Source of the DNA: Dromiciops gliroides
Lineage: Eukaryota; Chordata; Mammalia; Microbiotheria; Microbiotheriidae
Assembly: GCF_019393635.1 (NCBI RefSeq)
Contig: NC_057861.1
Coordinates: 54,759,532-54,823,531 of the forward strand
DNA: 64,000 nucleotides
Direction: 5' to 3'
Below are positions 1 to 64,000 of this stretch, piece by piece. The notes beneath the pieces are model-generated. The model saw only the letters and a list, made by a program, of their open reading frames with translations, ran no database searches and was not told the DNA's origin. Position 1 is the stretch's first letter, and each line of letters opens with the position of its first letter. The position numbers and the translations under genes are program-made.

Positions 1-860
1 TCCACTGTCACCTAGCTGCCTAAGAAGCCATATACTCACTTATAAGTTCATTCAAAAAGCATTTCTTTGTGTACATCCTATATACGCTGCACCATTGCCT
101 GGTATAATCAGGGGACTCGTCAAGGAAGGCCCAGCCCTGTGAGCATTTAAAATACTCTCTACCTGGTACCAACCTATAAGGAGGCTTGGTCATCCTGCTT
201 CCAGAAATGCATGACAGAGGGGCCCTTTCCTTTTCTTCAGAGAATGTATGGGCATGTAATAGGCTGCTGAACTGAAGCTGAGTGTGCATACAAAAAGTTG
301 GAGCACGTGAGCTTCGTCTTCCCCAGGTGGCTTTCCTGTGAGGAGGAAGAAGGTGGGTTTCCACGTGAAAGGAGAAGTGGCCATGGGCAGCATCCTGCAT
401 CTGAGGCTGCCTTATCTCCACAAGCAACTACCCTGTATTCATGATCACATGACATGGCTGTGTCTTCTGTCTGTTTCATTCTGTCCTCATCTTGGGAGAA
501 TGAGTGTTGGAGTTGGAATGGGCCAGGTTGTGACCTTATGAGCTTCAAAAGGTCAGAAGCGTCTTGAGAGGTCCCCTCAGCCACCAGAGCTGGTAGCAGC
601 CCCTGGCACCAGCTAACTTGGCCCTGTCCAGCAGGGGAGAGCTAAGGCTGAGACATTGTGTTCTTTCATTCACTGACTATGCCACGCCCAGAAGTGAACT
701 TGGATTGGGGAGATGTTTTGTAACAACCACTTTAAGTTTGTACCTACTCTCTGAGAGACTGAGTCAAGGGGAGAAAATGCTCCCATTTGGGGAGGCTTGT
801 TGGACTATGGCTCTTGCTATGACTTCTCAGTAAATATTTCCCTGTAAAAGTTAATGGATT
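1..860. other. intergenic, nothing recognised
   Basis: No exon, RNA gene or repeat family could be recognised here. The short open frames on both strands overlap each other, lack family resemblance and have no splice or promoter context. Confidence 0.5.
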
Positions 861-1014
861 GGGGTGGCTAGGTGGCACAGTGGATAAAGCACTGGCCCTG
901 GATTCAGGAGTACCTGAGTTCAAATCCGACCTCAGATACTTAACACTTACTAGCTGTGTGACCCTGGGCAAGTCATTTAACCCCAATTGCCTTGATTAAA
1001 AAAAAATAAAAAAA
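861..1014 (+). mobile_element. tRNA-derived marsupial SINE (short, ~150 bp type)
   Basis: Full-length copy: GGCTAGGTGGCACAGTGGA head, tRNA-like A/B-box region, the GTGTGACCCTGGGCAAGTCA core and an A-rich tail. It is the first of three consecutive copies, each flanked by the target motif GTTAATGG. Confidence 0.9.
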
Positions 1015-1025
1015 GTTAATGGGTT

Positions 1026-1174
1026 GGGGCAGTTAGGTGGTGCAGTAGATAGAGCACTGACCCTGGATTCAGGAGTACCTGAGTTCAAATCTGACCTCAG
1101 ACACTTGACACTTACTAGCTGTGTGACCCTGGGCAAGTCACTTAACCCCAATTGCCTCACCAAAAAAAAAAAAA
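1026..1174 (+). mobile_element. tRNA-derived marsupial SINE, second of three
   Basis: Full-length copy ending in a pure A tail. It begins directly after another AAAGTTAATGGG motif, so it used the same target sequence as its left neighbour. Confidence 0.9.
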
Positions 1175-1185
1175 GTTAATGGGTA

Positions 1186-1280
1186 CTCAAATCTGGCCTC
1201 AGACACTTGACACTTACTAGCTGTGTGACCCTGGGTAAGTCACCTAACCTTCATTGTTCCATAAGAAAAAAAAACAAACA
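1186..1280 (+). mobile_element. 5'-truncated marsupial SINE, third of three
   Basis: Only the 3' two thirds is present, starting at ACTCAAATCTGGCC. It is flanked by GTTAATGGGTACT on the left and GTAAATGGGTACT on the right (one mismatch). Confidence 0.8.
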
Positions 1281-1595
1281 GTAAATGGGTACTGACTGGT
1301 TAAATGCTATTGAGGAGATATCAACTGGTGATTGATACAGGTGGAAAACATACTAGATAATGGCTCAACTCACTCTGAGGTGTTAGAGACTGAATGTGTT
1401 TTCTCTTACAAAAGCATTTGCATTCTAAAAAAAAGAGGGGGGAGAAGGGGCTGGAGGGGCCTTTAATATTTACATTAAAGGAAATAAATTCCTAAGGGTA
1501 GAATTTCAGGCACTGAGATGTGACAAGGTGAGGGACTGGTGACCCTTATAGTGTCACTTGAGGTCTAATAGGAGGCTTAGTCAGTCAGTCAACTA

Positions 1596-1840
1596 TTGTT
1601 TGTTCAGTCATTTTTCAGTCTTATCTGATTCTTGGTAACTCCATTTAGGGTTTCCTTGACAGAGATACTGGAGGGGTTTGTCTTCTCCAGCTCATTTTAC
1701 AGATGAGGAAACTGAGGCAAACAGGGTGAAGTGACTTGCCCAGGGTCATATACCTAGTAAGTATCTGAGTCTGGATTTGAATTCATGAAAATGAGTCTTC
1801 CTGACACCAAGCCTGGTATTCTACCCACTGCACCAACTAG
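1596..1840 (-). mobile_element. long MIR-related marsupial SINE (MAR1-like)
   Basis: Minus-oriented and diverged. It shows the long form's tail (TTGTTCAGTC..., then the CCATTT-GGGTTTCCTTG block), followed by the CTCATTTTACAGATGAGGAA core and the tRNA-like end. The family name is by resemblance only. Confidence 0.7.
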
Positions 1841-2003
1841 CATTTATTAAGTACCTACTCTGTACCAGGCACTGTGCTAAGTAAGTCCTTGGACAAAAAG
1901 AGAGGCAAAAGACAATTCCGTCTCTCACGGAGCTCAGTCTAATAGGAGAAACAACAAGCAAATCAATAGACACAAACTATTTTTAGGATAAATATGAAAT
2001 AAT

Positions 2004-2149
2004 TTTTTTTTTTAGTGAGGCAATTGGGGTTAAGTGACTTGCCCAGGGTCACACAGCTAGTAAGTGTTAAGTGTCTGAGGCCAGATTTGAACTCAGGTAC
2101 TCCTGACTCCAAGGCTGGTGCTCTATCCACTGCGCCACCTAGCTGCCCC
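2004..2149 (-). mobile_element. marsupial SINE, short type
   Basis: Minus-oriented full copy from its T-run (tail) to CTAGCTGCCCC (head). GAAATAATT occurs on both sides and is the likely target-site duplication. Confidence 0.88.
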
Positions 2150-2439
2150 AGCAATAGGAAATAATTAAAAGAGGGAAGACACCGGAAGTATGAGGGCTTG
2201 AGAAGCTTCCTGTGGAAAGTGGGATTTAAATTGCTCCCCTAACTCTCTCCCTTTGGGCTGCTTTCCCCTTCCCATGATCCCCTCTTCACTCTCCCCATCC
2301 CCACATCCAGGAGCCCCTTTGGCAGAAGGCTCCTACAGCATGTCTGCTTATCCTCTCCTAAAGGACCAAGTTTATCTTCTCCCTCTCTCATGATTGCAGC
2401 CTAGACCCTTCTCAACCCTCTCCTTGGCCTCTCCTCCCC

Positions 2440-2622
2440 AGTGACCGGGGATTCACGTGGCCTCCAGATGTGCAGCTTAGCAATGACTCTGGAAGAGAGA
2501 GTGAATCTGGTGACTGTGAAACTCTGCCTCACTTAAATCCAATTCACGAGCAAGCTAAGACATCACTCCATGACGTCACTGGTCCTCTTTGAAAACGAAG
2601 GCCAAACAACAATAACAATAAG
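2440..2622 (+). mobile_element. 3' part of a bipartite marsupial SINE
   Basis: Diverged copy of the 3' half seen at 20925-21089: shared blocks CCAGATG, GGAAGAGAGAGTGA, CCTCACTTAAATCCAATTCA and a GAAAACGAAGGCCAAACAACAA end. The usual tRNA-like head is absent, so this is 5'-truncated. Confidence 0.6.
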
Positions 2623-2626
2623 GATG

Positions 2627-2962
2627 TATTCACACGTGTATATTCAGTAAGGATGCATCCATACATGTATGCTCAGTAAGGATGTATCCATACATGGATG
2701 TTCAGTAAGGGTGTATTCACACATTATTTTCAGTAAGGATATATGCACATGGGATGTTCAGTAAGGATGTATCCATACATGGATGTTCAGTAAGGGTGTA
2801 TTCACACATTATTTTCAGTAAGGATATATGCACATGGGATGTTCAGTAAGGATGTATCCATACATGGATGTTCGGTAAGGGTGTATTCACACATTATTTT
2901 CAGTAAGGATATATGCACATGGGATGTTCAGTAAGGGTGTATCCATACATGGATGTTCAGTA
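2627..2962. repeat. minisatellite with 85-bp higher-order unit
   Basis: Tandem 28-29 bp units each begin CAGTAAGG. From about 2700 three variants alternate in fixed order (29+28+28 bp). This gives an 85-bp higher-order period, seen as ACATTATTTT at 2721, 2806 and 2891. The first units are more diverged. Confidence 0.9.
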
Positions 2963-3440
2963 ACTTAGAGTGGCCCACTGGCAAGGGAGGGCGCTGACCA
3001 CCACAGACCCTGGGCCACTCCCTGATGCCAGGAGACCAGGCCCATGGTGCTCCTCATGCCTTCCCAGATGATCCAAGGCCCCATCTGGCGGGATGCTTCC
3101 TTCCCTGGCTGATCCCGCAGAACGGTATGTATGTCCAAACCTGGTTGTGTCATCCAGCCGGCCATGACACCAGCCACATCAGCAATGGCGTCAGGGCTGG
3201 CTACCTGTGGGTGTCTTCATGTGCTGTTTAAAGCACCTTCCCCAGCTGACTCACCCCCAGGGCCCAGGAGAAGCAGGTGGCCAGCACAGGGAACAGGACC
3301 AGCCTGGCAAAGATGAGCAGGGAAGAGTCCTGCCACCTTTCCCCTAGATCCCTTCTCAGTCTCCACCAGCTGTCATGGGGCTCTTCCATTCAGACCATCT
3401 CTGAGAGGTGGGGATGACTAACACTAGGTCAGAATAGATT
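2963..3440. other. unique GC-richer stretch, no gene recognised
   Basis: No repeat family is visible, and the open frames (up to 70 codons on both strands) have no recognisable domain. It may be ordinary unique intergenic DNA. Confidence 0.45.
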
Positions 3441-3469
3441 TTCAGGCTGAAGGAATATGGGAGGTCAAC

Positions 3470-3715
3470 TAATAATAAGAATTATAGTTAGCATTTCTAT
3501 AGCACCTTAAGGTTTGCTAAGCATTTTGCCTTAAGGTTCCCTAAGTACTTTGCAAATATTATCTCCTTTGATCCTCACAACCCTGGGAGTGAGGTGCCAT
3601 CTTTATTCCCATTTTGCAGATTAGGAAACTGAGGGACACAAAGGATGTTATCTACCCATGGTCACACAGCTAAGTGTTTGAGGTTAAATTTGAATTCAGG
3701 TCTTACTTCCCCTTC
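3470..3715 (-). mobile_element. ancient MIR/THER-type SINE
   Basis: Shows the typical string of an old CORE-SINE in minus orientation: TAGCACCTTAAGGTTTGC, GCAAATATTATCTCCTTTGATCCTCACAA split over two blocks, the CATTTTGCAGATTAGGAAACTGAG core, and GGTCACACAGCTAAGTG. Confidence 0.75.
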
Positions 3716-3821
3716 TGACCTCTTCATCCTAGCCCATTTGACCTTTCTGTCTCAGAACAGATATCTTCAGTCTTCAGCCTCACACACACACACAAAAGAT
3801 GCAGCTATAAGCTTTTCTTTT

Positions 3822-3978
3822 CTTTCTTTTTTTTTTTTTTTTAGTGAGGCAATTGGGGTTAAGTGACTTGCCCAGGGTCACACAGTTAGTAAGTGTTAAG
3901 TGTCTGAGGCTGGATTTGAACTCAGGTACTCCTGACTCCAGGGCTGGTGCTTTATCCACTGCGCCACCTAGCTGCCCC
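3822..3978 (-). mobile_element. marsupial SINE, short type
   Basis: Full-length minus copy with a T-run. CTATAAGC on the left and TTATAAGC on the right mark the target duplication, interrupting an older L2 segment. Confidence 0.88.
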
Positions 3979-3984
3979 TTATAA

Positions 3985-4230
3985 GCCTTTCTTGATCCCT
4001 TCAACTGCTAGTGCCCTCCCTCTCTGACTACCTTAGATTCAAGGACTCTCTCTATCTATTTATTCACATAATATTTGTGCTCCAAATAGTTTCATAAGGA
4101 CTTGTTGTCTCTCCAGTTCAACTGTGAGCTACTTGTTATTAGGGATTCTTTGTACTTGGATCCCCTTTGCCTCTAGCCCAGTACCTGGCACACAATAGGT
4201 GCTTCATAAGTTCTTATTGATTGCTTCCAT
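3985..4230 (+). mobile_element. L2-type LINE 3' end
   Basis: Contains the characteristic L2 3'-terminal wording: CTGTGAGCTACTTG, CCCAGTACCTGGCACACAAT, AGGTGCTTCATAAG and a TTATTGATTG end. No coding sequence is retained. Confidence 0.7.
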
Positions 4231-4389
4231 AATATCTGGCCTCAACCTGAGATGTTGTTTGAGGAATGATGTGGCCACCTCTGTCCCTAATGTTTCCTCC
4301 AAAGGACTGAGATGGGCCTCAAATATCTCCAGCTCTCCTGGAGGGCTCTGCTAACATCAGTCTCTGATCCAAGTGACCTGAGACACCTC

Positions 4390-4885
4390 ATAGATAGTCT
4401 ATTAAGACTATCAGACCTGAAAGGACTTTAGCACATAGACTGTCAGAATGGGGAGGGTTTTTAGAACATAGACTATCAGACCTGGAAAAGAACTTAGAAC
4501 ATAGAATATAGAACTTAGAATACAGACTGTTAGAGCTACCAGGGACCCAGAATATGGAATAGCAGGACTAGACGAGGCCTTAGAATACAGAATATTAGTA
4601 GTAAAAGGGGCCTTAGAACACAGAACATCAGGCTTAGAAGAGACTTAGAACCCAGAATGTTAGAGCTACAAGGGGCCCTAGCACATAGAATATCAGAGTT
4701 GGAACAGACCTCAGAACACAGAATTGTTAGAGCTATGAGGTGTTCTAGAACATAGAATATCAGAACTGGAAGAAGCCTTGGAATACAGAATATTAGAACT
4801 ACATGGAGCCTTAGAACCCGGAGTATCTGCTGAGATGGAGCTTAGTACATACAATGATGGTGGTGGGAGAGACTTTAGAACGTCA
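4390..4885. repeat. degenerate tandem array, ~33-35 bp unit
   Basis: About a dozen imperfect units of the form CTTAGAACATAGAATATCAG followed by an (A/G)CCTGGAAGAGAC-like half. The same unit, reverse-complemented, builds the array at 21176-21395. Confidence 0.8.
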
Positions 4886-4990
4886 GAGATAAGCAGGACA
4901 GAAAGAGTTGGAAGAGACGGCAGCTTAGAGATAATCTGATCCAATGTGTCTCCCTCTACAAAATTCTGGACAACTGGCTCTCCAGTCTCC

Positions 4991-5149
4991 TTTTTTTTTT
5001 TTTTTTGGCGGGGCAATGGGGGTTAAGTGACTTGCCCAGGGTCACACAGCTAGTAATTGTCAAGTGTCTGAGGCCGGATTTGAACTCAGGTACTCCTGAA
5101 TCCAGGGCTGGTGCTTATCCACTGCACCACCTAGCCACCTAGCCACCCC
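4991..5149 (-). mobile_element. marsupial SINE, short type
   Basis: Minus copy flanked by CTCTCCAGTCTCCT on both sides (exact target duplication). The head is slightly duplicated: CTAGCCACCT-AGCCACC. Confidence 0.9.
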
Positions 5150-5463
5150 CTCTCCAGTCTCCTCTTGAAGATCTCTGTTATTAGTAAACTCATGTTTCTA
5201 GAAAGCTTATTTAACTTTTGAAAAGCTCTAATTGTTAAGATGCTTTTCCTTATACCTATTCTGTAGTTTCTACCCACTTGGCAACAAGTGGAAGGGCTAA
5301 TCCCTTAGTAATAACTAACCACTGTTGGGCCCAATGAGGCTGGGGTTCTTGGTCCTCTCCCTGTCTACTAAGGGGAGATTATTAGCTCTTTAGCCATGAA
5401 TTTTGAAAAGTCCTTCTATTTTACCCCCATTACACACACTCCTCTGTAATACCCTTTATTTGG

Positions 5464-5572
5464 GACAGTTAGGTGGCACCCTGGCGTCAAGAAGACTTGG
5501 GTTCTAATCCTGCCTCAGAAATTTGCTAACTGTGTGACCTTGGGCAAGTCCCTTAACTCCCATTACCCTCCC
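5464..5572 (+). mobile_element. diverged SINE (plus)
   Basis: GGACAGTTAGGTGGCACC head, then CTGTGTGACCTTGGGCAAGTC. It is more diverged than its neighbours and therefore probably older. Confidence 0.7.
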
Positions 5573-5750
5573 CCTCCCAAAATAAATTTAACCCTTTAAT
5601 TACTTGAAAAGATTTATTACATCTCCTCAAAATATCTTCTCTGGGCCAAAACATTCTTATTTCTTTTAATGAATCCATATACAGGATTGCATCTAGTCCC
5701 CTTACCTTTCTGGTCTCCATCAGCTGGACATACTCTAGCTCGTCGATATT

Positions 5751-5902
5751 CTTTTTTTTTTTTTTTGGTGAGGCAATTGGGGTTAAGTGACTTGCCTAGG
5801 GTCACACAGCTAGTAAGTGTCAAGTGTGTGAGGCCGGATTTGAACTCAGGTCCTCCTGAATCCAGGGGCGGTGCTTTATCCACTGAGCCACCTAGCTGCC
5901 CC
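5751..5902 (-). mobile_element. marsupial SINE, short type
   Basis: Minus full copy with exact flanking repeat GTCGATATTCTT at about 5742 and again after the head at about 5904. Confidence 0.92.
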
Positions 5903-7857
5903 TGTCGATATTCTTAAAATGTGGTACCCAGAACTAAGCATGGTATTCCAGGTGTTGTCTGACCACATTAGGATACAAAAAATCAGGTTGGTTAGGACAA
6001 TATAGCTTCCTCCATGTAGCCCAAGATCCCATTGGCTTCTGGCCGCCATGCTGATTCTCTTTGGTCTTGCAGCTTTGACAAAGCCCCCCCCCCACTTCCA
6101 TTTCAGCCATTGTGGGGTGGGGAACCCAAAGGATCACATGAGATGTGTTGTATCATCCAAAGCAACTAGCCCTTCAGCATTAAGTCATGTGTTTCCCTGG
6201 AAGTAGATGGGGCTAAAACTAAACTGGACAAAACTTTTTCACATGAACAGTTGTGTAGCCATGTGCCCTCCAAATTTATACTCCAAAGGTGACTTTTTTT
6301 TTTCAGGCATAATGCTTAGGAAGGCCTCTGAGAGTAGTGGATAGAATACTGGGCTTGGAGTCAGAGACTTACCTCAGAGACTTATTAGTCAAGTGACCTT
6401 GGGTAAGTCACTAAATTCCTCAGTGCCTCATTTTCCTAACCTGTAAAATGAGGGAGTTGGAGTTAGTAGCCTGTAAAAGTCTCTCCCAGATCTAAATTTC
6501 TGATCCTATCACTTCACATTTATTCCCATTAAATTTCATCTTATTAGATATGGCCCATCATCCTAGCTTGCAAAGATGATTAGAATCCTGATCTGGTCAT
6601 CTACCATATTAGCTGTCCCTCTGCTTCATGTCATCTCAAATGCATTAAATGCCATCTATACCTTTCTCTAGGTAACAGGTCAAATGTCAGGGATAAGGTC
6701 ACATTCCTGGGTCACTCTACCAGAAACCTTTCAAGGCTGATATCAAACTACTTTTTGTATCCTAATGTGATCATTCAATAAATTCCAAATTCACCTGACT
6801 CTCCTTGTTATCCAGCCCACATCTATCTATCTTACCCCCAAGGATGGCATAAAAGGTTTTTTTTTTCCCCATTAGATTTAATCTCCATGAAGGCAAGAAC
6901 TATCTTTTGCCTTTTTTTGTATCTTTAGTGTTTATCACAGTGCCTGGCACATAGTAGTCACTTAATAAATGTTTACTGATTGATTGCCAACTACTTTGCT
7001 GAAAACTAGGTCAACTACATCTAGAGTATTACCCCCTCATCTACCAGTCTAGTAAGCCTCACACAAAAGCCGGAAGTGAGCTGTTTGCCATTACCTAGCC
7101 TTGAACAACCCACACTGGCTCTCTGTGGTCACCACTTCCCTTTCTGAATTTTCACAAGCCAGCTCTTTGATATTACATCCGAGAATTTTGACAGGAATTG
7201 AAGTCAAGCTCACCATCTGAAGATTTGCAGATTCTACCCTCTTCCCTTTTTTTTGGAAAACTGAAGCAACATTAACTAGGCCTGTCATACTTTTCCAAAG
7301 ATCATACCCATCAATCCTTTCTTTCAGTGATCTGTGATATGCTTCGTCAGGTCCTGGGGACTTGATCTTGCTTGGGGTTTCCAGTCTCTCTCTAGCCACC
7401 ACCTCTTTACTATCTTCAGTTTCAATTCCTTGTTAACCATTTGTGTTCTGTCATTTCCAGTTCAGAGGACATCCTTCTTGGAAGAGAAAACAGAGGCAAA
7501 AGAAGATTGGAGTAGTTCCTCCTCTTTATTTCCCTCACCCGCATCCCCCATCTTTGAGCCTTCTTCTGCTTACAACACAACTGAACAATTTCTTCTTGTC
7601 TTTTGCAGTTGTTGCCAGTCTTGGCTCAGTCTGACATGATGCTTCTGGGACAACTCCATGTTTTAGACTTCTTTCTCCATCATCTGTGCCCACTCCCATC
7701 TTCTGCACTTGCCTTTTAAGGACCCAAGTTGGCCAATGAGTTTTCTCTGGCTTTACATCCGTTTCTGTCCAGCTCTGACATTCTCCAAAGGGATTAGCCT
7801 GGAATTTGAAGATCTGGGTCTATTACTGAATTGCTGTGGGCAGGGGAAGGAGAAAGG
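5903..7857. other. old intergenic sequence with MIR and L2 pieces
   Basis: Mostly unassigned AT-moderate sequence. It holds a plus-strand MIR-like SINE (about 6318-6515) and an L2 3' end (about 6860-6985: CACAGTGCCTGGCACATAGT, then TTAATAAATGTTTACTGA). The remainder (7000-7700) reads like an old dispersed repeat, but I could not name it. No gene is supported. Confidence 0.5.
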
Positions 7858-8122
7858 GAACAAGCATTTATTAAGTGCATACTGTATGTTAGGCATTGTG
7901 CTAAGTGCTTGACAAATATTATCTCACTCAATCCTCACAACAATCCTGGGAAGTAGGTGCTATTATTATCCTCATTTTGTAATCAAGGAAACTGATGGAA
8001 ATAAAGGCTAAGTGACTAGCCCCAAGCTCACATAACTAGTGAGTGTCTGACATCAAATTTGGACTCGGGTCTTCTTGACTCCCAGGCCCAGCACTCTTTC
8101 TTCTGGATCACCTAACTGCCTG
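7858..8122 (-). mobile_element. MIR/THER-type SINE
   Basis: Nearly full minus copy: AACAAGCATTTATTAAGTGC, GGCATTGTGCTAAGTGCTTG, ATTATCTCACTCAATCCTCA, core and CACCTAACTGCC end. Confidence 0.8.
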
Positions 8123-8430
8123 TAGGATTAGGCAGGTCACTCCCTCTCCCTTGGGCCTCAGTTTCCTCAACTGTAAAATGGAGGGCTTATAGATAGACAG
8201 CCTGGCATGTGTACAAAAGAGGAGAAACAGGATGGTGAGAAAATTTCCTGTCACAGGACCAAGGAATGAAGGGTGTTTGGCATGGAGAAGAAATATAAAG
8301 GTGAATGTAATAACTATCTTCAAGTACTTGAAAGATTGTTGAATATAAAAGGGGTGAATGACACTTTCTCTGCTTGGCACCAGAGGCCAGAACAGGGGCA
8401 ATAGGTGAACATTAAATAAGTTTCTTATGG

Positions 8431-8511
8431 TTTCTTCCTTCCTTCCTTCCTTCCTTCCTTCCTTCCTTCCTTCCTTCCTTCCTTCCTTCCTTCCTTCCTT
8501 CCTTCCTTCCT

Positions 8512-8601
<90 letters not shown>
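8431..8601. repeat. (TTCC)n-(TTTC)n microsatellite
   Basis: About 80 bp of TTCC repeats followed by about 90 bp of TTTC repeats, ending exactly where the solo LTR starts. Long open frames across it are artefacts of the repeat. Confidence 0.97.
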
Positions 8602-8602
<1 letters not shown>

Positions 8603-8726
8603 GTCATGGGAGGATTATGGGCCCCAGTCACCCCAACTATTCTCTGGAGGGTTCAAGGAACTTTTTCCTTGAAACCTCAGGGGTTTTCCCTTGAAATCAA
8701 GTAGGCCTCTCCTTGAACACAATCAA

Positions 8727-8764
<38 letters not shown>

Positions 8765-9220
8765 CTAACGGAGATAAGGGGCACAGATCGAACTGAGCAT
8801 GCTCCAGGACCATCACCCTACATTCCAGTCATCCTGAGCATCTGGATGAGGTAATCCAGGAGAAGACCACCTGGAATCGGCCCATCAGCAGACTGCTTAG
8901 ACCTATCAGGACAAAGTTGACACCCACCACCAGATCGCTCAGGAGGGATTCTTCCTACCCCAGCGCAACTCGGGAAGACCACCAGCCCCTCACCCAATAA
9001 GAGACTCTTACCCACCCCATCTAAACCCTATAAAATGGCACCCCTCAAGTTAGCCAGGGAGGAAAGCATTTTGTTCTGGCAAAACCTCTGGCCGGTTTCT
9101 CTTGTGCCCCAATAAACCTGTTCTCTTATTCCTAATTAGGTCTTGTTCGAGAGTGTAATTCTTCTCAGAGGAATCCTAAGGACCCACGTGCTTTCTCCTA
9201 TCGGTTTCTCCCCCACATCA
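8602..9220 (+). mobile_element. solo LTR of an endogenous retrovirus, inserted in a microsatellite
   Basis: A 619-bp block starts TGTCATGGGAGG and ends CCCCCACATCA (TG...CA termini). It has a TATA-like CTATAAAATGG near 9030 and an AATAAA signal near 9112, the usual promoter-to-polyA order of an LTR. TTTC repeats abut both ends, so the 4-bp target duplication is probably TTTC but is hidden by the microsatellite. No internal retroviral sequence is adjacent, hence solo. A (CA)16 tract (8729-8760) lies inside it. The right end is inferred from the TG/CA rule. Confidence 0.72.
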
Positions 9221-9222
9221 TT

Positions 9223-9316
<94 letters not shown>

Positions 9317-9399
9317 TTCCTTCCTTCCTTCCTTCCTTCCTTCCTTCCTTCCTTCCTTCCTTCCTTCCTTCCTTCCTTCCTTCCTTCCTTCCTTCCTTC

Positions 9400-9477
<78 letters not shown>

Positions 9478-9485
9478 CTTCCTTC
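9221..9485. repeat. (TTTC)n-(TTCC)n-(TTTC)n microsatellite
   Basis: About 260 bp of pure tetranucleotides in three blocks. It is the right-hand continuation of the tract interrupted by the LTR at 8602-9220. Confidence 0.97.
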
Positions 9486-9489
9486 AATT

Positions 9490-9757
9490 AAGGGCACCCA
9501 GGTGGTACAATGGATAGAGTTCAGGACCTGCAGTCAGGAAGATTCAAGTTCAAATCCAACCTCTGACACTTGCTAGCTGTTTGACCTTGGACAAGTCACC
9601 TAACCCTGTTTGCCTTGGTTTCCTTATCTCTAAAATGAGCTGAAGAAGAAAATGGCAAACCAATCCAGTATCTTTGCCCATGAAAACCTCAAATGGGGTC
9701 CTGGAGAGTCGGACGGGATCGAAACGACTGAACAATCAAATCTTCAATCAAAAAAGC
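9490..9757 (+). mobile_element. long MIR-related marsupial SINE (MAR1-like), full length
   Basis: Plus copy with both halves: tRNA-like head (CACCCAGGTGGTACAATGGA), CORE region, AAAATGGCAAACCAATCCAG, then the CCTCAAATGGGGTCCTGGAG and ACGACTGAACAA tail. Confidence 0.8.
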
Positions 9758-9952
9758 AGATTTAGGCTTGATGTAAGTAAAGACTTCCAGACAATTGCTG
9801 TGCTCCATAAAATAGAATGGTTTGATTCAGATGTTATTGAGTGGGTTTCCCATCTCTCCCCGCCCCCACACACACCCAGAAGTGTGCTGGAGACAGTTTG
9901 AAGCAGCTAATGAGCAGATTGTTAAATTTTCTTTTCTTTTCTTTCCTTTCTT

Positions 9953-10070
9953 TTTTGGGGGGGCAATGAGGGTTAAGTGACTTGCCCAGGGTCACACAGC
10001 TAGTAAGAGTCAAGTGCCTGAGGCTAAATTTAAACTCTGGTACTCCTGAATCCAGGGCTGATGCTTTATC
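9953..10070 (-). mobile_element. 5'-truncated marsupial SINE
   Basis: Minus copy lacking its head. AGATTGTTAAATTTTC on both sides is an exact target duplication. Confidence 0.88.
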
Positions 10071-10404
10071 CAGATTGTTAAATTTTCAATGTGAGCATTT
10101 AAACCTTGGAAATCAGGTGAACACTACAGATCAGGGCCTGGTTTATGTTTTGTTGATTGTCAAGATTTTAAAAAGTGATGGAAAAAATGTTACTTAATAA
10201 CAGATTAAGATTAAATTTCTATACATTTCTTGCCCCCCCCCCCAAGCTGGTTGTTAAACATTTACCAGCATGTTCTTGGCTCCCTTGAATGTAGGTTTTA
10301 AAGATGCCATTGAGGAGGGACTACTATATAAGGTTGGGCTAACTGGCCTCAAGAGCCTCCTCCAACCAGAAGAAGGGGAGGGCCCATGGCATAGGCAGGT
10401 AAAC

Positions 10405-10620
10405 TAGGTGACTCAGTGGACAGAGCACTGGATCTGGTATCAAGAAGACCTGACTTCAAATCTTGCCTCTGATCGTTAATAACTGTGTCACCCTGGGCAA
10501 GTCACTTAACCTCTATCTGCCTTGGATTTCTTATCTATAAAATGAGGGGGGAGGTGGGGATGTTTAGACTAGATGACTTCTTAGGTGCCTTGCAGATTTC
10601 TATCTCTGAGCCTATGTACA
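10405..10620 (+). mobile_element. MIR-type SINE
   Basis: Plus copy: GTGACTCAGTGGACAGAGCA head, CCTGGGCAAGTCACTTAACC core, and CTTATCTATAAAATGAGGGG. Confidence 0.75.
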
Positions 10621-11025
10621 GCTGAGTACGTGTTACCCAGCAGCACAAGCTCTCAGTTGGTTCTGATGTCTTCTCTGGGAGACCAGGGCCAAGTCAGTCC
10701 ATCCTCCTTACCTCAGTCTTAGGATCTTGATGCTCTGATAATACATCCCCAGAATTGTCTCCCCATCCCCCACCCCCATAGGCTCTGGGAAGCCTTACCT
10801 ATTCAATTCTTAGAAGGTCTAGCGTGGGTGCATGGAGAGATATGAGCCTGGAAACCTACTCAACATGACCCATAGGAAGGATGGGGTGGGGGGGATGACT
10901 CAAAGGAAGGAGTAAGATGAAAATGAAAAGAGGTTAGTAATAATCAATCAATCAATGAGCATTTAAGTGCTTACTATGTGCCAGGCATTGGGCTAGGAGC
11001 CAGGGGATCTAAAGACAAAAAGGAA

Positions 11026-11192
11026 GGGCAGCTAGGTGGCACAGTGGATAGAGCACTGGCCCTGGATTCAGGAGGACCTGAATTCAAATCGGGCCTCAGA
11101 CACTTAACACTTACTGGCTGTGTGACCCTAGGCAAGTCACTTAACCCCAATTGCCTCACCAAAACAAACAAACAAACAAATAAACAAAAAGA
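11026..11192 (+). mobile_element. marsupial SINE nested in an older CORE-SINE
   Basis: Full copy with an AAACA-repeat tail. It splits an older CORE-type repeat (10940-11025 and 11193-11240, reading GTGCTTACTATGTGCCAGGC ... CCTCATGGAGCTTACAGTCT). AGACAAAAAGGAA / AGACAAAAGGAA is the target duplication. Confidence 0.9.
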
Positions 11193-11362
11193 CAAAAGGA
11201 AATAATTCCTGTCCTCATGGAGCTTACAGTCTATTAGGGGAAACAAGATGTATATGTATATAAAATAAAAACAAGGTTATTTGGAGTGGGGTGGGGTGGG
11301 GAGGCATCTACAGCTAAGAGGAACTCCCCTCCCCTGTGGAACCCAACATAGTGCCTTGCACA

Positions 11363-11530
11363 TGGTGTTGTTCAGTTGTTTCAGCCATGTTCAATGTTTT
11401 GTGACCCCATTTGGGGTTTCCTTGGCAAAGCTATAGAGTACTTTGCCATTTCCTTTTCCAGCTCATTTTACAGATGAGGAAACTGAGGTCAAAAGGGTGA
11501 AGTGACTTGCCCAGGTTCTCACAGCTAGTT
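11363..11530 (-). mobile_element. MAR1-like SINE, truncated
   Basis: Minus orientation. Contains GTGACCCCATTTGGGGTTTC, CTTGGCAAAG, the CATTTTACAGATGAGGAAAC core and CACAGCTAGT. The head is missing. Confidence 0.75.
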
Positions 11531-11570
11531 GTACTTTTAAAATGTTTGCTGAATTAAATTATAAGTTCTA

Positions 11571-11912
11571 CCTAGGAATATTATAACCAAATTCCAGAGC
11601 TCCCAGGTCAAGGAGAAAATATTGCAAGCTGCCAAAAAGAAAGAATTCAAGTACTGTGGAGCCCCAGTCAGGATAGCACAAGATCTAGCAGCTTCTACAT
11701 TAAAGGACTGGAGCACATGGAATATGATATTCCAGAGGGCAAAGGAATTGGGATTACAACCAAGAATCACTTACCCAGCAAAACTCATCATAATCTTTCA
11801 GAGGAAAAAATGGGACTTCAATGAAAAAGAGGACTTTCAGGTATTTGTGATAAAAAGACCTGAACTGAATGGCAAATTTGACTTTCAAATACAAGACCCT
11901 AAAGAACCATAA
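11571..11912 (+). pseudogene. L1/HAL1 ORF1 C-terminal fragment
   Basis: The open frame enters from the truncated 5' end and stops at 11910-11912. Its translation has the layout of the L1 ORF1 protein C-terminal nucleic-acid-binding domain: a KEKIL-QAAKKK start, a GAPVRIAQD motif, LKDW, and the diagnostic PRITYPAKL segment. The N-terminal coiled coil and RRM are missing. It is a relic, not a host gene. Confidence 0.82.
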
Positions 11913-11929
11913 AAATTGGAGTTGGGGGA

Positions 11930-12042
11930 CATACCTGGGGTCATGCGCTGGGTGACTGTCTTATGTCTGAGGCCAGGTTTTGTCTGGGATCTCCTTGGGT
12001 CCAGGGTGGATGCTTTGTCCACTGTGTCACCTAGCTGCCCCA
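11930..12042 (-). mobile_element. strongly diverged SINE inside the LINE
   Basis: Recognisable only by GTCTGAGGCCAGG, GGGTCCAGGGTGGATGCTTT and TGTCACCTAGCTGCCCC. Most of the central region has mutated. Confidence 0.6.
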
Positions 12043-12179
12043 TGATGACATCTTTAGGGTTAAATTGAGGGATGAGGGGAATGCACTGGGGGAGGGGGAA
12101 GGGCAGGGGTAGCTTGGGGTAAAACCCCACAAAAAAGAAACAGGAAAGGGTTTATGGAATGGGGGAAGAGATGGGTGAG

Positions 12180-12400
12180 GAGCAGGGCAGTAAATGAATT
12201 TTACACTCATCAGAATAGGCTCAAAGACCTTAATCTCATCAGAGTTGCCTCAAGGAGGGATTAACACACACATACCCAATTGGGTAGAGTAATCTATTTA
12301 ATCTGGGCAGTAAATGAGCCTAACACTCATCAGAATTGGCTCAAGGAGGGAATAACATACACACTCAATTGGGTGGAGTAATATATCTAACCCTGCAGGA
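12180..12400. repeat. imperfect direct duplication in LINE 3' region
   Basis: A unit of about 90-120 bp starting GGGCAGTAAATGA and containing ACACTCATCAGAAT, GGCTCAA and AATTGGGT(A/G)GAGTAAT occurs twice in tandem (from about 12185 and about 12304). Confidence 0.7.
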
Positions 12401-13065
12401 AAATAGGGGAAGGGGATAAAGAGAGAGGGGCAAAAGAAGGGAGGGCAGATTGGGGGAGGGGATAGACAGAAGCAAATCCCTTTTGTAGAGGGATAGGCTG
12501 AAAGAAGATAGATAATAGTGTAAATATCATGGGGAAGGGAATAGGATGGAGGGAAACAGTTAATAGTAATTGTGAAAAAGAGAAAAGGGGGGAAATTGTA
12601 CAAAAAATACTCATAACAACTCTTTGTGGTGGCTAAGAATTGGGAATCAAGGGAATGTCCATGAATTGAGAAATGACTGAAGAAGCTGTAGTATATGATT
12701 GTAGTGGAATGGTTTTGTGCTATAGGAAATGACAAACAGGATGATCCTAGAAAAACCTGGAAAGACTCATGTGAACTGATGTATACCAAAGTGAGCAGAA
12801 CTGGGAGGACATTGTGCATAGTGACAGCAGTATTGTTCAATGAGCAATTGTGAATGACTTTACTCTCAGCAATACAATGATCTGAGACAATCCCAAGGGA
12901 CTAATGATGAAGCATACTATCCACTCCCATAGAAAGAACTGATAAAAAGAGCACTTGTGGATTGTACATATATAACCTATATCAGATTATCAGATTGGTT
13001 GCTGTCTTGTGGAGAGGGGAGGAAAGGAAGGGAGGGAGAAAATTTTGGAACTCTAAATCTTATGA

Positions 13066-13161
13066 AGGGGCAGCTAGACACTTAATACTTAACTAGCTGT
13101 GTGACCCTGGGCAAGTCACTTAACCCCAATTGCCTCACTAAAAAAAAATAATGTAATGTAA
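13066..13161 (+). mobile_element. internally deleted marsupial SINE in LINE tail
   Basis: The head GGGGCAGCTAG is joined directly to ACACTTAATACTTA, losing the middle third. It is flanked by AAATCTTATGA on both sides, so it inserted into the LINE 3' end as an already shortened copy or was deleted afterwards. Confidence 0.85.
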
Positions 13162-13384
13162 TAAATCTTATGAAAATGAATGTTGAAAACTACCCTTATA
13201 TGTAACTGGAAAAAATAAAATAAATGTTTTTTTTTTTTAATTATAAGTTCTAGGCAAAAGGGACCTTAGAGATCACTTAGGGGTTATTGGCCTTTTTTTT
13301 TTAATGTCTGGGACCCCTTTAAATCATCCAGTGAAACCTATGGGCCCCTTCTCAGAATCAGGTTGGTAAATGCAGGTAAGATTA

Positions 13385-13970
13385 AAAAAGAATCCAATTA
13401 TTGGAAATCGAGGGAATGCCCATCAATTGGGGAATGGCTAAACAAGTTGTGGTATATGAACACAGTGGAATACTATTGTGCTGTAGAAACAATGAGCAGG
13501 AGGAGTTCAGAGAAACCTGGAAGGACTTATATGAACTGATGCTGAGTGAGAGGAGCAGAAGCTAGAGAACATTGTGCACAGTAACAGCAACATTGTTTGA
13601 TGATCAACTGTGATAGACTGGGTAAAAACAATGTCAAAGAACTCATGATAGAAAATGTTCTCCACATCCAGAAAAAAGAACTGTGGATTCTGAATGCAGA
13701 TTGAACTACACTGTTTCTACTTTTTGGCTGTTTTTTTTTCCTTCTTTTTTGAGGTTTTTCCCTTGAGCTCTGATTCTTCTTTCACAATATGACTAATGCA
13801 GAATATGTTTAATGTGAATGTACATATATAACCTATATCAGATTGCTTTCCGTCTTGGGGAGGGGGGAGGGAAGGGAGGGTGGGAGAAAAATTTGGAACT
13901 AAAAATCCTATGAAAACCAAATGTTGAAAACTATCCTTATATGTAACTGGAAAATAATAAAATACTTTTT
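13385..13970 (+). mobile_element. second LINE 3' end of the same family
   Basis: Starts in CCCATCAATTGGGGAATGGC and ends in AACTGGAAAATAATAAAATAC. It parallels 12640-13238 block by block but carries an extra pyrimidine-rich segment. No coding sequence. Confidence 0.8.
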
Positions 13971-14184
13971 TTTTAAAAGGAATCCAATTCTGTTGGGATA
14001 CAGTCTTCAAAATAGTCACAAACCAAATTCAGGGGTCCCAGGTGAAGGACCCCCGATCGATCTAAGCTAAGCTTATTTTTACAGATGAGGGAACCAATAT
14101 ATTGCAATTCAGGGAAGTGACTGAGCCAGGTTCATTCCCACAGCTAGCAGGGCAGAGTTTTAAAGGACCTTAAAATATAGCACA

Positions 14185-14338
14185 GGGGCAGCTAGATGGC
14201 ACAGTGGATAGAGCACCGGCCCTGGATTCAGGAGTACCTGAGTTCAAATCCGGCCTCAGACACTTAATACTTACTAGCTGTGTGACCCTGGGCAAGTCAC
14301 TTAACCCCAATTGCCTTACTAAAAAAATATATATATAT
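14185..14338 (+). mobile_element. marsupial SINE, short type
   Basis: Full copy with an A/(TA)n tail. ATATAGCACA on both sides is the target duplication. Confidence 0.9.
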
Positions 14339-14410
14339 AGCACAAAGAATGACTGGGCTTTTAGAGACCAGAGAAATCTAGCCCAACCACCTCATTTTAT
14401 TGATTCCATG

Positions 14411-14784
14411 TGTAATGATTGGAATAACGCCACCTGCTGGATACTTACTGTAGAGGAGTTCTGCCCATGAAGGGAAGGTCTTTGAGGGCAAGACCAGGAG
14501 TCTTTTCTTTGGTATCAGGAAGTGACGCGGGCTAGTGGGAGGAGGAAGGAAGAGACTGGCGCTCAGTCTCGCTTTTTTTTTCCTCTGGACTCTGGTGGAG
14601 AGCGGAGCTAGAAATGTGCTCTCCCTTTAATAGATAGGAATCTAGGCCTTTCTCTCTCTCTTTACCAAATTCTTATTCTCCTTAATAAATGCTTAAAAGT
14701 CTAACTCTTGCTAAAGCTTATAATTTATTGGCGACCACTCATTGGCTATTTTAGACAGTTTAGCTAGAATTTTAGCCCTTAACA
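14411..14784 (+). repeat. 5' LTR of ERV copy A (374 bp)
   Basis: Starts TGTAATGATTGG and ends GCCCTTAACA. AATAAA at 14684-14689 is the likely polyA signal. Against the 3' LTR it differs by two substitutions (T/C at LTR position 6 and a C/T at a CpG) and one 14-bp indel, so insertion was recent. A CTCF-type motif lies near the start. Confidence 0.95.
14426..14440 (-). promoter_or_regulatory. CTCF-like motif in LTR
   Basis: The reverse strand reads CCAGCAGGTGGCGTT, close to the published CTCF core (CCA-N-N-AG-R-K-GGC-R). Binding is inferred from sequence only. Confidence 0.5.
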
Positions 14785-14786
14785 GA

Positions 14787-14804
14787 TGGCTGACCACGAA
14801 GAGG
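14787..14804 (+). other. candidate primer-binding site, copy A
   Basis: TGGCTGACCACGAAGAGG begins two bases after the LTR, the expected position and TGG start for a tRNA primer site. I cannot match it confidently to a particular tRNA. A seven-codon frame starts at the overlapping ATG (14786). Confidence 0.55.
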
Positions 14805-14911
14805 AAAGCTGAACCTCACTTCTGATCTTCCGGTTGGGTAAGAAATTTCCCCTACCCTTTTAACTGCTAAGTACTGGTGTACTGGCTGTGTTTTCCTTTA
14901 AATTTTTTCGA

Positions 14912-15790
14912 ATGGACCTTTTAAACTCCCTAATTATCCTATTTTTGATTTTAGTCTGTTTAACCGGACAAATGGGAGATAAGATCATGTTAATGCTTTG
15001 TTTTTGTGGATTTTCTATTTTTCTTTTTATTTTTGTTAGAAGAGCCAGCAACTTACTCACACAAGGAAATATCTCTCCCTCTCCCAACCATGCTTTTTCA
15101 GAGAAACCTGAAGAGATTCCTGCAGCTTTTCCCAGTTCTAACAGTAATTGTTGCTCTAATTTTGCATGCCTGGAGGCAATGACCCACCCTCTAGAAGCTT
15201 TTAATCCCCTAGCACCTGGAGGCAAAGTGGGGGAAGAGGAATCCAGGCCTGAGTTCAAAATCAAGTCGGATTCAAATTGCGCTGGTCCCTCCCCTCCTCC
15301 CCAGACCCCACCCTCTACTCCTCCCATGGCCAAGCCCATAGCTTCCCCTGCCTGGGAAGTCCAGAGATCTGATGCGCATGCTCAACTTTTTCTACCTGCA
15401 TTTGCAGCTTCAGGCTCAGCCCTTCCCCGGCCTGGCTGTGCTTTTGAGACAATCTTAGAAAACTCTTTAAATTCCAGATATGCTTGTTTTGTTCATAATT
15501 TTGCTAACCTGCTTTTGTCTTTAATTAGTAATCTTATAAAGCATTTGTATGGTGAAAAGACTGACAGACAATATAAAGGGGTTAAAGAAGAAAAACTTAA
15601 GCTGAATAAGAATGACAATCATCAACATAGTTCAAGACAATGCTTCTTTTGGCATGGAAGGATATATATTGTACAGAAATGTAGAAGTAAGCAGCAAGGT
15701 ATTGATATGAGTATTGGGGATTTTAGATATCGGAATCAAAAGTGTTCTGAATTCACTCAGAGTAATTGTATCAGTTCAGAGGTTACATAG
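14912..15790 (+). CDS. orphan ORF of ERV copy A, unknown protein (292 aa)
   Basis: The longest open frame of the element, taken from the first in-frame ATG; the frame is also open upstream without an ATG. Seen in the translation: two hydrophobic, membrane-like segments (about residues 3-18 and 25-42) separated by a short polar loop, a serine/proline-rich region with a dense proline cluster (about 125-150), and a lysine-rich C-terminal third. No signal-peptidase site, zinc knuckle, protease or polymerase motif is evident. Copy B keeps the same frame open, with roughly 10% amino-acid difference. By position it sits where gag would be, but I do not recognise gag or env. It could be a degenerate gag, an accessory gene or captured sequence. 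Function not assigned. Confidence 0.6.
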   Translation: MDLLNSLIILFLILVCLTGQMGDKIMLMLCFCGFSIFLFIFVRRASNLLTQGNISPSPNHAFSEKPEEIPAAFPSSNSNCCSNFACLEAMTHPLEAFNPLAPGGKVGEEESRPEFKIKSDSNCAGPSPPPQTPPSTPPMAKPIASPAWEVQRSDAHAQLFLPAFAASGSALPRPGCAFETILENSLNSRYACFVHNFANLLLSLISNLIKHLYGEKTDRQYKGVKEEKLKLNKNDNHQHSSRQCFFWHGRIYIVQKCRSKQQGIDMSIGDFRYRNQKCSEFTQSNCISSEVT

Positions 15791-17752
15791 GATTTCTATG
15801 CTATTACATCTACATTTTGAAATTAATGGTAATGGGTTTATTTTCATATTTTCATGCTTTTGAGATTGTGTCTTATACTTAGTTTTTAAAACAAGGAGAA
15901 TATTTGTAAAAGCTTTTTATAGTCATGTGATCAAGTTTATATTTTATAATACTCTTATTAATATTAAGTTCATATTCATTTAGATTTCCTTAGTTTGAAT
16001 TTCACTGTATTTTATTGTTCCATGTGTATTTTCTTCTATTCATTTGTCTATCTAATTTTGAAACATTGCAAGATGGTTTTGATTTTATTATACAATGTTA
16101 ATTCTAGGAGTATTGTGCTCCCATATTCTGAGTTGTTTGTTTTTGTTATTTTTTTTTCCTCAACTGATTATTTGATCAAACTCTTTAAAGCATTTCCCTG
16201 GCAAATTGGTTGCCATGGCAAGTGTAAATTGATTCTAGAAGTATTATTTTTGATAAGCACATTCCAAAAAAAAAAAAAAAAAAGAGGGGAACATTTGTAA
16301 AAGTTTTCTTTTTTCAAAAAAAAGTTTTCTTTGAGATTCTGTTGTGCTTTAACTTGTATTTAAATATGTTCAGATTTTTCAAAAAAGTAATTGTATACTA
16401 AGTTAAAAAAAAGGGGTATTATTTGAAATTGTTGCATAATTATATATTGTGTTCTGAGTCAAGATGTATTCACATTTTTTGCAATCATTTATTATCCTCA
16501 ATTTTTAAATCCATATGAGACTTGGATTATGGGAACTTATCATTTAAGACATTAATTGCCTTTATTCTGAGTTATCAGATGCCAGTTGGCCAAGATGCCA
16601 TCCAATCACAAGAGGAATACACATGAGGGGAGACATGCATGAAGTCAAGGTATGGCTGAGAGAACGGCTTTTGACAAATGTTGAGGTTGGATTCTCTTGG
16701 TTTAATATTTTATTTTATTTTATTTTTCCCCACAATATTGTACAGATGGCTGGAAGTATTCATCCCACCCATCTCACTCCTACACCTGGCTTCTATGCTC
16801 CCTCCTATATGCCTGATGCCATGGACATCTTAATCCCATGGATCTGATTAAGTCTGACTCAGTTTCCTCCAATATGTTCGGTGGCATGGACGTATATTCC
16901 ATCCACCTATTTTAAGCCTGGCATACTGTATGGGCAGTACATATTGCTCAAGTGTGGGAATGCTCATATCCCATCATTTCTCTGTTCTTTTATGGTAACC
17001 CCCATAATTATCTCAGGTGTCATGATAAATACAGTGTTGAATTTGGCCTTGACACCTGTTACCAATTATATTAGATTTTTAAATTTCTCATAATGGCATG
17101 AGGATAATTAGGCAGATGATGCAAAAAGTGATGAAACAAAGATAAAAAATTATTTTTAATAATTAATATTGCAGCAATTGTCTTCTCAATTACCCTCCAT
17201 AAGGGGGGGACTATAGTAATATTATAATTTTAAAGAATGGTTCAATTTTTGTTTTATTATATGTTTCATGTGTAACAACTAAGATTCTGAATTCCCTTAA
17301 ACATGTTTTTGAGAACTTTCATTGTTTGATTTGATTATTGACAAAGCTATTTTAAAGTTGTGTTAAGCTCAATTTTGTAGGAAATTTTCCTGGCTGATTA
17401 CCAGCATCCACACATCAACCCCTGAAAAGACTTCCATTCCACGACTACACCTAGAGGACATCTGAGAAAAGACTTTCAGAGACTTTAAATGAACAGTTTT
17501 GATTTGTTCTTTTTGTTGGTTTTTTTCTCTTTCTGTTATAATATACACCATCTGTAACATGTATTCTCTGCAGAGGCCCTCCCTTTGCAAGACTAATGTC
17601 AAAGCGTCGGTTCATGAGGACAAAAAAAATCGCCCCTCTGGACAAAACTTTCCTCTCTTCCTTTTCTATATTGTTGTTCACATATTATTAGTTAGCAATA
17701 GTTATCATATTGTTTTTACTGTTCCGTCAAGGAAACATTTTGTTTCTTGAGG
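15791..17752 (+). other. AT-rich interior of ERV copy A without long ORF
   Basis: About 2 kb with only short frames (for example 16623-16847 and 16881-17093), which are nearly identical in copy B but without recognised domains. An A-run lies at 16266-16283. At 17201-17212 a second G-rich purine tract occurs that copy B lacks. Confidence 0.6.
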
Positions 17753-17767
17753 AACAACAGGGGGGAC
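17753..17767 (+). other. polypurine tract, copy A
   Basis: AACAACAGGGGGGAC directly precedes the 3' LTR, the expected plus-strand primer position of a retroviral element. Confidence 0.75.
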
Positions 17768-18127
17768 TGTAACGATTGGAATAACGCCACCTGCTGGATA
17801 CTTACTGTAGAGGAGTTCTGCCCATGAAGGGAAGGTCTTTGAGGGCAAGACCAGGAGTCAGGAAGTGACGTGGGCTAGTGGGAGGAGGAAGGAAGAGACT
17901 GGCGCTCAGTCTCGCTTTTTTTTTCCTCTGGACTCTGGTGGAGAGCGGAGCTAGAAATGTGCTCTCCCTTTAATAGATAGGAATCTAGGCCTTTCTCTCT
18001 CTCTTTACCAAATTCTTATTCTCCTTAATAAATGCTTAAAAGTCTAACTCTTGCTAAAGCTTATAATTTATTGGCGACCACTCATTGGCTATTTTAGACA
18101 GTTTAGCTAGAATTTTAGCCCTTAACA
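17768..18127 (+). repeat. 3' LTR of ERV copy A (360 bp)
   Basis: Starts TGTAACGATTGG and ends CCCTTAACA. It lacks the 14 bp (TTTTCTTTGGTATC) present in the 5' LTR. It carries the same CTCF-like motif at 17783-17797 (reverse strand). Confidence 0.95.
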
Positions 18128-18424
18128 CATGTCAGGGGCCCAGAAAGGTTTGGTGACTATGTGACTTATCCATACAGGGTAACCTATCTAGTAAGTTGGC
18201 CATCAGATTCTTAAGCCAGGTCCTCAGTCTGTCTCCAAATGCAGAGTTTTGGGGTTTTTTGCAGTTTTTTGGTTTTGTTTTTGCATTATAACCAGCCTTA
18301 GGAAGCCCCCTTAGTTCATCAGCTGATCTCATGGCTTGGCTTACTCTGGTAGGTGGGAGGCGGAAGAGGATTAGGAGGAATCAAGGGCAGTTTGCTTTGG
18401 GATGATTGAGAATGGAAACATGGT

Positions 18425-18600
18425 GGAAAAGGGAAAAATACTCTGGCTGGGGAATCAGAGGACCTAGATCTAGAACCTGGCTTTCATACTTAGAACCTGG
18501 GTGACCTTGGACAAGTTTGGGCTCATCTGTAAAATAAAGAGCATTAAATGTCCTCTGAGGTCCTATAGAGCTATGGTCCCTGGGATCCTTCCCCAGTCCT
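18425..18600 (+). mobile_element. diverged MIR-type SINE
   Basis: Contains GGGGAATCAGAGGACCTAGA, GGTGACCTTGGACAAG and CATCTGTAAAATAAAGAG. The core is partly deleted. Confidence 0.6.
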
Positions 18601-18637
18601 TCTGCCTAGGTCTCCCACTCAGGCTCATGACTTATCT

Positions 18638-18787
18638 TTTTTTTTTTTTTTGCGGGGCAATGGGGGTTAAGTGACTTGCCCAGGGTCACACAGCTAGTAA
18701 GTGTCAAGTGTCTGAGGCCGGATTTGAACTCAGGTACTCCTGACTCCAGGGCCGGTGCTCTATCCACTGCACCACCTAGCCGCCCCC
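18638..18787 (-). mobile_element. marsupial SINE, short type
   Basis: Minus full copy. CTCATGACTTATCTTT is repeated exactly on both sides, and a third CTCATGACTTATCTTT follows at about 18809, so the target itself was a small tandem. Confidence 0.92.
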
Positions 18788-19045
18788 CTCATGACTTATC
18801 TTTGACACCTCATGACTTATCTTTGACACCTGTCCTTCCCTCCCTCCCCTGCCCTCTCAGCCCCGAATGACCAACTGGAATTTCCCTTGGCAGCCTCAAC
18901 CCTCCCTTTCAGGCCCAGCCAGACCTGGGCTAGGCTCTCTTTCCTTCCTCTGCACAAAGGACTCCCTCCCTTCCCCTCACCTCCCCATGGGGGCCACTGC
19001 CCATATCATAAACTGAGTTCTTCTCTGGGCTGGTAATACCATTGG

Positions 19046-19061
19046 CCAACAGATGGCGCTA
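19046..19061 (+). promoter_or_regulatory. CTCF-like motif upstream of GADD45B
   Basis: CCAACAGATGGCGCTA fits the CTCF core pattern CCA-N-N-AG-R-K-GGC-R. It lies in apparently unique DNA about 4.5 kb upstream of the gene. Confidence 0.4.
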
Positions 19062-19457
19062 ATGAACCATATTTCCTTCCCAGGCAGTCAGTCCCTCTTC
19101 AGGATGAAAAACCACTGTATTTGAGAGCTTAGAATCATAGAATGTCAGAACTGAAAGGAGGCTGAGATATCATCCAGTAAAACGCCTCATTCCTCTCCCT
19201 CCCATTTCACAGATGGATCAGCTGAGGCCCAGAGAGATTGTCAGCCCAAAGTTGCATGGGCAATTTTCTAATAGCACTGGCATCTGAGTCTAAGTCCTCA
19301 GTCTCAAAACCAGTGCTTATTCTACAACGCTCGCATCTAGTCATGGAATCCCAGGGTTGGAAGGGACCTCACAGGGCATTAGGTCCAGCCCAGCACACCT
19401 TAGCAGGCATCCCATCTAACTAACATTCCTTAGAATGATCACTCAGTATCTCTATCT

Positions 19458-19606
19458 TTTTTTTTTTTTTGGTGGGGCAATGGTGGTTAAGTGACTTGCC
19501 CAGGGTGACACAGCTAGTAAGTGTCAAGTGTCTGAGGCTGGATTTGAACTCAGGTCCTCCGGAATGCAGGGCCAGTGCTTTATCGACTGCACCACCTAGC
19601 TGCCCC
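19458..19606 (-). mobile_element. marsupial SINE, short type
   Basis: Minus full copy from a T-run to CACCTAGCTGCCCC. I saw no clear flanking duplication. Confidence 0.87.
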
Positions 19607-19827
19607 TGGTAGTAGTAGGCTTCCACCAGTCTTGGACGACCATGGATCAGCACCTTGAAGAGCCACAGGCCACAGTGTTGGCTGTGCAGTCCAATACAAG
19701 AGCTGTAGTTCCGGCCGCAAGGAGGACATCGGAAAACTGCGCTCTCTGTTGCCCGTTGGGTTCCTGTGTCTCATTAGTTTTTCTTCCTCCCCCTAAGTGA
19801 AACAAATTTAATACCTCTTCTAGAAGT

Positions 19828-20046
19828 TTGTTGTTCGGTCATGTCTGACTCCCCCTGACCCCGTTTGGGGTTTTCTTTAGGCAAAGATACTAGAGCAGTT
19901 GGCCATTTCCTTCTCCAGCTCATTTTACAGATGAGGAAACTGAGGCAAACAGGGTTAAGTGACTTGCCGAGAGTCTGAGGCCAGATTTGAACTCAGGTCC
20001 TCCTAACTACAGGCCCTGAGACCTATCCACTTCACCACCTAGCTTC
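19828..20046 (-). mobile_element. MAR1-like SINE
   Basis: Minus copy: TTGTTCGGTCATGTCTGACT, CCCCGTTTGGGGTTTTC, CCATTTCCTTCTCCAGCTCA, core and CACCACCTAGC end. It lacks part of the CORE block around the usual GGGTCACACAGCT. Confidence 0.8.
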
Positions 20047-20576
20047 CACAAGATTCAAATATTTGAAAAACATCCTGCCTTCCCCAAGTCTTCTCTTATC
20101 CAGGCTAACTAACCACTGTAGCCCACATGAAGCCTTCATTGACCTTCCATTGAGAAGGTAAGTTCTGCAGGCTCCTGATCCTCCTGGTTGCCTTTTTCTC
20201 AATGTGTTCTACCTTGGTGATGCTCAAGACCCTTGTTTTACAGAGGAAGAAAGAGACCTGGAGATTGAGAATGACTTCTCCACATAGCAATTCAGTGGCA
20301 GATCTGAAGGAAGAATTCAGATACCCTCTGCACTCCCCACCACCTTCATTGCTAGGCCAGGGGACCCTGGTCCTACTTCAAATGCTGGGGACTTCAGACT
20401 GTCTATTGTATGGAGAGCAAAGACTTAGGCACAAGGGAAAGGGGAAAATTGAGCAAGGTCATGGAGGGAGTAATAATGTTAACAATATCAGCTGCAGTTG
20501 GTGAATTCTTAGGCTGGAGATTTAGGCTTCAATCTTAGATAGGATATCTGCTAGCTTGCGTGAGCTTGACTTGATC

Positions 20577-20728
20577 TTTTTTTTTTTTTTTTTGGTGAGG
20601 CAATTGGGGTTAAGTGACTTGCCCAGGGTCACACAGCTAGTAAGGGTTAAGTATCTGAGGCCAGATTTGAACTCATGTACTCCTGAATCCAGGGCTGGTG
20701 TTTTATCCACTGTGCCAGCTAGCTGCCC
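20577..20728 (-). mobile_element. marsupial SINE, short type
   Basis: Minus full copy with an exact TTGACTTGATCTTTT duplication on both sides. Confidence 0.92.
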
Positions 20729-20794
20729 ATTGACTTGATCTTTTATCTCCAGAGGTTTCCAGAGTCTCTTCCTTGGTAAAGTAAGGGATTTGGA

Positions 20795-21089
20795 AGGGGC
20801 AGCTAGGTGGTGCAGTGGATAGACCAGAGGCCCTGAAATTGGGAGGACCTGAGTTCAAATGTGACCTCAAACATTTACTAGCTGTGTGACCCTGGGCAAG
20901 TCACTTAACCCCGATTGCCTTAAACATCTGGGACCATCTCTAGTCGTCCTGATCTATATCTTGCCACTGGACCCAGATGGCTCTGGAGGAGAAAGTGAGG
21001 CTGACAACTTTGTGCACTTCCTCACTTAAATCCAATTCAATGCAAATTGTGACATCTGTTGTCGTCTTCTTGAGAAGGACTACCAAACA
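20795..21089 (+). mobile_element. bipartite marsupial SINE (~295 bp)
   Basis: The usual tRNA-like head and core (to about 20922) are fused to a different 3' half: CTGGGACCATCTCTAGTCGT, GGACCCAGATGGCTCTGGAG, CTCACTTAAATCCAATTCAA, ending GGACTACCAAACAA. AAGGGATTTG on both sides shows it moved as one unit. The 3' half may derive from the LINE that mobilises it (inference). Confidence 0.8.
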
Positions 21090-21175
21090 AGGGATTTGAG
21101 GCCTCAAGACCATTCTATCTCTTGTAGTCTAAAGTTTCTTTTCGTTTTGACTTTCTTGTATTTTAGGGGCCCTCC

Positions 21176-21395
21176 CAGCTCTGACATTCTATGCTCTGAG
21201 GACCTCCCCCCATCTAACATTCTACACTCTAAGGACCCTCCCCCTTCCCCCAAGCTCTGACATTCTAAGGGCCCTCCCAGCTCTGACATTCTAAGGCTCC
21301 TTCTAGCTCTGAAATTCTAGGTTCTAAGGGCCCTTTCAGCTCAGACATCCTGTGATTTAAGGATCTTCCCAGTTCTTACATTCCGCGTTTTAAGC
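21176..21395. repeat. degenerate tandem array, ~33 bp unit (inverted relative to 4390-4885)
   Basis: About seven units of GGGCCCTCCCAGCTCTGACA-TTCTA(T/A)GCTCTGA type. The reverse complement (AGAATGTCAGAGCTGGGAGG) is the unit of the array at 4390-4885. Confidence 0.82.
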
Positions 21396-21447
21396 CATCC
21401 ACCCCGTCTAAGACCTCTCCCCAAACCCCGGCCCCCGCCTCCCCCCG

Positions 21448-21474
21448 CCCCCCCCCCCCCCCCCCCCCCCCCCC
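21448..21474. repeat. uninterrupted run of 27 C
   Basis: A pure cytosine homopolymer within a C-rich stretch starting near 21429. The exact length is uncertain, as such runs are prone to sequencing error. Confidence 0.95.
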
Positions 21475-21475
21475 G

Positions 21476-22959
21476 CTTCTCAGGCTCTGGGCTGTGCAAA
21501 GCCAAGAGTTCGAGGAGAGAGGTGCCGGCAGAGGGCGCCAGCGCCCCAGGCTGAGCTGCCGCGTGCCGTCACCTGCTCCCTCCTCCCTTCCCCACTCTCC
21601 GCCCACTGGCACTGTGTGCCCACCAGCAGTGTAGGAGGCAGGGTCCTGGGTTGTGCAGAGTGTGAGCCATGGTTACATGGCGCCATGGTGGGCTGTGGGG
21701 AGTGACTAGGGATCGGACTGGCAGGAGGAGCCTGAGAAGCAGCCCCCAACGCAGAAGCCGCTGCGCTCTCGTGTCTCACTCCCACCTACCCAGGGAAGGC
21801 GAGGAGCAACGGACCTTTCCACGTTCTCCTAGCCCCATTTTAAATACTTTGCTTTCATTGCCAAGTGCAGCAGAACTACCTTTTCGGCGGCTTTGTAAAT
21901 TTTCACAACACCTTTCCTCATTATCCATAGACTGCACATTATTGTCCCCATTTTCCAGATAGGAAAACCAAGGCTCCAAAAGTCTGACGACCTCCTAGAT
22001 CGCTCAGCTATAGAGGGCTTAGCCAGGAACCTGATACTAAGTATAAGGCTCTTTTCTGCGAGCTGTGGGGAGGCTGCTTTTTTTCTTCTTCTTTTTTTTT
22101 CCCCCTTCCCTGCTTCTGACTTTGAGGTGGAGGCTGTTCCCTGGGCCGGCCAGACAATCGTCTGCAGCTTTCAGGTCTCACACTCTGAGGTCCCAGAAAA
22201 GATCTTATTCATTGCAAGACTAGATGTCCTGGGAAAACCCCCCCTCCCCCCAAAATAGATTATTTTGAGACCGTTTAGATGCCACAAGAGAGCTTTTCAG
22301 GGAGCTGTCCTGTATCTAGAACGAGTTAGGGGACCTGAGCAAGGTATTACTGGGCTCCTCTCTGCTTGAAACAAGCTTCATCCGAACAGAATAGAATTCC
22401 AGAATCCCAGAATTAAGAGTTAGAAGGAACCGTGCAGGGCATTCAGTCCAACCTCTTTCTTTTGCAGAAGATACTAGGGCCGGCAGAAGGGAAGGGACTT
22501 GCCTCTGATCACACAGGACTCCAAATTTAGGTAGCACCTTAATGTCGTAATGAAAAGAGCAAAGGACTTTGGTGTTAGTCGAAACCTGAATCAGTCCCTG
22601 CTCTGATCCTGACTCTGGGCCAGCACCTTCCTGTCCTGAATCTCAGTTTCCCCATCTGTAAAATGAAACTAAACACTACTTGCATAAATCGTGGTGTGTA
22701 GTGAAAAAGAGTGTCCAATCTCCGTGTGACCACTGGCAGGGTACTTGTCAGAAACAGTTTCCTCGTTTGTGAAATGGGGGCGCTCATTCTTGCAACTACT
22801 AACTAGAACCGGGGTTGTTGTTGGGGGTGGGGTGGAGAGAAATGCGTTATTTTGCAAACCTTTTAAAGCCCCTCCACCCCCATGTGAGGCGGGAGGGGGG
22901 CCCTTAGGGCTGTGGCGAGGATAGCGCTTTAAAAACTTTAAAGCACAAGATTATTCCAG
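21476..22959. other. upstream flank of GADD45B, GC-rich, no gene
   Basis: Holds GC-rich unique sequence (21480-21780) and two old SINE-like pieces (about 22385-22535 minus; about 22545-22680 plus, ending CATCTGTAAAATGAAAC). Open frames on both strands show no domain. Confidence 0.5.
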
Positions 22960-23262
22960 ACCCGCCCCCCACCCCACTCCCGGCGCCCACCCCCCATGCC
23001 CCTGCTCTGGCTGCCGCTTAGGAAAGGGCGCGGTGCCCAGGAGCTGATTGGGTCGAACTGAGCTCCCCGGGGTCCGGGCACAAGAAGCTAGAAGCGCGAC
23101 TGGGCATTCCGACCCAAACTACCTTTGGAAATTCTGCCCCGGTGCAGGGGATGGGGGGAACTGGGACACAGACACGCCAGGAGGGCTGCAATGGTGTCAC
23201 CCAGACAGCTCTCTCCTTCCGGAAAGCAGCTCTCTGCAAAATCACATGCACTAGCCGGGCGG

Positions 23263-23306
23263 TGGAAATCCCGTGCAGAAACTGGGAGCCGCTGCCGGGA
23301 AACTCA
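23263..23306. promoter_or_regulatory. two NF-kappaB-like sites in GADD45B promoter
   Basis: TGGAAATCCC (23263-23272; reverse GGGATTTCCA) and GGGAAACTCA (23297-23306) each fit the kappaB pattern GGGRNNYYCC with one final mismatch. They lie roughly 290-330 bp upstream of the predicted start of transcription. GADD45B is a known NF-kappaB target, so the sites are plausible but unproven. Confidence 0.45.
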
Positions 23307-23464
23307 CTCGAAACCTCCTTCTTTAAAAAAAAAAACAAAAAAAAAACCCCAACCGTTCTCAGCTACTTGGCCCCCCCCCCCTCCCGCGCCTCGAGCCCCC
23401 ACGTGGGGCAGCCCCGGGGGAGATCCGAGCCCGCCCAAAGCCGCCTGCTGCTCCGCACGTTGAG

Positions 23465-23592
23465 CCAATAGCAGCCAGGCTGCCTTCGTTTTCGTGAGCC
23501 GGACGGCCAATAAACGCGACGGAGGGCTCTGGGAGGCCACGCCCCTTGGCCGTCGAAGGCCATATAAGGAGGGCACGGCGGCGTTCGAGAGA
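23465..23592 (+). promoter_or_regulatory. GADD45B core promoter
   Basis: Elements in order: CCAAT at 23465-23469, CCAAT at 23507-23511, a CACGCCCC GC/KLF box at 23539-23546 and a TATAAGG box at 23563-23569. Transcription is predicted to start near 23590-23595, 25-30 bp after the TATA box. A TATA box inside a CpG island is typical of a rapidly inducible gene. Confidence 0.75.
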
Positions 23593-23933
23593 GTCGGGCT
23601 TTGGTACTGTTGTGGATCGCCGGGACACCTTGGATTTAACGCCGCTTGGATTTGTTTGCTGTTTTTCGTCTGCTTGCTCGCTGGATTAATTGCGTTGGCT
23701 CGGGGATCTTGCCGCTTTTTCTTCTTTTTTTTAAGAATTCTTTCATCATCGCTCCGACGTTTTCTGCCTCGGGACTCGTGGCTGCCACTGCCGCCGCCGC
23801 CGCCACCTCCTCCTGTCTCGGGACGGAGGGACCCCTGGCTCCAGGGAGCTCGGCCGACTTGGGCTTCGAGGTCTCGGCTTCAGTGTTTCCGACTAGTTTG
23901 GGGGCTCCTTCCACTGTGGATTACAATTGCACC
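23592..23933 (+). other. GADD45B: GADD45B 5' UTR (predicted)
   Basis: About 340 bases from the predicted start site to the ATG, with T-rich and (GCC)n stretches. The start of transcription is inferred from the TATA position, so the left edge may shift. Confidence 0.6.
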
Positions 23934-25268
23934 ATGACCTTGGAAGAAGTCGTAGCCTGCGAGAGTGCGGCTCAGAAGTGAGTGTCCAGCCGGGGGGCAG
24001 ACCTCCCCTCCGCCCTGTGGGGCAGACTTCCCAGGCTCCGACGACCTCCCTGGGCTGGCCGAGAGCTCACGATGTTGCCGCCTTGCCGCCTGGAGGGGCC
24101 TCGGACTCATTCCTTCTTCCCTCTGGATGTCCAAGGGGGAGGGGGTCCCTGTCTCTAAAAAGAACTATCTGTGATCGCCCCTGCTTTTCTCCGCCCCAGC
24201 ACCTTTTCTGATCTCTTACCCTCTGTGCCTCGGTTTCTCTCCAGGATGCAGACGGTGAGCAATGCAGTGGAGGAGTTGCTCGTAGCGGCGCAGCGCCAGG
24301 ACCGCCTGACAGTGGGCGTGTATGAGTCGGCTAAGCTGATGAATGTGTAAGTTTCTGCTTGTCTTTTTCATGCTGCTGGGGTGGGGGGCTAGTGGGCTGG
24401 TGGGCGGTGGGCGGAGGGGTCCCTTGTGCACAGCCCACGGTTGTGCAGGAGGAGTTTTGCAGCATCCCCGTAAGCGAGGGAGACCTTTTCCCCTTGTTGA
24501 GAGTTGCTCACCTCTTTCCCCCTTCCTCCCTGCTCAGGGACCCAGACAGCGTGGTCCTTTGCCTCTTGGCTATCGATGAGGATGAAGAGGATGACATCGC
24601 CTTGCAGATCCATTTCACGTTGATCCAAGCCTTTTGCTGTGACAACGACATAGATATAGTTCGGGTGTCTGGGATGAGGAGGCTGGCTGAGCTGCTGGGA
24701 GAGCCGGGGCCCACGGAAGAGACTGAGGAAACCCGGGATCTTCACTGCCTGCTGGTCACGGTGGGTGAGCCTGTCCCTCCCTAGCTTGGGGCAGGGTTAC
24801 TTAGCAACTCAGACAAATAGATAGGGACCTGCGGGGCCTGCTGTGAGAGAGAAGTTATTTTGTTTGTCAACAAGGTTTACAAAAGGAGGTGGGGAGACAG
24901 GACTCAGAATTCCATCCCCTGCCATCTGGCTTGAAGAGAGGGCATCTCGTGCCCTGGCCAGCTCAGCACTGAGCTATTCTGGGCACCCATGGGCCAGTGC
25001 CCAGGTATCCCCGCCCAGCCAGGCCCATAACTCATAACTTGGTGCTATTTTGGGATGGGCCTTGTTTTTCTGAATGGGGGAGGGAAGAGTGGAAGAGTGT
25101 TGCTTACTTGGACCTCCCTAGCCTAATGCTTTTTTTTTTTCTCCCCCCACTCAGAATCCTCATACTGACTCATGGAAGAGCCATGGGCTGGTAGAAGTGG
25201 CTAGCTACTGTGAGGAAAGTCGGGAGAACAACCAGTGGCTCCCCAACATCTCCCTCCAGGAGCGCTGA
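23934..25268 (+). CDS. GADD45B: GADD45B, growth arrest and DNA-damage-inducible beta
   Basis: Four coding exons, 23934-23977, 24245-24346, 24538-24760 and 25155-25268, join to 483 nt (160 aa plus stop), the length of human GADD45B. Donors are GTGAGT, GTAAGT and GTGGGT, all acceptors are AG, and the introns are short (267, 191 and 394 bp). The ATG has the context GCACCATGA, and the protein starts [15 protein letters not shown], clearly the beta paralog. The whole chain is one L7Ae/L30e-like domain. An acidic loop (about residues 62-68, DEDEEDD) and a second acidic stretch (about 104-116) correspond to regions reported to contact MKK7. The C-terminus ends SLQER. Family role: a small nuclear/cytoplasmic regulator without enzymatic activity that activates MTK1/MEKK4, restrains MKK7-JNK signalling, and binds PCNA, p21 and CDK1-cyclin B1 after stress, TGF-beta or NF-kappaB signals. 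No frameshift or missing conserved segment is seen. Confidence 0.97.
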
Positions 25269-25965
25269 CATCCTTCTCCAAACATAGAAAATTGCTGCCT
25301 TGCAGACACATTTAATAAAAAAAAAAACCCACCCCCCCTTCCCAAATCACACCAGAACCCAACCATCAAGACCACTGTCGGGAAGAGGTGTAAGGGACAG
25401 AATGTTCTTGCTGAAATGGGGTGAAGAAACCCCTGGAACCTCTGTCAGGACCCAGGAGTCTGGGTCACCTGGGGTCAGGAATGACAGAGCTGAGAGGTGG
25501 GACTGTGTCGGCCTCAAGAAGATCCACCAGCCAGAGCGAGAAGGTGACAATGGGGCTGTGGCACCCAGGGCTGCCTGGAGTCCAGTGATTAAGTCGGGCA
25601 ATAGGAGGGAGACCTGCCTTCCCCCACCACTAAGGGACTATGCATGGAGACAAGATGGTCGGGCTGCCCCTCCGGCCGGCCTCGGTGGCCTGTTAACTGT
25701 TGCAAATGGGAGTTGGAATTTGCAACCAAGACTTGATGGTGGGAGGTCTAGAGTGACCTGCTGGGAGCCTGGGGACAGGCTGCTGCTGCCGTGCACTTAA
25801 GAGCTCCCAGTCTGCAAACAATATATAGATATTTTTACGTTATTGCACTAACCGAGCCGTTTGAGAAGAGAGGACAAGTTTATACATATATATATATATT
25901 TTTTTGTGTATGTGTGTGTGTCCAATGCTGGTTTGGTAATAAATTTGCTGTACTCTCAGGCTCCT
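25269..25965 (+). other. GADD45B: GADD45B 3' UTR with two polyA signals
   Basis: AATAAA at 25938-25943 is preceded by a TATA/GTGT-rich segment and followed by a TG-rich stretch, and is the likely main end of the mRNA. A proximal AATAAA at 25314-25319 overlaps one ATTTA pentamer and runs into A's; it could give a much shorter transcript. Confidence 0.75.
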
Positions 25966-25969
25966 GTGC

Positions 25970-27150
25970 TTGTCGGCCCTTCTGTCCCCTCCCCCAGTCT
26001 CTTTCACGGCTGAGCTGCCCCAGAGGGATCTCGGCTGAATGTTGTCCTGCCGCCTTAGACCAGGAAGTCTTAACTCCCTGTTAAAAACCACTTCAGGAGT
26101 AACTTGCTGCGAGTTTGCAAAAACACTGCAGTTTCTGTGGTCGGCGCCAAGGCCTCAAACTAATAACAAAGGCCTAACTCTTTTTTTTTTCTTCCCCTCC
26201 TCTCTTCTCTCTTTTCCCTCCCTCTCCCCTTAGCACAGCAATTAAAAGACCGGTTTATTGCGAAACTCAGCAACTATCCACGGTGCGCGTGTGCCCCGTG
26301 AGCTCTGCTTTACCATGCCGGCTCCTTTGGCGCCTGCCCCGATCTCAATTAGGCAGAACACAAAATTGAAGAGGTTGCAAATCTACCGCAGACAGCCCCA
26401 ACTACCCCCCCCCTTCCCTCCCCACCCCTTCCCTTTAGCTCCCCTTCTTGCAAAAGGGGAAGGGCTTTGCCCCACCGAGGTCATGTAGCAGAGCTAGTGG
26501 GCAGACCTGCGCCTCCTGAGATCTTAGTGAATCCGAGATGGGACCCTTTGGGCCAGATGTTTACCAATGAGAGCCCAGAAAGGTGGTCACACAGGTGGCA
26601 GGCTGCATGGGGGTGGGGAGGTAGGCATTCTCTTCCCTCCCTCCTCTCCATTTTGCAGAGGGATGGGAGGTCGAGTTTACAAGCTATTTCATTTGGCCTT
26701 GAAACTGAAAACTGGTTATGTGGATTCTTCTTCATTCCCCCTTTCTTCCCCACCAGTCCTGGCCTCCAGACCCCCCCCCCCCTCCCCGCCACACTCCCAC
26801 CTGCAGCTACTGGCTCCTTGGAGTCCTGGGTCATACCTGCCTTTTCAGAATGGTTTTAAATGCCCCCTAGGAAGACACAAGATGGAGGGGATCCCCCACC
26901 CCCAGACTATTTATTGCACATCCTATATTGGGATGTGGGGACCCAGAGGGAAGGGCAACCAGTTCCAAGTCAGTGTGGTACAGTAGGGAGGGTGAGGAGA
27001 TGAAGGGAGGGGCTAGTAGTTGCGGGAGGGGGAGATCAAGAAAGGTGGTAGGAGGGGGTGCTAGAGCCAAGTCATGAGGACTGTTCTAAGGACTTTCCCA
27101 GGCCATTGATTTCACATCTCCAGTTCTAATCTAATACTTTTTAAATTTTT
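25970..27150. other. downstream flank, no gene recognised
   Basis: GC-moderate unique sequence with C-runs and pyrimidine-rich patches (26175-26230, 26770-26790). Open frames occur on both strands without domain similarity. Confidence 0.5.
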
Positions 27151-27151
27151 T

Positions 27152-27297
27152 TGTTTGTTTTGGGGAGGCAATTGGGGTTAAGTGACTTGCCCAGGGTCAC
27201 ACAGCTAGTAAGTGTTAAGTGTCTGAGCCTGGATTTGAACTCAGGTCCTCCTGAATCCAGGGCTGGTGCTCTATCCACTGCACCACCTAGCTGCCCC
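27152..27297 (-). mobile_element. marsupial SINE, short type
   Basis: Minus full copy. TCTAATCTAATACTTTTTA on both sides (one edge base differs) is a long target duplication. Confidence 0.92.
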
Positions 27298-27429
27298 CTC
27301 TAATCTAATACTTTTTAGAAACTCCAGTGAGCCCCTGCAGGGTAGAGTAAGGACAGCTCCCTTCCCGCCCCCCCCCCCCAGTCTTCCTCTGGCCTGTATA
27401 AACCCAGGGCTCCCTCAACTCCATCCTCT

Positions 27430-27605
27430 CCCCTCCCCTAGAACTGAAAGACCTAGAAGCCACCTAGTCCAATCCCCTCATTTTATAGATGAGGAAATGA
27501 GGTTAAATGACTTGCCCAAAGTCACCGTAGATTAGTGACCCAGGTGAGGTTTGGACCCAGGTGTCTTGCCTTCAGAATCAGTGCTCCAACCACAGTGCCC
27601 CAGTG
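27430..27605 (-). mobile_element. ancient MIR-like SINE
   Basis: CCTAGTCCAATCCCCTCATT, TTATAGATGAGGAAATGAGG, GACTTGCCCAAAGTCA, and a degraded head. A related plus-strand MIR piece follows at about 27770-27905. Confidence 0.65.
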
Positions 27606-28178
27606 TCCACTGCTTAAGTAGCTCCTGGATTTTTTTTTTTTAATTTGCCTGAGGTTGCAAGGTTGTGTAGTCTGTACTGGAGCATGGTGTTTTCTTTGAG
27701 AATATTTAGTACTCCAGCCAATCAATGTACAGTCTAATGTAGAAAGCTTAGGCCCCCCAGGTTCTAGGTTCTGCTTCTGTCACCGACACGTGGGGTACTC
27801 TTGGGCAAGTCCCTTTCTCTGGGTGTCAGTTTTCCTATCTGCCAAGTGAAGGCGTTGGATCTGGCGATTTCCAAGATTCCCTTCGGGTCTCAATAGTCTA
27901 TGGTATTCTTTGGTCTCATCCTAGTCCGTCCCCGCCCCCAAACATCTCTAGGGTTTGAGAGTCCAGCTCTGGAGGAAAGGGAAAACCTCAGGAGAAAGTC
28001 CAGAGGAGGTTGGGGGGGGGGAGGGGGAGTAGGATGGGGAGGGCCAGGAGACCGGGAGAGGATGCACCTGCTAGCACCTCCCTCTCCCCTCCTCCTCCCT
28101 CCTCTCTCCATCCCGACCTTTTCACTGAGCCCGGCGTGGGCGCCCCCGAGGAAAGCCCCAGAGCGGAGCCCCCGCGTA

Positions 28179-28194
28179 TGAGTCACATGCAAAT
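28179..28194. promoter_or_regulatory. adjacent AP-1 and octamer motifs
   Basis: TGAGTCA (28179-28185) is followed after one base by ATGCAAAT (28187-28194). Both are exact consensus sites, in GC-rich unique sequence about 2.2 kb downstream of the GADD45B mRNA end. A candidate enhancer core; no functional evidence. Confidence 0.4.
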
Positions 28195-28529
28195 GAGCTG
28201 TCCTTACAACTCTCCACCCCCCTCAGAACGTGGGGTCCCTCCTCCGGCTCTCCCATAGCTTCCCACGCACACATGTGGCTTGGCCGAAAGTGGTGGGGGG
28301 AGAGAGAATGACAGATACTCACAGAGGGGGAGGAAGGAGTAGAAACAGAACTATATATGGGGGGGCGCAGGATGGGGAGCAAGAAGGAAGAGAGGAAGGA
28401 GAGTGAGTGGGGACTCAGCAGGGCCCAGGAGATGGGGGCGGGGAGGAGGGGAACGACTGACCTTCCAGCTGCTGTGGAAGAGGAGACCACACTTGGGTAA
28501 ATACAGATAAGACCAGAGGATTCCAAGCA

Positions 28530-28690
28530 GAGGGGACCTCCAAGATTTCTTCACCTCGTTTCCTCATCTATAAGATGGAGATAATAGTATCATGTTACCT
28601 CCAGGTTTGTTGTGAGGATCAGATGAGAAATACTTGTACAACTCTTTGCAAACCTTAAAGTGCTCTGTGTTGGCTGTCATGATTGTTGTT
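28530..28690 (+). mobile_element. MIR-type SINE 3' part
   Basis: TTCCTCATCTATAAGATGGA, GTTGTGAGGATCAGATGAGA and CTCTTTGCAAACCTTAAAGT are typical of the MIR/THER 3' half. Confidence 0.7.
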
Positions 28691-28885
28691 GAGGTTGTTG
28701 CTGCTGCTGTCACTACCGTTTGTATCATGAACTCTTTTGACAGTCCTCTGGTGAAGCCTGTGGACCCCTTCTCAGCATCATATTTTTAAATGAACAAACT
28801 AAAAGATATAACATTACAAAGAAATATAATTTTCAAGATGTTTTTTTAGAAAGCAAGTACACCCATCCCAGGTCAAGAACTCCCT

Positions 28886-29038
28886 TTTTTTTTTTTTTTT
28901 TAGTGAGGCAATTGGGGTTAAGTGACTTGCCCAGGGTCACACAGCTAGTAAGTGTTAAGTGTCTGAGGCCAGATTTTGAACTCAGGTACTCCTGACTCCA
29001 GGGCCTGTGCTCTATCCACTGCGCCACCTAGCTGCCCC
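28886..29038 (-). mobile_element. marsupial SINE, short type
   Basis: Minus full copy flanked by GGTCAAGAACTCC on both sides. Confidence 0.92.
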
Positions 29039-29261
29039 GGTCAAGAACTCCTGATCTGTTTAGTCCAACTCTGTCATTTTACAGATGGTACAACTGAGGC
29101 CCAAAGTGGGGGACAGAATGGCCTGAGGTTATGTGGTTAAGAAATGGTAACGCTGGGCATCTGAGACCTTCTGACTCAGGTCCAGTCCACTAACTTTCCA
29201 CTGTGCTGCAGCTGACTCTCATGTGGCCCCAAGCAGTTTATTTATTTATTTAATTTTAGTA

Positions 29262-29413
29262 TTTTGGGGGGGAGGGCAGAGCAATGAGGGTTATGTGACT
29301 TGCCCAGGGTCACATAGCTAGTAAGTGTCAAGTGTCCAAGGCCAGATTTGAACTCAGGTCCTCTTGAATTAAGAGCTGGTGCTTTATCCGTTGCTCCACC
29401 TAGCTGCGCCACC
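29262..29413 (-). mobile_element. diverged marsupial SINE
   Basis: Minus copy with several substitutions (TCACATAGCT, GTGTCCAAGG, TGAATTAAGAGC). It is followed by a C-run. Confidence 0.8.
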
Positions 29414-29923
29414 CCCCCCCCCAGCAGTTTATTTTAACCGTGGTGGGGGGAGATAGGATGGGAGGGTTTCTACCAAAATGCATTAGGCTTGGAGCACTCA
29501 CCTGCAATCAGACTTGGGCTGATGGCTCCCTTGAACAAAATGCAAGTTTCTCCTGGGATTTGAGGTTGTCCAGAATCTAGCTTCACCCTTTCTTGACACC
29601 TGGAAGGGACCTTAGAGATCATCCCAGTCTAACACTTCCAGCCCCCTCCCCCATTTTATAGTAATGAAAATGGAAAGGAAGGTAGTTTGAGAGAAGGAAC
29701 ATTGTGGAGTCAAGAGATAAGAGTTCAAATTTTGACCCTTTTATTTACTGCCAGTGTGACCTTGGGAAAGTCCAGTAACCTTTCACAGCCTGTTTTCTTA
29801 TCTGAAAAAGGAGAGGTTGGAGAATATGATCCTTCAATCTTCCCATGATCCCACAGCTTGAGTCTTCTAGTCCTCTCATCCCCATCCTCAACTCTTCTTT
29901 CAAGGTCCTAGCCAAAGACTATT

Positions 29924-30265
<342 letters not shown>

Positions 30266-30268
<3 letters not shown>

Positions 30269-30345
30269 GGGCAATGAGGGTTAACTGACTTGCCCAGGGT
30301 CACACAGCAAGCCTTTCCTGATTCAAACCCAGGTCTTTATTTTTT
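30266..30345 (-). mobile_element. fragment of a marsupial SINE
   Basis: Minus fragment (GGGCAATGAGGGTTAACTGA to AACCCAGGTCTT). The adjacent CT/CTTT tract grew from, or next to, its tail. Confidence 0.75.
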
Positions 30346-30885
30346 CAGTTGGTATTTAGTTTTTCTTCACTTCCACTTTTTACTTCCACTCCACTGAAAA
30401 GAAAACTAAAACCCTTGTAATAAATATGCAGCGTCAAGCAAAACATTCCCATAGCGGCCATGCCAGAAATGTGTGCCTCCATCCTTCTCCGTCAAGAGGT
30501 AAGTACAATTCTTCATCACTGATCCTCTGGAATCATGGTTTGCCCTTGCATTGATTAAAATTCTTGATTCTTTCAAAAAAAATGTTTTTACAGTGCTGTT
30601 ATTATATAAATTGTTCTGGTTTTGCTCACTTCACTTTGCATCAATTCATACAGGTCTTCCTATAGCATCACTTTTTTTTCTAATTAATTTTTATTTGATT
30701 TTCAGTTCCAAATTCTTTTCCCTATTCTCATCCATTGAGAAGGTAAGAAAAATAGATCTCTTTACAAATATCTATGGTCATGCAAAAGGAAACTTCCTCC
30801 TTAGCCATGGTTTTGTTTTTGTTTTTTAGAAAGAAATAGAAGAAAATATGCTTGAATATGTACTGAGTCCATCAGCTCTTACAGT

Positions 30886-31037
30886 TTTTTTTTTTTTTTT
30901 AAGTGAGGCAATTGGGGTCAAGTGACTTGCCCAGGGTCACACAGCTAGTAAGTGTTATGTGTCTGAGGCCGGATTTGAACTCAGGTACTCCTGACTCCAG
31001 AGCCAGTGCTCTATCCACTGCGCCACCTAGCTGCCCC
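30886..31037 (-). mobile_element. marsupial SINE nested in LINE cluster
   Basis: Minus full copy. ATCAGCTCTT on both sides is the target duplication. Confidence 0.9.
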
Positions 31038-31397
31038 TCATCAGCTCTTTCTGGAAGTGGACAGAATGTCTTGTCACATATCCTTTGGAATTGTGATTGG
31101 TCATTGTGTTAACCAGAGTTAACCTATTTCACAGTTGATTTTCCTTATACTTTTTCTGTTATTGCATAAATTATTCTCCTGGCTCTGCTCACTTCGATTT
31201 GCATTAGTTCATACAAGTCCTCCCAGGTTTTTCTGAAATCATCCCCTTCATTATTTCTTATAACATATTAGTATTTCATTATATCCATATACCATAATTT
31301 GTTCAGCTGTTCTCCAACTGATGAATTCCCTGCAGTTTTTGGTTCTTTGCTACCAAAAAGAGAGCTGCTACAAATATTTAAAAAAGATTTTTAATTT

Positions 31398-31540
31398 AAT
31401 TTTTTTAAGTGAGACAATTGGGGTTAAGTGACTTGCTTAGGATCACACAGCTAGTGTTAAGTGTCTGAGGCTGGATTTGAATTCAGGTCCTCCTGACTCC
31501 AGGGCCAGTACTCTATCCACTGCACCACCTAGCCGCCCCA
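31398..31540 (-). mobile_element. marsupial SINE nested in LINE
   Basis: Minus copy, slightly shortened in the CORE (CACAGCTAGTGTTAAG). The LINE resumes with TACAAATACTTG, matching TACAAATATTT on the left. Confidence 0.88.
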
Positions 31541-32321
31541 TACAAATACTTGTTTACATATAGGTCCTTTTCCTATTTCTTTGATCTCTTTGGGGCATAT
31601 TTCTAGGCCAAGGAATGCTATTGATAGGTCAAAAGGTATACCCAGTTTAGTAAATTTGGGGGTATCAGCTTAAATTGCTTTCTAGAATAGTCCCAGATCT
31701 CTTTAAATCCAATTCAATGCTCTTTTCACTCCATCTCTAGAACTTAAAGTATTGAGTTCAAGGTGCTGGTGGTATTTTCAGGTTCAAGAACCCAAACAGG
31801 CTTTGTTTTGCCAATCATATCAAATTCACAGTCTTCAGCCTGGGAAATCCAAGTTCTTCCCTGCAATTTAACAAACCATTGATGAAGGAGTGACTTCCTG
31901 TGTACAAGGTCCTGTGCTAGATGCTGGATGCTTTGTCTTCCTAGGTGGTTGGCCATAGATCTTATTCTCCAAGAGCTTGTAGTCTGAAAAGGAAGATAAG
32001 ACAGATACACAAGAGGGCTATAGTTCAAATTGAATCACATGTGGAAAGGAGAAGTCCATACAACGAGTCATGAGAAACTCATGATGGGAGAGATAACAGA
32101 ACCACAGAATTTCAGAGCTAGAAGAGACCTCAGGGTCTGTCTAGTCCAACTAGTACTTGAATACTCCAATATGTCCAAAAAGTGGTCATTCAGCCTTTAC
32201 TTGAAGACCTACACTATGGAGGGGCCCTTGCCCCAGACTCAGTTGTTTAAAAAAAAAATATATATATATATATATATATGTTTAGTTATTTCATTAAATA
32301 TTTCCCAATTACCTTAAATTT

Positions 32322-32481
32322 TTGTTGTTGTTGTTGTTGTTTTTTAGTGAGGCGATTGGGGTTAAGTGACTTGCCCAGGGTCACACAGCTAGTAAGTGTT
32401 AAGTGTCTGAAGCTGGATTTGAACTCAGGTCTTCCTGACTCCAGGGCCAGTACTCTATCCACTGCGCCACCTAGCTGCCCC
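32322..32481 (-). mobile_element. marsupial SINE with TTG-repeat tail, nested in LINE
   Basis: Minus full copy whose tail (read on +) is (TTG)n plus T's. Confidence 0.88.
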
Positions 32482-33110
32482 AATTTTTTTTTTAACATAC
32501 AAAATAACATAAAAAATTTTTTGAGTTCTAAATTCTTTCCTTCCTTCCTACTCCTTCACCACCCACTGAGGAGGCAAGCAATATGATATTGATTATAACA
32601 TATGAAGTCAAACAAAACATTTCCATATTAGCCATGTTGCAAAAGAAAACATACATACCAAATCAAGGAAAATATAGAAAATGGAAAAAGTATCCTTCAA
32701 TCTGCATTGAATTCATCAGTTCTTTCTCTGGAGATGGATAGCATTTTGTCATTATGAATCCTTGGGTCATTGTCTTGATCAGAGTAGCTAAGTCATTCAC
32801 AGTTGATCATTGTACCATTGCTGTTACTGTGTACAATGTTCCCTTGGTTCTGCTCACTTCATTTTGCATCAGTTCAGCTAAGTCTTCCCAGGTTTTTCTG
32901 AAAGCATCCTGCTTGTCATTACTTATAGCACAAAAGTATTCTGTCACAATCATATACCACAACTTGTTTAACATTCCTCAGTTGATGGACATCCCCCCCC
33001 CCATTCCCAATTCTTTGCAACCACAAAAAGAGCTGCTATAAATATTTTTGTACAAATAGGTTCTTTCCCCTTCTCTTTGATCTCTTTGGGATGAAGATTC
33101 AGTAGTGGGG

Positions 33111-33770
33111 AAGCATTAATTGTTAAAGTCTGATCCCTCTTCTTCATTACAAATAATTGAAGATGGCTATCCCTTCCTTCCTATGCGTTCCATTCATTCA
33201 GTTATTCAAGGGCCTGCTGTGTGCTAAGCAGTCTGGATACAGAGACAAAAACGAACAATCCTTGCCCTCCAGAAAATTACATTTTACTGAGAAACAAAAT
33301 AATGGGGGCTCATGTTCTGGGGTTCAGGATCAAGATCAGGGCTGGATTTATAGATCTAATATCAGATCTGATCTTATTTATGGATTTCTATGCCCTGCAT
33401 AGAGATGATAATTGAACTCATGGGAGCTCATGAGATTGTGGAGAAAGTTGAGCAGAGTGAGAAAAAAGAGAGGGTGTAGGATAAAGCCTTTAGGTACCCA
33501 CAGTCATGCCCATAGTCAGGTGGCAGGTATGGAAGGAGATTGAGGAATGGTCAGACAGATTAACCAAGAGAAGAAAGTGTCATGAAATCTCAAGAGGAGG
33601 GAGTGTCAAGAAATGTGTGGAACACAATAGGGTCAAAAGCTTCAGAGGTCAAGAAGCATGAGGATTCATTTACAAGAAGTCATCAGATGAGGTTAGTGAG
33701 AAAACATGGACAGCTCTCCAGAGTGCTCTGGTAGAACTATAGCATCATCAACCAGACTAATTGTTGTTTG
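33111..33770. other. intergenic, nothing recognised
   Basis: Unique-looking sequence with a weak CORE-SINE trace (33200-33290, GCCTGCTGTGTGCTAAGCAG). No gene. Confidence 0.45.
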
Positions 33771-33775
33771 TTTTT

Positions 33776-33921
33776 GTTTTTGTTTTGTGGGGCAATGGGA
33801 ATTAAGTGACTTGCCCAGGGTCACACAGCTAGTAAGTGTCAAGTATCTGAGGTCAGATTTGAACTCAGGTACTCCTGAATCCAGGGCCGGTGCTTTATCC
33901 ACTGTGCCACCTAGCTGCACC
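33776..33921 (-). mobile_element. marsupial SINE, short type
   Basis: Minus full copy flanked by CAGACTAATTGTT on both sides. Confidence 0.92.
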
Positions 33922-33934
33922 CAGACTAATTGTT

Positions 33935-35600
33935 AAAGTCTAAAGGGTTGGGGAATGAGAGGAGAAGAAGTGGGAGAGGAGGGGAATCGAACTTTGTCAC
34001 CCTGGGCAAGGTATTTTCACCTCTGTGCCTCAGTTTCCTTATCTGTAACATGAAGGGGGTTGAATTGAAGGCCTCCTATAAAAATAGAGGTCTTTTTCCA
34101 GGAGTGTGGCAGTGAAAGGGAAGAGGGAAACAGATGAGAGCTTACGGAATGGTGGGCTTAAGTGAGGAGAGAAAGAAGGAAGGCTTCAAGAAGATAGCTA
34201 AAGTTTCAAAAACATGCAAGTCGTCAGGAATCTCTCTGTTATCCATCTACAAGTGCCTTCCCTTTGGGCCTGCAGGGATGCATGCACCCATGCACACAAT
34301 GAATGCTCTGTTCTCTCATCTCTCCTGCCTTCCCAACCCAGCTCATCCCATTCAGCCACAAGGCTTTGCCAGTCCCTTTGCCAAATCCTCTTCCCCCAGC
34401 CCAGACCGCCCCCCTCCTCTGGAGTGCTGCCAGCCCCTGCTCTACCCCATTGCTTCCTTCCTGCCACTTCTTTGCCCTCACAGCCCCGAAAACCAAACTC
34501 AGAAGGCACCTTTTGAGCAGCTTTCCCTGATTTCCTTGACATGATTTCATAAAGTGCTTGGATTTCCCTTTGTTGGGGAGCTCTTCCTGTTTAGGATCGA
34601 AGGACCGTAGATTTAGACCTGGACCGGCCCTAAGAGGCCAGCTAGTCCAACCCTTTCATTTTACAGATAAGGAAACTGAGGCACCCAACAAGTAAAGTCA
34701 CTTGCTCAGGGTCATATCCCTGAGTTGTAGGTATCTGAAGTAAAATTCGAACCCAGGCCTTCCGCACTTCAAGCCCACCGCTCTATATATACTACCTCTC
34801 CTTTGTTACTGTCCATTAAATCATTTCAAGTGGACTAGCCATAAGACACACCCCCGGAAGGAAGTCCTTCCTGTGCTGGGTTACACTTGACTTATTAGGA
34901 TCTGTGTAAGACATTGCACTCCCATGTGACCTCCGTATCTCCCCAGCTAGACCATAAGGACCTTGTGGGCAAGAACAGTGTTCCTCCCCTCCCCCATTCT
35001 CTGGAGAGCCTGTGTATATAGTAACCCGCCCTCTCTCAGGCCTTTGTCCCGGTTTCACAATCAAAGAGGCCTCTGCAGGAGCTTGGCCTGAGGGCTGCCC
35101 TTCCCACCGAGGATTGAGTAGCCAGGACAATGAGAAGGTGATTTCACATTCCTCGCTTCAGATCTTTACAACCACACTGAGACAAAACGGGGCAGAGATT
35201 ATAATCCTTAATTTACAGAGGAAGAAACAGTCTCTGAGGAGGGCCAGAGCCAGTTAGTGCTAAAGTCTTTACTCAATCCAGATTTTCTCATTCCCAAATT
35301 CGGGGTTCTTTGCCTGCATACAACAAGACAAGACAACAAACACTTATTAAGGTCTGCTGAGTGCTTATTAGCCCTGAAGAATGCTGGACTAGGTGCTCAG
35401 GTTGATACAAATTATGAAAAGACACAGCCTTCCTTGAATAAGAACTCCTGGTTTTGTAGGGAGAGGGCGCACACAAGACTACTCCGATGCACATGTTTAC
35501 AGGAGATAAGGGAAGTAGAGTGATGGAGACATTGGTCAGTGAGAACAGAGCAGGAAAAGCATCCTGCTGGACCTGGGTTCAAAGAGATGGGCAGGAATGA
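33935..35600. other. intergenic with old SINE pieces
   Basis: MIR-like fragments near 33995-34080 (+), 34600-34800 (-) and 35145-35270 (-), and a CORE-type fragment near 35320-35440. The pyrimidine-rich part at 34290-34550 ends in wording reminiscent of L2 3' ends. No gene is recognised. Confidence 0.5.
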
Positions 35601-35605
35601 AAGAG

Positions 35606-35607
35606 GA

Positions 35608-35668
<61 letters not shown>
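35606..35668. repeat. (GA)n microsatellite
   Basis: About 60 bp of near-pure GA dinucleotides. Confidence 0.97.
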
Positions 35669-35671
<3 letters not shown>

Positions 35672-37435
35672 ATTTCAGTTGTAGGGCATAGCCAGAAAAA
35701 AGTCAAGGTGGTGAGAGGTTGCCAGAGATATTTGGGGTGCAGAGAGCTGTCCAGTTTTTCTAGTTTGTCGGGCATTTAAGAGTAAATAGAGGGGAGTCAG
35801 ATGAAATAAAGATGGAAAGATGAGTAGAGCCAGATTGGGGAGGGCTTTGAATGCCAGACAAAGGAATTTAAGGACAGTGGGGAGCCACTGCTTTTTCATG
35901 CCTAAAACAGATGATTTTGCATCAAGCATCCTAAGAGGTGCTGACATGGAAGGTGCCCATGCCCGTTCCAGTCACAGTACCAGCTAGGGCAAAGGCTCAA
36001 ATACAGGAAATGAAACTACTTCAGAAAAGATTCAGGGATTGATTGATGGCTGCTCCTTCAACCAGGAATTTGTGTTGCTTGGAGAAATGGTCCAGATACC
36101 TGCCAGACCTGCTCACCTTTAAGTGGGCTTTAAATAACAGAGTTGGGGACGTAGCAAGATGTATGTGGACCTGTAGTCGTCTGTCTGTAGCTGCCACCCG
36201 TGGGGCTGTGGGAGCCTTGATGTCTCTCACCCCCAAACATGCAGACACTCACACTCACACACACACACAAACACATGCATGCATGCATGCATGCACATGA
36301 GCAAACACACGCACATCCACAAACACATAGAGACAGACTGGCAGGGACCCGACCTGTCATTTCATGGGTACAGAGAACTTCCTTTACCAATGTGGGCCTG
36401 CTCCTACCTTGGAACTTAGAATCTTTTCAATTTGTCTGTTGGTTGGGTGTTGAGTGATTTGTCCAAGGTTACAAAGCCAGAAAGTCAGGGTGGACTTGAA
36501 CTCAGTACTTGCTGGCTCTATGATACACAGCCTCTCAATATACCTGTGAGGAAATGGGGAATGGCCTCCTCTCAATAAGAATATAATAGTCACCATTCAA
36601 ATTATACTCCTCCAGACTTATTTGAGGAAAAAGGTCCCCTTCGCCACCCAAACAAAATCACATGGTTCAGGGAAGCCCTGAGCTGGTCTCAATTAAGTAC
36701 GGTCCTGAGCTATGTCCATATAAAGGAGGATTGAAGAATTGTCCCTGTATCAGCTACCCCATTGGCTGAGAACCCAAAGAATCATTATGGAAATTAGGGT
36801 TAGGAATACTGTGTTCTGGTTAGCTAGCTTTTGCTCTTAGATTGAAACCCTTGAGTAATCGGACCAGTGATGAAAGGACTAGGGTTTAAAATGGGTCCTG
36901 GGAGCCCCCATGCTTTGCACCCACCAGCTGCACATTGTGTTTCCCATTCTCATGAGAATGACAATAAATGAGCCTTTGACACATCACCACTGATGAGTTC
37001 CAGAGAATTATTGAGCAGGAGTCATTTTCCTCACAATACCTATGTACACTTATGAAAGGTATCATCCCTCGGTGAGTAAAAAGAGTGTTGGCTATGGGGC
37101 TGAGAAAGCCTGACTTCATTGTCCAGGCCTGCACCTGACCAACTAGGGGTGGGAGAGGGGGGAGGGGCTCCCTTCTCTGGGGCTGGGGTTTCTCAGTGGT
37201 AACTTGGTATAGATAACCCTAGAGGGTGTTATGGTCCTAGAGTAGGGCTCCCCACTGGTTTGTGTCACAGACTCCTTGGGCAGTCAAAGGCTTCTGGGGA
37301 AGTCTAAAGATGCCCTTCTCAGAAGTGTCTTTAAATGCATAAAATTTGCAGGATTCCAAAGAAAGACTATTCTATTGAAAGATAGTCATCAAGGGGGTAC
37401 AAGGAGACCAACCCCGGGTTAAGAACTCCTGCTTT
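35669..37435. other. intergenic, few recognisable repeats
   Basis: Contains a CA/GCAT-rich patch (36240-36310, with GCATGCATGCATGCATGCA) and a MIR-like piece near 36420-36560. No exon is recognised. Confidence 0.45.
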
Positions 37436-37589
37436 ATGGGCAGCTAGGTGGCGCAGTGGATAGAGCACCAGCCCTGGAGTCAGGAGTACCTGAGTTCAAA
37501 TCCGGCCTCAGACACTTAACACTTACCAGCTGTGTGACCCTGGGCAAGTCACTTAACCCCAATTGCCTCACCAAAAAAAAAAAAAAAAA
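37436..37589 (+). mobile_element. marsupial SINE, short type
   Basis: Plus full copy with a 17-A tail. The left flank ACTCCTGCTTTA and right flank ACTGCTTTA look like an imperfect target duplication. Confidence 0.88.
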
Positions 37590-37770
37590 CTGCTTTAGGT
37601 GAATGGAATTTATGATTATTCTCAGACACACAGACATATGCACACTCATACACCAACACTATCCACACCAGCACAGGTTAGGGTGCTCATCCATCCAGAT
37701 GGCCAACAAACTGTGGGTTTCCAGATGGATCCTCACATTTGTCCCTGGGCTCTTCCCATTGTGACCTTGT

Positions 37771-37790
37771 AAACAAGCCCGGGCATGCCA
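37771..37790. promoter_or_regulatory. candidate p53 response element
   Basis: AAACAAGCCC directly abuts GGGCATGCCA. The first half matches RRRCWWGYYY completely and the second differs only at the last base, giving 19 of 20 with no spacer. It lies in apparently unique DNA about 11.8 kb downstream of GADD45B. Binding is inferred only. Confidence 0.45.
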
Positions 37791-38060
37791 GAGTGTTGTT
37801 AAGCAGCTCGGAAAGGGAGGTGTCCCCATCAGGTGGCAAAGTCATAGTCCCTGGCCTCAGGGCAGCCTGGGTGGGTGGGGGGATGGGACAGGACACAGAA
37901 TAAACTCCTCAGTACAGGCCTGAAATGATTAATCTGTACTCCTCCTCCCCTCCCCCACCCCATGTGATTAGAAGAAGCAGCTCAGGAGCAGAGAGCAGCC
38001 CTATGTGGCCAGCCACAATAATTATCCAGAGGGTAACTAAATAACCCCTTATTTTACAGA

Positions 38061-38278
38061 GGGCAGCTAGGTGGTACAGTGACTAGAGTGCCAGGTCTGG
38101 AGTCAGGAAGATTCATCTCCCTGAATTCAAATCTGGCCTTATTAGCTGTGTGACCCTGGGTAAGTAACTTCACCCTTTTGGATAGTGGAGAAGGAAATGG
38201 CAAACCACTCCAGCATCTTCTCCAAAAAAAACCCCAAATGGGGTCATGAAGAGTCAGATGTGACTGAATAACAACATT
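38061..38278 (+). mobile_element. MAR1-like SINE
   Basis: Plus copy: GGCAGCTAGGTGGTACAGTG head, GAAATGGCAAACCACTCCAG, CCCCAAATGGGGTCATGAAG and GTGACTGAATAACAAC tail. Part of the CORE is deleted. Confidence 0.82.
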
Positions 38279-38469
38279 TTACAGATGAAGGACTGAGGCC
38301 CAGGAATGCTAAGTGTTTGGCCAAGGTTACACAGGTATTAAGTAAACATCATAGTCAGAATTTGAACCCAGGGCCTCTGACTCCAGAGCTACCCTACTAG
38401 CTCCTTCCCTTAACAGTGTGTCTTCACCTGCCCAATATATTCATCTTGTTTTATTTTGGTTTTTTTGTG

Positions 38470-38614
38470 TGTGTGTGTTCGGGGCAATGAGGCTTAAGTG
38501 ACTTGCTCAGGGTCACACAGCTAGTAAGTGTCAAGTGTCTGAGGCTGGATTTGAACTCAGGTGCTCCTGAATCCAGGGCTGGTGCTTTATCCACTGTGCC
38601 ACCTAGCTGCCCCC
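38470..38614 (-). mobile_element. marsupial SINE, short type
   Basis: Minus full copy with a GT-repeat in its tail. Flanks CAATATATTCATCTT and CAATGTATTCATCTT form the target duplication (one mismatch). Confidence 0.9.
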
Positions 38615-39119
38615 CAATGTATTCATCTTTAATGTTGCACATAAGGGTTATTTGTATATGAGCCATAGTCCCTTCCTTGACTGTGGGGGCAGAAGCTGTC
38701 CTTACTTAAACTTTTTATCTCTCCCAGGCCTGATATAAGGCCATACATTCAGGAGACACTTAATACATGCTGTTGTTAGTCCCATGCACATGTTTGCACA
38801 CCTGTATTCATGGAGAGGCACTTGGTGGAGTGATGGGCCTTGGAGACAGAAAGACCTGGGTTCACAAGTGGAGCCTCCGATACCCTGAGCAAGTGACTTA
38901 ACCTCTGCTACTGTCCAAGGTGTAAGTTTTAGAGTAGGTGCTGACTTGTCTTGATAGAGGGAGTTTCCTCTCCCTCCCTCTCCCTGCCAGAGGTTTCCTC
39001 TACCAATGAAATCCCAGGCCTTGTGCCTGTTCCTAGATCTCATACACAGCCCCATAAAGACACACCCAGAGACCCCCCTGGCTGAGAAAGGACACAGAGG
39101 CCCATGGTGCCAGTGGTGC

Positions 39120-39126
39120 ACGCACG

Positions 39127-39157
<31 letters not shown>

Positions 39158-39168
39158 ACAGACAGACA

Positions 39169-39236
<68 letters not shown>
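39120..39236. repeat. compound microsatellite (CAGG)n-(CAGA)n-(CA)n
   Basis: About eight CAGG units, four CAGA units, then about 33 CA units. Cysteine/valine-rich open frames on the minus strand are translations of this repeat. Confidence 0.96.
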
Positions 39237-39239
<3 letters not shown>

Positions 39240-39409
39240 AGGTGTCTGGCCTGCTTGGCAGAACACTTGTCAAAGCCCTCTTGTGAACTCAGCAGGGTAG
39301 GGATCGCTCTCCTCCATTTTACAGATAAAGAGACTGAGGGACCAAGAAGGTCATTAAATGCCTTGTTCAGGGTTATGCTACTAGTAAGTGGGAAGGACTC
39401 AACCTGAAC

Positions 39410-39830
39410 TCTGTCCAGGGCTCCCCTCCTTCCTTTAAAACCCAGTTAAAATCCTCTTACTTGGGGGCGGCTAGGTGGCACAGTGGATAAAGCACCGGCC
39501 CTGGATTCAGGAGTTCCTGAGTTCAAATCTGGCCTCAGACACTTGACACTTACTAGCGGTGTGACCTTGGGCAAGTCACTTAACCCCCATTGCCCCGCAA
39601 AAAAAAAAAAAATCCTCTTACTTCCCCAGCCTTCCCTCTGTTAATTATCTCCTATTTATCCTGTCTGGAGCTTGTTTGCACCTATTATTTGTTTGTTGTC
39701 TTCCCCATTTGACTGTGAGCTCCTGCAGGGTAGGGACCGGCTTTTGTTTCTTTTTCGGGCTCTAGTACTTATCACAGGGCCTGGAGCCTAATAGGTATTT
39801 AATAAATGCTTATTGACTGATTGCTACTGT
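39410..39830 (+). mobile_element. L2-type LINE 3' end split by a SINE
   Basis: CTGTGAGCTCCTGCAGGGTA, CTTATCACAGGGCCTGGAGC, and TTAATAAATGCTTATTGACT are L2 3' wording. The SINE at 39464-39612 interrupts it. Confidence 0.75.
39464..39612 (+). mobile_element. marsupial SINE nested in L2
   Basis: Plus full copy with exact flanking AAATCCTCTTACTT. Confidence 0.92.
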
Positions 39831-40054
39831 CTCTAATACACAGTTATAAAATGCACACACATGTACACAAGTCCACAGAAAGACCCACGTGTGTGCACAT
39901 AGTTATGTGTGACACATGCAGAATTATATAAGCTATATGCAAGCATTAACGCAGATCCACACACAGGCACACATATAAACATTAGATACATAGTTATACA
40001 CAGACACACATTCATGTATACAGAGATACATACAAATATCCATGCATATAGTTG

Positions 40055-40554
40055 TGATAAAATAATGGGATTTAGCAGATACTCAAAGGCCCACCTGGAG
40101 ATTAATCTAAACTGATTGAATTAAGTGAGAGTGATTGTACTACTTGAGAAGTACTACTTCAAGTTAACTAGATTGTAAGCACACCTGGCTAGCCCTTAAG
40201 AAGGTATTGTTCTCAGAAGCTAGACTTTGAATTTAACTCGAGACCACCTTCAAGTCCAGTGACCCATGGATTTGGACGACAGCTTGAAGCAGTGTGTAAG
40301 GATTGGCCATGCTCTGGACCTATAAAAATCTTCCACAATCAGTTTGCTGGGGAGTTCGTGACTGAAGCAAGCTCATGGTGGAGGACTTGAGGAAGAACCA
40401 GACCAGGCTGGAACTCTAGGCTAGATAGGCCTTTTCTTAACTTTCTGAACTCTATGTGAATACCTGTATGCTTTAATAAATGTTTAATGCCCAAAGACTG
40501 GTCCTAAAGCTTCTAATTTAAGGCGATCACACAATTTAGATTTTAAACATCACA
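40055..40554 (+). mobile_element. probable solo LTR
   Basis: Starts TGATAAAATAATGGG. Contains CCTATAAAAATC near 40320 and TTAATAAATG near 40475, and ends about ...AAACATCACA. Its R/U5-like part (TAGGCCTTTTC, AATAAATGTTTAA, CTAAAGCTTCTAATTTA, GGCGATCACAC) resembles that of the ERV copies A/B, so the two LTR families may be related. The right edge is uncertain by about 10 bp. Confidence 0.6.
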
Positions 40555-40559
40555 TAATT

Positions 40560-40738
40560 GTTGTTGTTTTTTAATTAATTAATTATTATTATTTTTTTTT
40601 TGGTGAGGCAATTGGGGTTAAGTGACTTGCCCAGGGTCACACAACTAGTAAGTGTCAAGTGTCTGAGGCCAAATTTGAACTCAGGTCCTCCTGAATCCAG
40701 GGCCGGTGCTGTGTCCACTGAGCCACCTAGCTGCCCCC
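40560..40738 (-). mobile_element. marsupial SINE with long composite tail
   Basis: Minus full copy whose tail reads (TTG)n-T6-(AATT)n-(ATT)n-T10 on +. It supplied the 15-bp target duplication later separated by the LTR. Confidence 0.85.
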
Positions 40739-40959
40739 CATGCATATAGTTGTACAAGATACAATGTGTGCATGCCTATACAAACACAGCATATACACTA
40801 AGGACAGAGATACAGATGAGTACTCACACATTTCTGTGCATCCAAATACAAGCATACACAGACTCATACACAGAAATATACCTACAAAGGCATTCATAAA
40901 GGTTCCTGAAGGGATAAACAGAGGCAGAAGACTCAAAGACCTGCCCCCTCATGCCCTGG

Positions 40960-41645
40960 TGTAGATGGCCATCCGTCCTGACCTCCGCCCCCTTGCCCCC
41001 ATCTCCTGTTCCTCTACTGCAGGCTCTGTCCCTGCTTGGTGTGCCCTGTGCTTAAGCTGATAATGATAACTTCAGTTTTGTCAACGGCCACAGCTGCTTT
41101 CTGGGACAGACTGTCTTGTCCCCAGGAAAACAGCTTCCCTTGCCAGCTCCCTGCCCCTGGCCATGACAGGTGCTCAGAGACAGGTCATGAAGCCCTTACT
41201 GTCCCTCTGCTGGTGAGGCAAGGACTTGAGCAGGGATCGGGGATTGGGGGCAGAGCATAGGGCTGGCACCAGCACCTAGGGCTGGCTGCGATAGCAACCT
41301 TGGCTCTGGTCCAGACCAATGTCAGTGGCTAAAGGTTGGGGCAAGCAGCACTGAACCCAGAAATTGGTCTGCCCTTTGCCGTAGTGTGAGTGGGACATTG
41401 CAGCTTAATGAGAAAAGCACTGGGGCAAAAGAGATCCCAGCCCAGGCACTTGAGCCTGTGTGGTCAAGTGAGTACTTATGGGGACCCCAGAGGAATTGGG
41501 ATTGTTGGTCAGCCAGATCTTAATGGCCTGTAGCCAGGGACCTTGCCAGGCACCTGCCTGGAGGGTACAGCCAGTTCAGGGAGAAGATAGACAACAAACA
41601 CCAAGGAATTCAGTGGGAGGATTCTTTTTCCCCTGGAGGATGGTC
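40960..41645. other. intergenic, nothing recognised
   Basis: GC-moderate unique-looking sequence with short frames only. No repeat or exon is identified. Confidence 0.45.
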
Positions 41646-41649
41646 TAGA

Positions 41650-41817
41650 GCCTTGTTTCTTAAACTGTGGATTGTGTAACTGAATGTGGGGGTCCCCCCC
41701 CATATGGCAACAGTAAAAGGTTATATATACCTGTTTTACATACTTATATACCTGGGGTGTAAACATTTCCTGGGCAAAAAGGGGTCCCGAGTGGAAAAAA
41801 TGGAAAAAGTCTTGTTC
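41650..41817. mobile_element. hAT-type MITE, degraded
   Basis: TTTCTTAAACTGTGGATTGT ... GGGTCCCGAGTGGAAAAAAT with interior GCAACAGTAAAAGGTTATAT. The same element, reversed and better preserved, is at 47101-47315. Confidence 0.65.
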
Positions 41818-41829
41818 TAGAAGGCAGAT

Positions 41830-42472
41830 CTAGGCACCTAGCGTGGATCAGACTAGGCCAGACTGTAGGGGGTATGTGTGAAGGAATGAAAGGAAGGAAT
41901 ATCAGACCCATAAGAAGGCATGTTTACACCTGAAACAAGCGGGGAAAGGGAGAGAGAAGCCAGTGGGTGAGTAGGGTCCGGAGAGCCTTGGGTGCAACCC
42001 CTGGGGGAGGGAAGGCTACTTGAGATTTCTACACTGTTGAAGGACTAGCCGTTACTGGTTGGAGAGGGGTTAGGATAGACCAGGGGCAGGGGATGCAGCA
42101 ACCCATAGGAAGAAAGCATGTCCTCATTATCACCACCCTCCTCACCCCCACAAAGTAGGAGCTCCCTTCAGTGCAACCCCTCGGAGAAGGAAGAAGCTTG
42201 CTCTGGGACTCTGCTGGTAACACGGCTTTATTTCAGGCCCCAAAGACAAAGCCCCAGTCACCCACCCTTAGTTAGAGCTCAGATACAGAGAGCAAATAGG
42301 GACCAAACCCTTCTCCACGTACACTCAGAGGTATGTATACAGATGAAGTAGACATACAGATTTACAGATAACAGCCCAGCCCAGGCTCTCATTATAGCCT
42401 GCCTACACTGTCGCCATACCCTCCAACTTCATCCCTCCTCCAGTCCTCTAAACTGCGATCAGAATAACCTCT
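41830..42472. other. intergenic, nothing recognised
   Basis: Unique-looking sequence with purine-rich and pyrimidine-rich patches. No gene or repeat is identified. Confidence 0.45.
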
Positions 42473-42560
42473 TTTTTTTTTTTTTTTTTTGGGTGGGGGC
42501 AATGAGGGTTAAGTGACTTGCCTAGGATCACACAGCTAGTAAGTGTCAAGTGTCTGAGGC
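42473..42560 (-). mobile_element. left part of a SINE split by ERV copy B
   Basis: Minus-strand SINE from its T-run to GTGTCTGAGGC. It continues at 46301 (46297-46300 is the duplicated AGGC) with CAAATTTGAATTCAGGTCCT, the next bases of the SINE consensus. Confidence 0.93.
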
Positions 42561-42933
42561 TGTTAAGGGTTAAAATTCTAGCTAAACTGTCTAAAATATC
42601 TAATGAGTGGTCGCCAATAAATTATAAGCTTTAGCAAGAGTTAGACTTTTAAGCATTTATTAAGGAGAATAAGAATTTGGTAAAGAGAGAGAAAAAGGCC
42701 TAGATTCCTATCTATTAAAGGGAGAGCACATTTCTAGCTCCGCTCTCCACCAGAGTCCAGAGGAAAGAGCGCGAGACTGAGCGCCAGTCTCTTCCTTCCT
42801 CCTCCCACTAGTCCGCGTCACTTCCTGACTCCTGAAGAAAAGACTCCTGGTCTTGCCCTCAAAGACCTTCCCTTCATGGGCAGAACTCTTCTACAGTAAG
42901 TATCCAGCAGGTGGCGTTATTCCAATCGTTACA
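42561..42933 (-). repeat. 3' LTR of ERV copy B (373 bp)
   Basis: On + it begins TGTTAAGGG and ends AATCGTTACA. The CTCF-like motif CCAGCAGGTGGCGTT is at 42904-42918 on the + strand. The polypurine tract (reverse of CCCCCCTGTTGTT) abuts it at 42934-42948. Confidence 0.95.
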
Positions 42934-44904
42934 GTCCCCCCTGTTGTTCCTCAAGAAACAAAATGTTTCCTTGACGGAACAGTAAAAAGAATATAATAAC
43001 TATTGCTAACTAATAATATGTGAACAACAATATAGAAAAGGAAGAGAGGAAAGTTTTGTTCAGAGGGGCGATTTTTTTTTTTTTTGTCCTCATGAACCGA
43101 CGCTTTGACATTAGTCTTGCAAAGGGAGGGCCTCTGCAGAGAATACATGTTACAGATGGTGTATATTATAACAGAAAGAGAAAAACAACAACAAAAACAA
43201 CAAATCAAAACTGTTCATTTAAAGTCTCTGAAAGTCTTTTCTCAGATGTCCTCTAGGTGTAGTCGTAGAATGGAAGTCTTTTCAGGGGTTGAGGTATGGA
43301 TGCTGGTAATCAGCCAGGAAAATTTCCTACAAAATTGAGCTTAACACAACTTTAAAATAGCTTTATCAATAATCAAATCAAACAATGAAAGTTCTCAAAA
43401 ACATGTCTAAGGGAATTCAGAATCTTAGTTGTTACACATGAAACATATAATAAAACAAAATTGAAACATTCTTTAAAATTATAATATTACTGAGAAGACA
43501 ATTGCTGTGATATTAATTTTTAAAAATAATTTTTATCTTTGTTTCATCACTTTTTGCATCATCTGCCTAATTATCCTCATGCCATTATGAGAAATTAGAA
43601 AATCTAATATAATTGGTAACAGGTGTCAAGGCCAAATTCAACACTGTATTTATCATGACACCTGAGATAATTATGGGGGTTACCATAAAAGAACAGAGAA
43701 ATGATGGGATATGAGCATTCCCACACTTGAGCAATATGTACTGCCCATACAGTATGCCAGGCTTAAAATAGGTGGATGGAATATACGTCCATGCCACCGA
43801 ACATATTGGAGGAAACTGAGTCAGACTTAATCAGATGCATGGGATTGAGATGGTCCATGGCATCAGGCATATAGGAGGGAGCATAGAAGCCAGGTGTAGA
43901 AGTGAGATGGGTGGGATCAATACTTCCAGCCATCTGTACGATATTGTGGGGAAAAATAAAATAAAATATTAAACCAAGAGAATCCAACCTCAACATTAGT
44001 CAAAAGCCGTTCCCTCGGCCATACCTTGACTTCATGCATGTCTCCCCTCATGTGACAGTTCAGTGTCTGCTCTTGCATGTATTCCTCTTGTGATTGGATG
44101 GCATCTTGGCCAACTGGCATCTGATAACTCAGAATAAAGGCAATTAATGTTTTAAATGATAAATTCCCATAATTCCAAGTCTCATATGGATTTAAAAATT
44201 GAGGATAATAAATGATTGCAAAAAATGTGAATACATCTTGACTCAGAACACAATATATAATTATGCAACAATTTCAAATAATACCCCTTTTTTTTTTACT
44301 TAGTATACAATTACTTTTGTGAAAAATCAGAACATACTTAAATACAAGTTAAAGCACAACAGAATCTCAAAGAACTTTTTTTTTTTGAAAATAGAAAACT
44401 TTTACAAATGTTCCCCTCTTTTTTTTTTTTTTTGGGAATATGCTTATCAAAAATAATACTTCTAGAATCAATTTACACTTGCCATGGCAACCAATTTGCC
44501 AGGGAAATGCTTTAAAGAGTTTGATCAAATAATCAGTTGAGAAAAAATAACAAAAACAACTCAGAATATGGGAGCACAATACTCCTAGAATTAACATTGT
44601 ATAATAAAATCAAAACCATCTTGCAATGTTTCAAAATTAGATAGACAAATGAATAGAAGAAAATACACATGGAACAATAAAATACAGTGAAATTCAAACT
44701 AAGGAAATCTAAATGAATATGAACTTAATATCAATAAGAGTATTATAAAATATAAACTTGATCACATGACTATAAAAAGCTTTTACAAATATTCTCCTTG
44801 TTTTAGAAACTAAGTATAAGACACAATCTCAAAAGCATTAAAATCTCTATGAAAATAAACCCATACCATTAATTTCAAAATGTATATGTAATAGCATAGA
44901 AATC

Positions 44905-45786
44905 CTATGTAACTTCTGAACTGATACTATTAATAATCTGAGTGAATTTAGAACACTTTTGATTCCGATATCTAAAATCCCCAATACTCATATCAATACC
45001 TTGCTGCTTACTTCTACATTTCTGTAAAATATATACCCTTCCATGGCAAAAGAAGCGGAGTCTTGAACTATGTTGATGATTGTCATTCTTATTCGGCTTA
45101 AGTTTTTCTTCTTTAACCCCTCTATATTGTCTGTCGGGCTTTTCACCATACAAATGCTTTATAAGATTACTAATTAAAGACAAAAGCAGGTTAGCAAAAT
45201 TATGAACAAAACGAGTATATCTGGAATTTAAAGGGCTTTCTAAGGTTGTCTCAGAAGCACAGCCAGGCTGGGGAAGGGCTGAGCCTGAAGCTGCAAATGT
45301 AGTTAGAGAAAGTTGAGCATGCGCATCAGTTCTCTGGACTTCCCAGGCAGGGGAAGCAATGGGCTTGGCCATGGGAGGAGTAGAGGGTGGGGTCTGGAGA
45401 GGAGGGGAGGGACCAGAGCAATTTGAATCAGACTTGATTTTGAACTCAGGCCTGGATTCCTCTTCCCCCACTTTGCCTCCAGGTGCTAGGGGATTAAAAG
45501 CTTCTAGAGGGTGGGTCATTGCCTCCAGGCATGCAAAATTAGAGCAACAATTAGTGTTAGAACTGGGAAAAGCTGCGGGAATCTCTACAGGTTTCTCTGA
45601 AAAAGCATGGTTGGGAGAGGGAGAGATATTTCCTTGTGTGAGTAAGTTGCTGGCTCTTTTAACAAAAAGAAAAAGAAAAATAGAAAATCCACAAAAACAA
45701 AGCATTAACATGATCTTATCTCCCATTTGTCTGGTTAAACAGACTAAAATAAAAAATAGGGTAATTAGGGAGTTTAAAAGGTCCAT
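44905..45786 (-). CDS. orphan ORF of ERV copy B, unknown protein (293 aa)
   Basis: Counterpart of the frame at 14912-15790, taken from the same ATG. Same architecture: two N-terminal hydrophobic segments, proline cluster, lysine-rich C-terminal third. About 30 residues differ from copy A, scattered but fewest in the middle, and there is one net extra codon near the C-terminus. No stop or frameshift. With only two copies I cannot say whether selection or simple youth kept it open. Confidence 0.6.
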   Translation of the reverse strand: MDLLNSLITLFFILVCLTRQMGDKIMLMLCFCGFSIFLFLFVKRASNLLTQGNISPSPNHAFSEKPVEIPAAFPSSNTNCCSNFACLEAMTHPLEAFNPLAPGGKVGEEESRPEFKIKSDSNCSGPSPPLQTPPSTPPMAKPIASPAWEVQRTDAHAQLSLTTFAASGSALPQPGCASETTLESPLNSRYTRFVHNFANLLLSLISNLIKHLYGEKPDRQYRGVKEEKLKPNKNDNHQHSSRLRFFCHGRVYILQKCRSKQQGIDMSIGDFRYRNQKCSKFTQIINSISSEVT

Positions 45787-45903
45787 TCGAAAAAATTCAA
45801 AGGAAAAACACAGCCAGTACACCAGTACTTAGCAGTTAAAGGGAGAGGGAGGGGAAATTTCTTACCCAACCAGAAGATCAGAAGAAGACTAAGGGTTAGC
45901 TTT

Positions 45904-45921
45904 CCTCTTCGTGGTCAGCCA
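45904..45921 (-). other. candidate primer-binding site, copy B
   Basis: Same 18-mer as in copy A, two bases inside the 5' LTR edge. tRNA not identified. Confidence 0.55.
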
Positions 45922-45923
45922 TC

Positions 45924-46296
45924 TGTTAAGGGTTAAAATTCTAGCTAAACTGTCTAAAATATCTAATGAGTGGTCGCCAATAAATTATAAGCTTTAGCAA
46001 GAGTTAGACTTTTAAGCATTTATTAAGGAGAATAAGAATTTGGTAAAGAGAGAGAAAAAGGCCTAGATTCCTATCTATTAAAGGGAGAGCACATTTCTAG
46101 CTCCGCTCTCCACCAGAGTCCAGAGGAAAGAGCGCGAGACTGAGCGCCAGTCTCTTCCTTCCTCCTCCCACTAGTCCGCGTCACTTCCTGACTCCTGAAG
46201 AAAAGACTCCTGGTCTTGCCCTCAAAGACCTTCCCTTCATGGGCAGAACTCTTCTACAGTAAGTATCCAGCAGGTGGCGTTATTCCAATCGTTACA
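45924..46296 (-). repeat. 5' LTR of ERV copy B (373 bp)
   Basis: By eye identical to the LTR at 42561-42933. CTCF-like motif at 46267-46281 on +. Compared with copy A's 5' LTR it reads TTTTCTTCAGGAGTC in place of TTTTCTTTGGTATC, marking a subfamily difference. Confidence 0.95.
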
Positions 46297-46368
46297 AGGC
46301 CAAATTTGAATTCAGGTCCTCCTGAATCCAGGGCCAGCACTTTATCCACTGTGCCACCTAGCTGCCCC
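46297..46368 (-). mobile_element. right part of the SINE split by ERV copy B
   Basis: Carries the SINE head (CACCTAGCTGCCCC). AATAACCT flanks the reconstructed SINE on both sides. Confidence 0.93.
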
Positions 46369-46379
46369 TAAAATAACCT

Positions 46380-46985
46380 TTTAAAAGCATAGATCTGGTG
46401 CTGTTATATCTTTGCTCAAAAACCATCTATGGCTCCCTATTGCCTTCAGAATACAGTCTTTCTTCCTGGAATTCAAGGTCTGGTACCACCTTGCCTTTTC
46501 AACCTCATTTCATATCAGACAATCAAGCAGGGCTCCTCTCTGCTCCTCAAAGCCTCAAATACCTCTAATCATACTCAGGCTGGTGCCTGGAATGGCTTGC
46601 TTCCCCCTTTTACCTGCTGAATCTGGATATATCTTTTAAGACCCAATTTATTTTATTTTACTTTTTTACTTTTTTTGCTGAGGCAATTGGGGTTAAGTGA
46701 CTTGCCCAGGGTCACACAGCTAGTTAGTGTTAAGTGTCTGAGGCTGGATTTGAACTCAGGTACTCCTGACTCCAGGGCCAGTGCTCTATCCACTTCCTCA
46801 CCTAGCTGCCCCTAAGGGCCAATTTAAACGTCACCTCCTCCAGGAAGCCTTCCTCCCTGACTCACTTGATTAGTAATAACTCTCCCCTTTCCACAACATT
46901 TTGTTTTGCTGTTTCTTAAGACATTAATATAATACTGTGTATTATACTGTGCTTAGTGGTGCTTAACAAATGATTGTTGATTGTA
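46380..46985 (+). mobile_element. L2-type LINE 3' region split by a SINE
   Basis: CATCTATGGCTCCCTATTGC, TGGAATTCAAGG, then after the SINE GTCACCTCCTCCAGGAAGCC-TTCC and a GTGCTTAACAAATG end. The reading frame is lost. Confidence 0.78.
46660..46813 (-). mobile_element. marsupial SINE nested in L2
   Basis: Minus full copy. CCAATTTA occurs at both ends of the insertion. Confidence 0.9.
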
Positions 46986-47100
46986 ACTGACTACAATTAT
47001 TTGCCTTTGGGATCAAATAAGATACTGTATGTAAAGTGCTTTGCAGACCTTAAAGTACTCATCAGATACTAGCTGTCATTTGGGTCTTATCCCTCTATTA

Positions 47101-47315
47101 CAGGGCTTCTTAAACTTTTTCCACTGGTGACCCCTTTTCACCTGACAAATTTTTACGTGACCTCAAGTATATAAAATACGTATACCTAACCTTTTACTGT
47201 TCTTTTTTTGTTTTGTTTTGTTTTTTTAACCTTTTACTGTTATTTTTTTCTGCAGCTCCCACATTCAGTTATGTGACACCATAGAGGGTTTTGACCCACA
47301 GTTTACGAAGTTAAG
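47101..47315. mobile_element. hAT-type MITE with 8-bp target duplication
   Basis: Left terminus CAGGGCTTCTTAAACT, right terminus AGTTTACGAAGTTAAG (an imperfect inverted repeat of the left one). CTCTATTA occurs at 47093-47100 and again at 47316-47323, the 8-bp duplication expected for hAT transposons. No transposase frame. A T/G-rich interior expansion lies at 47203-47227. Confidence 0.85.
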
Positions 47316-47555
47316 CTCTATTAGACGGTAAGTGCTATGAGGGCAGGAGCCAGGTTCTAGCTAAACTCTGGGTCTTTCCCACTGGGGAGCACAGTGAACA
47401 TGGTAGCAGCTTGAGGAAGTGTTTGTTGAATGAATAAATGAATGGTCAATGGTACAGATGCTAGCATCTGTGTGTGCACATGGGTTCATGTGTATGGCTC
47501 TGCAATAGCTCACATGAGAAGAGATCTCCTTTATCAACTTCAAAAGATTGTTTAA

Positions 47556-47703
47556 AGAGCAGCTAGGTGGCGCAGTGGATAAAGCACCGGCCCTGGATTC
47601 AGGAGTACCTGAGTTCAAATCCAGCTTCAGACACTTGACATTTACTAGCTGTGTGACCCTGGGCAATTCACTTAACCCCAATTGCCTCCCCCCCCAAAAA
47701 AAA
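47556..47703 (+). mobile_element. marsupial SINE, short type
   Basis: Plus full copy. TGTTTAA flanks on both sides. Confidence 0.88.
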
Positions 47704-47749
47704 AGGCTGTTTAAGCTCATGGGTCTGTGGGGGACTATCTGTGCAGGGA

Positions 47750-48045
47750 TGATTCCATTCAATAAACATTTATTAAGTGCCTACTATGTATCAGAATATT
47801 ATCTTTATGTTTTATATTACATTATATTATACTACATTACACTATATTATATCATATTATATCATAATATCCCTATGACATTCTTGTGTGGTAGCTACTG
47901 TTATTTCCCCCATTCTACAAATGAGGAAACTGAGGCAAAGAAAGATTATGGTTATATGATTTAGTAAGTGTCTGAGGCTGGATTTGAACTCAGGTCTTCT
48001 TGACTCTAGGCCCAGGTCTCTGTCCTCTGCAGCACCCAGCTGCCT
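47750..48045. mobile_element. CORE-SINE interrupted by an AT-rich tandem
   Basis: TTCAATAAACATTTATTAAG-TGCCTACTATG starts a THER-type copy. A TATTA/ACATTA-rich patch (47815-47870) follows, then the remainder with CTACAAATGAGGAAACTGAG. Confidence 0.65.
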
Positions 48046-48324
48046 AGGTGGATATGTGAATTCGTGTTTATCCATGTCTGGATAGACAAGGAAGGTATAT
48101 ACAAGATGCACCTGTTTTGCCTGCATCTATGTGTCAGTGAGTGTGTCTACATGGGTCGGTGAGTGTGCGCTCATAGATACACACTTATCTGCCCTGTGCA
48201 CACATGACTGCTGTTTCTCACAAATGACACTCCATCTTTATTCTAGCTGCCCCCTCCTCATGCCTGGGATATTTTCTTTCCTAACCCTGGCTTCCTTTAA
48301 GACTCACTTCCTTGGAACAATTCA

Positions 48325-48655
48325 TACAATGACAACACTGTGGAGATCCACTCTGCCAACCTTAGGAGCTCCGACAGATGCGATGATCAAGTACAATTCC
48401 AAAGAACTTGTGAGGAAACCTGTCATCCAGCTCAAGATAGAGAGCAGATGGACTCAGAGAGCAGGTGGAGCTGTGTTTTCTTTTCTTGTTTTTGTCCCCC
48501 ACCCCCTCCCTGCACATGGCTAATGAGGGAATCTGTTTGGCTTGACTGTACATATTTCTAAGGAATTCGGTTTTTCTTGCCTTCTCGATGGATGGGGGAG
48601 GGGGAAGTGGGAAGGAAAAAATTTGGAACTGAAAGAATTAAATTTTTAAAAAAAG
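48325..48655 (+). mobile_element. LINE 3' fragment
   Basis: ATGATCAAGTACAATTCCAA, GATAGAGAGCAGATGGACTC, GGCTAATGAGGGAATCTGTT and GAAAAAATTTGGAACTGAAA are typical of the marsupial LINE 3' regions seen elsewhere here. Its 130-codon frame is not a gene. Confidence 0.6.
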
Positions 48656-49450
48656 CACAGGTCCTCTAGGAAGCTTTTCCTGCTCCCTACCAACCACTAC
48701 AGCCTTCTCCTCTACGGCTATGTTCCATGTCTTCTACATTTATCTCTCTGTATGTGGTCACCATTATTAGAATAGAACCTCACTGAGGTTTTTAACCTTC
48801 CTTTTTATCCATAGAGCTGAACCCATCGCTTGGCACAGAGTCACTGCTTCTTAAATGTTTGTTGATGAATTGATTGATAATCAGCATCAGGCAGTAAACC
48901 CAGGCTCCTTTAGGATTAGCCCTCTGACATTCCTGGTGGCCGTGACCCAGTCCTGAACTGGTGTTATAAACCCGTTTCTGTAAACAAATTGGCATGACTC
49001 AGCCATTTGTTTGACAGGCTTCTCTGCCAACATCATGTTGGATGAGTTCATGCAGATGTCATTATTGTCATTACTGTGAATGTGTCCACACGTGTGAGAC
49101 TCTGGAATTCCATGGATTCATCCCTTGACTTGCACAGTCGAACAGTTTGTTCCCGCCCCCCCCCATCCTTTTCTGACACCTTCTCCTGGTCTGGGTCTGC
49201 AGATTATTTAGGGCTCTCACAGGTTAGGGTAGAAGAGACAAAGCTCCAGCAGGTCCTTCCAAACCCAAAGGGCTTTGGGGGCAGGGGGCTGATGGAGGGT
49301 ATGTGTTGGCTCTCTGAAGAGCTACCTAGAGCTCAACCACTAAAAGCTGGCCACCCAAGGCTGACTTTTATCTTCCATCCATAGGTACACAGTAGGTACT
49401 TGATAAATATTTGTGGATTGATGGTGGTTAAGGGGTAGTGCTCACCCAGA
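48656..49450. other. L2 3' end then unique sequence
   Basis: 48656-48875 reads as an L2 3' end (CTTGGCACAGAGTCACTGCT, TTAAATGTTTGTTGATG). The rest is unassigned and carries no recognisable exon. Confidence 0.5.
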
Positions 49451-49454
49451 TGAA

Positions 49455-49720
49455 ATCACAGAGTAGTTAGGTGGCACAGTGGGTAGAGCACTGGATCATT
49501 TGGAGTCAGGAAGATCTGAGTTAAAATCCTACCCCTGACACTAGCTTGGTGACCTTGGGCAAGTCACTTAACCTCTGTCTGCCTCAGGTTCTTCAACTGT
49601 AAAATGAAGATAATAATAGCATTTACCTCCCATGATTATTGTGAGGATCAAATGAGATGATTTTTGTAAGGTGCTTAGCACAATGACTAGCACACAGTAG
49701 GCGCTTAATAATTAATTTTT
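49455..49720 (+). mobile_element. nearly full-length MIR/THER-type SINE
   Basis: GTTAGGTGGCACAGTGGGTA head, CAACTGTAAAATGAAGATAA, TTGTGAGGATCAAATGAGAT, GTGCTTAGCACAATG and AGTAGGCGCTTAATAATTAA end: all parts of the old long form are present in order. Confidence 0.85.
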
Positions 49721-50227
49721 GTTTCCTTCTTTTTGAAATGTCAGAATGAACTACCCAAAAAGTACATTTGTCCAGATGGCCAGCAGGCCCTGGGGCAGAG
49801 AGGATTTGTGACAGCCTCATCTATACTGTACTCCTATTCCCTCACCTGGTTTCCTGTGGCCCCGGGAGGACTAAGGATCAGCTTCCCATCAGCCCTCAAA
49901 GGCCCCTGTGGCTATTCTCCATTGAGCTCTGCTTTACTGAGGCTTGTGGGGACCAGGATTTCTTTTTGTGCCAGCTCCTGTTCCACCCACCCTACCGTAT
50001 CCCTCCATGCCCATAGCTGGGAACAGGAGGGAGGTGGACCCAGGAGGGCAGGGTTCTGGGCCAAGGCCATCTTCAGTTAGTGGTTTTCTCTAGGGACTCT
50101 GTCCTTTGGTGGTGTTGGATTCTAATCAGAGAACAGAGTCGTGGATGCTAGTGAGAGGGGATCTATCAGCTGTCCTAGACATCACCTTTCCCCTGGGGTC
50201 TGCTCCAGACTTTCTGGGAAGCCACCC

Positions 50228-50440
50228 CAGGGACTGGTGCCCATTTGAAGTTTTCCTGGAGAAGATATTGGACTGCTTTGCCTTTCCTTCTCTAGCTCAT
50301 TTTACATATGAGAAAACGGAGGCAAACAGGGTTAAGTGACTTGCCCAAGGTCATACAGCTAGTAAGACACTTGATAGTGTCTGAGGCAGGATTTGAACTC
50401 AGGTCTTCCTGATTCCAAGTCCAGTGCTCTAGCCAGGTCG
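50228..50440 (-). mobile_element. MAR1-like SINE
   Basis: TTTTCCTGGAGAAGATATTG, CCTTCTCTAGCTCATTTTAC, core and GTCCAGTGCTCTAGCCA. Its head is missing. Confidence 0.75.
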
Positions 50441-50524
50441 TGATGAGCTTTTACATACTAGATTCAGAGTCAGAGAATCTGGCTTCAAATTCCAGTTCTA
50501 CTAACTTAGCCCTTGGGTGACCTT

Positions 50525-50564
50525 TGAATGAATGAATGAATGAATGAATGAATGAATGAATGAA
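50525..50564. repeat. (GAAT)n microsatellite
   Basis: Ten near-perfect tetranucleotides followed by a CORE-type fragment (GCATTTACTAAGTGCTTC). Confidence 0.95.
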
Positions 50565-50599
50565 AAAGCATTTACTAAGTGCTTCTTCCTATGTGCCAA

Positions 50600-51871
50600 A
50601 CATTGTGCTAAGTACTACATATACAAAAAGAAAAAAAAAGAGATACTCCCTGCTCACACTAATTGAAGGAGACACAGGTAAAAGGGGTGAACTGTCAGAG
50701 AAGGGAAATACGCGGTGGTCCAGAAGGTACATCAGTGAGAGGGATGGACAGCAAGGCCCAGGGGTCCTTTGGGGGGTATCAGCAGGGCAGATGGTAGTGC
50801 CCTGGGTCCTGGAGGGTGTAGCGACAGGGCAGTTGGTAAGGCCTGGCCCTCCTGGGCTCATTAAAAGGCTTGTAGGTGGTAACTATCTGGACAAATTATT
50901 CACCCTCTCAGTATTTCCATCTGAACTGGAAGATTTCTGAGGTAACCTCTATGTCTAAATTGGACCATCCCAGGAACCTACCTGCCCAAAGGTGTGGGCC
51001 ATGCCTTCTCTCCTCTAAGCTAAACATCATCATTTCCTTCAAGGGAGTCACATGTGATGTAGTTTCCAGGCCTTTCCCCAGTCAGGGTCACCCTCCTCTA
51101 GATCTGTTCCAGTTTGTCAATGTATCTCCTAAAATAGGGCACCCCCAAAGCCGAATATCATCCTCTAGACAGTGTCTGACCTAGGCAGGGAACAGAGATA
51201 CCATTGCTTCTCTCCATCTAGAGGGATTGGGGATTCTCTGTCCTTTGAGGGACCTTTACCTCTCCCCTTGGGTATTCCCCAAATGTCCAGGGGCAGAGAT
51301 GCCCAAGGGCCGGCACAATTCTTGGGAAGATAGGAAGTTGAATGGGAAAGAGAGGTTTAGGGTGAGTGGGGTAGGCTCAGGTAGGGGAATGGTGTTTGGT
51401 GGCTGAACACCGAGACTCCCCCAGAAAAGCTGTTCCCCATCTGTAAGTCCATCAGTCAGCCCTGATTAAACATCCTTCATGTGTCTAGCACAATACTAGG
51501 CACCATTGGGACATCCAAATTACATTCCCTTTCTTTGCTTTCCCAGTGCTAGAACACAGCAGGTGCTTAATCAATGTTTATTGATTGACTGACTTTGGAT
51601 CTCAGATTTAAAGACAAAAGCATTCACACCACTCCACTACCAAGCATAAAATGATACTGTTTAAGGGAGTCCTGCAGGTATAGGGACCAGGGTAGAGCAT
51701 CAGGGAGAATCAGGGAGAGCAACCAGGAGGAGGTGACCTTGGAACTAGGACTTGAAGGAGGCATTGTGTCCTGGTCCTAGACTTGAAGTCAGAAGACAAG
51801 GTAGGTTTCAAGTTTGGGCTCTGATATTTACTATTTGTGTCACTTTGGACAAGTCCTTTCTATTGTATTTA
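50600..51871. other. intergenic, nothing recognised
   Basis: Mixed old sequence with CORE-SINE traces at 51535-51600 and 51790-51870. Frames of up to 126 codons show no domain and overlap frames on the other strand. Confidence 0.45.
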
Positions 51872-52026
51872 AATTTTTTTTTTTTTGTGTGCTGGGCAAT
51901 GGGGGTTAAGTGACTTGCCCAGGGTCACACAGCTAGTAAGTGTCAAGTGTCTGAGGCCGGAGTTGAACTCAGGTACTCCTGAATCCAGGGCTGGTGCTTT
52001 ATCCACTGCACTACCTAGCTGCCCCC
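51872..52026 (-). mobile_element. marsupial SINE, short type
   Basis: Minus full copy. TGGACAAGTCCTTTCTA on both sides is an exact 17-bp target duplication. Confidence 0.93.
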
Positions 52027-52730
52027 TGGACAAGTCCTTTCTAGACCTCAATTTCCTCTTCTGTGAAAGGGGGGAGTTGACAAGATGATATTTTAGCTGT
52101 AATTCCCCAATTCTATGTTAGAAACCTATCTTGAAGGTTAGGGGTGGGGTGGATGGGTTGGGGTTCAAGGTAGGGAGCTTATCCTGTAGTTCCTCTGACC
52201 CTTGTATTCCCTGGAGGCCCCTGCTTCTCCTCTTCCTTTGACAGGCCTCCCTAGCTACTGGCTGGGGGAGGGCAGTCTGGTGCCTGGCTCCCAGGTTTAT
52301 AGGGTACTAGTTGTCCTGCCTCTGGCTGAGCACTGAACCCTTTGATGCCCTGGTCCAGTGACTGTGGGCCCCAAGGGTGGACTCAACAGAATGGAATGTA
52401 TGAGCCCAGACAAAGAGCCCTGTAGGCTGGGATCTGAGGCCTAGGTTTAGGGGTGTACTGCCTCAGGAACCAATGAAAGGGTGATGATGCATGTGGGGCT
52501 TGAGTCCCCTGATGCTGTGCCCACATTTTGGGGAATAAAGGGGATGAGCCCATGGAAGGGCCTAGAAGTCAAGAGGGGAACAATGCTAATCTGTGGCCCA
52601 GATCCTAGAACTCAGATCCCACACTTTAGAACCTAGAGCCCACTCCTAGAATTCAGAGTCCAGACTCTAGAACCCAGAGTCTGACCAGCTAAGGAGGGAG
52701 GCAGAGAAGTAGATGATTAGAAAGACAGAA
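52027..52730. other. unique sequence, no gene
   Basis: Holds a short irregular tandem of CCTAGAA(C/T)(T/C)CAGA(T/G) type (52605-52685). No exon is recognised. Confidence 0.45.
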
Positions 52731-52731
52731 G

Positions 52732-52905
52732 GGGCAGCTAGGTGGCACAGTGGATAAAGCACTGGCCCTGGATTCAGGAGGACCTGAGTTCAAATCTGGC
52801 CTCAGACACTTGACACCTACTAGCTGTGTGACTCTGGGCAAGTCACTTAACCCTCATTGCCTCATCCCCCCCCCAAAAAAAAAGAGAGAGAGAGAGAGAA
52901 AGAAA
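52732..52905 (+). mobile_element. marsupial SINE with C-run, A-run and GA tail
   Basis: Plus full copy. The tail reads C9-A9 then (GA)n and AAAG-rich sequence. Confidence 0.88.
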
Positions 52906-52909
52906 AGAA

Positions 52910-53800
52910 AGGAAAGGACAGAGTTTTCTCCCTTCCCAGCAGTCCTGGTCTACAGGAGGGTTGTGGGGACGGGTGGGAAGAAGGAATAGAGGAAGAGCCT
53001 TGGGCATCTCTGACCTACCCTCAGCACAGGCTCCATGCCCAGATGAGGGCTATCTCTCTCCCTTTGTTTAATTTCTCCCATTGTGCTCCCATGTGCTGGA
53101 TGATTCTCCCTCCTTCTCCCCTCTCCTCCCATCCCAGTAGCAATGGCAGGAAGTCCTCAAGGACCCTGGTATCTCCCCCCACCTTTTCCTGGCACACAGG
53201 CCTGCTGGTGTGTGGGCCCCCAGACAGGGAAGTGCACACACTTGATGATAATCCCAACAGCCCCTCACATCTGCACAGTGTTTTCCAGCCTACAAAGGAC
53301 TTTCATGTCTGGGGTCTCATTTGATCTTCCCAGTGCCCCTGGGAGGAGAGCAGAGCAAGGATTATTTTTCCCATTTGACAGATGAGATGACAGACTAAAG
53401 CCCAGATCTCCTGGTTCCCAAATCCATGGCTCTTTCCACCCAAATTGGATACAGACAGATGAATAGAGTCAGGGAGCTAGTTTTGAAATGGACCTCCGAA
53501 GCCACTGAATCCAGCCTTCTCATTTTATGATAGAGGAATGGAGGCCGATAGGAGCTAAGTGACTTGTCCAAGGACACTCAACTAAGTATCATAGAAAGGA
53601 TTGGAACCCAAATCCCCCTGACTCCAAATCCAAGAACCTTTACACTGCTTCCTCCCTGTCTCTTTCTGTGTGATGCACAAAGGTGTGTTGTGTGATGCTG
53701 GGTAAGTGTTGTCCTGTTTGGGCCTCAGCTTCCCTAGGAAGTCACTGAGGCTATTGGATAAGAGGGTCTTTAAGGGTCCTTCCAAGCTTCCGTATTCTAG
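52910..53800. other. intergenic with two old SINE pieces
   Basis: MIR-like remnants at about 53255-53410 and 53490-53665 (minus). The GC-richer part 52920-53250 has frames on both strands without similarity. Confidence 0.45.
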
Positions 53801-53804
53801 GATT

Positions 53805-54033
53805 CTGTGCTCTTCTCTCTCTCTGTCTCTGTCTCTGTGTCTCTCTTTCTCTTCCTCTCTCCATCTGTCTCCCTCTCCCTTCCTTTCCCTCCCTCCCTTC
53901 CTCTGTCTGTCTGTCTCTGTGCATCTCTCTCTCCTCCCTTTCTCTGTCTCCCTCTCCCTCCCTCCCTTCCTCTCTCTGTGTGTCTCTGTGTGTGTGTCTG
54001 TGTGTGTGTGTGTGTGTCTCTCTCTAGCGCTCA

Positions 54034-54069
<36 letters not shown>

Positions 54070-54072
54070 GTG
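53805..54072. repeat. CT/TCTG/GT-rich low-complexity tract
   Basis: Imperfect CT, CCCT, CTGT and TG repeats over about 270 bp. The serine/leucine frame on + and arginine/glutamate frame on - are repeat translations. Confidence 0.9.
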
Positions 54073-54499
54073 CTTCCTTTCCCAGGGTCCCTGGAGCAAG
54101 CAAACTCCCTGGCAGCTCAGAATTCTCTTTGTTCTTTTCCCCAACCTCATTGTTCTCCATTGTTTCCCACGCACCCCCCCCCCCCAGGCCACAGCTGGTT
54201 CCCAGGCCTGGGAAGGGGGGAAGGCAGAAATCTGGCTGGGAGGGGGATGGGGGTTGGTGTTAGGGTAGGCCAAGGGTGCAAGGGCACGTGTGGATGTGTG
54301 CATGTTCTTGCCTGGTGATTAGCACATATGGGAATGTGTGTGTGTGCCTGCAAGGGGATGGAGGGGGCAGGGAAGGGAGAGAGAGCAATGTGCAATGTTT
54401 GTGCTCACCAGCACATTTTCTTTTTGGTCTATTTCTGTGATTTCATCCATGTGGAGAGCTCCTAGTGGGCAATGGAAATTGGCAACCTGTGTGTAACCT

Positions 54500-55800
54500 G
54501 TAGTTTTAGAGTTGGGTACTGAGAGGGTAAGTGATCTGCTCAGGATCACACAGCCAGTATGTGTCAAGGGGAGGACTTGAATCCAGGTGTTCCTTTCTCA
54601 CTATGGTCAGCTCTATACTGGCCGTACCATCCTGTCTCTGGGAACAGATTCCTGCTCAAGGGCATCCCAAGATCACAGATTTAGAACTGGAAGGTATCTT
54701 GGGGATCACTGAGTCCAACTCCCTCATGGGGGAAAATGAGGCCCAGGGAGGCTAAGATTTGATCAAGGTCACACAGCTGGTAAGGCAGGATTTGAACACT
54801 GGTCTCCAAGTCAAGGGGCTTAATCCATTGGCCATACTGCCTTTAATGAAGTAGTTGGACACCACAACTGTTAAGGGCCCCTCCATTTCTCAAGTATTAT
54901 AGGATTCTTTACATGTTCTAGGGTGGATGCAAGCGAATACTCTCTCCCTCTGAAATATGGGGACCTTCCCCAGCTAGATCGCCATCCCTTACTTTCTCAC
55001 TGTCCCGTATCCATCTATATGCAAACGTGCATCAGAACACTCTCCCATGAAAACACACAACGCATACATATAGTGATGCAAACGGTGATGTAGATCACAC
55101 ACACAACCCACCTCACATCTGCTACCCAACTCTGCCAGTGGAGAGCCTCAGGCTAGGGGCCATTCACAATGCTCTTGCCTCTGATGTGCTCTGGGGCACC
55201 CAGGCCCTTCTTAGGGGCCTGGCTGTTAAGCAATCATCCCCCACTGAGGACCCCTCCAACTACCAGAGCTGCCTTCAGAGAGGCTGCCTGGTGCTGGGGT
55301 GGGGGAGGGGTCAGGAGGAGGAGTCCTTGGGGAGTCACACCTGAGCCAAGGTCCTTGGCCAGAGCCTCCCCATTTGGGCAGCTACTTCATCCCTTGTGGT
55401 CTCAACCAGTCTCCAGGTCACAATCAAGGGCAAACTGGACTGGGGGTGAACAGCAATTATCTCTTCCTCACCGTCTATCAACATCATTTCTTTGAGCCTT
55501 AGTGAAAGTTCTCACTTAGCTTCAGGCCCCCAACCCCCAGGGAAGCTGGAAGCTGGGTAATACCAGAGTCTCGGAAATAGGCTATTTACCATCATCATTA
55601 TTATCCCTCCTTAAGTGATTTCCCATCCATGCTCTCATTTAATTCTCAAGACAGCCAGAGAGGAGAACGAGGCAAGGATTGTTGACCCCATTTTGCACCC
55701 GGGAACACGAAATGAGAGAGGCAAGTAAATGACTTCCCCAGGGTCATGCAGCAAGCCAGTAGCCCAGCTGAAATTCGAACCCAGATCTCTTGACTGCCTG
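54500..55800. other. intergenic with MIR pieces
   Basis: MIR-like minus fragments at about 54520-54600, 54670-54850 and 55590-55770. 55130-55500 is unique, GC-richer, and lacks a recognisable exon. Confidence 0.5.
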
Positions 55801-56013
55801 ATTACCTTTTTTTTTTTTTTTTAGTGAGGCAATTGGGGTTAAGTGAATTGCCCAGGGTCACACAGCTAGTGTTAAGTGTCTGAGCCGGATTTGAACTCAG
55901 GTACTCCTGAATCCAAGGCCGGTGCTCTACGCACTGCAACACCTAGCTGCCCCCGATTACCTTTTCCTGGCTGAAATTCGAACCCAGATCTCTTGACTGC
56001 CTGATTACCTTTT
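55768..56013. repeat. ~43-bp direct duplication with a SINE in between
   Basis: GCTGAAATTCGAACCCAGAT-CTCTTGACTGCC-TGATTACCTTTT occurs at 55768-55811 and again at 55970-56013. The SINE sits at the end of the first copy. Confidence 0.9.
55811..55952 (-). mobile_element. marsupial SINE, short type
   Basis: Minus copy with small CORE deletions. GATTACCTTTT on both sides is its own target duplication. Confidence 0.9.
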
Positions 56014-56559
56014 CCAACCTCATACAGAAGTTGACGTTTTAGTCTCTGGCGCCATGCCCACTCCACTCACTCCCTCCCGAAACCCAGACCCCAGGAGAGA
56101 CACCAGACTCAGTCACTAGCCAGCCCCCTGACTCAGCCCCACCGCTGGTCTCTCGCTCTCTGTCCGCTGTTCCCTCCCTTGAGAGGGGGGAAGGGGGGGA
56201 TCTTCCTCCCACCTCAGATAACCCCGTTTGAGCCTGGCAGGCAAGGAGAGGGGAGCTGACTCAGGATCCAGACTCCCTTGCTCCCCGCCAAACTCCCTCC
56301 GCCCCCCCACCATGCTCTACCGCTCCCTCCCCAGACGGCGGGAATCCCAGCTCCTGCTTCCCCAAATTGGATAATTGGAGACAGAGGGTGTGTATGTGCA
56401 ACTTCCAAGTGTCTGAGTCTGGGAAAAACCTTTTTCTCTTCTTCCCCCTCCTCCTTGTCTCTACCTCTCAGTTGGGCACCTGGAGCTCCCCAGGAGCCAG
56501 GGGGACTGAGGTTGGGGGGGGGTGGCAGAAGGATCCCTTCTTCTTCCCACCGGATCCCA
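56014..56559. other. GC-rich unique sequence with AP-1 motifs
   Basis: Two exact TGACTCA motifs (near 56131 and 56257) in a purine/pyrimidine-skewed stretch. No exon is recognised. Confidence 0.45.
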
Positions 56560-57400
56560 GTCAAGCCCCTGGCTCGGGCAGTTGCAAGGGTCTGGGAAGG
56601 AAAACGTAGCCTCCAGAGGGGCTGCGGGCTGGGGTGCTAACAGGACGGCCCCTTCTCTCCTGCATGGGTGAACCCGTGTGCACCCTTCTTCCTAGGGACT
56701 GTAGCTTCGGGGGAAGGAACGCTGCCCCCCAACTCGCGCATAGGGAGGCCCACGTGCAGCCCCTCTCTCTAGGGGTTGCAGGAGGGGTGCGTGGAGGCTG
56801 AAGGGATCCCACATGTATCGACCCCCGTGCAGTGCACCCCTCTTTCTAGGGGCTGCAAGAGGGAGTACAGGGAGGCTGACGCCCCCTCCCTCATCCCTAC
56901 ACCGGTGGGCCCCTGTGTACCCCTCTCTTTATCCACACTCGGACTCCCGTGGCCTTCCCCTCGGTCTGGGGTTGGCCCGGCTCTGGGCCAGGCCCCCCGC
57001 GCCCCGCCAGCCGCAGCTCCAGGGCTGGGGCGCCCCCCCCCACTTGCGGCTGGGGCAGGACCCAGGCAGACGGAGGAGTCAGCTGGAGGGAGGCCCCTGT
57101 CTAGCGCTGGGAGCCGTCTGGCCGGCCGCTCCCCCGCCCTGCAGCTCCCCCTCCCCAGGAGGAGGGGGCGGGGTGCTGTCTGCACAGACCCGCCTTTTGT
57201 GAGCAGTGCCCGCCCCGGCACACAGAGGCCCCTGCCGGGCACCGGGCCAGGCCCCAAAATAGACTGCCCGCCCGCCACCCGGGAGCCCGGGCTCAGTCGG
57301 CTGCCCTGACCCCACCGCGGACTCTCCAGGCCGCCGCCGCCCTGGGCAGGGCCCTGGGCACCTGGGAGAAACCCTAGGGGCAAGGCAACAGGCTTGCGGG
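56560..57400. promoter_or_regulatory. CpG-rich block without recognised gene
   Basis: Visibly high GC with many CG dinucleotides and GC/KLF boxes (GGGGGCGGGG near 57166, CCCGCCCCGG near 57209). Open frames exist in several phases, as expected for GC-rich DNA, and none resembles a known protein. It could be a promoter of an unannotated transcript or an isolated CpG island. Confidence 0.5.
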
Positions 57401-57902
57401 TGTGCTCAAGGATCCATGTGCTCGCAGCTCTGCAGGAGCACACCCCCGTGCACATCTGCAAACCCTGGGATGCAATGTCCTCAGCTGAAAAATACAAGAC
57501 GATCTGTATGGGGCAGGCAGGCACGCACGTCTGCGGCCACAGCCCAGTGCTGCAGAGAGGGGAGCGAGCAAGCGCTGCCTGCGGACCCTGCCCCTAGTGC
57601 CAGCTCATCAAGTACTCGCTGGAAAATCGTGAACGAGGCCAATGGCCCATCTGAGCCTCAACTTCATCTTCTGCAAAATGGGGGCAGGGGCTGGCGGATT
57701 AGACACCAGGTTAAATCTCCTTTCGACTTCGGTGATCTCAGTATGGAAAGTTATAAACTATAAACATTTCTCAATGTTTATACAACCTCTATGTTTATAT
57801 GTGTTATACAACCGTGCACATACACCTCCAGGTTCTTTAACAAATAAAGTTAGAATAGATTTTAGAGGTTATCTAACCCAATCTCCTCCTTTTTAAAAAA
57901 AA

Positions 57903-58038
57903 TATATTTTTTTTTGGTGAGGCAATTTGGGTTAAGTGACTTGCCCAGGGTCACACAGCTAGTAAGTGTTAAGTATCTGAGGTCGAATTTGAACTCAGGT
58001 CCTCCTGAATCCAGGGCCGGTGCTCTATCCACTGCTCC
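57903..58038 (-). mobile_element. 5'-truncated marsupial SINE
   Basis: Minus copy missing its last ~15 bp of head. AATCTCCT is on both sides. Confidence 0.88.
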
Positions 58039-58039
58039 T

Positions 58040-59280
58040 AATCTCCTTTTGCAGAGGATGAACCTGAGGTCCATAGAGGTGAAATGATTTTCCCAGAGCA
58101 ACAAAGCAAATTAACTACAACTAAAATCTGCCCTCCCTGATTCCTGTCCTGGAGACATTACTAAATTTACCCCTACTGCCCCAACTACCCAAGCTTGGCC
58201 CCACCTGGGCCTCTCCCCTGTCCACCCTGCCCCACCCCCACCTCAAACAAACAAACAAACAAAAACCACACACCCTGTTTTTTAAAAGGCCTTCCTTATG
58301 AGGGGATGGAATTGTCCCTTCCACCCCTGGGCTCCTTCCACCCCTGGGCTCCCTTCTTTTGCTCAGACAGGAAAGGCTCCAGCATTGGTGCTCCCTCCTC
58401 CTTTGTCCCCCTCTCTCTGAAGTTGGGGAAGTATTGCCCATCTTCATGCTGCCCTTGACTTTTAAGGAGAGGAAGTTAGAAACTGGGGGGTGGGGTAAGG
58501 GAGGCAGGTAGGCAGGGCCCAGGAGCCACCTGGCATCGAGGTCTCAGAGCACTGGGGGAGGGCACAGGCAGGCACTGTCTGGGCCAGGCGCCAGGCAGCA
58601 GCTTCCCTGAAACTGGGCACAGCAAGCAGCTGAGTCAGTCTTCCGGCCCCACCTGGCCTGGGGCACTCTCGGGCAGGTGGGGCAGGGAAGGTGATGCCAG
58701 GGTGCAGGGGGGTATCCTCCTCCAACTCCTCAGCGTGTCCAAAGGCACATACAACCACACACTCTCATATATGTCTGCATGACACAGTAATACACTCAGA
58801 CGGACATAGCAGGGACATGGATTATATACACACATGGACACGCAATACAGATTCATGCCCATAGGTGAACGTTTACATGTACACATGAGTGCAAGTCAGG
58901 CCTGCTTACTTCTCTGTCCATGCACAAAGTATGCACCCATGCATGCAATAGTCTAGTCACTAGTTCACCCTTAGTCACAGAAATACATGTGTAACACACG
59001 AGCGCACATATTACACGTACACATTCATTTGTGTATGACACATGTGTGTATGACATCTCCCATTTTATATGACTTTACCAGTTACAGAGTGTTTGCTTGA
59101 CTTGTAACCACCCAGTGAGGTAGGTAGATTACAATTTCCATTTTAGGGAGGAAATCTGAGATTTGGAGGCAGAGTTAATAAGTGACAGGAGACCTGGGCC
59201 CAAGCCCAGTGATATACAACAAACACAGGTTTTAGTCCTTGGTCCCTCCCCTAGGCTTTCCTACACATCACAAATGACCT
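58040..59280. other. intergenic, GC-rich then CA-rich
   Basis: 58140-58720 is unique and GC-rich, with one TGAGTCA (near 58633). 58740-59045 is an irregular CA/TACA-rich stretch, followed by a MIR-like piece (59085-59215). No gene. Confidence 0.45.
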
Positions 59281-59285
59281 ATGAG

Positions 59286-59455
59286 GGGGCAGCTAGGTGG
59301 CACAGTGGATAAAGCACTGGCCCTGGATTCAGGAGGACCTGAGTTAAAATCCAGCCTCAGACACTTAACAATTGCTAGCTGTGTGACCTTGGGCAAGTCA
59401 CTTAACCCTCATTGCCCCGAAAAAAAACAAACAAAAAAACAACAAAAACAAAAAC
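59286..59455 (+). mobile_element. marsupial SINE, short type
   Basis: Plus full copy with an AAAC-rich tail. AAATGACCTATGAG on both sides is an exact target duplication. Confidence 0.93.
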
Positions 59456-59529
59456 AACCAAATGACCTATGAGGACCCAAACCAAGACACAGTCTTCTCT
59501 TCCCACCCCCACCCCTCAATCTCATAAAC

Positions 59530-59725
59530 TCATAGATTTAGAGCTTCCAGTTTGGAAGGGACCTTGGGGCCATCATCAAGTAAAAGCTCTTCATTTTATA
59601 GGTGGGGAAGTAGGCTCCAAGAGGTTAAGCAATTTGCTTAGGGCCACACAGCTAGGAAGCACCACAGGCAGGATTTGAACCCAGATCCTCATGACTCCAA
59701 GTTCAGTGCCTTCTATGATGTAGGC
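59530..59725 (-). mobile_element. ancient MIR-like SINE
   Basis: TTCATTTTATAGGTGGGGAA, GCCACACAGCTAGGAAG and GATTTGAACCCAGATCCTCA. The first unit of the neighbouring minisatellite starts just after it. Confidence 0.65.
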
Positions 59726-59750
59726 TGTCTCTCTAAGTAAGTGCCCACAG

Positions 59751-59954
59751 GAATTGGGCTTTGAGTCTACACTGCTCTCTTTCTCTCTCTTAGTGTCCTT
59801 GAGTTCTAAAGGGAATTGGGCTTTGAGTCTACACTGCATGCTCTCTCTTAGTGTCCATGGGTTCCAAAGAGAATTGGGCTTTGAATCTACACTGTTCTCT
59901 CTTTCTCTTTATATTCTTGGGTTCTAAAGGGAATTGGGCTTTGAGTCTACATTG

Positions 59955-59988
<34 letters not shown>

Positions 59989-60215
59989 GTGTCCTTGGGT
60001 TCTAAAGGGAATTGGGCTTTGAGTCTACACTGCATGCTGCCTCTCTTAGTGTCCATGGGTTCCAAAGAGAGTTGGGCTTTGAGTCTACACTGCACTCTCT
60101 CTCTCTCTTAGTGTCTTTGGGTTCTAAAGGGAATTGGGCTTTGAGTCTACACTGTATGCTGCCTCTCTTAGTGTCCATGGGTTCCAAAGAGAGTTGGGTT
60201 TTGAGTCAGGAGACC
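59751..60215. repeat. ~60-bp minisatellite with dimeric pattern
   Basis: Units starting GAATTGGGCTTTGAGTCTAC lie at 59751, 59813, 59871, 59931, 60009, 60069, 60131 and 60191 (spacing 58-78 bp). Unit ends come in two forms, GGTTCTAAAGG and GGTTCCAAAGAGA, largely alternating. The longer spacing is a CT expansion. Because 60 is a multiple of three, long frames appear on both strands; they are not genes. Confidence 0.93.
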
Positions 60216-60424
60216 TAGGTTTAAATGGGGGATCAAACAGTTATGAAGACTGTGATTATAATCCAGTCATTTAAACCTCTCTGAGCCTCAGTTTCCTCCC
60301 CTGCAAAATGAGGATAATTATTTTGACCTCCCAGGGAACTTGGAAAAAAGTGCTTGAAAGTGCCCTAGAAATGTGAGTGTTATTTTTATGATTCTTATCA
60401 TCATTGTCACCATATCCACCTCTG

Positions 60425-60590
60425 CCTTGGTTGTCCTTGGTTGGATGGCTGGCCCTGTGTGGCCCTGGCTGGTTATGGTTGGCCTGCATTGGCCCTGGTT
60501 GGCCATAATTGTCCCTGGTTGTCCCTGGTTGGCTGTGATAGGCCATAATTGTCCCTGGTTGGCCCTGGCTGGCCAAGCCTCTGGGCTTGC
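60425..60590. repeat. degenerate (TGGTTGGCCCTGG)n-type minisatellite
   Basis: Irregular repeats of TGGCC/TTGTCC CTGG TTGG elements. A 16-bp word, GGCCATAATTGTCCCT, occurs twice. Confidence 0.85.
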
Positions 60591-60984
60591 TCAGGTAGAC
60601 TCAGGGATGCTCCCATCTAGGCCCAGGTCTGCTCCCCAGGGAGAGGCAGGAGCTATGGATGCTTTCTCTGGAGCCATGAGGCCAGCACCCCTAGAGGGTT
60701 CCTCATGGCCTCCAGGGGGTCTCCTTGAGCCCAGAACCAAGCAAAACCCAGAGCTAGGAAGGGCATACCTGTCGGCTCCTTCCAGTGAACCCAGCTCCTT
60801 CCTGCTGTCACTCTGCCCTGTTTGCATCCAGACCCTTCTAACCAAGGTGACTCTATTTTCTCCATCAATATTAGACCAAAGTCTGATGGAAAGTCATTGA
60901 ACGTTAGGGCAAAAGGCATAGGATTAAGACCTTAAAGGCCAACTGAGTCCAACCTTCTAATTTTACAGGCCCAGAGTGGGAAAG

Positions 60985-61690
60985 CTGAATGCTCTGGAGG
61001 ATGGAGTACTGAGTCAGGAAGGCCTGGGTTCAAATTCTGCCTCAGACAACTCCTGAGTTGGGTAACCCTGGGAGAGTCACTTTCCCTTGCTAGGCCTCAG
61101 TTTCCTCATATGTAAAATGAAACGGTTGGACCCAATGACCTTTGTCTTCCAGCTTTATATCTGTGATTCCCTAAGTGATTTCCCAAGGATCATACAGGTA
61201 ATATAAGTAGAAGAGATGAGATGGGAACTTGAGCCTTCTGATGCCAGGGAGGTAGTGTGGGAAAGAGAAAGAACACAGGTCCTGGAACTTTCTGGGACAA
61301 AGTACCCCTTCCTGGGCCCTTATAAGAGGCAGTCAGGTGGCAAAGACTTGGACTTGATGTGAAGAAGACCTGAGTTGGAATCCTGCCTCAGCCCTGCCAC
61401 ATTAGCTGTGTGACCCTGGACAAGTCACTTAGATACTCAACCTCAATTTCCTCACCTGTAAAATGGGGATTCCCAATATTACCTATTGTCAAGGTTATTG
61501 TGAGGATCAAATCCAATAACCTATATAAACCTTAAAGGGCCCTGTAAATGCTAGTTGTCATCGTCATCGTTGTTATTATTACTTAATTGCTTTCAGCCTC
61601 AGTTTTCTCATCAGCAAAATGGGGATAATAATAGCTCTATGTCCCAGAGTTTTTGTGAGGATCCAGTGATAGAAACAAACCTTAAAAGGC
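60985..61690 (+). mobile_element. series of plus-strand MIR-type SINEs
   Basis: Three pieces: about 60985-61180, 61325-61570 (nearly complete, CTTATAAGAGGCAGTCAGGT to GTAAATGCTAGTTGTCATC), and 61570-61690 (3' half). Confidence 0.7.
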
Positions 61691-61696
61691 TATATT

Positions 61697-61757
61697 GGGG
61701 GCAGCTAGGTGGTGCAGTGGATAAAGCACCTGTCCTGGATTCAGGAGGACCTGAGTT
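61697..61757 (+). mobile_element. 3'-truncated marsupial SINE head
   Basis: Only the first ~60 bp (GGGGCAGCTAGGTGGTGCAG to CCTGAGTTTCC) is present, which is unusual, because reverse-transcribed copies normally lose the 5' side. Confidence 0.8.
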
Positions 61758-61879
61758 TCCCAGGGTGGTGCTTAACACAATACATGGCACATAGTCATGC
61801 TTTTTCATGCTCCTGAGGACTCTTTCAGCTCCAAATTGAGAATCTCGTGATAACGTGTCTATCATCATGAGGCTCTTTC

Positions 61880-62380
61880 CAATTCACTAGGTTGCTCAGC
61901 TTCAATCAGATTTCACTTTTGCTCAAACATCTTCTATGGCTCCCTACTGCCCAGAGGAGAAAATCTGAGGTCCTTCAGTCTGTCCCCGACCTGGTTTGTC
62001 TCCTCCCTCAGTTCCTTCTTTCAATGGTGAGAAAGAGCTTTTTCTTTCTTTATGTGTAGCCACCTTTGTTTTTGATGCTTTTCCATTCCTCCTGCCCCAT
62101 AAGCCCCTGATTTTGCTGACTTTGTACTTTTAGGCCTTTCTTTTCCTCTGCTTAGCAAAATCCCCATTCCTGCCTGCTTGCTGCCCTCAGTCTGTCCAGG
62201 CTGCTTTCAACCCTTGCCTCCGGAGCTAGGTGGTAGGCCAGGCCCCTGATCCCCACATCCCAGGGAGCATCAGGCAGAGCCCTGGAATAGGAACAGAGGA
62301 GGTGGGGGTGGTGCCTGCAGGGATTTCGGGGTTGGGGGTAGGGTGGGGGGAGAGGGCGGGGCAGGAGGATCAGCCAGAGG
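61880..62380. other. L2-like trace and unique sequence
   Basis: 61905-61995 reads like an L2 3' region (CTTCTATGGCTCCCTACTGC). The remainder is unassigned. Confidence 0.45.
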
Positions 62381-62580
62381 GAAGGTGTCTCTGGGAGGCA
62401 GACAGGCAGACAACCACCCACGGAGACAGACGGACACACACACACACACTGTCAGGCAGACACCCACCCACGGAGACTGAGACACACACGGAGACACCGA
62501 CAGACACACACAGACACAGAGACACACGTGTGCGTGCAGAGACAGATGTTCATACACACATTCAGACACACACAGGAGCC
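62380..62580. repeat. CA/CAGA-rich low-complexity tract with a direct repeat
   Basis: GGCAGACA(A/C)CCACCCACGGAGAC occurs at about 62397 (with an extra GGCAGACA before it) and again at about 62455, separated by (CA)n. Confidence 0.85.
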
Positions 62581-62990
62581 CTCATCTACAAAGGCTCCCC
62601 CCCCTTTCCCACAGGCTGTTTGGGAAGCTGCCTCTGCTGGTGTGTGGAGAGGCAGGAGGAACAGACAGAGCTGATGACTCAAGGCAGGGGTTGGGGGGGG
62701 ACTGGCCAGGCCAGGCCATCCTGTTCAAGGGGAGTCAGGGAGCAGAGCTGTTCAGGGGCCAGCTACAGGGGAAGAATGCTTCCCCAAACCCCCTCTTTAA
62801 ACCCCTTCTCCATCCACCACCCTGGGAAACTCAGACGTTGGATGAATAAAGGTCTATTGGACAGTAGCTGCTGGGGGGATGGGGAGGGTTGTGTGGCTAC
62901 AGCTCTCCTTCAGTATTCTCTTCTCCTCCCACGGACCTAGGGGTCCTAGGTTCCCAGGGTCCACTGACATAGGTGGTTATACTCATTCTT
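62580..62990. other. unique sequence, no gene
   Basis: No repeat or exon is recognised. Confidence 0.4.
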
Positions 62991-63143
62991 TTTTTTTTTT
63001 TTTTTTTGGCAGGGCAATGAGGGTTAAGTGACTTGCCCAGGGTCACACAGCTAGTAAGTGTCAAGTGTTTGATGCCGGATTTGAGCTCAGGTCTTCCTGA
63101 ATCCAGGGCCGGTGCTTTATCCACTATGCCATCTGGCTGCCCC
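62991..63143 (-). mobile_element. marsupial SINE, short type
   Basis: Minus full copy. GGTTATACTCATTCTT on both sides is an exact target duplication. Confidence 0.93.
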
Positions 63144-63329
63144 GGTTATACTCATTCTTAGAAAGAAAGCTAATTTCCCATGGCTTCATGGGATTCCAGG
63201 AACATTCTGAAGATGACTCATTTTTATGTTTTATAGTTTACAAAGAAAGCATTTCTCCCAGAAGAAACCCTGAAAGGCAGGTGAATTAAATGTTTGCCCC
63301 AATTTTACATATGGGACACTGAGGCCCAG

Positions 63330-63780
63330 CGAGGTTAAAGTGTGTAATGATATTAATAATAATAACAATAGTTGACATCTATCTGACCCTATAAGATTTG
63401 CAAAGTGTTATATACACAGTATCTAATTCAATCCATGTACAACAACCCCTTGAAGTGGGTACTATCATCATGCCCATTTTGCAGATAAAGAAACTGAGAC
63501 TCATCAAGGCTGAATGACTTACCCAAGGCAACACAACCATGGAAATGTCAGAGACAGGCCATCCTGTCTCTCTAATCCAGTGCTTTTCCCCCCACATCAC
63601 AGCACTTTTTTTCTTCTTTTTTTTCACAGTGCTTTTTTCTCAATTAGTCAAACAGTCAACATGCATTTATTAGATGCTTACTATGGGCCAGGCATTGTAC
63701 TGAGGACTGCGGACACAAAGAAAGGCAAAAAACATGGTCTCTGACCTCAAGGAATTTATAGTCTATTGGGGGAGACAGCA
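63330..63780. mobile_element. two old CORE/MIR-type SINE copies
   Basis: 63330-63600 is a minus MIR (GCCCATTTTGCAGATAAAGA, ACTTACCCAAGGCAACACAA). 63645-63780 reads AACATGCATTTATTAGATGC, GGGCCAGGCATTGTACTGAG, CTCAAGGAATTTATAGTCTA. Confidence 0.7.
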
Positions 63781-64000
63781 TATCTCTCATCAGAAAATCA
63801 ACACCAACATGCACATACTCATCTAGATGCACCAAACATACACACACACACAAATACATGTACACAGTTGTAGAAGTTGGGGCTTGAGCCTGTTGGTGTA
63901 CAAAAAAAGGGTTGGAACAGATAAGGGAATGAATGCAGTGCCCAAAGGGAGAAGTGCTTCATTGGGAAAAAACTCCTAGACTCCTGGCCTCTTGGAACTG

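Follow-up and report, generated by a model that had tools for sequence, protein, structure and literature searches.

Two complete proviruses of one LTR element were found in the window, by which we mean the whole stretch of 64,000 nt of DNA that was analysed. Copy A occupied positions 14411–18127 on the forward strand and copy B positions 46296–42561 on the reverse strand, and the two lay ~24 kb apart in opposite orientation. Their boundaries were as follows:

14411–14784, forward strand: 5′ LTR of copy A, 374 nt, TGTAA...TTAACA, AATAAA at LTR position 274
14785–17767, forward strand: internal region of copy A, 2983 nt
17768–18127, forward strand: 3′ LTR of copy A, 360 nt
14407–14410 (left) and 18128–18131 (right): target-site duplication CATG of copy A, exact, 4 bp
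46296–45924, reverse strand: 5′ LTR of copy B, 373 nt
45923–42934, reverse strand: internal region of copy B
42933–42561, reverse strand: 3′ LTR of copy B, 373 nt, identical to the 5′ LTR of copy B
42557–42560 and 46297–46300: target-site duplication GCCT of copy B, exact, 4 bp, inside a SINE

Both copies were bounded by paired LTRs with TG..CA ends, as is characteristic of ERVs, and the duplications CATG and GCCT, at 4 bp, fell within the 4–6 bp range of this group. The interval 14785–17767, to which the initial annotation had assigned a non-autonomous ERV, coincided exactly with copy A's internal region, which is bounded by the two LTRs. The LTRs, 4-bp duplications, primer site and polypurine tract that had been ascribed to both copies were all present in A and B. 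When the flanks of copy B were joined over a single GCCT, the SINE was restored without interruption, which gave the empty site of this insertion. This SINE and many others in the window are presumably marsupial SINEs, judging by their appearance.

The two LTRs of copy A differed at 2 of 360 sites and by one 14-nt indel, and those of copy B differed at none of 373 sites. We infer that the two insertions were young and independent. Because the LTR pairs were nearly identical, most of the divergence between A and B should predate integration and have arisen in the source elements, in which the frame described below would already have been open.

The window contained several further repeats. Three direct repeats with a spacing of 85 nt (98% alike) were located at 2669–2963, an 8-bp tandem array at 9141–9558 with a related one from 29815 onwards, and an array of ~60-nt repeats, 61–85% alike to the reference copy, at 59723–60230. 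A frame of 228 aa rich in G, A, P and R was found at 56769–57455 on the reverse strand.

Replication signals and the AT-rich tail

The signals in the leader and at the 3′ end of the internal region, and the elements of the tail, were located as follows:

14787–14805, forward strand: primer binding site of copy A, of tRNA-Arg type, containing two 1-nt insertions when compared with the tRNA-Arg end used for scoring
14838–14843, forward strand: GTAAGA, a candidate splice donor of the leader that follows the primer site and precedes the ORF, read by eye and below the 8-of-9 cut-off
15791–17767, forward strand: AT-rich tail of copy A, 1977 nt, 32% GC, without detectable coding domain
42934–44904, reverse strand: AT-rich tail of copy B
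16266–16283, forward strand: run of 18 A in the tail, a possible poly(A) scar or part of a polypurine relic, read by eye
16746–16847, forward strand: ATG behind a candidate splice acceptor TACAG/ATGG, opening a 33-codon frame in copy A, shifted by 1 nt relative to copy B
43763–43933, reverse strand: 56-codon frame of copy B behind the candidate acceptor, in a 78-residue stop-to-stop piece with the ATG at residue 23
17750–17767, forward strand: polypurine tract of copy A, ending in GGGGGGAC and adjoining the 3′ LTR, read by eye

The primer site began two bases past the 5′ LTR and aligned to TGGCGACCACGAAGGGAC with two 1-nt insertions. Scored against tRNA ends, it reached 13 for tRNA-Arg, a value attained in none of 2000 shuffles. 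Scores for eight tRNAs of other amino acids were 4–8, with Trp highest at 8, and another type of Arg tRNA reached 6. A study of human ERVs gives tggcgaccacgaagggac as the tRNA-Arg primer sequence and as that of HERV-W (PMC11905727). A primer site beside the 5′ LTR and a polypurine tract (by eye) beside the 3′ LTR are the arrangement of an ERV. The 4-bp duplications and the tRNA-Arg primer, and these two characters only, point to a class I-like element; no pol, from which a tree could show grouping with gamma/epsilonretroviruses, was found in 18 translated tail pieces.

Upstream of the working primer site, U5 carried TGGCGACCAC at 14729–14738, and the other LTRs had it at the corresponding position. 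Over its 10 nt it matched the beginning of the tRNA-Arg primer site, and the copy in the 3′ LTR scored 10. A stretch similar to TGGCGACCAC was also present in a probable solo LTR of another ERV family at 40053–40554 (TGTGAT...ATCACA, flanks TAGT/TAAT by eye), the U5 of which was 72% identical to the LTR of the element over 78 nt (E 4.5e-4).

Neither copy A nor copy B yielded a gag, pol or env domain. Stop-to-stop pieces of at least 38 residues numbered 25 in the tail of A and 22 in that of B; 14 and 4 of them, respectively, were scanned, and these 18 translated pieces gave no hit to any retroviral Pfam family with an E of 10 or less. No env profile of Pfam matched the ORFs or the 18 pieces, one piece compared with PDB sequences gave no match, and the six matches in Rfam were all under the gathering scores of their families. 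The view of the initial annotation that the copies lack any recognisable retroviral domain and belong to a non-autonomous ERV family thus agreed with two insertions devoid of retroviral Pfam families at this threshold, and the ~2 kb of AT-rich non-coding DNA reported behind the frame corresponded to the 1977 nt at 32% GC in copy A. An internal region of 2983 nt is too short for a gag-pro-pol-env set. Presumably, the movement of A and B relied on helper proteins acting in trans.

The splice-site scan listed no donor, and acceptor-like sites only inside the ORF (six in A and four in B). A spliced product of 56 codons in copy B, joining GTAAGA of the leader to TACAG/ATGG of the tail, was considered and rejected, since both sites were under the cut-offs of the scan and the frame was shifted in copy A, where the acceptor boundary lay at 16745/16746. 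Copy A had 27 nt at 17188–17214, including a second polypurine-like GGGGGGGAC, that were missing from B, and further G-runs were seen by eye behind A-runs near 16284 and 16413.

The open reading frame and its divergence between copies

Each internal region carried a single long frame in the position of gag:

14912–15790, forward strand: orphan ORF of copy A, 292 aa, in the gag position
45786–44905, reverse strand: orphan ORF of copy B, 293 aa

These were the longest of the eight complete ATG frames of at least 150 codons in the window. When the internal region of A was put through 1000 dinucleotide shuffles, no frame attained 292 codons, and the longest had 177. The power of the three-base period was 3.45 in A and 3.97 in B, with shuffle means of ~0.68 and no higher value in 500 shuffles for either copy. 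The first half of the ORF taken alone gave a weaker signal (P 0.012), and two segments of the tail gave none (P 0.39 and 0.22). An antisense frame at 14860–15339 matched no Pfam family. Upstream AUGs were located at 14786 (8 codons) and, if transcribed, at 14689 (21 codons), so translation of the ORF would need leaky scanning or reinitiation.

Between A and B, the ORF contained one indel, of 3 nt, vs. 22 in the leader, tail and 3′ LTR, 18 of which were not multiples of three. At non-coding rates scaled for homopolymers, the ORF should have gained 6.2 frameshifts, yet it had none (P 0.002, or ~0.001 when multiplied by the chance of no stop). The plain comparison of indels (1 in 879 nt of ORF vs. 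16 in 1977 nt of tail) reached only P 0.03, and the lack of a stop was unremarkable by itself (P 0.19–0.47). The frame had been noted as open in both copies despite a protein difference of about 10%, and this was confirmed, with 31 of 292 aligned codons differing and one extra codon in B. Judged from its length, its three-base periodicity and its lack of frameshifts, the ORF is probably a gene, and there is statistical support for selection having preserved the open frame through the cycles of replication lying between A and B.

All evolutionary statements made here come from one unpolarised pairwise comparison of two copies. The ORF differed at 37 of 879 sites (4.2%) vs. 38 of 1930 (2.0%) in the tail (Fisher P 0.001). 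The LTR and leader differed at 15 of 484 sites, closer to the 4.2% of the ORF, and part of the contrast between ORF and tail may therefore reflect a slow tail. With neutral rates taken from the leader, tail and 3′ LTR (53 of 2414 sites differing), replacements in the ORF exceeded expectation 2.2-fold (31.5 observed vs. 14.1; P 0.0004 allowing for rate uncertainty), and silent changes matched it (5.5 observed vs. 5.1). Pairwise dN/dS was 1.61 (NG86), 2.40 (LWL85), 2.22 (YN00) and 1.74 (ML). The initial annotation had expected a value below 1 for a functional frame; this was contradicted by the range of 1.61–2.40 from four methods on one pair. The test of silent against replacement changes within the ORF was weak, giving P 0.02–0.12 depending on kappa when the 5.5 silent changes were counted as 5 and P 0.106 when they were counted as 6. 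Changes at the three codon positions numbered 15, 14 and 8, not far from even, and CpG contexts accounted for 9 of the 37 changes in the ORF.

Codons 1–157 behaved as neutral (dN/dS 0.99–1.01; 10 replacements vs. 7.8 expected, P 0.26), and codons 158–292 held 21 of the 31 changed residues, with a dN/dS of 2.26 (NG86). The split at codon 157/158 was picked after viewing 200-nt bins, so the P of 5e-05 for the C-terminal half is post hoc; an unsplit test for clustering of the changed residues gave P 0.055. This pattern suggests adaptive change, with the C-terminal half as its main site.

The encoded protein and its possible origin

Hydropathy was high in windows starting at residues 1–14 and 20–32, PxxP motifs were grouped at residues 126–137, and the net charge was +3 at 201–240 and +5 (A) or +8 (B) at 241–280. 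The two N-terminal hydrophobic segments and the proline cluster of the earlier description were thus recovered, and the end described as lysine-rich appeared as a basic stretch at 201–280. An AlphaFold2 model built from a two-sequence input had a mean pLDDT of 40.9 and, at this low confidence, showed helices at 2–21, 24–51 and 184–212 and a strand pair at 242–255. From its sequence, the protein would begin with a membrane hairpin, continue in a flexible linker rich in proline and end in a basic C-terminal part.

No match to either ORF was obtained in Pfam at E up to 10, NCBIfam gave none to the protein, and none to the ORF of A was present in PDB sequences. In a set of 5.8 billion proteins, the vertebrate share of which was not established, 1381 and 4232 candidates yielded none at E up to 10. 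Of the pattern matches in viral_contigs (8) and genome_contigs (28), collections that may leave out the species' own or very near genomes, none was confirmed, and an LTR pattern had no match in viral_contigs. Stray matches to a ZNF462 finger (E 0.68), DUF4891 (E 0.16), a mannanase (E 0.94) and a phage collar-sheath protein (E 1.6) were dismissed as being at chance level. The protein had no gag profile, major homology region or zinc knuckle, and a scan for motifs of gag and of late domains (QG..E, CCHC zinc knuckle, P[ST]AP, PPxY and YPxL) found none of them. Among the matches listed in a full-text literature search, titles and abstract starts described no such element.

Coding sequence followed by an AT-rich non-coding tail and the A-run at 16266–16283 is a layout that makes capture of a host mRNA a serious rival, in which the ORF would be the coding part, the tail the 3′ UTR and the 18 A the scar of a poly(A). 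Precedents are the crocodilian ERVs with KIT-ligand or nectin3 (PMC4299795) and ERV-Hako with pieces of the SUSD6 and SPHKAP 3′ UTRs (PMC11905727). However, Pfam, NCBIfam, PDB sequences and the 5.8-billion set (of unestablished vertebrate share) all failed to bring up a relative, no AATAAA was seen by eye just upstream of the A-run, and the run adjoins GAGGGGAAC and may instead be part of a polypurine tract relic. Capture is in our judgement unlikely.

It appears distinctly unlikely that the frame encodes a derived gag or gag-leader protein from some unusual ERV lineage, with its similarity lost and its capsid part deleted or diverged. The ORF does sit behind the primer site and the candidate splice donor, where gag begins, and a hydrophobic start, a proline-rich linker and a basic end come in an order that resembles that of gag functions. 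Against this, Pfam yielded no gag family even at E up to 10, the scanned motifs were lacking, and helices were predicted only at 2–51 and 184–212 with low confidence. It is very unlikely that the frame is open by chance or is dying, that is, non-coding retroviral DNA in copies too young for its loss. Such an origin would agree with the youth of the copies, the lack of any homologue found, a dN/dS that was not below 1 and was ~1 in codons 1–157, and the probability of 0.19–0.47 that no stop arises under neutrality; but the frame was longer than in all 1000 shuffles, showed three-base periodicity and had a deficit of frameshifts (P 0.002).

On balance, we lean towards a class I-like ERV family that is non-autonomous and has, at the position of gag, an orphan gene whose frame was kept by selection. 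The full-length RNA would begin in the LTR and double as the likely mRNA for the single protein encoded in the place of gag. Proteins of a helper ERV would package this RNA and reverse-transcribe it from the tRNA-Arg primer, for which the anatomy is present in the copies, and integration would then produce the 4-bp target duplications. The hairpin would anchor the protein in an internal membrane and leave its basic part free. There it might serve its own RNA, e.g., by delivering it to the assembly site of the helper, or, alternatively, blunt a host factor; either role would fit the layout and the fast change. The fast replacement in the C-terminal half would then mirror a contest with the helper or the host.

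Non-autonomous LTR elements are usually viewed as RNA passengers without a product of their own. A passenger in which a lone orphan gene is kept open, and in which amino acids change faster than the surrounding rate, would show that such elements can evolve a protein for their own spread. A bolder reading, which we hold to be unlikely, is that of a parasite of a retrovirus whose only gene encodes an orphan membrane protein under positive selection that hijacks helper particles or counters a restriction factor.

Comparison with known elements

In the ETn/MusD system of the mouse, ETn has LTRs and no gag-pol of its own, and it is moved by a coding relative. The present element is similar in having LTRs without gag-pol, but ETn is not known to carry a long frame of its own. 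HERV-W belongs to class I and, like other ERVs primed by tRNA-Arg, has gag, pol and env, none of which was detected here. The primer site of the present element is near-identical to the one of these ERVs.

Among marsupial elements, PhER of the koala is described as 8 kb long, with 478-base terminal repeats, a tRNA primer site, limited env similarity and no protein-coding capacity (PMC5696478), and recKoRV as lacking the proteins for its own transposition (PMC5696478; also PMC11703332). Both resemble the present element as LTR passengers of marsupials. By description only, PhER differs in its length, its repeats and its lack of coding capacity from an element of 3.7 kb with LTRs of 360–374 nt and one ORF.

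In the crocodilian ERVs, the captured KIT-ligand or nectin3 was reported to be under purifying selection (PMC4299795). They are like this element in that a foreign open frame is intact in several of their copies; however, their host gene is recognisable and under purifying selection, whereas the present frame matched no host gene and showed fast replacement. ERV-Hako of humans, a Group II element, has a tRNA-Trp primer, 3′-UTR inserts and duplications of 5 or 6 bp (PMC11905727). It shares with this element the state of an ERV with non-retroviral inserts and differs in group, primer, type of insert and duplication length.

A survey of ERVs in Dasyuridae used 486 known retroviral proteins to find gene-containing ERVs, included a RepeatModeler step as well, and lists clades of 7 kb or more. 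The protein-based step would miss the present element because it is without such genes, and the RepeatModeler step could have seen it as a repeat. The length of the LTR of copy B, 373 nt, was the same as that listed for the betaretrovirus-like marsupial clade MEBrv 5, a comparison of lengths only, and a link to this clade is disfavoured by the 4-bp duplication and the tRNA-Arg primer.
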